The notes under the pieces were generated by a model. That model saw only the letters and a list, made by a program, of their open reading frames with translations, was not told where the DNA came from and did not search any database. The translations under genes were made by a program, and so were the position numbers. This document shows, piece by piece, positions 1 through 41,314 of a DNA stretch of 41,314 nucleotides (position 1 is the first letter of the stretch; each line of letters begins with the position of its first letter). Location: NCBI GenBank assembly GCA_002104905.1, contig MCFE01000735.1:1-41314 (forward strand), read 5' to 3'. This DNA is from Basidiobolus meristosporus CBS 931.73. Taxonomy: Eukaryota > Basidiobolomycota > Basidiobolomycetes > Basidiobolales > Basidiobolaceae.

Positions 1-742
1 AACATATTCAAGATATTCCAAGGAAGTACTAAATGTAAGAACGCAAACTGGTAGCTACCTCAGCAGAGACACACCTTAGCTTGGTCAAAACTCAGCCAAA
101 TCAAGAGAGCATTGTTCTATTTGAAAGCCACAAACTCCCTTACCAATCTAAAGTTTGGAGACTGATTTATATCATGCTTGCAGCATGTCTGTATATCTCA
201 TATTCAATGGGAGTTGTCAGCCAGCATATTCAGAACTATGGATCTGATCACATTGCAGCTGTTGAGTGGCTTTTTAGACACCTAAAGGGAGCTGTTGATA
301 TCTGCTTAGGGTACACCTATGAGGATTCAGAGCAAGATTTTGAGGGATACTCCAATGCTAACTGGGGACAAAATTTAGAAGACAGATGATCCACCACAGA
401 GGCAGAGTATATGGCAGCCTGTGAAGCTACCAAAGAAGCAATGTGGATAAGAAAGCTTTTTAAAGACTTAGGCTTATGTCAAGAAATACTTTTACTATAT
501 TTTAAGATAATCAAAGATGTATACAATTAGGTAGAAATCCAACTTTTCATGCTAGAACCAAGCACATAGAGATTAGACATAATTGCATATGTAAAGCTAT
601 AGAGAATAACTTAGCTAACTAAGTTTACTGTCCTACAGGTGAAATGATTGCAGACTTATTTATCAAACCATTAGCTAGAGACAAGTTTGAATATCTTAGG
701 TCTAAATTAGGACTAGTGAGTATGAGCATTTAGTTGAGTGGG
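1..742 (+). pseudogene. Ty1/copia retrotransposon 3' end (RT tail and RNase H), decayed
   Basis: Three-frame reading gives the end of a copia polyprotein. The stretch before 389 contains YISYSMGV and HLKGAVD, and ends YSNANWGQNLEDR, which is the copia RNase H start. After a stop at 387-389 the frame continues STTEAEYMAACEATKEAMWIRKL, the conserved RNase H segment. The usual 20-30 residues between these two blocks are missing, so there is an internal deletion as well as the stop. Further on, in shifted frames, are FHARTKHIEIRH and GEMIADLFIKPLARDKFEYLRSKLG, the family's C-terminus. A purine tract (GAGTGGGAG) sits just before the LTR at 745 and fits a polypurine tract. The element is not functional. 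The rest of it lies outside the window to the left. Confidence 0.85.
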
Positions 743-744
743 AG

Positions 745-1093
745 TGTGGTAAAGATTTGTAATTCCACCCAAATATCCACCTCACTTAGTCACTAAGATC
801 ATTACCTTCAAATCCTAGAGAATACTGACCAAATTCCTTGTTGGGGTTTACTAAAAATATTTTCACAAAAATATCGGGTACCCAGAGCATGAAAATTTGA
901 TAAGTTGCCCAAGCAGCACCAAGCTTTGCACATATGTTCCTAGGACCTTCCTAAGCCTACTCCACATGTCTGTTATGCCAAGACCAGGTAAGAGTATAAA
1001 AACTACTTTTACATTCAATAATACATTAAGTGAAAACCACACACTCTACTTGTTCTCCCAATCACTTCCAATATCTCCAATACTCTTACAACA
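745..1093 (+). repeat. copia LTR (3' LTR of the preceding fragment)
   Basis: 349 bases, the same length as the LTRs at 29282 and 31171 and closely similar to them. It starts TGTGGTAAAG, a mutated form of the family start TGTTGTAA, and ends CTTACAACA. It contains the shared TATA-like GAGTATAAAAAC near 993. The family's terminal inverted repeat is TGTTGTAA...TTACAACA. Confidence 0.9.
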
Positions 1094-2122
1094 AAGGGGA
1101 GGTAGAGAAATGAAATGCAATTTGGTAAATTGGTGTAGTTACATTATAGAGGCAAAGCAATAGGTGGATATGGAGCTATCATCAAGCTGCAAGAAGTCCT
1201 CTTTAAGGCTGCCAAAACACCATCAAGTTTTTCATCATAAAAGGCAATTTGATGTGTAGGCTAGCTTGGCACTATCAAAATGCTGTTAGCCACCAGAAGG
1301 CTGTTATAAGGCTATATATTAAAACATGATCAAGTGTTTTCACTAAATTAGGCAGTCCAGACAGCAAAACACTGTTAAGATCCCTTCATAAATCCATTGA
1401 GATGGCTGATCTGGATTGGATCCACCTACAGGATCAAGTTATTTTTCATGGTTCAGTCAGCCCATTTCAGAACATTTTCTCATTTCACCTGGATATGATA
1501 GCTACATCAGCCACTTGGGTATTAGGCTAGCAGATGATTATGATAATCCTGCTTCTGAGGGTGGTATTTGGGCAAGATCCATATGCACATACCTCCCAAA
1601 GAAAAACTCTATCTTTGGCAGTAGTATAACTCTGGCTAGTTGATCTTATTCTACACAGAGAAAGTGCAGAGTCCAGAGAGACTTAAGTGGTTAGTCAATG
1701 AATTGTAATAAGTAACACAGAGGGCTACATATATGTATACATGCTCCACCAACATCAGGAGATAGTTGTTTACACCTCATATCACAGAATCCAACTTTTG
1801 CCCTGGGGCAAGATTTCATGACTTGGAACAACCCGGGCAGCCATTGTATTACAAGGAGAGCTGGGGCTTGCTGGTGATTTGGGGATTCATATTTGTTTGT
1901 GGGTAGGCTTTTCATCACCCACTACACCGCGGACCAACTTCAGGGCCATTATCAATTAGACAGGGATGCTTGGGGAGTAGGGAATTCAGAGTGATGCGAA
2001 TATAATGGCCGGCACATCACACTGGCAAGTTTGTTAAACAAGGCATAGCGATTCTACAGAAAAGCATCGACTTGGCGAAAGCATGTGGCCGATGAGAAGG
2101 TTTATTGTCGTGGTCGGGGGGA
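1094..2122. other. no intact gene; AT-rich, then a transition to the gene island
   Basis: No convincing ORF is present. The base composition changes visibly near 1925, where the GC-richer gene island begins. A short uracil-DNA-glycosylase-like relic is listed separately at 1537-1629. Confidence 0.5.
1537..1629 (+). pseudogene. possible uracil-DNA glycosylase active-site relic
   Basis: One frame reads ILLLRVVFGQDPYAHTSQ followed by RKTLSLAVV and a stop. The UDG family active site is VVILGQDPYHxPxQAHGLxFSV. GQDPY matches exactly, and the later Gln, Leu and Val fall at the family spacing without a gap. One residue is missing before GQDPY. The flanking sequence has in-frame stops and no other UDG motif was seen, so this is at best a fragment of a dead gene and could be chance. 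Confidence 0.25.
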
Positions 2123-3212
2123 CTAAGATTTGGCCTCAAGGTCGTAGCTAAGTTGGTCCAGTTGGAACTCGTCGATGACCGATTGCTGGAGGAGGGGAAG
2201 GAAAGCACGGGTTAGATGAGGTGGATGATGCCAGTGGAGGAGGAGCCGCCTACCTCGGTGTGATCCCATAGGGAGAATCCCTTCCCGTCGGAGCGGCTGG
2301 GAAGGCGACCGAGCTCCTTTCCGTTTCGGATCAGGACCACGGTGGGTAATTCGAGGGTAGTGCTGGACGTACTCACGTCGTAGGTGGCGGCCACTTCGGG
2401 GTACTTCTCAACATCGATTTTGCCTGGGGGTCGCAAGTAGGATTAGTCTTGGCCGGAATGAATCTCCTCACCAGGCCAACGCTTACCAAACTTCAATCCA
2501 TCACTCGTGTAACTAAGAGGTTGGGTTAGTACGACCATCCTGGGGGAGGGGAGCTAACAATCACGCTTACGCTAAAGATAATTTGGCAAAAGGGACCTCG
2601 AAGTACTGACATTTGGGTGACCAGGGCACTCCTAGCAACACCACCCAAGCCAGCTCCTTACCATCCCCCTTCAGGGTATCTTCTATCCCCTGGGCCAATT
2701 CCTCGCTGCTCAACTCCACGATCTTGCTGGGGCCTTGATAAGATGGCTGGGGGAAGAGGATGAACAATGCTTGGACGGGTGAGTAACCAAGGCCCAGGTG
2801 GCTTTCGGGGGGTCGAACCTGGACTTACCTGTCCACACGCCAAGATAGCATAGGATCAGCTTCCACGCCCCGTAAAAGTACAACAGAAGTAGCCCCCCTA
2901 CTTTGGCGTAGAGGAAGCCTACGGAGAGAAACTCCTCCGCCGAGCCGGTTTTACGAAACTTCAGGAGGATGAAAAAGCCGACGCCCAGATAGATGCGTTG
3001 CTCCGTCTTCCGAGCAGGTGGGGAGAAACGGTGAGCACGAGACTCTGTCTGAAGGTTACCAAAGGGCCTACCGTGGTCTGCGCTTCGCTTGGTTCCGAAA
3101 ATAGCAGGGCGCTACATAGCGCAGGTACGAGCCGGATCACAAACGGCGCCAAGGAAAGGAGGAGATTACTGATGTAATGGGGTCTAAACAACCGTTGTAC
3201 CAACTCGGACAT
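2123..3212 (-). CDS. TMX2: TMX2-like thioredoxin-related transmembrane protein
   Basis: Six exons on the minus strand: 3212-3072, 3006-2829, 2769-2571, 2512-2487, 2423-2254 and 2185-2123. All introns are GT-AG, and the exons join into 258 codons. The start is the ATG of MSELVQRLFRPHYISN; frames further upstream have no ATG. The order matches TMX2: an N-terminal segment (RPHYISNLLLSL), two hydrophobic stretches in exon 2 (YLGVGFFILL; GGLLLLYFYGAWKLILCYLG), then a thioredoxin-like domain with WSPKC, LKFGKIDVEKYPEVA and LELPTVVLIRNGKE, ending SVIDEFQLDQL. The redox motif is SPKC, not CxxC; animal TMX2 also has a Ser first (SNDC). The role is probably in the ER or mitochondria-ER contact membrane, inferred from the family. 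An AATAAA lies about 17 bases after the stop (2101-2106). It is divergent from the next gene. Confidence 0.85.
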
Positions 3213-3443
3213 GGTCGTAGCGGTATGATGTTCAATGGTGGGGCCTTGCACATGTCATGCGTTTTGGCTGGATCCATTCGTGAATAAGGGATGGTTAACT
3301 CTTGTTTAGCAGGACCATGGATTTAGTCAATTGGCTAAGGGTAGAGATCAGCCGCATGATTCAACCGCTATTCAAAAGTGCGTGGAACGGCTATATTCCT
3401 CAACGGCACTCTGATCGCTTTACGTAGTTAATTTAGTTATACG
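3213..3443. promoter_or_regulatory. shared divergent promoter region
   Basis: 231 bases separate the ATGs of the TMX2-like gene (-) and the YPP1-like gene (+). Promoters of both must lie here or within the first exons. No clear TATA box is visible. Confidence 0.5.
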
Positions 3444-6400
3444 ATGTTATCGGCCAAAGCGATCCAAATAGAAAAAGACATAAACACAGCTAGATGTCAG
3501 GCCAACTGGCCGGCCATTCCCGAACTGGCACGACGCTTCAAGAAACACAACCCGGCGGGTGCTGGTGAACTATTCAGTATAAACCATCTCCACCTGAGAT
3601 TGCCCATTTTTGACCCATCCATATCCACCTTTAGCACTCTCAGAAACCATCCTTGCGGAGAGCGCGCTCTCTCAAGCCGCCGATCGACGCCCAAACCTAC
3701 CGTCCGAAGCATTCGACCAGGACGACGCCCAAACCCTCATTTTACCACAGAACCTCTCGGAGGCGGAGGTCACCGCGCCACGGGAGCAACTGAAAGGTGC
3801 CCTGAACGGCTCCAGCGGGGATATGAAGCAGGTTTGTTCGCGCTTTCCATCTCATGATGTTTCCGGCGAGAGGCCCCTTCTCTTTGGACAACTCGGCTGA
3901 CAGGATTTTGGGAAAGGACACCACAATCGTGCTCGCGCGAACCTTCTTCGAGGCCGGCTCGTTCAGCGAATGTCTAGACACTCTCAACGCCCTCCCGGAC
4001 CAGTTCGAGAAAACCCCTATTGTCGGGTACTACGTTAACCTACACGTCCAACGCCTAGTGATGAAGGGTAAGAAAGGCTTCTGTGGTATCATGATCGGCC
4101 GGCCATTGATGTATCTTCCTAGGCATCTCGTTGGAGCAGGTCGGCAGAACAGAGGAGGCCCTTGGCGTATTGAATACCCTACGCGAAGTGGTCGGTAAAG
4201 GCGACTTGGAAAACGCACCGCCACTGAATTATTGGGTTGAGGAAGGCCTCTACAGAGCGCCCTTTTTGCACTTGAGAGTCGGGTATGGGAACCGCCACCA
4301 TCAGCATCGTTGTCCATCGGCTCACCCTTGCCTTCATCCAGTCAACTTGAACAAGCGTTCGAGGCATTCAGACTCTATTACTCGCAATCCATCAAGTGGC
4401 CACCCGCCTTCAAGGTGTACAAACGACTCCAGATCCTCAAACAATTCATCGCGCATCTCTCCCAGGCGTATCGCAAGGGGGACTACGTCCCGCCCAACAT
4501 CCCTACCTCAGCATCCGCCAAGTATGTAGCGATCAGTTGATTGGATCAGTCTCCTCATCCAGATAGCTCACCACCATACCCCCAAGCAACCTATCCACAG
4601 TGTACACCCCGCAAACGTTCCGTCAAGAGATCTCGGCCGTCCACTCGGCGTACGAGACGCTTCTTTACTCGGTAACAAGCTTTCCCAAGGCAGGCCAGGT
4701 CAACCAAAAGGTCTTAGACATGGTGGAACAAGTGGTCAAGGACTGGGAGACCATGAACGGCGGCAACACCTCGCACACCCGACAGCTTGTTGACGTAAGA
4801 CACCCTCCCCACACGAACCTTAAGCATTCCCAGGATTGACTGACGTCGATTTAGATTTTGTATCGGGCAACGCTGTACACATTCAACTCGCCTTGCATTC
4901 TTCGGCATCTGGTGAAGAGCCTCTATGACTTGGGCGAGTACACTGAGGCGGAGATGGCCATCCACTCCTACATCGAACTCACCGAGAAGACGGCGTTCGA
5001 AGTCGAATGTCGTATGAAGAACTCTGCCTTCTCTGAAGAGACCCTGTACGAAGGGCTTGAGGTAGAGAATGTGGTCGACAGGATCGAAGTGTTAGTAATA
5101 GGAGCCGCATTGAAAGCGAAGGAACTTCAAAAGGTTCTCCCCGGTAACCAATCACCATCAGTCAGCCTCGCAATAGCTAATGTTTGTTCTTGCTCGAGTA
5201 GCCACAAGAGAGCATGCCCCTTGTCGAAAAGCTGCTGCTGCTCGCCACCTTCCCCGATGTCCCCAACGCCCTGAAGGCGAAGGCCTGGCAGACCGCTGGC
5301 TTGGTGTACGGCCTGGTCACAAATGAAGGTAACCTTCGGTCGCCATGGAGTCTACTACTCGCCGAGGCCTTACGACTAACCGCACCTTGGTTACAGCTCT
5401 GGATCCCTCCGAACGACCTCGCTTCCATAAGAAGGCGCTAGATGCGCTAATGACCGCGATCAGCTTCGCGGCGGACGACCCAATGACCCATTATCTCCTC
5501 GCACTTCAACACGCGGAAGGTCGAGAGATCGGCCCGGCCATTGAAACTATCAAGCAAGCCCTTGAACTCGACCCAGGCCATCTCCCGTCATGGCACCTTC
5601 TGACTTTGCTGCTATCCTCGCAAAAAGAGTACCAGGCGGCGTTGAAGATATGCGAGGTGGGGCTCAGTGAATCGGAGTGGGATCTCAGCGAAGGGGTTAC
5701 CGAATACCCACCCAGCTTCTCGGCGAACCGCACCGAAGGTGAGGATTACTGGGCGCTCAAGCTTACTCAAGCGGCCCTTATGGAGGTTCTGTTCGGGACG
5801 GAACAGTCGTTGCATCAATATGGCACCCTTTTTTACCTCTACGGAAAGATCTTCGGCGAGACATCGGCCACCGGAAGCACCAGTGACTTCGGAAGCTCGT
5901 CGAGCCTGCGCAAGAAAGAACTTGACGACCTGAGCTTGCAAACGGATCCCAACGTCAGCTATCTAACGGTGAACAGCGCCCAAGATAGGCGGATCCGGTC
6001 GAACTCGTTATCCACGAGACTTGGTAGAGGTGAGTAAGTCGACAACCGTGCCCAATCCAACACGAATCGGACTAACCATGAGCTAACCAACCCCCAGGGT
6101 CGGTCAAATCCGCGGTGCACTTGCACAAAGGATCTAGCTCCTCCGTTCGTCTCAACGCCTCCTCACCTATCCCCGATAAACCCTCGGGTATGCTCGCCAA
6201 ACCTACGGAGAAGTCTATCCTCAGAAGGGAAAAGGCCATCCATTCACTCACGGAACTATGGCTTATCTCCGCCTCGGCATTTCGTCGAGCCGCCAAGTAC
6301 GATGACGTCCGACAAGCATTGGACGAGGCGGAGAGCACCGACTCCAGCTCGCCCGATGTTTGGTGCCAGGTAGATTGAGACCCCCTCCTCCCACATGCGA

Positions 6401-6818
6401 GAATCCAACGTCAACTAACCCACCCCTTTGCGTCTCCAGTTCGGCCAGCTGTTCTTCGATCAGAAAGACAGCGAGTTGGCAGTAGTGAATTTCCAAAAAG
6501 CACTGGCGCTGGATATCCACCACGTGCCCAGTATCGTTCAGCTTGCACGCACCTACATCCAAATGGAGAAGATCGAAACCGCCGAGGGGTTGCTTGCGAG
6601 TGTCACCAAGGGCAAGGGATGGGACTGTGCCGAAGCTTGGTAGGTCCATGGCGGTACCAGATGAAATGGAGCCAATGCTGACTTTACTCCACAGGTTTTA
6701 CCTAGGTATGGTGCTCAAGTCAACCGGACGCGCCGCCAAAGCTAAGGAATGCTTCTGGTACGCCCACGATCTTGAAGAGACACGACCTGTCAGAGCGTAC
6801 AACGTTCTAAGAAGGTAG
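3444..6818 (+). CDS. YPP1: Ypp1/TTC7-family TPR protein of the plasma-membrane PI4-kinase complex
   Basis: Twelve exons: 3444-3558, 3644-3831, 3917-4067, 4123-4282, 4342-4521, 4587-4794, 4855-5133, 5202-5328, 5397-6029, 6098-6369, 6440-6639 and 6695-6818. They give an 878-residue protein, the usual TTC7/Ypp1 size. The N-terminus has WPAIPELARRFKKHNP, typical of the family. Helical TPR repeats follow (for example THYLLALQHAEGREIGPAIE, HLPSWHLLTLLLSSQKEY). The C-terminus has AWFYLGMVLKSTGRAAKAKE and ETRPVRAYNVLRR, close to the TTC7 end. Known role: Ypp1/TTC7 bridges Stt4/PI4KIIIalpha and the membrane anchor Efr3, so PI4P is made at the plasma membrane. A Ser-rich insert near 5870-5930 (SATGSTSDFGSSSSL) looks disordered. 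The acceptor of exon 3 (3917) is the least certain junction. Confidence 0.85.
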
Positions 6819-6983
6819 TTCAGGGCTACGGAGAAATACCGGACCCCACCCACAAAAGAATGGATATCCATGACTACCACCACCACCACCACCACCTCCA
6901 CTACCATAGCCCTCGTCACAGCCACCCCCGCCCCCACCTCCACTACCATAACCGTAAACGTAACCAACCCGTACCTTGATCAT
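6807..6983 (-). CDS. small Gly-rich ORF antisense to the YPP1 3' end
   Basis: An ATG-initiated 58-codon frame, MIKVRVGYVYGYGSG..., contains two near-identical blocks GYGSG(7-8) separated by CDEG, then SHGYPFFCGWGPVFLR. Its stop falls inside the last YPP1 codons, so the two genes would overlap tail to tail. The codons in the Gly runs mix GGT, GGA, GGG and GGC in the first block but are almost all GGT in the second. It may be the last exon of a longer gene starting near 7519, or just low-complexity DNA. No family is recognised. Confidence 0.3.
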   Translation of the reverse strand: MIKVRVGYVYGYGSGGGGGGGCDEGYGSGGGGGGGGSHGYPFFCGWGPVFLRSPELPS

Positions 6984-7772
6984 AGAATTTGGGTGATAAC
7001 CAGTTAAGGAATTGTTGGGACAACTGCTGGATGTTTGGATGGGCGCTTAACACTGATCATCCTTATATTGTTTATCCATCTATCCCAACACATCGAAGCG
7101 TATAAAGCCTATTATGCATATCTAAACCGCGGGTTCCTTAATGTGATTTTCCATTACACCAGATAGGCGAGCGGTCACCCGTGTGCTGGATGAATACCTG
7201 ATTTGTGGAAGCGGTGGCAATCACGCGAAGTTGATCAAAAGACCCGCATACCATCCAGATACCGAATCGGCATTGTAATCACTCAGGGACCACATGTAGA
7301 TCCATGACCACCCAAAATGGTGGAGTGCATCACTGAACCCTTGTGGCGTGTGGTCAGCTTCATTTGACAGATATTATCTATCACGTAGCACCACCGAGCA
7401 AATAAAAATACCCCAAATTTACCATGGCTACCGGCCAATGGATTGGTCGGAGATGGTGGATTTCTAAGCAGCGTCGAAATTACCATCGATAGGTAAGATA
7501 GAACCATTTTGGTGAACATGAAAAGAATGTTCAGTACCGGATAAGGTTACTGATTTTACGGATTACGGGGATTACGGGGATTATCGGAGGGCTACTAGGA
7601 TTGCCATTTCCGCAAAGGGACACCCATCCACTGAGTCATTTTGCTTCATCCTATATATGGCTTGCCAGGCCGGATTTGGGAGATTCGCAACAAATAGACT
7701 AAGCACCATATTCTTAACCAGATCCACCAAGAAAATTGCTTTACCAAGTACAAAAAAACCCCCCGGTTCCCG
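6984..7772. other. intergenic, one weak ORF
   Basis: No confident gene. A minus-strand ATG frame at 7519-7283 begins MFTKMVLSYLSMVISTLL, which resembles a short signal peptide or membrane anchor, but it has no recognised domain. It could be an upstream exon of the Gly-rich ORF; no clean splice path was established. Confidence 0.4.
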
Positions 7773-7780
7773 TATAAATA
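7773..7780 (+). promoter_or_regulatory. TATA box
   Basis: TATAAATA, 68 bases before the ATG at 7848, follows a pyrimidine-rich tract (ccccccgg). Spacing and sequence fit a strong core promoter. Confidence 0.7.
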
Positions 7781-7847
7781 CGCAGCGCGGGGAAGCTTTT
7801 CTCAACACCCATCTGGTACCAACTCCATCTGCACCTTAGCCATCCAA

Positions 7848-8012
7848 ATGTTCGCCACACAAGCTATTCGCTCCACTGTCACTCGTTTCGCCTCCGAAGC
7901 CCCCAAGTTCGTCGTCATCGGGGCTGGTATCGCCGGACTAAGCTGGTACGGAAGCAAGATCGTTAGCGGTCAAGAGGTCTTCTACCTTAACTTCAAGAAG
8001 CAAACCGCCTAA
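7848..8012 (+). CDS. 54-residue probable mitochondrial single-span protein
   Basis: A single-exon ATG frame of 54 residues. The N-terminus (MFATQAIRSTVTRFASEAPK) is rich in Arg, Ser, Thr and Ala and lacks acids until residue 17, like a mitochondrial presequence. It is followed by a hydrophobic segment (FVVIGAGIAGLSWYG) and a short C-terminus ending NFKKQTA. Size and shape resemble the small supernumerary subunits of respiratory complexes or ATP synthase, but I cannot assign one. It has its own TATA box (7773) and an AATAAA at 8125-8130, so it looks like a complete, well-expressed gene. It is unrelated in function to its neighbours as far as can be seen. Confidence 0.75.
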   Translation: MFATQAIRSTVTRFASEAPKFVVIGAGIAGLSWYGSKIVSGQEVFYLNFKKQTA

Positions 8013-8732
8013 GCGGCTCCCTCATCATTCCTTGATTCTCGTCGGGATACCAAGCCTACCTGAGAGGGTCGAGAGGCTGTACATATCACTTAGAAGTCAC
8101 CAACCAAACAACTACTTACCAAATAATAAACTAATGTTGGGCCATTTACCTTATCAACGCCATATACTTTGTTCATATGATATATTCGCATCCCACATGG
8201 AATTCAGTTTAAGGTCGGACTTGTGGTCACGAGAGATGCGGGGTATGTGGCAGTAGCAATATTAAAGACCTCAGTGGATTTACCATGATTGGTAACGCGT
8301 GCGTAGATACCGCGTCAAAAGATTCTGAGGGGTGACCTGGAATGAGGTGTACCGGCTCGATCTATTCCAGGATACAGGTTATGCTGAGTTTTGTTTAGGT
8401 GATTAAGTGGGCATCAATATCCATCTGAACATTGATTGATGAATGCTACCGGCAAGAGCCTGATTGGACAGAATGACCTAGCTACGGCAGTAAGCAAGTA
8501 ACATCGACGTAATTCATGGGCTGCCGGAAGGCGGATTTGGATGATTGACATGGTCCCTTAATATTAACAAATGTCCCTCTAGATTTTAGTAAATACCTGA
8601 TCCTATGAAAGGTTTCAACGCTATCCCATAGAAAATCACATAGCCTTGACTGTCAGACAACTACTGAAATCTACCTACCTTCCACTCGACATTTTCCACA
8701 ACTCAGTCTGCTTTCCGAGAAAGTTCATCCAA
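8013..8732. other. intergenic; contains 3' UTR of the small gene and VPS10 promoter
   Basis: AATAAA at 8125-8130 belongs to the upstream gene. No coding signal is seen. The frame that continues upstream of the VPS10 ATG has no earlier ATG. Confidence 0.5.
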
Positions 8733-11700
8733 ATGAGCTTGTTGACACGAGGCCCGAGAGTCAGAGGCTTCTGGCTACTGGTGCTGGCAGTATACTCGCT
8801 GATCGCCGGTACTGGGGCTGGTGATGTAACGGTTCGAAACACTGGCCTTACAAATTTACCAACCAAACTATTCTATTTCGAGGATTCGGGGGTAAGATAC
8901 GGCGTTACCGAGGCCCGCTGTACGTACGTAGCCCCGAAGTAAGCTAACCAAACCTTTCCGCCCAATAACAGGTGATATTGTACCTGGACACTACCTCCAG
9001 AACAGTCCTTCGTTCCGACAACGAAGGCGGCACTTGGTCCAAAGTATCCAACGTACCCGACAGCATCGCAACAGATATGTACAGTCATCCATATGACAAA
9101 CAGACGGTACAGTACTCTCTTCGTCGCGCAGCTCACACCTTCGCCACCCACTCATCCTTTTCACGCTTTCCCTACACCACAGGCCATAATCCTAACTGAA
9201 GACACCACCCATTACATTACGCATGATAGAGGAAGCACATGGACCTCATTTAAAACCCCGCTTCAGCCCTCCTTGAGTGGGCAGATTTTGAGTTTCCACG
9301 CCGAGAGGGGAGGGTACATCCTCTTTACCGGCTCCCGGTGTGAAGACGATGGATACCATCGCAAACAGCTATGTACGGACGAGGTAAGGATGTCTGGCAC
9401 CCAAAGGCACCCGAGCGGATAGAGGCTAACTGGAGGGTTGTTCAGACTTACTATACTAGAGATGCTTTCGCCACGGAGCCATCGCTCCTGAAGAAGAATG
9501 TGGAGAAATGTATCTGGGGGAGATCTACGCCATACTTTCAAAACGTTCCCGAGCAGCTGACGCTGTGTTTGGAGTACCTCGAGGGTTCCACCAGTACCTT
9601 AAGATTGGTCCAAAGCGAAGATTATTTCCGCAGCTTCACGGTGGTTCAGTTCAACGAGGAGGCGAGGGACATGGGTAGCGTGGTCGGCCTGTCCATCGTG
9701 GATAAGTTTCTCGTAGCCGCACTGGTAGATGCGAACCATCCTTCTCGTCGACGACCATGTGTTAACCTTCATCTCCTTACAGAAACACAAGAACTCCGAG
9801 GACATGAGTTTGTTTATTACCCAGGACGCGGTAGAGTGGGATATGGTAAGGGACCCGGACGTGGGAATCCAGGTGGATCCCATCCAACTAATCAACGCTT
9901 CTTTAGGCAAATCTTCCTATTCCGGATGGACTAAAACAGAACGTAAGTGGATGCTCCCCGCATCTCCATCTTGCTTCATGCATCCTTACTTATTACTGCA
10001 TCCAGGCCTACACCCTGCTGGAATCCTCCTCACATACACTTGTGATCGATGTTGTCACCTCGTCCAGCGCCAAGTTCGGCAACATGTTCGTCTCGAACTC
10101 GAACGGTAGCTTCTACACCAACTCGCTGGAGTACACCAACCGCAACGATAGAGGTATTGTTGACTACGAAAGGGTTCAAGGGGTGGAAGGCATTGTTCTA
10201 TCCAACATTGTAACCAATTGGAAGGCGGTCGATAGAAGCCAAGGGTACGCCGAGAAGGCCATCCAATCCAAGATCTCCTTTGATAACGGTAAGTCTAAGG
10301 CATCCTTCCTGGCCTGTTGCTCGAGGGTTCTGAACGAAATTCCTTCCAGGCGGCCATTGGCGCTACTTGAAACCCCCGAAGAGTGACTCTGAAGGGAACA
10401 GCTACCGGTGCAGTGGCGACGATATTGTGAGTACTTCATGGATAGGTTGATCGATCCTCGATGAGGCGTAGCTAACCAGCCATATCACAGCCAGGAAATT
10501 GTAACCTCCACCTCCACTCAGTCTCCAGACCTCACAACTACGGTAAAGTGTATTCCTCAGTAGGCGCGCCCGGGATCTTAATGGGTGTTGGAAATGTGGG
10601 CAAGGCTCTGCTGGCGTATGAGCAGGGGGACACTTTCTTGAGTGACGACGGTGGATTGACTTGGAGAGAGGTGGCCAAGGGCGCACACAAGTATGAGATG
10701 GGCGACACCGGCTCTCTGCTTGTCATGGTTGACGACGAGGCCTTCACCGACAAGGTGCTGTACAGCTCCAACCGGGGGAAGACATGGTAAGTGGTCGGAT
10801 AGCGAGAGTTTATTGGGGAATAGTGACCAACATCCATCGTACAGGAAAGAGCAAAGCCTGGGTGTCAGCGTTCGGGCGAAAATGCTAACCACCGACCCGG
10901 AGTCCACCACGTCCAGCTTTCTTCTAATCGCCACCGTCGCCAAAGACCAAGCCTCTGACTTTCCCCACGTCCTGTTCCAGCTTGACTTCGACAACCTCCT
11001 CGAACGGAAATGTGTGTTCGACGAGGACTCCGGAAACGGGGATTTCGAGAAATGGATCGCTCGGAATCTCGAGGACGGGCCTGACTGTATCATGGGCCAC
11101 ACCACCGCCTTCTGGAGAAGAAAGGCTGAGGCCCAATGCTACGTGGGGGAGAAATACAAGGATCCAGTGGTGATCGCCGAGAGTTGTCCATGCGAGGAGG
11201 AGGATTTCGAGTGCGACTACAACTTTGTTCGGGACGCTGAGGGGCGTTGTATCCAAGCGGGCTCAGAAAAGATCCCCCGAGGCCAGTGCAAGAACGCGGG
11301 TGACACATACCTGGCCTCATCCGGGTATCGAAAGATTCCTGGCAACACATGCGACCCGGAAAAGGGAAAGCGACTGGATGAGCCTGTAGAGAAGGAATGC
11401 CCCTCAAGCGGAAACTCTCCCGCTCCCGATTCCCCCAGCGGAGCAATCAGCCACCGCTCCACTGTACTCACCTCCCTGGTCGACGGGTACTTCTACTTCT
11501 CTGACTCTCCCGTAGTGCTGATCCGCACCAGAAATGGAGAAATCTGGAGAAGTCCAGATGAAGGTGCAAATTGGAAGCAGGTGCTAAAGGATAGCCCGGC
11601 GGTGATGTTGCTCATCATGCATGAGTGGGATAACCACCGCGCCTATTTCTTCACTGAAGACGGCAAGATGTTGGCCACCACGGACCGTGGGGAGACATTT

Positions 11701-14700
11701 AGCGAGGTTTCTCTTCCGTTAGCACCCAATACACTAGGGTTATCCCTTCTCGATTTCCATCCGGATGAACCAGACTGGCTGCTCTTCATCGGGAGCAATG
11801 AATGCCCGAACTGTCACAGCGAGGTGTTCTTCACCAAAAACCATGGTCGAGACTGGTCAGCGATCGAAACCTTCGCCCACAAATGTATCTTCGGGAAAAG
11901 CCCCAAGTTCGCCAACGTCCCCCAGGAAAGTATCTTCTGCTCCTCATTCAAGAACAAAGACCCCAAGGCGGACCAGATGGTGATGGAGCGCAACGGAGAT
12001 CCATTGCAACTCATTTTCATCGATGGAAAGAGGCGAAAGGTGATGCTAGAGCCCATGCTGGAGTATGCCATGCTGGAGGAATTCCTCTTGGTCGCCACCG
12101 AGGGGGATCAAGGGTTGACTCTGCAGGTGTCCACCGATGGAGAGAGCTTCTCCGAGACGGTCTTCCCTCCGAACACCCGTGTGAATAAGAATGCGTTTAC
12201 CGTTTTGCAGTCGAGCACAGGCTCCGTATTCCTCGATGTCTTCCAATCGACCGTACGGGACGCGGAATATGGAACGCTGTACGTCTCGAACTCCGACGGG
12301 AAGTACTACAGCCAGGTTCTGAAGAACACCAACCGAAACAACAATGGGGTGGTCGATTTCGAAAAGATGAAGGGGGTCGACGGAATCATCTTGGCCAACG
12401 AGGTGGCCAACGCCGAAAAGCTAGGCAGTCACTTCGAGCCTCAAAAGAAGATCCGCACCGTCATTTCTCGCGATGACGGAAGAACTTGGAAGCCCTTACA
12501 GCCGCCCAAGGTGGATGCCTCCAACAACCCAATCACGTGCAATGACCCGGATGAGTGCCAATTGCACCTCCACAGCAAGACCGACATCCTCTCCGAGTCG
12601 ATCTTCAGTGTGCCCTCGGCCGCTGGGTTGATGATGGGAGTGGGCAATGTTGGACCGTACCTGCTGCCTTACGAACAAGGAAACACCTACATCACACGTG
12701 ATGCCGGCCTGACCTGGAAAGAGATCCGACGTGGGGAGAGTCTTTACGAATTTGGGGATTCCGGAGGGCTTTTGGTGGTGGTGGATGACGAAAAGGAGAC
12801 CGATAAGCTGATGTACAGCTGGAATTACGGCCAATCCTGGGAAACCTACACCTTCTCCGACGAGGCGATCCGCGTATCCTCCATCACTACCGAGCCCAAG
12901 TCGACCAGCTTGAAATTCTTGATCTTCGGGATCACCGCCACTACGGCGCAAAGATTCGCCCAGCAGATCATCATCTCCGTGGACTTCTCAACCCTGGAGC
13001 CCCGTAAATGCGTCCTGGACGAGTCCAGCTCGAGTAAGAATGACTTCGAGCTCTGGAACCCCGGAGGGGAAGCCAAGTGCTTGCTTGGCCAGGAGACCGA
13101 GCATTGGCGCCGGAAGGAAGACCGTCTATGCTATCTTGGGGATGTGTACGGCGAACCCAAGGTCCAGCAAAGCAGCTGTGAGTGCACCGAACTAGACTAC
13201 CAGTGTGACTACAATTTCTGGCGGAATAGCGAGGGGAAGTGTGAGCTGTATGGGACCGATCCTGACAGGCCGCATAATTGCCCTGCTGGAGAGACATACG
13301 AGGGCAGCTCCGGCTACACGAAGATCCCAACCAGCAAGTGCAAGGGCGGGCTTCAGAAGGACACCAAGGTCACCAGGAAATGCAGCGAGTTGTCCCAAGT
13401 CCGCTCCGTCGTCCATCAATTCGACAGCGAGGTGGTGGATTACCAATACTTCAAGAAGTCGGATCACATACTGATGCTGACCAAGGACCAGAAGGCGTGG
13501 CTTAGTTATGATGAAGGGTACTCATGGGAGGAGTTGATCAAAGACGCCGACGTTGGCATTAGTGATATCTACATGCACCCCTACTCCGAGGATGTGGTAA
13601 GTAACACCGGCAACAACTCGTGAAGCTCGTCTAACCCCCTTTTCGTAGGCTTTCTTCATTACCGGTGGAAAGAAACACTACTACACTGCCGATGAAGGCC
13701 GCACGGTGAGTTACCTCCAAGTCCCCGCACCCCCCAACGGCAAGGCATTCCCTGTTCTCAGCTTCCACCCACGCCATCCGGATTGGCTCATTTACATGGG
13801 AGAGCGCGACTGCGATTCGCTCATTTCGCTTCATTGCCGCTCAGAGGCATATTACAGTCTCAACGGGGGCACCACCTGGACATCTCTCCGTGCGGATGTG
13901 AGAGTATGCCAGTGGGCGACCACCGATAAATTCACCAAGGCGCCGGAGACTCGCATCTTCTGTGAGCAGTACCCCGAGGGAACCAACCACCGGGCCTCAT
14001 CGCAAACATTGGCCACCCTCGTCAGAACTGACGACTACTTCAAGAACACGCAAGTGGCCGTCCAGAACACCGTAGGATATGCGATCTTCGAGGAGTTCAT
14101 GGTCGTGTCCCAGGTCAACTCTGCCGAGACCGGGATGCTGCTTCATGTGAGTGTTGATGGAGAGAACTTTGCCTTGGCCCAGTTCCCCGGGGACAGCTCG
14201 AGCATTCATCCTGCTTACACCATTCTGGAATCCAACACCCACTCCGTGTTCCTTCATGCCAGCGACAATGCCCAGTCCAAGGCTGAGTACGGGACCATTT
14301 TCAATTCGAACGCGAATGGCACCTACTTCACCACCTCCATCGACCACGTCAACCGTGACGAGAGGGGCCTGGTGGATTTCGAGAAGATGGCCGGGATCGA
14401 TGGCGTTGCCATGGTGAACCAAGTCATCAACCCGAACTCCGGGGAGAAGAAGAAGACCCGTTCTTTGATCACCCATGACAACGGTCGCAGCTGGAACCTG
14501 CTCACACCCCCCGAGACCGACTTCCACGGCTCCAAATACAAGTGTCAGGGAGACGAATGTTCCTTGCACATCCACAGCTACACTGAACGCCAGGACCCCC
14601 AAAATCTCTTCAGCTCTTCCTCTGCTGTCGGCTTGATGATGGCTGTGGGCAATGTCGGGGACCATCTAACCGATTATACCGACGGAGACACTTTCCTCTC

Positions 14701-15694
14701 TCGGGACGCTGGTAAGACATGGAAGGAGATCCGCAAGGAGGCCCATATGTACGAGTTTGGTGATCACGGGGCTATCCTCATGCTTGCTAATGATGAAGAA
14801 CCAACGGATCACATTTCCTACTCTCTGGACGAAGGCAAGTCCTTCGTAGACTACCGGTTCACCGAGGCGAACCGCAAGATCCGACTCAGCACCATAGCCA
14901 TCGAGCCGCAATCCACCAGCCGGAAATTCCTGCTCTTCGGGAAGACGGACAACTACTTCTCGAAACAGGTGGTGGTGCAGGTCGACTTCAACGGGTTGAA
15001 CATGGATAAATGCAACCTCGAGACCGGCAAGGGCGGGGACTTCGAGTTGTGGGACCCTGCGGACGGGAAGTGCCTATTCGGACGAGAGGTCAACTACTAC
15101 CGTAGGTTACCCGACAAGATGTGCTTCGTCGGCGACAAGTTCAAGAACCCCCAGGTGACCGTACGGAATTGCACCTGCACCGAAGCCGACTTCGAGTGTG
15201 ACTACAACTTCATACGCACCAACGGCAAGTGCGTTTTGGCGGAAGGGGCGCGCCCCCTCGCCACCAGCTGTTCGGGCGGTGCCAAATATTACCAAGTGTC
15301 CAGTGGCTATCGTAAAATGCCTATATCTAGTTGCGAAGGGGGGGAAAACCTAGCCCGGCCATTGGAGTACCGCTGCCCTAATTCGGGGCTCAGCGGCGGT
15401 GCCATCGCCGCCTTGGTCCTGGTCCCACTGTTGGTGGTGTTATGTGTTGGTTTTATTCTATTGAGAAGATACAGGACACTCCCAACCATCCGTGTCCCTG
15501 CTGGCATCGGCAGACTCTTCACCCAGCTCCCACTCCGCCTACCCCACCTCCCCATCCCAGCCTTTATCTCGAGACTATTTTCGGGGCTTCCTTTCCTTGG
15601 CCACCGCCGCTCTGGCTACACACAGGTCCAAAGCGAGGAGCCGTTCGATGTGCTTCTGGATGACTACGACTCGGATGACGACATGGATGTTTAA
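8733..15694 (+). CDS. VPS10: Vps10/sortilin-type sorting receptor with three Vps10 units
   Basis: Eleven exons: 8733-8891, 8972-9106, 9183-9383, 9446-9724, 9783-9860, 9907-9942, 10006-10288, 10350-10426, 10491-10786, 10845-13596 and 13649-15694. They give a 2113-residue protein. It has a signal peptide ([14 protein letters not shown]), then three consecutive units. Each has BNR/Asp-box strands ([30 protein letters not shown]) and closes with its own 10CC module ([15 protein letters not shown]; SSGYRKIP-like). The units end near residues 702, 1361 and 2010. One membrane span ([18 protein letters not shown]) and a 79-residue tail follow, with a YTQV sorting signal and an acidic dileucine end ([16 protein letters not shown]). 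Known role: cargo receptor carrying soluble hydrolases from the Golgi to the vacuole, recycled by retromer. Yeast Vps10 has two units. Exon 6 is only 36 bases. AATAAA is at 15815-15820. Confidence 0.95.
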
Positions 15695-16045
15695 CCAACG
15701 ACGTCCAGTCCATCGAAGTCACCGATTATTTATTCGTTTAGTAAGCAATCATCACAAATCAGTGTGGGGGGTGGGTTAGGGTGGCCATATCGCTTTGTAA
15801 TTCTAAATTGTTCAAATAAATCGATTCACACACAGCCACAGTCACAGCCATAGCCATGGCAATGGCAATGGTCGTACTCAGAGTGAATGCACTCAAAAGA
15901 AAAAAAATCTGAAAAAAAGAAGGTTGCGGAAAAAAAGGTGGATTGGTAATCAGCGGATATGCTCATTGCTAATCACTCTCTACGCAACATTAACCCACCT
16001 TACCTATAAATCACACCTCTTTGTCTTGGACGCCAATACTTCACA
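15695..16045. other. VPS10 3' UTR and SQT1 promoter
   Basis: Contains AATAAA at 15815-15820 and a short imperfect CACAGCCA / CCATGGCAATGG repeat near 15830-15870. An A-rich stretch lies at 15897-15935. No coding signal. Confidence 0.5.
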
Positions 16046-17467
16046 ATGGATATGGATCACAACGAGGTATGTCCCAAGCTCGAGCTTCGAACACGGTACC
16101 TTCCTTTACTCACGAGTTCCCCTCCTTAGAACCCCTACCCGGAAACGGTCGAGGAGCAGCAAGAGGAGTACGTCGATATAAACGAGGTCAGCCAGGTGGT
16201 TGACACCAACGAGCAAGACGCACAACCCATCGAGGACGACGAAGGTATGTGCTTCGGACGTAGTTGCGACCGTGCCGATTCCCCTTCTCTAACTCGTCCC
16301 ATTTAGCTGACACAGAGATGGCAGTCGACGGAGGTGAGGGTAGTAGCATGCAGGAGGAGATCGATTTCGTGGACGATTCGGTCCAAGGTTTCTTCACACA
16401 CAAAGGTAAGAGGATTCCCCATTCCGCCTAGTGTTCGCCTTCTCACTTCTCGGCTGACCTTTGCCCTCCCACCTTCTCTTATAGAGCCCGTATATTGCGT
16501 GGCCTTCCACCCAACTGAGCATCACGTTGTCATGACTGGTGGTGGTGACGACAAGGCATATGTCTGGCGTATCGATACCGGCGAGCAGGTGTACGAGTTC
16601 GCCGGCCATTCCGATTCAGTTACCTCGGCTAAATTCAGCGCTGATGGCAAATACGCAGCCACTGGAGGTATGGATGGAAGAGTCAAGATTTGGAACATCG
16701 GGGATGGTAGCCTGTTGAACACCCTGGAGGGACCTGATGAGGTGGTTTGGATCGACTGGCATCCAGTCGGTCCAGTGATCATTGCCGGTGCCTCCGATGG
16801 TACCGTATGGATGTGGCACGGGGTTACTGGTGCTTGCATGAATGTTTTCGCCGGCCATAATGGGCCGGTCACCTGCGGTCAATTCACTCATGATGGCAAG
16901 AAGATCGTCACCGCCTCTGAGGATTGCTCACTGATCGTGTGGGACCCCAAAACCGCCACCGCGATTGTCAAGGTCACCGGCGACGATGCTCGCTTCCATC
17001 AGGACCCTATCTCTTGCCTTGCTATCAACAAGGATGATACACTGATCATTACCGGGTCGGCGGATAGCACCGCGCGATTGATCAACTTGCAAAGCGGCAA
17101 CATCCTGGGCTCGTTGGAGAACCACGAGGAGGCAGTCGAGGCGGTGGGATTCTGCGATACCCTTCCCATTGTAGCCACTGGCTCCATCGATGGCAAGATC
17201 AGCATCTGGGATGTTACCACCATGAGACTTCGTGGGCATTGCCAGCACGACGACACCGTCATTCAATTGAAATGGCACAAGAACAGCCATATGTTCACCA
17301 CCTGCTCTGCCGATCGCACCGTGCGTGTCTGGGATGCCCGTACCGGAAACTGCGAGCACAAGTTCCAAGGTCACGAAGACAGCGTGCTTGCGTTCGACTT
17401 GTCTTACGACGGTCACGTAACGGTGACCGGTTCAGACGACGGTGTGGCATTAGTATTCAACTGGTAG
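16046..17467 (+). CDS. SQT1: Sqt1/AAMP-family WD40 protein
   Basis: Four exons (16046-16066, 16130-16244, 16307-16405, 16485-17467) encode 405 residues, slightly shorter than yeast Sqt1 and human AAMP. The first exon is only seven codons (MDMDHNE). An acidic N-terminus is followed by eight WD repeats, beginning VYCVAFHP...VWRI and ending FDLSYDG...ALVFNW. The diagnostic AAMP stretches TGGGDDKAYVWR, WIDWHPVGPVIIAG and LRGHCQHDDTVIQLKW are present. Known role: Sqt1 is a dedicated chaperone that binds nascent uL16 (Rpl10) during 60S ribosome assembly; AAMP is its animal relative. The long acidic N-terminus fits binding of a basic ribosomal protein. AATAAA at 17502-17507 follows the stop by 35 bases. 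Confidence 0.9.
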
Positions 17468-17707
17468 ACACCTTCGCACATCCCCATCATCCCCGCCATT
17501 TAATAAAATTAGACATGATTATTTAATAATGCACACCATTGGTTACTAATGATATAGCACTTGGTGGTATACTGGATCAATGATGCGGTCCATAAATGGA
17601 CTTTAACGCTGGCACAGATCCTGTTCCATTTGCCAGGCAGAATACATAAATTTATTGATGATGATATTGACAGATGAGTGGTGAACGAATTGGCAATGAA
17701 TGAGCCA

Positions 17708-18310
17708 TTAGTACCCGCAGCGCTGCTTGACCTGTTGGACATCGGTCACGTTGGAAAACAGGTCGGCGTAACTTTCGGCGTATTGGTCGTACACCTTGAC
17801 CCAGTTCTGGACACATTCGGTGCACAGTTTGTCATCGGGCACATCAGCCAGATCCGCGTCCATGTTATCTTGCAGATCCTTTCCTTCCACCAAGAGGCAG
17901 TATTCTTGCTGGGAATCTTGGGTGCACTCGAACGCGATCAGCGGTTCGTAGTTCTCTAGCACGTATGAGATCACCTTGGTTACCCCTTGTGATGGATCTT
18001 GGGAGCATCCAGTTTGAATCTTGCTCACAAGCCCGTCAGTCACCGACTTGTCGCAACGTGGTGCTGCACACATGGTGTTGATGAGTGGGGAGATTTGGTC
18101 AGTGTTGCCTGGATCGTAGTTCGTCCAATCGATGGAGGTGGCTTGTGACCAGATCTGACTGAGAGGTAAACAAGGCTCATTGTCCGTCACAATCGAGAGC
18201 AATACTTGTTTGCAAGTGGCTGATAGCTGGCCGAGCGCATTATCCACAGGCGCGGCGTTGGCAAGCAAAAGGGCAGAGGCTATCACAGCAGACACAAGGG
18301 AGAATTTCAT
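17708..18310 (-). CDS. small secreted Cys-rich protein
   Basis: A single-exon ATG frame of 200 residues. It has a clear signal peptide (MKFSLVSAVIASALLLANAAP). The mature part has ten cysteines, enough for five disulfides, including MCAAPRC and LCTEC, and is acidic overall. One N-glycosylation site (NVT) lies near the C-terminus. No enzyme motif is visible and I do not recognise a named family; its pattern of spaced Cys with PCL and CTEC resembles the many small secreted proteins of fungi. TATA box at 18352-18360 and AATAAA (minus strand) at 17651-17656 mark a full gene. It is convergent with SQT1 and divergent from the subtilase, another secreted product. Confidence 0.85.
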   Translation of the reverse strand: MKFSLVSAVIASALLLANAAPVDNALGQLSATCKQVLLSIVTDNEPCLPLSQIWSQATSIDWTNYDPGNTDQISPLINTMCAAPRCDKSVTDGLVSKIQTGCSQDPSQGVTKVISYVLENYEPLIAFECTQDSQQEYCLLVEGKDLQDNMDADLADVPDDKLCTECVQNWVKVYDQYAESYADLFSNVTDVQQVKQRCGY

Positions 18311-18351
18311 GGCGGTGGTGTTTGTTGGGATTTTGCAACGGCGGAATCCTC

Positions 18352-18360
18352 GGATTTATA
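18352..18360 (-). promoter_or_regulatory. TATA box of the secreted Cys-rich gene
   Basis: TATAAATCC on the minus strand, about 42 bases before the ATG at 18310. Confidence 0.65.
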
Positions 18361-19300
18361 GACATGGCTGGCTGGGCTGAGCATCTCTGACTTGGTGTGC
18401 CAAGAAATAGGCTTTGCTACGAACCAAGAATCGTCGGCTTGGCTAGGAGAAATAAATATTAGCGCATTTCTCAATATCATCGCTTAAATTGCATTGCTCA
18501 GTTGGCAGCAGATGATCTCATAGGGTTTGACTTTTGGGTCATGCAACTGTACCCCATTAGGGTGAATACAACCGGTCGGCCCTGAATGCTTAACTGATGT
18601 TTATTCCAGGGAGTTTCTCATTTGACTCGCCATGTGTCTTACTGTTTGTTACGAGCCAGTCGACATTGTGAAAAAGGGATCCGGTAAGGGCGAATTCTTT
18701 CTCTTAATGATGCTTGTCACACCATGAGCATGTATTCAGCACACTTCCTCTTAAGTACGCATTGATTCGAGGAACTTCGGCCATCACCGGGAGTATTTCG
18801 GCTCGGTCGAGTCGGATCCCCACTGACGAGCAAGATTCTCGCGGAATGTTCGTCTAATGCCAGCAAGAGTTGTGCGCGTCCAGAAATCAAGCCTCAGCAA
18901 TGGTCGCAAGGTGATACTGCATGGACGTGGGAATGCTTCAATTGGTGTTTGCAGCTCGCATTCCATTTCAACCATCACAAGCCTCGACGTTCGATCTGCG
19001 ATAGTGAGAAGTTCGTATCCTTTTCAGCATTCACTTTGTTGGTGTAACGATATCGTGTCGCCAATTTTTATCTGATCCAATGTGTGATTGTGAACGAGTT
19101 ATCAGATGGGTTTTTGCCGACATATGCTAGCTTAGGGAATAAGCAACCGTCGGGATAATTGGTACAAATTGGGATTCGGCCTCCCGCAGGGTGGTTGGAT
19201 TCAATCCTCCCAGGCCCCTCGATGATCTTCTTTGTAACTGAACTCGGTTGAAAGAGGAAATCGAAAAACTACTGCTGGGGAAGCTACAGCTTGTGGTGCA
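18361..19300. other. divergent intergenic region between two secreted-protein genes
   Basis: Nothing coding was supported. The short frames here have no ATG or no family resemblance. Confidence 0.5.
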
Positions 19301-19307
19301 TATATAA
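19301..19307 (+). promoter_or_regulatory. TATA box of the subtilase gene
   Basis: TATATAA, 47 bases before the chosen ATG (19348). This placement supports MKFQSLL as the true start, since the longer frame would start upstream of the TATA box. Confidence 0.7.
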
Positions 19308-19347
19308 CCGCCTCACCACTCCCTCACAAACCACACTTGAGATTACA

Positions 19348-21988
19348 ATGAAGTTCCAAAGCTTACTTGTACTTTCAGCCGCAGTTCTGATCCACCATGT
19401 CCAAGGGAGGGAGACTTTGCAGAAGAGGGCGGTCCCAGAGGCCCATGAGAATAGCACCAAGGTTCTTCCAAATGCCTTCATTGTAGAGTTTGTAGATGGG
19501 ACTCTTCCTGGGCTGGAGCATCCAAAATTCCGTGCCGCTTTAGCTGACATGGGAATTCCATTTAAAGAGCGTACTCAGTTCTCCGACTTCATGAATGCCT
19601 TGTCGATCCATGTCGACTCGCAACACATTAAGGCCCTTTCCTCTTTGCCCAACGTGAAGACGGTCTGGCCTGTGGTAAGTGAAGGCCTTTGTTTCCCTGT
19701 TTACTGGTGACTTCCCTAACATGCATTCTTGTCAGGTCAATCACAAGAGAGACTTGAACAAGCGTCTAAAGCAGGCCAAGAATCGAACCGAGAAGCACAT
19801 AGAATCGCTTCCTTCAAAGTTGATTTCATCCCCTCACTTGTTGACCGGTGTAGACAAAGTACATAAGTTACTCAAGAATACAGGATCCGGCATCCGAGTG
19901 GGTGTGATCGATACCGGTATCGACTACACCCACCCCGCGCTTGGCGGGTGTTTCAAAGGAAAAAACTGTCGCGTGCAGTACGGCTACGATTTCGTCGGCG
20001 ATGGGTACGACGACTCCCCAGAGTCACTCGCCCCTGATGCCGATCCAAAAGACTGTGACGGCCATGGTACTCATGTTGCAGGCATCATCGGTGCCAAGGA
20101 TAAGAACTTTGTCGGAGTCGCCCCCGATGTTATCTTTGGTGCCTATAAAGTGTTTGGGTGCGATTCCAACTACCCAGAGGACATGGTCATCAAAGCAATT
20201 GAAATGGCCGTCAAGGATAAGATGCATGTGATCAACCTCTCGATGGGCTCATCCTCCCCTTTCCCTGACGACCCGCTAACAAGAGCTCTCAACAAGGCCG
20301 TGGACAAGGGGGTGGTAGTTACGGTGGCCGTTGGAAATAGCGGAAGCGGGGGCCTTTGGACTTCCGGAACGCCATCTACTGCCAAGAAGGTGACTAGTGT
20401 GGGGTCAGTTGACAACCTACAATATCCTGGCCAAGCCTTTCAAGTCAATGGGTTTATTAACCACACCAAGGCCGTTCAGTATGTTGCCGGCTGGGATGGC
20501 AGAAAGCCAGTGAAACTGAGCAAGGTTCCACTAGCAGCCACGGTCAGCAATCCCTGCGAGCCATTTGTCGACCAAGACTACAAAGGAAAGATCGTATTGC
20601 TCAACCCGCAATACCACAACTTCTGTAGTCACGGGCAGCAGGCACTCTATGCTCAGCAGGCAGGAGCTGTGGGTGCTATGGCCTATTACGCCAACCTATA
20701 TATCCCTGGTTCGAACTTCCCTGGACTCAAAATCCCCTTGGTGGGAATAGACGATAGCACTGCAGCAGTGCTTAATGAGCAAGTAATGGCCGGAGCAAAC
20801 CTAACTGTTTCTTTTGGCCACGCGCAGAGGCTCTACAAGACTCCAAACGGCGGGAAGCTCTCTGATTTTTCATCTTGGGGCCCAGATTTCCAATTGAACT
20901 TTAAACCTGATCTGGTTGCTCCAGGAGGCACTATCTACTCCACTTACCCTGTCGATCAAGGATCGTATGTCCACATGGATGGCACATCCATGTCTTCTCC
21001 ATACGTGGCTGGCTCCGCTGCGTTGTACGTGAAAGCGAAAGGAAAGGTCCAGGCCTCATCTGTACTTGACGTGCTTCAAAACACAGCCAAGCCGCTCATT
21101 GATGGCAACAGGACAGTGCTAGACACTACGGTAAGACAAGGAGCTGGTTTGATCGATGTCTACGATGCCATCAGAACCAAATTTACCATTCTGCCCGCGA
21201 AGTTGGCTTTGAACGATACCGTGCATTTGAAGCCAGTTCATGTCCTTAAGGTGAGGAATAGGGACCACAAATTGGTAACCTTCCGGATCTCTCATCTTCC
21301 CGCCCTTACTGTTAATGGCTACGACAACAAGCAAAAGCTGTTGACTCGTTCAGGAACAACATTCCTCACCTCGGCGGCCAGGGTTCGGTTCGATAAGACC
21401 AGAATCACCATCCCACCAGGTGGAACCGCCTCAATTAGCGCACGTTTTGCCCCGCCCAAGGTCAACAAAAACGACCTCCATCTTTACAGCGGGTTTATCA
21501 AATTCACGCCCACCAACAAGAGAAGTCCAACACTGAATGTCCCATACCTTGGGGCCAGTGGGGATTTCGGCAGCCGATATGTTGTCAAGAAGGGTACCGT
21601 CGGAAATGAGCCATTCATGTTCAGTGAAGGGACCAGGGAGGAGCAGACCAAGTACACTTTCAAAGATAAGGATCACCCGATTATTTATCTGTTCAACAAC
21701 CATCCCACCGCCCTCGTTTCGGGTACCTTGCTCAGATCCGGAAAAGTGATCGGTAGCTTCGTTGAAGCCAGTCATATCCCTCGCGAAGTTGGCTTCGACT
21801 ATTCGTTCGTCAGGTTTGATGGCACTGTGACCAAGACTTTCCATGGCGTCCAAAAGGTGGTCAACGTTCCCAATGGATCCAAGTATCGTCTTAAGCTAGA
21901 GTTCCTCCGACCATTCGGAAACCCAAAATCCAAGAAAGACTACGATGTTTGGGTGTCGGACGAATTCCAGATCAGGAGAGCCAAATAG
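19348..21988 (+). CDS. secreted subtilisin-like serine protease (S8) with PA domain
   Basis: Two exons (19348-19674, 19736-21988) encode 859 residues. There is a signal peptide (MKFQSLLVLSAAVLIHHVQG). Next is an I9-type inhibitory propeptide (NAFIVEFVDG to SLPNVKTVWPV), then the catalytic domain with Asp168 (VIDTGIDYTHPALGG), His219 (DGHGTHVAG), the oxyanion-hole region (AVGNSGSGG) and Ser527 (DGTSMSSPYVAG). A protease-associated insert lies at roughly 370-465 (GKIVLLN...AGAVGAMAYYAN). The last 230 residues are beta-rich and resemble the Fn3-like domain of C5a-peptidase-type subtilases (IPPGGTASISARFAPP). All catalytic residues are present, so an active extracellular protease is expected, probably nutritional or host/prey related (inference). 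AATAAA at 22014-22019. It is the last gene before the repeat-rich telomeric arm. Confidence 0.93.
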
Positions 21989-23120
21989 TGTGCTCTATTC
22001 TAAAGTTTCCTCTAATAAAGCTGATTCCTTGAAAAGTTTATCTCAATATAATCTGATGTATTTATCTGATCATTTGCATTTACCTCAATATTATCATCAA
22101 CTGCATGCAATTTGCTTAACTGCAAATGAATAGGTGAGGTTTTAGCATGTGAGCTGCAGGATATATAGTCAGGTACCAACAAGAACTCTAATTGTATGTT
22201 GCATTGCTCTTTGAAAATACTCTCAGATTGTTTTGCATACCAAATACCCTTCCTGGTAAATTTGCTTGTAGTCATTGGTTAGAATCATCAACAGTACTTA
22301 CCTGTTCCAAGTAATAAGAATTACATTTTGTACAAAATTGCTTTGCGGTTGCTGTCTACATGCTTTATGCTGAATGGGTGCAAGTGGGGATTGAGTTTTA
22401 AATGCCATCACTTGGTGTGCAGAAGGTTCAACACTATGCATGGTAAAGTTCCATAAGTATATTGCATGTTGCCTTTATATCCCATTTGATTATGTGGCAA
22501 AGCCAATAAATCACTATGGAGAAGCTACTTGCTCAACTTTCACAAAGCATTCTTGTGACATACAGTGACTATCTTATATAGCAACAGCCAGAATCCAACA
22601 AAATGGAGCATGCTGACTTGGTGAGAGATTTTTATTGCTGAAATCAAAACACTACATATACAAATATAAATAGTTGCTACTTCTCTATACATAGTGCAGT
22701 TGGTCTGCTATAGTAGTTAATAGATGAATGAGCTTATGCCAATTTCATTTATGAAGAAATCTCCAAAATCAAATCTGGTGGAGATATATCTGCTCCTTGT
22801 GGAGTTGATTATAGAGCTGAGTATTTTCAAAGCATATATTGTTGTCAGCATTGCAGATAGGGCTTCAACAAAGGTCTGCAAAGGCATTCAAGTGCAAGTA
22901 CTGTGTGGGATCTTGTGCTTGAAGATTTCAGGGAGCACCAGAGGTGATAGGGCAAAGAAGAGCTGCATATTGTAATCCTAAGCTTAAGCACAGCATATCA
23001 GCCGTATGGGAATGCTGTAGCTCTACTGTCATAGTATCATAGGAAGGGTCCCAGCAGGTGGTGTGCAGAGTCTAGAATCTTTCCAAAGACATTCAAAATT
23101 CTCATAAACTGGATATTCAG
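21989..23120. other. AT-rich, no gene recognised
   Basis: Composition drops sharply after the subtilase. Contains its polyA signal and no frame with a recognisable domain. Probably decayed repeat DNA. Confidence 0.5.
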
Positions 23121-23470
23121 TGTTGTACTTTTACATTATACCTAAATGTTCACCTAACTTGGTCACTTGGATCATAGCTTACAAACCTTACAGAATTCTG
23201 GCCAAATTCCTTGTTAGGATTCACTTGAAATATCTTCACCATTGTATTAGGTCCTCAGAGCATGAGATATCAATAAGTTATCCAAGCAGCCCCAAACTAT
23301 TCAAGTATGCTCTTGGGACCTTCCTGGACATTTTCAATGTGTTTTTTTGGCCCAGGCCATGTAGCAATATAAATACAACTCTTCCATTTGACAAATCATT
23401 AAGTGAGAGTCACAAAATCTACAAGTTCTCCTAATCACTTCCAATGTCTTTGTACATAAAAACAGCAACA
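23121..23470 (+). repeat. diverged solo copia LTR
   Basis: 350 bases aligning end to end with the LTRs at 29282 and 31171. It starts TGTTGTAC, ends AGCAACA, and includes the shared CCAAATTCCTTGTTAGGATT and GCAATATAAATACAAC segments. It is more diverged than the other copies. No gag follows, although the next bases (GGTAGTTACC) weakly resemble the primer site. Confidence 0.8.
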
Positions 23471-23904
23471 GGTAGTTACCCAAGAAGCTGGGGCTATTTA
23501 TATACAAGAGGTGCATTTAGACTCTTACAAGGTCTTTGTATAATAGTAATAATAAAGCACAGCGGATTGAGACAGGGTAACTTATCACAATGCAATATAC
23601 TGAATTGTGGTTGAAGGTAATCAAGATGTCAAGCGCATCCATTTTCAAGGTGAAAGCAATGGTAGGGTTGAAGACAATAATAGAGGAGCTTGTACATGTG
23701 AGTCTGCTGATAGATGAATCAGACAGAGGAAGATTCGTGAACCTCGGCCCATATATAGTTTGCAATAAGCAAAGAAAACCCTTCCAAGAATGTATGCATC
23801 ACTTATTACTGAGAAACTGAGCTTTTCTAATGACAATTTCTACCACCACCCTGATAGCCAGTTCGTTTCCGAAACTTAGCGCAATCGTAATAAATACAAA
23901 AATA
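23471..23904. other. no gene recognised; one small ATG frame
   Basis: An ATG frame at 23590-23820 gives 76 residues (MQYTELWLKVIKMSSAS...) with no family resemblance or promoter. I do not call it a gene. Confidence 0.35.
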
Positions 23905-23918
23905 TCACTGATAAAAGG

Positions 23919-24167
23919 TTTATTCTGCATTACATCTCTCATCAATACAATGAATATATTGACTATTCATCTACAGTCCGGTGTTCAGATATAATCTTAC
24001 ATGAACAAGAAGTCCAGTAGGCATAGCATACGTTTCGGAGAATAGTGAGCACCGGAGGGTTGACGGTGTTGCGGAGACCCTGTAGGCGGAACAATCGGCT
24101 TAACAGTGAGGCTTTTGGAGAGTGGAAAGTAGTACGACGTTTGTCAATTGACAGCCCTCCTTTTATA
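23919..24167 (-). repeat. tandem unit 1, compact TATA-to-AATAAA cassette
   Basis: Minus strand: TATAAAA at 24167-24161, then about 240 bases, then AATAAA at 23924-23919. One frame reads HSPKASLLSRLFRLQG...IISEHRTVDE. The same frame stays open in units 2 and 3. It has the architecture of a short transcript or of an LTR (promoter plus polyA signal in about 300 bases). Confidence 0.55.
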
Positions 24168-24799
24168 CTGTTTCTTTGGCAATGAGCCATCCATCCCTTA
24201 CGCGTCACACCATGTGGTGCAGAATCATTATACCGGGTTGTGGTTGATAGCTTTTTGGACATTTCCATCATCGTTATCTTCCCCTGTTAGAACCATAAGC
24301 GAGATGGTATTGATCATGTCACATCAAGTCTGGAGAATATACTCTGGCCCGCAGTCTGATACAAGATTATGGCATATATGGATAGATAGTGACCCGGTAC
24401 AACAATTAAGTCAGACAGATATTTCCCGGCCGAATTCCGTTGCTTTGGATCAATATAAAACAGTGTAGTTTGTTACTATCAATACATGGAAATCATACAT
24501 GGAAATCATACATATTGGTCTGATAATCGGTTCTAATAATCAACGGAGAGCAGTGGTAGATTGGTGATAGAACACAACGCTGTAGAACATCCATCTATTT
24601 GAATATGCTGGATATGCTATATTTGGTATATCAGGACTACAACAAAATAACCGACTTGAAGCCCAAATAAGATATGGTCATAGCTGATATTGCGTATGAA
24701 AACCCCGATATTTTTGAAGCTTGAAGTGAGAAATGCTTTATGGCATATCTGGTCATACATATCCGGTACAACAAATACATAATCATCCCTGGAAAGCGG

Positions 24800-25028
24800 T
24801 TTATTCCGTATTACATCAATACAATGGAAATGCTGACTTCTCATCCACAGCCCGGCGTTCAGATATAATCTGACATGCACAGGAAACTCGGTAGGCGTTG
24901 CAATCAATATGGAGATTGGTGAGCACCAGATGATTGACGGTGTGACGGGGACCCTGAAGGCGGAAGATTCGGCTTAAAGGTGAGGCTTTTGGATAGTGGA
25001 AAGTAGTACAACGTTTGTAAATTATAAC
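24800..25028 (-). repeat. tandem unit 2, compact TATA-to-AATAAA cassette
   Basis: Minus strand: a weaker TATAAT at about 25028-25023, AATAAA at 24805-24800. The frame homologous to unit 1 reads HYPKASPLSRIFRLQG...IISERRAVDE. Confidence 0.5.
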
Positions 25029-25972
25029 TTATTCTTCGGTGCTGATTTATCCACTCCTCCCGGTGCGGAATCATTATTCCTGGGGTGCTTCAGAGTCAGT
25101 TGCTTCACTCCAAGCTTCTTGAGTGATTTCCATTTTCGTAACCTTCCTTTATGGACAGGTTCTGCGTATTGATTCCAGATTGGGTTACCTCGATTTCAGG
25201 ATAATACAACTGAGTCCACAAACGGATGAATGTTTGCAAGTACTATTCGACATGAGATTATACTGATGGACATAGTATACTGATGGGAACATAGCGCTAT
25301 ACTGATGGGAACATAGCGCACCTAAGTAACGGTACAGTCGGGAGCTAGTAAATAGCAAAACATATGGTCAAGCCTCCATATCAAATCCAGTGCCTTTAGA
25401 TTGATACCGAACATTTTTAAAACCAGAACTCATTAATAATGATTAAAACCAGACATATATAGATTAAGGAGAATTGAGGTCAGGCTTACTCTAAGTAGAT
25501 AGGTGAGCGAAACCAACGCGGTGGAAATGTCCAGCTGTTCGGATATCAAGATTACCACCAAACTCCTGATTTGTGCATATCAATCACCAAAATGGGAATC
25601 TATGGAATGTGCGGTCCGTAATTTGATGATGGACCTGGAATATCGCCTCCAAAAATATGACGTCAAAAAGGAAGGGCCAATGTTCTTAAACCTTGGAGGG
25701 AGACTTCGATCATTCCACATGTAGTTGTTTGGATCAAATCGATGGCAATTTAATGTTGTTCAGAGTTCACCAGCACACTGACCCACGAGTGATATGAAAC
25801 TGAGCATTCTCCATATTCTACAAACGAATTCTTCCAATGCATAATCTTATTGCTCCCTACTTGTACTCAAATCAACGCATCTGCTCTTTCTCGAATCTTG
25901 GCTCATATACCCTTGGCCAAGCACTCCCAAGTTACTTAACCCGACAAATGTATAATTATCACTGATAAACGT

Positions 25973-26217
25973 TTTATTCCGTCTTGACGAATCAATACAA
26001 TGGATATATTGACTTCTCGACTACAGTCCTGGGTTCAGTTATAATCTGACATGATTTGGAAGTCAAGTGAGCATAGTAACTGCTTCGGAGAATGGTGAGC
26101 ACCAGACGTGAGGCTGAAGAGCGGAGACCTTGTAGGCGGAATATGCGGCTTAACGGTGAGGCTTTTGGAGAGTGGAAAGTAGTACAATGTTTGTCAAGCG
26201 ACGGTCCTCATTTTATA
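25973..26217 (-). repeat. tandem unit 3, compact TATA-to-AATAAA cassette
   Basis: Minus strand: TATAAAA at 26217-26211 and AATAAA at 25978-25973. The homologous frame reads HSPKASPLSRIFRLQG...IITEPRTVVE. Confidence 0.5.
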
Positions 26218-27050
26218 GTGAATCTTTGGCAACAAATTGTCCTCTCCTCTCACGTGGTGTGGAATCTTTGTGGTCGACAGCTTTCCGTATTCCATTTCAA
26301 TTCTCACTATCTTACCTTTTTGTGTCATATGGACTCCTGATTGTGTTACATTGGTTTGGGGAGAATGCACCTTTACTTACCAACCACTGCAAGTATTCTG
26401 TTTGATTCATTCTTTCTAGTACAAGATTATACCGATTCCCCATTTATGGAAGATCAGTGGACTTAGGTAATAGTCAATCCCGGCTCTGGTTTTGGGAAGA
26501 AAAGGCGAAATATCAGTGAAAGAATCTTGACAGAACATTTCGGGGAGTGTGACCCGTTACTATTGATCCCTTTATTAGATAACATTTAGCCTCACACAAC
26601 GGTACTGATGGTAACTTTTTTGTAGGATTTTGTGATTGGCGAAGGACACCAATCTCATTTGGTATAACGAGGCTACCACCGAGGTATCTGATTTGTAGAG
26701 ATTACCATGTAAACAACTAAGATAGGGAATTTATGGTATGTGCACCAAGTTGTGATGGGCCCACTTTTTGTCCTCCCAAAATAAGATTCGGTCATAGTCC
26801 ATGTTGTGTATCAAACACCTAGGCACTGGTCAGTTCCATGGAGAATAATGGAGGTAATATCGGTGATACTTGCCAAATTCCGTTGCTCTAGATATTTCAA
26901 AGATTGGTCAATGCTTTCATGGAACAAGATTTTCCGTTACATTACTCAGCTACCAATAGCTAAATAAAAATGACAGTGTCTGTGGATTGGCGAAAGAAAC
27001 CAGTGCTGTCCAAGAAGTCGGGTGTGGGAAATCAAAGTAATCATCAAGAT

Positions 27051-28015
27051 GGAGATTAATGGTGTGTTGAGAGGCACGGGTTCACGGGGTTACTCTCATA
27101 ATTGAGGTATCAAGATCCCTCGAATGCACAAAACAAGGACAGAACATTCCTGGAGTGACATTAACGGCTGCCTTGAAAAAATGCGTTATCAATTGTGAGG
27201 ATAGCAATGACCGCATTGAGATACTACCAAACTTACTCTTGAGAACCTCCATCCTACCCTCCATCCCGTATGCTATTGAGCCTAGATCGCGTATACCTAA
27301 AATGTCTTATCTAGCCTAAGCAGGGTTTCTATAGTATCTAGCATAAGCGGTGAAGCTTGGTGATAATGGTAATATCTGTTGCTTGGATATGATGTATAAT
27401 GCTGATGACTGCTACGGATATGCGAAGCTGTGTTGACACGTTGTTGCAACCTTATCACTTCTTATCCACACACAGATAAACCTAAGGAACAGTCTTCAGT
27501 GGGAAGCAAATGTTGAAGTGTCATGATTTTTATGGCTACAGTGTTATATTGCAACAAAATATTGCAATTTGGTTCTTTAATAGTGCATTACATTCATTGA
27601 TGCCGTGATTTTGATGTATTACGGTTCTTTTTCATATGTGTATATATACGGAATCTTTGTCCCTGTTGTTGTTTAGGGTTATTAGCCATTTCAAATCATG
27701 TCTGCATTTCAAATCAATTGCCGCAATTTCGGACTTCCATTTTGGCTACGGTATTCAGACCAGCTACGAGTAGCCAGAAGTGCATGTGTTATAGTGGACA
27801 TGGCATGAGTGATGGTCCTGATATTGTATTAATAAAGCAGAAATAATTGCTGTTATTTCCATAGTCAGTAACAAGCTTTAGAGCATAGTCATTAAATATA
27901 GCAAGATTTTAGGAAATACTGGAGGTGACTGAGTTAACCGGAAGAATTATGTAACATTCACTTGCTTTATTAAGCTCAAATACAGTACATATACCTGGCG
28001 GGAAACTTTATAAAC
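27051..28015. other. AT-rich, no gene recognised
   Basis: No supported coding frame. Near 27900-27950 a stretch (TTAGGAAATACTGGAGGTGACTGAG) weakly resembles the antisense end of the copia LTR and may be an older fragment. Confidence 0.4.
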
Positions 28016-28361
28016 TGTTTGAAGAGTTTTGGAGATATTGGAAGCAATTGTAAGAACAAGCAAGTTATGTTGTTTTCATTCAATGATTTATTGAATGTAA
28101 AAGTAGTATTTATACTTTATTTAGTCTTGGCAAAAAACATGTAAAATACGCTTAGGAAGACCCCAAGAATATGTGTGCAAAGTTTGGGGCTGTTTGGACA
28201 ACTTTAAGAAAAGCCATGTTCTGGATGCCTGATGCTTTATTGAAAATATTTTAAGTAAATCCCAACAAGAGTTTTGGTCAGTATTCTCTAAGACTTGCAG
28301 GTAATGATCTAAGTGAGTAGGTAAGATGAATACATAGGTGCAATTACAAATTTCAAAAACA
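28016..28361 (-). repeat. antisense copia LTR (A)
   Basis: 346 bases of the copia LTR family in reverse orientation. The reverse complement begins TGTTTTTGAAATTTGTAATTG and ends near CTCCAAAACTCTTCAAACA. It joins the antisense RNase H fragment to its right, so it is the 3' LTR of a minus-strand element. Confidence 0.8.
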
Positions 28362-28494
28362 CTCCCACTCAACCAAATATTCACATGAACTAAATCTAAT
28401 TGTCATATGTGATTTTCAAACTTCTTGATAGCTAATTGTTTAGTAAATATGGCTGTAATAGCTTCATCTGTAGGATAGTAAGCTAAGTTAACTA
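28362..28494 (-). pseudogene. antisense copia RNase H end (A)
   Basis: The reverse complement reads LTYYPTDEAITAIFTKQLA followed by IKKFEN, the copia C-terminus, and runs into LTR A after a purine tract (GAGTGGGAG). It is cut off on the other side by LTR B. Confidence 0.75.
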
Positions 28495-28631
28495 TATTGA
28501 AAGAGCTTTGGAAATACTGGGAGTGATTGGGAGAACAAGTTGATTTTGTGGCTTAATCCTATGTTTTGTAGGTAGTGATTTAAGTACTAAGTTAGGTTAA
28601 TATTCATGTGGAATTACAAATTTTCTCAACA
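28495..28631 (-). repeat. antisense copia LTR (B), internally deleted
   Basis: Only 137 bases: both ends of the LTR are present (reverse complement starts TGTTGAGAAAATTTGTAATT and ends CCAAAGCTCTTTCAATA), but roughly the central 200 bases are gone. Confidence 0.7.
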
Positions 28632-28881
28632 CTCCTACTCAACTAAATATGCATATTAGCTAATCCTATTTATGTTATACAATAATCATATTTGTCACTA
28701 GCTAGTTACTTAGTAAATATGTCAGCAATCATTTTGTCTGTAAGAGAGTAGACTAAGCTAACTAAGTTGTTTTCTATGACTTTATGCGTGATAAGGTGTT
28801 TAGTATCTATGTGCTTAATTCTAGCCTGAAAAGATGGATTTCTACCTAATTCTAAACATCCCTGACTATCTTGAACAAATG
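28632..28881 (-). pseudogene. antisense copia RNase H end (B)
   Basis: The reverse complement contains DSQGCLELGRNPSFQARIKH and MIADIFTK in one decayed reading, the same block as at 500-700 on the plus strand. It ends at LTR B. It is followed on the right by a plus-strand LTR start. Confidence 0.75.
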
Positions 28882-28956
28882 TGTTGTAAAAACTTGTAAT
28901 TCCACCTAAATATTAACCCAATGTAGTCACTAAAGTTATTACCTGCAAATCTTGGA
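28882..28956 (+). repeat. copia LTR 5' fragment, truncated
   Basis: Starts TGTTGTAAAAACTTGTAATT and matches the first ~75 bases of the LTR, then breaks off just before a LINE 3' end. Confidence 0.7.
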
Positions 28957-28969
28957 GCACACCTTGGGT

Positions 28970-29281
28970 CAGGGTTACAGGGGAGACAGTGATCAGCAGG
29001 TGAAAACTTTATTTCAATTGAAACAAAGAATCTAGAACCACTGTTGTAGCTCTGATATCAGAGTGTGTGGCTAAGGGGAATTTGAAGGTAAGTTAATGAG
29101 GAGAGATGATAGTTCTTCAGTCCTCAAGACACCATTTAGTTGGAAGAGGGTAGCAAGAGAGGTAAGAATGATTAGTGAGCATCATAAATAAGGGGAATAT
29201 GATAAGGATTGATATTCATTATATTGGGAGTGTGCTATTTCAGATATTACTGTCAAAGGGCAGTGAAGTACTTCAGGTAGG
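28970..29281 (-). mobile_element. 5'-truncated LINE 3' fragment (L5)
   Basis: Matches the 3' end of the telomeric LINE (compare 36510-36800): GGGGAGACAGTGATCAGCAGG, then the TTTATTTCAATTGAAACAAAG block and the reading frame region. It is diverged. Its 3' boundary reads GGGTTACAGGGG, a decayed form of the TTAGGGG junctions at 34986-36505. It is cut by the copia LTR at 29282. Confidence 0.75.
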
Positions 29282-29630
29282 TGTTGTAAAAATTTGTATT
29301 TCCACCTAAATATTCACCTAACTTAGTCACTTAGATCATTACCCTCAAATCCTAGAGAATACTGACCAAATTCCTTGTTGGGATTTACTTAAAATATTTT
29401 CACCAAAATACCAGGTACCCAGAACATGAAAATTCTCAAAGTTGTCCAAACAGCCCCAGACTTTGCATACATGTTCTTTGGACCTTCCTTAACCTATTCT
29501 ATGTTTTTGTAATGCCAAGACCAGGTAAAAGCATAAGTACTACTTTTACATTCAATAAATCATTGAGTGAAAACCACAAAATCTACTTGTTCTCCCAATC
29601 ACTTCCAATATCTCCAAGACTCTTACAACA
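29282..29630 (+). repeat. copia 5' LTR, element 1
   Basis: 349 bases, perfect terminal inverted repeat TGTTGTAA...TTACAACA. It contains a TATA-like region (AAAAGCATAAGTAC) and ends directly at the primer site. Confidence 0.92.
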
Positions 29631-29642
29631 GGTTATGAGCCC
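29631..29642 (+). promoter_or_regulatory. primer binding site, element 1 (half-tRNA initiator Met type)
   Basis: GGTTATGAGCCC directly abuts the LTR. It is complementary to GGGCTCATAACC, the anticodon stem-loop of initiator tRNA-Met (as in yeast), not to a tRNA 3' end. The gag ATG (29635) lies inside it. Confidence 0.75.
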
Positions 29643-31170
29643 CAAGCTGTCACTCTCTGCAATGTCTACTACTGCTATTACTGGAATTTTTCCCTCTGCT
29701 GAAAAGTTGGATGGATCTAACTACCAAGTGTGGAATGTGAAGATGAAGATGCTGCTACAAGAAAGAGGCCTTTGTGATATTGTCATGGGAGAAGAATGCC
29801 CTCCTAAAAATGTGGGAGAGGAAGCCTTAAAGTAGCAGAAGAAAGAACAAAGTGCCTTTAACTGCAATTGCCTTAATGTTAAGGACAAATTGCTAATTCA
29901 ATGCTCAAGAGCAAAAATGGCAAAGAATGCCTGGAAAGCATTAGAAGATACCTACAAGTCATGTTCAGCTGCCAAGAAGATGTATCTGGGACAAAAATTC
30001 TTTACTACAAAGATGCTGCCAGGAGAAGAAATGAAAAATCTAATTAACAGAATTACCCTGCTGGTAGATGAAATGGAATTGGTGGGCATACCAACTACTG
30101 ATGAGGATGTGATAGTTACCATCCTGAATATCCTGACAGACAAGTTTCAGGGCCTTGTATCAGCCCTAGAGTCTAGAACTGAAGATTTGACATTAAACTA
30201 TGTATATAGAAGGCTCCTGGATGAAGAATTAAGGAAATCAAGCACCAATAAGAAGGATGAAGAAAATGCTTTAATAAGCAATGATAACCAACAAAGGAGG
30301 TACCCAAGACCCTACAAAGGCAACAGCAACCTATTTTGCAACTACTGCAAAAGGAAAGGACACACATCAGACCGGTGCTTCAAAAAAAGATAGTCAGTGG
30401 AAAAAGTATGAATATGGAAATGTGGCAACAACTGAAGATAGACTATTCATATCTGCACTTAATATGACCACAAACAAGGATTATCAGACATGGTATATTG
30501 ACTCTGGAGCATTTCAACACTTTACACACCAAAAAGAACTTTTTACCCAGTATCAAGAAATTCCAATTAAGAAGGTTTTCATGGATGACAATAGGACACT
30601 TGATGCAGTAGGAGAAGGAACTATCCACGTATGCCTAGGATGCAGTGAAGGAAGCCATACACAGACCTTTAAAGAAGGACTCTATGTACCAGAAATAGTC
30701 AAGAACCTACTATTTGTAAGCAAGGCCACAGCAGAAGGACTCAGTTTCAGCTTTGACAATTCCGGATGCAAGATCACAAATCAAAATGGTGCACATATTG
30801 CTTTGGGTATCAGAGATCAGAATCCTTACAAGTTGACTTATATTCCATCATATTTGGAAGCAAATATAAGTAACTAAAATGAAGAAACCCCAATGCTTTA
30901 GCACAGGAGATTTGGGCACATCAATTTTGATTATTTGCGCAAAATGATCAAAGATCAGCGAATATCTGGAGTAAAAATTGATCCCCCAGCTAATTTGGAG
31001 CACTGTGAAGCCTGCATATATGGGAAACAATCCAGACAACCAATCACAAGCTCTGGGTTAATCAAAACTAAGAGAAAATTAGATCAAATTCACTCAGATC
31101 TGTGTGGACCCATGCAAAAATTATACTTAGGCGGGGAGAAATATTTGATTACCTTTATTGATGATAATAC
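29635..31170 (+). pseudogene. copia gag-pol, element 1, broken and interrupted
   Basis: Gag starts MSPKLSLSAMSTTAIT in the primer site. The UBN2-type gag (LDGSNYQVWNVKMKMLLQ) carries a stop at 29833-29835 where element 2 has Tyr. A CCHC knuckle (CNYCKRKGHTSDRCFKK) ends at a stop at 30391-30393, and the frame shifts by one base there. In the new frame come the protease (TWYIDSGAFQHF, catalytic DSG intact), the GAG-pre-integrase region (HRRFGHINFDYLRKM), and the start of integrase (HSDLCGPM), stopping at FIDDN where element 2 is inserted. There is no RT or RNase H and no 3' LTR. Confidence 0.88.
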
Positions 31171-31519
31171 TGTAGTAAAAATTCATATTTCCACCTAAAT
31201 ATTCACCTAACTTAGTCACTTAGATCATCACCTTCAAATCCTTGAGAATACTGACCAAATTCCTTGTCGGCATTTACTTAGAATATTTTCACCAAAATGC
31301 CAGGTACCCAGAACATGAAAATTCTCAAAGTTGTCCAAACAGCCCCAAAATTTGCACACATGTTCTTGGGATCTTTCTTAACCTATTCTATGTGTTTGTA
31401 ATGCCAAGACCAGGTAAAAGCATAAATACTACTTTCACATTCAATAAATCATTGAGTGAAAACCACATAATCTACTTGTTCTCCCAATCACTTCCAATAT
31501 CTCCAAGACTCTTACAACA
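31171..31519 (+). repeat. copia 5' LTR, element 2 (nested in element 1)
   Basis: 349 bases, very similar to the LTR at 29282, starting TGTAGTAA and ending TTACAACA. It lies inside the integrase coding region of element 1, so element 2 is the younger insertion. The preceding AATAC is the expected target-site copy, but its partner is lost with the 3' end. Confidence 0.92.
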
Positions 31520-31531
31520 GGTTATGAGCCC
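31520..31531 (+). promoter_or_regulatory. primer binding site, element 2
   Basis: GGTTATGAGCCC, identical to the site in element 1 and again containing the gag ATG (31524). Confidence 0.75.
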
Positions 31532-33400
31532 CAAGCTGTCACTCTCTGCAATGTCTACTACTGCTATTACTGGAATTTTTCCCTCTGCTGAAAAGTTAGA
31601 TGGCTCTAACTACCAAGTGTGGAAGGTGAAGATGAAGATGCTGCTACAAGAAATAGGCCTTTGGGATATTGTCATGGGAGAAGAATGCCCTCCTAAAAAC
31701 GTGGGAGAGGAAGCCTTAAAGTACCAGAAGAAAGAACAAAGTGCCTTTAACTGCATTTGCCTTAATGTCAAGGACAAATTGCTAATTCAATGCTCAAGAG
31801 CAAAAACGGCAAAGAATGCCTGGAAGGCATTAGAAGACACCTACAAATCATGTTCAGCTGCTACAAAAATGTATCTGAGACAAAAATTCTTTACTACAAA
31901 GATGCTGCCAGGAGAAGTAATGAAAAATCTAATTAACAGAATTACCCTGCTGGTAGATGAGATGGAATCTGTGGGCATACCAACTACTGATGAGGATGTG
32001 ATAGTTACCATCCTGAATAGCCTGACAGACAAGTCTCAGGGCCTTGTATCAGCCCTAGAGTCCAGAACTCAAGATTTGACCTTAAATTACGTATATGGAA
32101 GGCTCCTGGATGAAGAATTAAGAAAATCAAGCGCCAATAAGAAGGAAGAAGAAAATGCTTTAATAAGCAATGATAACCAGCAAAGGAGGTACCCAAGACC
32201 CTACAAAGGCAACAGCAACCTATTTTGCAACTACTGCAAAAGGAAAGGACACACATCAGACCAGTGTTTCAAAAAGAGAGATTATCAGCAAAAGAAGCCT
32301 GAATATGGAAATGCTGCAACAACTGAAGATAGACTATTCATATCTGCACTAAATATGACCACAAACAAGGATTCTCAGATGTGATATATTTACTCTGGAG
32401 CTTCTCAACACTTTACACACCAAAATGAACTTTTTACCCAATATCAAGAAAATCCAATTAAGAAGGTTTTCATGGGTGACAATAGAACACTTGATGCAGT
32501 GGGAGAAGGAACTATTCAAGTAAACCTTAGAGGCAGTGAAGGAAGCCATACACTGACCTTTAAAGAAGTACTCTATGTACCAGAAATAGCCAAGAACCTA
32601 CTCTCTGTAAGCAAGGCCACAGCAGAAGGACTCAGTTTCAGTTTTGACAATTCTGGATGCAGGATCACTGATCAAAATGGTGCTCATATTGCTTTGGGCA
32701 TCAGAGATCAAAATCTATACAAGTTGACTTATATTCCATCATATCTGGAAGCCAATTTAAGTAACTTAAATGCAGAAACACCAATGCTTTGGCACAGGAG
32801 ATTTGGACACATCAATTTTGATTATTTGCGAAAAATGATCCAAGATCAGCAAATTTCTGGAGTGAAAATTGATCCCCCAGCTAATTAGGAGCACTGTGAA
32901 GCCTGCATATATGGGAAACAAGCCAGACAACCGTTCAAGAGCTCTGGGTTAATCAAAACTAAGAAAAAATTAGATCTAATTCACTCAGATCTGTGTGGAC
33001 CTATGCAAAATTTATCCTTAGGCAGGATGAAGTATTTAATCACTTTTATTGATGATTATACAAGATACACATGGGTCTACTTCATGGAGAGAAAGGAAGA
33101 AGCTCTGTCTAAGTTCAGGGAGTTTAAAGCCATGGTGGAGAGAGAAACCGGTGAAAAAATCAAGAAAATACACTCTGACAATGGTGGAGAATATACCTCA
33201 AAACTCTTCATCCACTTCTGCAAAATTCATGGGATAAAGCAAGAGACTACTGTACCATACTCCCCACAGCAAAATGGAGTAGCAGAACAAGCTAACAGAT
33301 CAATAATTGATATGGCAAGATCTATGATCCGTGATCAAAAATTATCCTGTGATTTTTGGGCGGAATCAGTTGCCACTGCTGTATATCTTAAAAATAGGAG
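31524..33400 (+). pseudogene. copia gag-pol, element 2, two stops, 3' truncated
   Basis: One frame throughout, broken only by stops at 32382-32384 and 32886-32888. The gag (LDGSNYQVWKVKMKMLLQ) and CCHC knuckle (CNYCKRKGHTSDQCF) are intact. The protease reads YIYSGASQHF: the catalytic Asp is Tyr and a stop precedes it. GAG-pre-integrase is LWHRRFGHINFDYLRK. The integrase core has HSDLCGPM, HSDNGGEY and PQQNGVAE, the three acidic residues. Homology stops near AVYLKNR at about 33400; RT, RNase H and the 3' LTR are missing. The frame also stays open upstream through the LTR to 31242. Confidence 0.9.
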
Positions 33401-34087
33401 TTATAACAGAATACTTTGTGATTCTTATCTATTCAATATTGCTATTAGCAATCATAGTGGTGTCTATACTTAATTCTCTAAATTCTTTTGTGTGATAGCT
33501 TATGGTGCTTGTAATGCCAGTTTGGCTTGCACAATGAGTTGCAGAATTTTTGCAGTAAAATTAGTAGCACTCACAAATAATTCAGCTTGTAATATACCTA
33601 CAAATAGCTATGGACTTGTTGATAAAATGCTGCATAGTAATTTTATTTCTTTTCAGCAGCAAAGCCCATTATATTTGCACTCTCACATGAAACATCATAG
33701 TTGTCTACAGTTGTAATTACTGCACAATCAATCCTGCTCAATGTGTTTTAATATGTTAAGTTTCTTGAAAGAAAATATACAGATACAGTTATATTAACAT
33801 CCAGCCAAGAATACCATCAACCATGATTGATTCTTATTCTCAATATATGCATGCATTATGGTGGTGTAGAGGTACTCCAGGGAGAAGCTACACAACTCAA
33901 GATGTGTGAGATGTCTGTTGGGTTCAATAACCTCTGGGTCTAAACTGCTGCTTTCTTTGTCAATATGTAACTATGGTAAAAGCTCCTGCTTCTCTAGCTT
34001 CCTTGGTGCTCCAAGTGTCTCCAAAGGCCTCTGTGTGTCTTGTGCATAACCCTGAAAAGCTCCTTGATGGCAGGTCTGAGGTGTAAC
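33401..34087. other. no gene recognised
   Basis: Sequence following the break in copia element 2. It does not match the rest of a copia element in either direction and has no supported ORF. Confidence 0.4.
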
Positions 34088-34660
34088 TGTAGAAGGCAGG
34101 TGCAGTGGTCAACTGCTAATCAATAAGGGAGAAGTATTTCTGATAGATGGGATGATTTATTGATAGGGTTTGACTTCCCTTAAATACTTTTCCAGATTGC
34201 CAAGTGATTACTAATGACAAGGTTCTAGAAAATTCCAGGCATCAGAGGAATTCTTGATGACATCACTATGAGCTAAAAATACTTCAAGGAGGTTGTGGAA
34301 GGTTCTAAAAGGCACAGCACATCCAACCAATCAGGGATCAGTAGTCTGAGACCTGTGTAGCATAGAGATACCATACATGGTACTAATATGGTGGGGATGG
34401 TAACACAGACTTAGGTCATGTGTCATGGGTACTGACACAGGTACTTGCCTAATGTGGATACATATACTAATCAGAAAGCTGAGCAACATCTGGGATAACT
34501 AATGCTATCAATTAATTAGGGTAAACATCATATGGGGATAATACAAATAATATGGGCAATATAAGAATGGGATAATACTGATAAGATAAAATATGGATAA
34601 GTGTATCATGATAGCTATATGAATAAACTTGTATGTAGGAGGTATGTTTACCCTACCACA
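34088..34660 (-). repeat. 573-base LTR of a second LTR-retrotransposon family
   Basis: On the minus strand it starts TGTGGTAGGG and ends CCTTCTACA, an imperfect inverted repeat. Within it, a TATTTAAG promoter-like box is followed by AATAAATC. The 5-base flanks (GTAAC and GCATT) do not match, so it is not a simple solo LTR. The adjoining coding-like sequence at its 5' side suggests it is a 3' LTR. Confidence 0.55.
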
Positions 34661-34925
34661 GCATTCAATCAGGTTTCCTATATATATGAGGCAAATACCT
34701 GTATTTTGGTGACAGAGTCCTGGCCTGGCAAGACCTTGGCATGGTGGATGTTGAATACATGATACATGGATAGCTGGGTAGAATATGCTTCCCACCAACT
34801 CTCATGATTTGAGTCCAGCAGGAGGTGCAGTGGTATTCTAGTGTGGTTGTAAGGCTTAGCATGGTAAATGAGCAGTTCAAACAAAAGCACCCCCAGCTCA
34901 CTCCACAAAAACTATTCAAATACAA
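34661..34925 (-). pseudogene. possible end of an LTR-element integrase
   Basis: The minus-strand frame reads WSELGVLLFELLIYHAKPYN followed by HTRIPLHLLLD, then ends near the LTR at 34660. This resembles the C-terminal side of a gypsy-type integrase (W..LL.L.E.A.N...H...G..P), but the match is weak. Confidence 0.35.
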
Positions 34926-34985
34926 GGTGTCACTGTTGAATGGCAGCCCAAATATGTTAATTGAGTGACAACATTCTTGGTTACC

Positions 34986-35358
34986 TTAGGGGGAGGAAAG
35001 TCACCAAGTAGTGAAATCCTTATTTACTTATGACAAGTATCTAAAGAAGCCAAGTTAATCTGAAGTTATTCCTAGAAAGCTAGGTCTGAGAGATATCTTC
35101 CTGGTAAGCCAGGTCTGAGAGTTGAGAAGCTGAGTGGTACTATATTTCCTAGTTAGCTAGGTCTGAGAGAGGTTTCCTGGAAAGCCTGGCTTGAGAAGTG
35201 AGAATCTGAATATATCTGAGCTAACTTATACTGGTTTGCGGTAGCTGAATTGTGACCGGAATGGCCAGTAGACTGGGGGAACTGAGATGAATTTCTGGGC
35301 AATCACTGGCAATATTTACTGGGCAAATCTGGCCAATTAGCATTTCAAGGATTTCAGC
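34986..35358 (-). mobile_element. LINE 3' fragment L4, 5' truncated
   Basis: The plus strand begins TTAGGGGGAGGAAAGTCACCAA, then TTATTT and AAAGAAGCC, like the 3' UTRs of L1-L3. The rest is an untranslatable region with hairpin repeats and no LINE ORF. It ends at the TTAGGGGGG of L3. Confidence 0.65.
35071..35189. repeat. four hairpin repeats, CCTRG-NNAG-CYAGG
   Basis: Copies at 35071-35084 (CCTAGAAAGCTAGG), 35100-35113 (CCTGGTAAGCCAGG), 35148-35161 (CCTAGTTAGCTAGG) and 35176-35189 (CCTGGAAAGCCTGG), mostly followed by TCTGAGAG. Spacing 29/48/28 makes a 77-base double repeat. The A-T and G-C pair at the same stem position alternate between copies. Confidence 0.75.
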
Positions 35359-36135
35359 TTAGGGGGGAGGGAAAGTCACCAAGTTGGTGAAATCTTTATT
35401 TGAGTTAAGAACTGATCTAAGTACAAATAAAGAAGCCAATCAAGAGGTCTAGAACCTCTCTAATAAGTAGTCTAATTTATGTTTTGTTTCATCTCTGATG
35501 TTTGTTTCAATAAAGTAAAGATCATCAGGGGTAAATATAAAATTCAAGGGTTTTGGGGGAAGTACAAATTGTAGATGTTTCTGATCAATATAATCCAAGT
35601 CTGGAACACAGCCTGGGATTAGGTGTAGTAGGAAAGGTGTGTGAACTTGTAAGTAGCTCTGCCACATAGATCTTAGATGGTCCTGAGCCAGTAGTCTTGG
35701 CTTCTCAGCTTTTTGAAGTTTTGAAGTAAGCTCTGTTACTACAGCAGAGCCAACCAGGGTGTGCCAGCAAGAAGATTTCAGGGAGGAGTTAGATTTAAGC
35801 CATTGTTTGATGGAGGGGTTGTGTGATTTCTGAAGTTTGACTAGGAAGGAAGCACAGAGATAGACCATTTGGATTTGGCATGGGTAGAACCAAAAGGCTC
35901 CATTAGTTGCATGGATATAGGGAGATACTGGAAGATAAGGTACCAAGGATTTGATACACTGATGGAGAAATTTATCCAGGTGGTGAAGCTCACTGGAGGT
36001 TAGGGGTATAATGTGGAGACCAAATTCAAGTACTGGCAGTACATACTGCTTCAGAAGTATAGGGATCTTTGGAATTGGAGTGTCTGGAGTGACTACTACC
36101 AGAAGCTTTTTGAGAGCCTGTTGGGCAAGATGGGC
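35359..36135 (-). mobile_element. LINE fragment L3 (divergent family member), 5' truncated
   Basis: It begins TTAGGGGGGAGGGAAAGTCACC on the plus strand. An open frame ends at 35449 and covers the C-terminal end of ORF2: LAQQALKKLL, LKQYVLPVLEFGLHIIPLTSS, CIKSLVPYLPVSPY, SCWHTLVG, MWQSYLQVHTPF. These align with the same blocks in L1 but with many changes, so L3 is a separate subfamily. The frame remains open into L2's 3' end (to 36219). The 5' break near 36135 abuts the TAGGGGG of L2. Confidence 0.8.
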
Positions 36136-36504
36136 TAGGGGGAGACAGTCACCAACAGGTGAAATCTTTATTTCAGTAGAAATAAAGAAGCCAGCGCTAC
36201 TGTTGTAGCTTTGATACAAGAGTGTGTAGCTGAGGGGAATTTGTAGGTAAGTTCATAAAAGTGATGATAGCTCTTCAGTGCTCAAGACACTGTTCAGTGG
36301 GAAGGGGGGTAGCAAGAGAGGTAAGAATGACTTGTGAACAACATTAATGAGGGGAATGTGATAAGGATTGATATTCATCATAAACGGAATGTGCTGCTGC
36401 AGATATTGCTGCCAAAGTGCTGTCAAGTACTTCAGGTAGGCCAGCTTGGGTATTTCTGACTGCAGAATATAGTAAACAAACTTCTTGACTTCAGGATCTC
36501 CAAG
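36136..36504 (-). mobile_element. LINE fragment L2, 5' truncated, nearly identical to L1
   Basis: Plus strand begins CTAGGGGGAGACAGTCACC. It matches the last ~370 bases of L1 with few differences and stops at CTTCAGGATCTCCAAG, exactly where L1 continues further. The next bases are TTAGGGG of L1. Confidence 0.9.
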
Positions 36505-36568
36505 TTAGGGGGGGAGACAGTCACCAACAGGTGAAATCTTTATTTCAGTTGAAACAAAGAAGCCAGCG

Positions 36569-39337
36569 CTACTGTTGTAGCTTTGATACAAGAGTGTGTA
36601 GCTGAGGGGAGTTTGTAGGTACGTTAATAAGAAGTGATGATAGTTCTTCAGTGCTCAAGACACTGTTCAGTGGGAAGGGGGGTAGCAAGAGAGGTAAGAA
36701 TGACTTGTGAACAACATTAATGAGGGGAATGTGATAAGGATTGATATTCATCATAAAGGGAGTGTGCTGCTGCAGATATTGCTGCCAAAGGTCTGTCAAG
36801 TACTTCAGGTAGGCCAGCTTGGGTTTTTCTGACTGCAGAATAAATTCTGCAAACTTCTTGACTTCAGGATCTCCAAGTATAGTTCTCCAGCAGGAGCCAG
36901 GTGTTGTGTGGTGTGTTCTCTTCCAGGCCTTAATCAGTGGGTTGTTGCAGTGGTGAAGTCTGAGATATAATCTGGTTCTAAGGTAGAGAAGTCTGATCTT
37001 ATAGGGCATAAACCCAAAAGCACCAAGAATAGCATGTCTGTAGGGGCATTCAGGCAAATGAGGCACCAAGGAGGTAATGCACCATACTGCAAACTTGTCA
37101 AGCTTAGTGCAGTCTCTAGAAGTAAGAGAGAGAAGTGGTAAGCCAAATTCCAGTACAGGGAAGACAAACTGCTTGAGTAGAAGAAGGCAGCTGGGAGCTG
37201 AAGTTGTAGGAGGAGTAACAGCCAGTAGCTTGTGGAGTGCCTGTCTTGCCAGGATAATTCTCTTCTTCAGGTGTGCTCCAGAGTCTAGTCCAGTAGGAAG
37301 GAAAGGAAAGCCAAGATATGTAGCAGAAACCTGAGCAGGTAGAGTGGAGTTCTCTAAGGTGATGGGAGAGCCCAAAGGTACTGTCTTTGCAATGGAAAGC
37401 TGGAGATTATTCTTCTGCAGATACTGGTGGATGGTCTGGGAGTCTTGTTGCACATTGGAGGAGGATATTCTGATGTCATCAGCAAAGAGAGTAACCAGGC
37501 AGTCAGCTGAGAGTCTTGGGAAATCATTCAGGAAGATGGCAAACAGTATAGGACCAAGCACAGAGCCTTGAACCACTCCATTAGGAACTGAGAACACAGC
37601 TGATTGCTCACTTGGGTGCAGAATTCTTGCTTGTGGATCCAGAAACAGGGACCTGACAAGGAGGGTGAGAGAGGTACTGGAGAAGCATTGCAACTTGGAC
37701 CAAAGCAGATTTCTGTCAACTGAATCAAAGGCCTTAGTAATATCAAACAGAACTGAGGGATACTTGCACTGGAGAGAGTGATCTTGGCTAAGTATGACTG
37801 CATATTCCAAGGAGAGGCCAGGAACAAAGCCAAACTGTGCAGGATGAAACTTGAGGGAGTCAGAGTAGAGCTCCTGAGCAAGCAGAAGCTCAAACACCTT
37901 TCTGCAGGTGGGCAGCAGAGATATTGGCCTGTAGGAGCTAGGATCCAGGTGCTTTCCTTTACCCTTGTACAGTGGCAGAACATTTGCAAAGGACCATTCC
38001 TCAGGAGTAGAAAGCTGGGCTGAGCATTGCTGAAACAGTGGAAGCAGAAGTGCAGACATGGCCTTGGTACTAGTCTTCAGAAGCTCATAGGAGATTGTGT
38101 CCACACCTGGAGCAGTAGAGTTGGGAAGCCTCTTGAGCACATTATGGATTCTCCTTTGATCAAGTGCAAGTGGGATGGGCAGAGTCTTGAAGTCAGGATG
38201 AAAGCCAGGAGTTGAGTACTGCTTTGTAGAGAAGAAGATGTTAGCCAGCTGTTCTGTTGAAGGTAACTTCCTGGAAGAGGGCCTCATTGCCCTGTAGAGT
38301 CTTGATACTGTTCTTGTTATAGAGTTGGAAGATTGCAGAGGCAAGGAACTCATAATATGATCCCAGAGCTGAGTATGCAGAGTGTGGTGAATTGCCTTGG
38401 AGTGGTGTATTGCTATCAGGAGGAGTTTCTCTGTTTTTGGGTTAGGGAAACTCAGGTAGCTTTGTTGCAGGGCTGAAACAATGGATTCCCATTTTCTTGA
38501 GGTAACAGCAGTAGTCTTGCATGGCAGTGAGAGGGAGGCAGACACCAGAATCAGATGCTTCACAAAGAGCCAGGCATAGTTGAGATCATCTGGCAGAGAA
38601 AGTAGCAAACTGGCAAGCTTCAAGTAGTTCCCAAAGTCTTTCTTCTGATTCTTGGTAGCTTTGTGGGTGAGCACAGTAAGTTTTGGCAGCTTCTTCTTCA
38701 CAACTGGTTGCATAGAAAGGGACCAGGCTGGGTGGTCAGAGGCTCTCAAGGATCCTAGCTCAGCTCCAGAGAATTGCTTAACTTCATCCACAAAGTAGAG
38801 GGCAGCAGCAGAAGGGCAGATCCAGTCAACACATCTTTTCTCAGATTGAGCACCTAGTGCTAGCAGATGGCTTTCTCTCAGGAAGTTCAGTAGGAATGTA
38901 GACCTTGGCTTCATTCTTGCAGTCAGAGTAGTCTTGTTCTCAGGATGGGGAATGTTGAGATCTCCAAGCAAGATAATAGGTGTTGATATAGATTGCTGGT
39001 ATTGCTGAACTTTCTGGCATATAACTTGCACTTCCTGAAGGGCAAGACTTGGAGGCAGATAGCAGAGCACCAGACTGATAGTTGGCAACTGGAGAGCAGC
39101 ACAGTAAGGGGAGTAAAGAGGAACACAGAGCTGAGGAGTATTAATGGTAGAAGAGATGAAGCAGATAGAGGAGGTATTCTTTGTTCTAGGAGTAGAAAAG
39201 CAATATAGATTAGTCAAAAGTATAGAGGGTAGCTGAACATCAATCAAACACAGGAGGGAAAATCTTGAAAGAAGTCTCTCTAGAGTTGGTCTTGATGGCT
39301 GTATGCTGTTGCAGTTAAGCAACAGAACTTCAGGTAG
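36569..39337 (-). CDS. LINE ORF2: endonuclease and reverse transcriptase
   Basis: About 922 residues follow the ORF1 stop in the same frame. The N-terminus is an APE-type endonuclease: LLLNCNSIQPSRPTLERLL, then CYLPPS, ILLGDLNIPH and ASDHPAW (GDxN and SDH present). Where the family has Gln-Glu after the first strands, this protein has VQLPS, so the catalytic Glu seems lost. The reverse transcriptase has PLYKGKG, SYRPISLLPT, LFDITKAFDSV, GVVQGSVLGPILF and LFADDIRIS (FADD at 37475-37486), all intact. No RNase H or C-terminal zinc knuckle was seen. There is no ATG before Met at about 38914, which is downstream of GDLN, so translation probably does not begin independently. It would prime new DNA synthesis from the element's RNA at target ends. 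Confidence 0.9.
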   Translation of the reverse strand, partial: LPEVLLLNCNSIQPSRPTLERLLSRFSLLCLIDVQLPSILLTNLYCFSTPRTKNTSSICFISSTINTPQLCVPLYSPYCAALQLPTISLVLCYLPPSLALQEVQVICQKVQQYQQSISTPIILLGDLNIPHPENKTTLTARMKPRSTFLLNFLRESHLLALGAQSEKRCVDWICPSAAALYFVDEVKQFSGAELGSLRASDHPAWSLSMQPVVKKKLPKLTVLTHKATKNQKKDFGNYLKLASLLLSLPDDLNYAWLFVKHLILVSASLSLPCKTTAVTSRKWESIVSALQQSYLSFPNPKTEKLLLIAIHHSKAIHHTLHTQLWDHIMSSLPLQSSNSITRTVSRLYRAMRPSSRKLPSTEQLANIFFSTKQYSTPGFHPDFKTLPIPLALDQRRIHNVLKRLPNSTAPGVDTISYELLKTSTKAMSALLLPLFQQCSAQLSTPEEWSFANVLPLYKGKGKHLDPSSYRPISLLPTCRKVFELLLAQELYSDSLKFHPAQFGFVPGLSLEYAVILSQDHSLQCKYPSVLFDITKAFDSVDRNLLWSKLQCFSSTSLTLLVRSLFLDPQARILHPSEQSAVFSVPNGVVQGSVLGPILFAIFLNDFPRLSADCLVTLFADDIRISSSNVQQDSQTIHQYLQKNNLQLSIAKTVPLGSPITLENSTLPAQVSATYLGFPFLPTGLDSGAHLKKRIILARQALHKLLAVTPPTTSAPSCLLLLKQFVFPVLEFGLPLLSLTSRDCTKLDKFAVWCITSLVPHLPECPYRHAILGAFGFMPYKIRLLYLRTRLYLRLHHCNNPLIKAWKRTHHTTPGSCWRTILGDPEVKKFAEFILQSEKPKLAYLKYLTDLWQQYLQQHTPFMMNINPYHIPLINVVHKSFLPLLLPPFPLNSVLSTEELSSLLINVPTNSPQLHTLVSKLQQ

Positions 39338-39340
39338 TCA
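39335..39340 (-). promoter_or_regulatory. candidate stop-codon readthrough site UGA CUA
   Basis: Minus strand TCT GCC TGA CTA CCT GAA. The TGA (39340-39338) ends ORF1; ORF2 continues in the same frame from CTA. UGA followed by CUA is an established leaky context. Confidence 0.55.
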
Positions 39341-40846
39341 GGCAGAGGTTGTAGCTTCTTCAGAGGCAGCATTGACAATGTGACCTGCAGAGTCCCAGAG
39401 CTCTTCAAATGGTGCATCACTTAAGTCAGCAAGGAGGGAAATGGCATGGTTCTTGAGGAAGTATGCCACATCATAGGAGGGGGCTTGTCTCTTGATGGCA
39501 GCAAAGAAAGACAGAATGGCAACATGGGCTGGAGGCTTGTTGAACAGTAGAGAGTCAGAGGATTCAGATTCTTCAGGCACTATCTTGAAGTCAGTTTTCA
39601 GCCAGTTAAGGTTCTTCTCCACAAAGGCAACAAATGGGTCAGCAATGTTTTGGTCTAGGATAACCTCCAGAATCTTCCCTTTTCTCCAGGCCAGGTTGAC
39701 AATTCTTGAGTGCTGAATATTGCATGCCTTGAGTGCTTTCCTGATGTTGGAAATGGGAGTCCAGGGAACTTGCTTCAAGTACACCACAGTCCAGGTAGAA
39801 GCTGGTGGTAGGTTTGCTGGGGGCTTGTAAGTCCTTCTGTGTGGCAATGGAGCTGCAGTAGTCAGATTGGAGTCCACATTCTCAGTAGAGGGTTTTCTTG
39901 ATGTGTCTTGCTGAATGGTACTGGAGCTGGATGTGTTGATAATTCTTGCTAGAACCTTGCCTGCATAAGTCTGAGGTATAGCTGAGGTGACTGTAGAGGT
40001 GGTGGCAGCTGGTGCAGGTGGAGAGGCAGAAACTGAAGCAGGAACTGAGGTCACCTGGGAGAAGGCAGTAGAAGCAGGTTTTCTGGGAGGAACAGAGTTC
40101 ACTATCCAGTTGTTCTGTAAAACACTGGAGTAGCTTTTCTGTGGAACAGGATCTTGCTCTTGAACAGGAACAGAAGCAGCAGGCTGGGGCTGAGCAGTAG
40201 TGGTAAGGCAGTGGCACTCCAAGGAAGCTTTTTGCAAGGCATCTCTGGCAGTTTTCAGGGCAGTATTGGCTTCATTCTTAAGCTTCTTGCATTGGGCATC
40301 CAGTCTCTTGTTTTCAATAGTCAGGGCAGTATTGGCAGCCTCTAAATCAGCAATTCTCTTCTCAATTGCAAGGAATCTCTGAAGAAATGCATCAGTAGAA
40401 GTGCTGGCATCTGGGAGCGCAGTGGCAGGAATAGAGTCCATTGACAGTGGGCTTCTTGGAGGCAAGGAAAGTGGACTGGCAGATTCAGGCACAAAAGGAG
40501 ATATCCTGGCAGGAGGAGAAGGAGTATCCAAGGCAGTAACAGAGGCAATTCTTGTTGGTGAAGCAGCAGCAGGGGAGGCAAGCCTGTTCAGAAACTGGGC
40601 AGGAGAGAGTGCTTGAGGAGAGGGAGTCTTCAGCTTGCCAAGCATGTCTTCCATCAGAGTGATACCAATATTCCTGGTGCATTTGCAGAGAAAAGTAAGC
40701 TTCCTGAGTCTGCCAGCTCTTCCATTCCTTCTGATAGTTCCTTTGTTTCCACAGTTGGGGCAAGAAATCTTCTTGATAGACTTGTCAAAGCAATCAAGAA
40801 CCTTCCTTTCAGGTGTAGTGGGCTCCTGTTGAGGTTTTGGTGGCAT
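39338..40846 (-). CDS. LINE ORF1: zinc-ribbon, coiled-coil protein
   Basis: 502 residues from the ATG of MPPKPQQEPTTPE; codons upstream have no ATG. Near residue 28 is a zinc-ribbon-like CPNCGNKG...FLCKC. A Ser/Pro/Ala-rich linker (LASPAAASPTRIAS...) follows. A coiled coil (FLAIEKRIADLEAANTALTI) comes next, and then a basic/low-complexity region with repeated Ser and Thr. The C-terminal 130 residues (WTVVYLKQVPWTPISNIRKA to HIVNAASEEATTSA) are globular and may bind nucleic acid. By analogy ORF1 packages the element's RNA; the zinc-ribbon at the N-terminus is unlike the usual CCHC-type ORF1. It has no in-family hit that I can name. Confidence 0.8.
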   Translation of the reverse strand: MPPKPQQEPTTPERKVLDCFDKSIKKISCPNCGNKGTIRRNGRAGRLRKLTFLCKCTRNIGITLMEDMLGKLKTPSPQALSPAQFLNRLASPAAASPTRIASVTALDTPSPPARISPFVPESASPLSLPPRSPLSMDSIPATALPDASTSTDAFLQRFLAIEKRIADLEAANTALTIENKRLDAQCKKLKNEANTALKTARDALQKASLECHCLTTTAQPQPAASVPVQEQDPVPQKSYSSVLQNNWIVNSVPPRKPASTAFSQVTSVPASVSASPPAPAATTSTVTSAIPQTYAGKVLARIINTSSSSTIQQDTSRKPSTENVDSNLTTAAPLPHRRTYKPPANLPPASTWTVVYLKQVPWTPISNIRKALKACNIQHSRIVNLAWRKGKILEVILDQNIADPFVAFVEKNLNWLKTDFKIVPEESESSDSLLFNKPPAHVAILSFFAAIKRQAPSYDVAYFLKNHAISLLADLSDAPFEELWDSAGHIVNAASEEATTSA

Positions 40847-40915
40847 ATCCAGAGTTTCAGCTTCAAATTTCAATTTTTGAGATTTTTGGGTGATTTTTGA
40901 TGGGCGGGATCAAAA

Positions 40916-40929
40916 TTAGGGTTAGGGTT
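40916..40929 (+). repeat. interstitial telomere repeat
   Basis: TTAGGGTTAGGGTT sits immediately at the 5' boundary of L1, 143 bases before the terminal tract. Confidence 0.9.
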
Positions 40930-41072
40930 GCGCGCTGTGACTGCTTTTTACGATCGCAAGGTCAGAACCTAGGAAAAAATAAAAATAGTTAGTAAAGGTG
41001 ATTTAATGGATGGATGGATGGATTCGGAGTCAGATTCAATCAAAAAATCAAATCGTTGACTAATTTAAGAGG
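40930..41072. other. unexplained spacer between two telomere tracts
   Basis: 143 bases begin GCGCGCTGTGACTG, include (TGGA)4 at 41007-41022 and end TTTAAGAGG. There is no match elsewhere in the window and no coding frame. It may be a subtelomere remnant or the 3' end of another telomere-inserted element. Confidence 0.5.
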
Positions 41073-41314
41073 TTAGGGTTAGGGTTAGGGTTAGGGTTAG
41101 GGTTAGGGTTAGGTTAGGGTTAGGGTTAGGGTTAGGGTTAGGGTTAGGGTTAGGGTTAGGGTTAGGGTTAGGGTTAGGGTTAGGGTTAGGGTTAGGGTTA
41201 GGGTTAGGGTTAGGGTTAGGGTTAGGGTTAGGGTTAGGGTTAGGGTTAGGGTTAGGGTTAGGGTTAGGGTTAGGGTTAGGGTTAGGGTTAGGGTTAGGGT
41301 TAGGGTTAGGTTAG
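41073..41314 (+). repeat. terminal telomere repeat (TTAGGG)n
   Basis: About 40 units of TTAGGG run to the end of the window, with two short TTAGG variants (near 41110 and at the very end). The G-rich strand points outward, so the right edge is a chromosome end. Confidence 0.98.

Follow-up and report, generated by a model that had tools for sequence, protein, structure and literature searches.

How does a chromosome end come to carry a stack of retroelements beneath a TTAGGG telomere? The question is raised by the outer part of a 41,314-nt contig of Basidiobolus meristosporus CBS 931.73 (MCFE01000735.1; C1019 in our numbering), the whole of which is referred to here as the window. From position 34986 to the contig end, four minus-strand elements lie head to tail with their 3' ends inward, followed by a 242-nt (TTAGGG)n cap. 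The first-pass annotation read this array as four LINE 3' ends, each element having been added distally by reverse transcription from a TTAGGG overhang, with telomerase re-capping the end.

The four minus-strand 3' ends lie at 34986, 35359, 36136 and 36505, with TTA or TA and then 5-7 G at each. The coordinates and the inward, head-to-tail arrangement are as the annotation had them, but not all the elements are LINEs: the ends represent three families (D, B, A and A, from the inside out) rather than copies of one LINE, and the innermost is SINE-like. This element, L4 (34986..35358, minus strand), is a 5'-truncated member of family D, whose full length is about 530 bp; it covers reference positions 3-371 and has the seed TTA + G5 at its inner, 3' end. 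L3 (35359..36135, minus strand) is a 5'-truncated family B LINE retaining the C-terminal part of ORF2, 96% identical over 767 bp to locus L114; an open frame of L3 (P0003, 35449-36219) continues into L2. L2 (36136..36504, minus strand) is a 5'-truncated family A LINE (reference positions 2-370). All three are truncated in the way the annotation described, each beginning at its own family's 3' end and ending no more than about 6 nt from the next junction, if not exactly at it.

L1 (36505..41072, minus strand) is a full-length family A LINE that adjoins the terminal cap (41073..41314, plus strand), again as first described. The following features of L1 are all on the minus strand. Its 3' junction (36505..36514) consists of a telomeric seed, TTA, plus 7 G, and reads ...CCCCCCCUAA in the RNA sense. 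Upstream lie a 3' hairpin, UCACC-UGUU-GGUGA (36521..36534), and an AAUAAA motif (36539..36544). ORF2 (36569..39337) encodes an APE-type endonuclease, with Asp at the catalytic Glu position, and a reverse transcriptase. It is separated from ORF1 (39338..40846) by an in-frame UGA followed by CUA (39338..39340), probably a leaky stop; ORF1 has a CxxC..CxC motif near its N-terminus and, by eye, a coiled-coil-like stretch. The 5' end is built of a monomer of about 98 bp (40971..41072), present in tandem in other elements in 1 to 8 copies, with 8 in one of them. The true 5' end of L1 is at 41072, directly against the telomere. The annotation had placed the 5' boundary at TTAGGGTTAGGGTT (40917..40930, plus strand). 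This motif lies within the 5'UTR and bounds nothing: 40 long matches to window positions 40700-41070 (the window and 39 others), 98-100% identical, span it, and it occurs letter for letter in five other copies (L067-L071). Other genes in the window encode VPS10/sortilin, WD40 and subtilase proteins. In a tree of 29 rows the VPS10 protein groups with Acaulospora, then with another row and Rhizopus, then with Phycomyces; its closest named relative is 46% identical at best. By this tree the host would probably belong to Mucoromycota.

Families A, B, C and D have a common tail, in which AAUAAA is followed by UCACC-loop-GGUGA, a C-run and UAA. The 5-bp stem is constant and the loops vary, the sole change in the stem being one G-U pair in L4 of the window. 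The predicted fold of the A tail (that of L1) is significant (z -5.4) and those of the other tails are weaker; covariation was not seen in the tail hairpin, the stem being invariant apart from the G-U pair. The ORF2 proteins of A and B are 46-47% identical overall, 59% in the reverse transcriptase and 39% in the endonuclease. Closer relatives were found in metagenomes (P0005, 80% identical to A, and P0008, 65% to B). Beyond five close relatives, scores drop from 1282 to 147 bits, and the best named matches there are insect reverse transcriptases at about 30% identity. Judged from these protein comparisons, A and B are an isolated lineage. Family B has many long copies; the four examined all lie within 5 kb of a contig end.

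The other two families are small. Family C has an ORF1-like protein only: 7 copies match the C-terminal part of the A ORF1 (best E 5e-19), the part that L1 and family C have in common. These 7 copies, each of at least 400 bp and drawn from 8 loci checked, have no ORF2 match, and in one of them the ORF1 match is in two frames. That C might be a third LINE with its own ORF2 was considered and rejected, a 2.5-kb C segment on contig C2 having resolved into 165 bp of C and a fragment of an LTR retrotransposon. Separately, a C-like tail (L018, at 327) is followed by other sequence with a weak ORF2 match (E 9e-4). Family D carries a putative Pol III B box, GGTTCAAATCC, at position 59 with one mismatch; a candidate A box was picked out by eye. 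Neither ARAGORN nor Rfam found a tRNA match in D, and we rejected its identification as an intact tRNA gene.

The A and B proteins have the domains of a LINE with an APE-type endonuclease, a reverse transcriptase of the RVT_1 type (PF00078, E 2.6e-25) being preceded by an N-terminal exonuclease-endonuclease domain. The latter matches PF14529 at E 5e-4, below the cut-off of that model; a profile of the A1 set (the family and three outside LINEs) aligns both endonuclease and reverse transcriptase to human LINE-1 ORF2p at E 6.6e-53. Among the aligned catalytic positions of the endonuclease, named after those of LINE-1, only Glu is not kept: A, B, P0004 and P0006 have Asp there. P0006 lacks the first aligned catalytic position and the other relatives lack that part of the endonuclease. 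As far as such alignments tell, the endonuclease looks maintained. Downstream of the reverse transcriptase no Pfam match was obtained at E 0.001, where Pfam may not model a restriction-like endonuclease. ORF1 gave a weak DivIC match, below cut-off.

In both A and B, ORF1 and ORF2 are in one frame, separated by UGA CUA. UGA CUA is a leaky stop context. The 13 nt at the stop, TCTGCCTGACTAC, do not differ between A and those B copies, three in number, that extend this far; ORF1 is shifted in one of the three. A pattern with fixed flanks that allowed any codon at the stop matched 140 A places, and TGA is present in 100 of 100 among the matches listed. This conservation suggests that the UGA-CUA stop between ORF1 and ORF2 may be subject to programmed readthrough. 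Stop readthrough is, to our knowledge, an uncommon way for a LINE to make an ORF1-ORF2 fusion.

Genome-wide searches covered the 89.0 Mb assembly in 1311 contigs. The A/B/D tail pattern gave 1390 matches (1281 forward, 109 reverse) against 0 for a reversed-pattern control, which excludes chance; the C tail, with its longer loop, stands outside this count. Placement and orientation were read from 100 of the 1390 matches, listed in contig order. Among these, orientation is single in each of 30 contigs out of 30. The 11 contigs of at least 50 kb hold 32 matches, none of which is more than 25 kb from the end to which it points; for 28 the distance is at most 10 kb. Uniform placement would bring 3.9 of the 32 within 25 kb. 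Altogether 87 of the 100 point to the nearer end, and contigs of 17-20 kb account for the remaining 13. In a similarity search, 40 of 138 candidates were scored. Near-terminal placement was seen for 29 of the 31 matches on contigs of at least 50 kb (within 25 kb of the end pointed to) but not for C558, which lies 97.8 kb from that end, or C726, which points at the far end. On short contigs the exceptions are C284, once, and C217, twice. The pattern that the annotation had named as speaking against a telomere-directed array, mostly internal copies with poly(A) or random junctions, was not found in these samples.

The arrays have the appearance of ordered layers. From the inside out, the last 10 kb of C2 consist of A 1-438, A 1-1086, three full-length D elements, 165 bp of C with a piece of an LTR retrotransposon, and then A 1-113, A 1-118, A 1-1003, A 1-2750 and the telomere. 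The A and D pieces start at their family's 3' end and stop at the next junction. In none of the arrays resolved piece by piece (the window, L061, L062, L067 and L068) does an older element resume beyond a younger one. Such resumption would result from nested target-primed insertion, and its absence, together with the stops at the next junction, is as serial terminal addition predicts. The LTR-retrotransposon fragment at C2 derives from pol (RNase H and integrase domains); it comes after the 165 bp of C, lacks its distal part, and is followed at the cut by an A element. C484 carries this junction as well. At the C2 end, two A pieces of 120 bp adjoin each other and are nearly identical.

When 99 junctions were compared, 61 proved to lie on a member of one of the four families (or on the array pieces of the window), the other 38 being on DNA that belongs to none of them. 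Six junctions, spread over 5 contigs, fall within 3 nt of a D 5' end, to which the next element is attached; two (L067 and L068) fall at the 5' end of an A element. Over 109 places on 47 contigs, 106 distinct junctions were counted, so that most of those sampled represent separate events. The core of the first description, an outward-growing, telomere-directed array of elements with a TTAGGG-matching 3' end, holds in the genome-wide sample, and serial distal addition is supported both by this sample and by the arrays resolved piece by piece.

Because contig ends may gather repeats through assembly breakage, 50 array-bearing ends were read (24 from the ordered list, 16 from the similarity searches and 10 from earlier loci; not a random sample). 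A telomere tract of 50-245 nt is present at 35 of these and absent from 15, a capped end being defined by six units, a rule with a lower bound of about 30 nt built in. Three ordered-list contigs, C27, C32 and C80, are outside this set; at C80, the outward end shows no telomere tract over its 8 kb. On C1, the cap is separated from the outermost A piece by about 50 bp, part of it telomere-like and part unrelated sequence. Two pieces of a telomerase RNA-binding domain (PF12009) were found on C880, over the curated cut-off, with one stop inside one piece. This domain and the tracts on 35 of the 50 ends support re-capping by telomerase, another element of the first description.

The nature of the primer was approached through the junctions. 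Out of 102 junctions of different sequence, 94 were parsed and 8 with a variant linker were left out. The telomeric-register sequence before the G-run measures 0-10 nt in 93 of the 94; a single junction has 19 nt. Degenerate telomere-like sequence continues upstream in no fewer than three of the 93, namely L006, L029 and L053. The commonest seed lengths are 3 nt (TTA, n=25), 7 nt (n=13), 9 nt (TTAGGGTTA, n=11) and 1 nt (n=11), and seeds of at most 10 nt also occur at junctions lying on none of the four families. Exact A-type 3' ends number 701 in the genome. Two or more telomere units at the 3' end gave 114 matches genome-wide (two places being listed twice), and three or more only 13, by a looser pattern, against the 701. 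The difference in length between junction seeds and the 50-245-nt tracts of capped ends has a Fisher p of 8e-31, with the lower bound of about 30 nt built into the cap rule. Seeds are short and caps long, from which it follows that what remains beneath a new element is not an existing telomere. Were the existing telomere the primer, most of its tract would be left between elements. This is not seen, and the annotation's priming step, taken as use of an intact TTAGGG telomere, was set aside as unsupported by the seed length.

The composition of the junctions bears on the origin of the seed. At 33 of 94 junctions, as opposed to 2 of 35 caps, the tract is preceded by a C (p 0.0006); of 36 seeds of the TTA or TTAGGGTTA form, 21 follow a C. 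Between seeds and caps the start register shows a weak difference (p 0.016; with six irregular tracts omitted or corrected, 0.044). The C bias and the register difference argue that seeds are not simply telomerase caps. Inspected by eye, the listed junctions show no T-run derived from poly(A), in support of the idea that the elements end in a TTAGGG-compatible sequence with no visible poly(A) trace. The overlap of truncated A ends with the seed averages 0.7 nt (15 junctions), no more than the chance estimate, and joining driven by such overlap was rejected. The telomeric seed seems to arrive with the element or to come from a very short telomerase addition. Between these sources we favour, with moderate confidence, the RNA's own 3' end over one round of telomerase, which may nonetheless be the source given the weak register difference.

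The finding of elements on truncated elements, on an LTR fragment and on non-family DNA, together with the shortness of the seeds, suggests that additions are made on bare or broken ends. The original mechanism needs revision in this sense: elements appear to be added to bare ends with a short seed and then to receive a telomerase cap. The best explanation for the whole, which we consider probable, is a guild of telomere-stacking non-LTR retroelements adding onto free chromosome ends. Its members would be the LINEs A and B (ORF1-UGA-ORF2), the ORF1-only C and the SINE-like D, united by the common 3' tail, with C and D presumably using the LINE machinery in trans. The reverse transcriptase is predicted to bind the 3' hairpin. 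A free chromosomal DNA 3' end would serve as primer, whether provided by a truncated older element, by the 5' end of a full-length element or by broken host or LTR sequence, and the RNA would be copied from its 3' end outward. The first bases copied would be the telomeric seed of at most about 1.5 repeats (commonly TTA or TTAGGGTTA), then the G-run. The seed would be templated by an RNA 3' end of the form ...CCCCCUAA(CCCUAA), the ends expected under such templating being CCCCUAA or CCCCUAACCCUAA. Synthesis would halt at the RNA 5' end or earlier, after which the new end would get either another element or a telomerase cap. Several observations count against this explanation. The endonuclease looks maintained, so that the reaction may still begin with a nick; junction overlap lends no support to primer annealing, nor covariation to the hairpin; the register difference is weak; telomere tracts are missing from 15 of the 50 ends and from the outward end of C80; on C1 about 50 bp intervene before the cap; and C558 and C726 are misplaced.

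Several other explanations were weighed against addition to free ends. The first is endonuclease-driven target priming, the mode of insertion proposed for TRAS/SART and MoTeR. If it acted at the base of the telomere tract on its inner side, and the long distal tract were then rejoined to the new 5' end, each insertion would keep about one repeat on the inside and shift the remainder outward. The largely conserved endonuclease residues, the C before TTA or TTAGGGTTA seeds (as a nick preference might give) and the telomere outside the outermost element on the 35 capped ends all fit this scheme. However, it needs a cut in the first 0-10 nt of the tract nearly always, whatever the adjoining DNA, whereas sites spread over 50-245 nt would leave long inner tracts, and 3' ends with at least three units are 13 against 701; we regard it as unlikely. 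Somewhat better placed, though still doubtful, is end-to-end template jumping, in which the reverse transcriptase passes from one RNA 5' end to the next RNA 3' end and lays down several elements at once. This would be a sub-mechanism of addition to free ends, not its opposite. The three full-length D elements joined in a row at their 5' ends, the junction overlap no higher than chance and the seed length, limited as a template end would make it, are in its favour. Yet in the C2 array an LTR retrotransposon was inserted between additions and then cut, which means that this array grew stepwise.

Two further readings were considered. Break-induced copying between ends could have made most arrays from few insertions; it is a process described for MoTeR arrays after telomerase loss in PMC8381367, and both the adjoining 120-bp A pieces at the C2 end and the LTR-fragment junction common to C2 and C484 could be its products. 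The high number of distinct junctions (106 in 109 places, 47 contigs) makes recombination of this kind very improbable, all the more as two of the three shared junction pairs are on full-length 5' ends, which can recur independently. Assembly artefact, repeats gathering at contig ends where assembly breaks, would suit the 15 of 50 array-bearing ends without a telomere tract but not the 35 that have one, nor the uniform orientation in 30 of 30 contigs, unexpected from breakage alone; it has almost nothing to recommend it.

Several known systems are close to the one described here. HeT-A, TART and TAHRE of Drosophila form head-to-tail arrays at chromosome ends, with 3' ends inward, 5' truncation and terminal addition. 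The uniform arrays described here, head to tail at chromosome ends with 3' ends inward, share all these features, including 5' truncation and growth by terminal addition. Telomerase, however, is not replaced: unlike in Drosophila, a telomerase RNA-binding domain and TTAGGG caps are present, the 3' end is a C-run with UAA that bears no trace of poly(A), and a SINE-like element is among the participants. TRAS and SART, insect elements of the R1 clade, have an APE-type endonuclease, are inserted into telomere repeats and carry poly(A); for SART1 the telomere-matching 3' end matters. The elements studied here are likewise telomeric LINEs with an APE-type endonuclease, but they join each other directly, and there is no telomere tract on both sides: of 94 inner junctions parsed, 93 have no more than 10 telomeric nt. 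Athena and Coprina, endonuclease-deficient Penelope-like elements, have short telomeric stretches at the junction, for which priming on G-overhangs has been proposed. The short stretches are a likeness; the enzymes differ, an L1-like reverse transcriptase with an endonuclease being found here, and there one of the Penelope/TERT type, a different family, with none. Zepp of Chlorella has poly(A). As with Zepp, LINE copies are gathered at chromosome ends that also bear short telomere repeats; unlike Zepp, they have a telomeric seed, a common hairpin tail and four families. Zepp is named, and TRAS/SART and Athena are treated, in PMC10088271.

Among fungi, PMC12857005 describes MoTeR, FoTeR and Cnl1 as telomere LINEs of the CRE clade, whose endonuclease is restriction-like; in FoTeR, 3-7 telomere repeats come after the 3' end. 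The present elements resemble them in being fungal telomere LINEs, in their 5'-side tandem repeats (FoTeR) and in having partner elements (MoTeR1 and MoTeR2), and differ in their seed of at most about 1.5 repeats and in their endonuclease. Instead of the restriction-like endonuclease downstream of the reverse transcriptase that marks the CRE clade, an APE-type domain is found upstream. The open-licence literature searched yielded no APE-type telomere LINE from Mucoromycota. We place the array among the telomere-targeted LINEs.

A bolder proposal, possible but in our estimate more apt to fail than to hold, is that the RNA ends in about 1.5 telomere repeats and that the LINE acts, in a fungus with telomerase, as a second telomerase-like healer of bare or broken ends, serving an ORF1-only element and a SINE as well. 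If addition to free ends is true, telomerase and LINEs share chromosome ends in one early-diverging fungus, and the ordered layers of addition can be read like strata. The arrays would offer a natural test of LINE priming on chromosome ends and of a telomeric RNA 3' end in place of poly(A), and of how ORF1-only and SINE-like small elements reach telomeres. The conserved UGA-CUA stop would be an uncommon route to an ORF1-ORF2 fusion in a LINE.

The two open reading frames of family A LINEs are separated by a stop codon in frame with both, which lies at positions 39338-39340 of the minus strand in the window and is followed by CUA. When the pattern was matched genome-wide, the stop was TGA in all 100 matches listed, out of 140 for family A. 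A 13-nt stretch at UGA-CUA is the same, letter for letter, in families A and B. As judged from sequence, the junction between ORF1 and ORF2 is a probable site of programmed readthrough. At its 5' end, family A carries 98-bp monomers in up to eight copies (loci L069 and L070; window 40971-41072, minus strand), resembling the tandem repeats of FoTeR, a fungal telomere LINE of the CRE clade described in PMC12857005.

An LTR retrotransposon fragment with RNase H and integrase domains follows ORF1-only family C elements at two different positions (locus L062, 3460-5815, and locus L031). In L062 this fragment is then cut by a family A junction, and contig C484 has the identical cut. At position 327 of locus L018, a family C-like tail precedes sequence weakly matching ORF2 (E 9e-4), possibly a further, older element family. 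Inward of the array, the window contains copia-type LTR retrotransposon pieces with gag and pol domains (30281-32384); at 10693-15694, two adjacent open frames each match sortilin/VPS10 domains, so that they probably either belong to a single gene as separate exons or form a tandem pair.

Element copies near 97.8 kb on contig C558 (L005) and near 59 kb on C726 (L003) lie far from the contig end toward which they point. These could be old internalised ends, fusions or misassemblies. Across all contigs of the assembly, (TTAGGG)4 gave 7428 + 81 matches. Since each end listed carries 24-37, these counts suggest some 200-310 telomeric contig ends, which would be an unusually high number for an 89 Mb genome.
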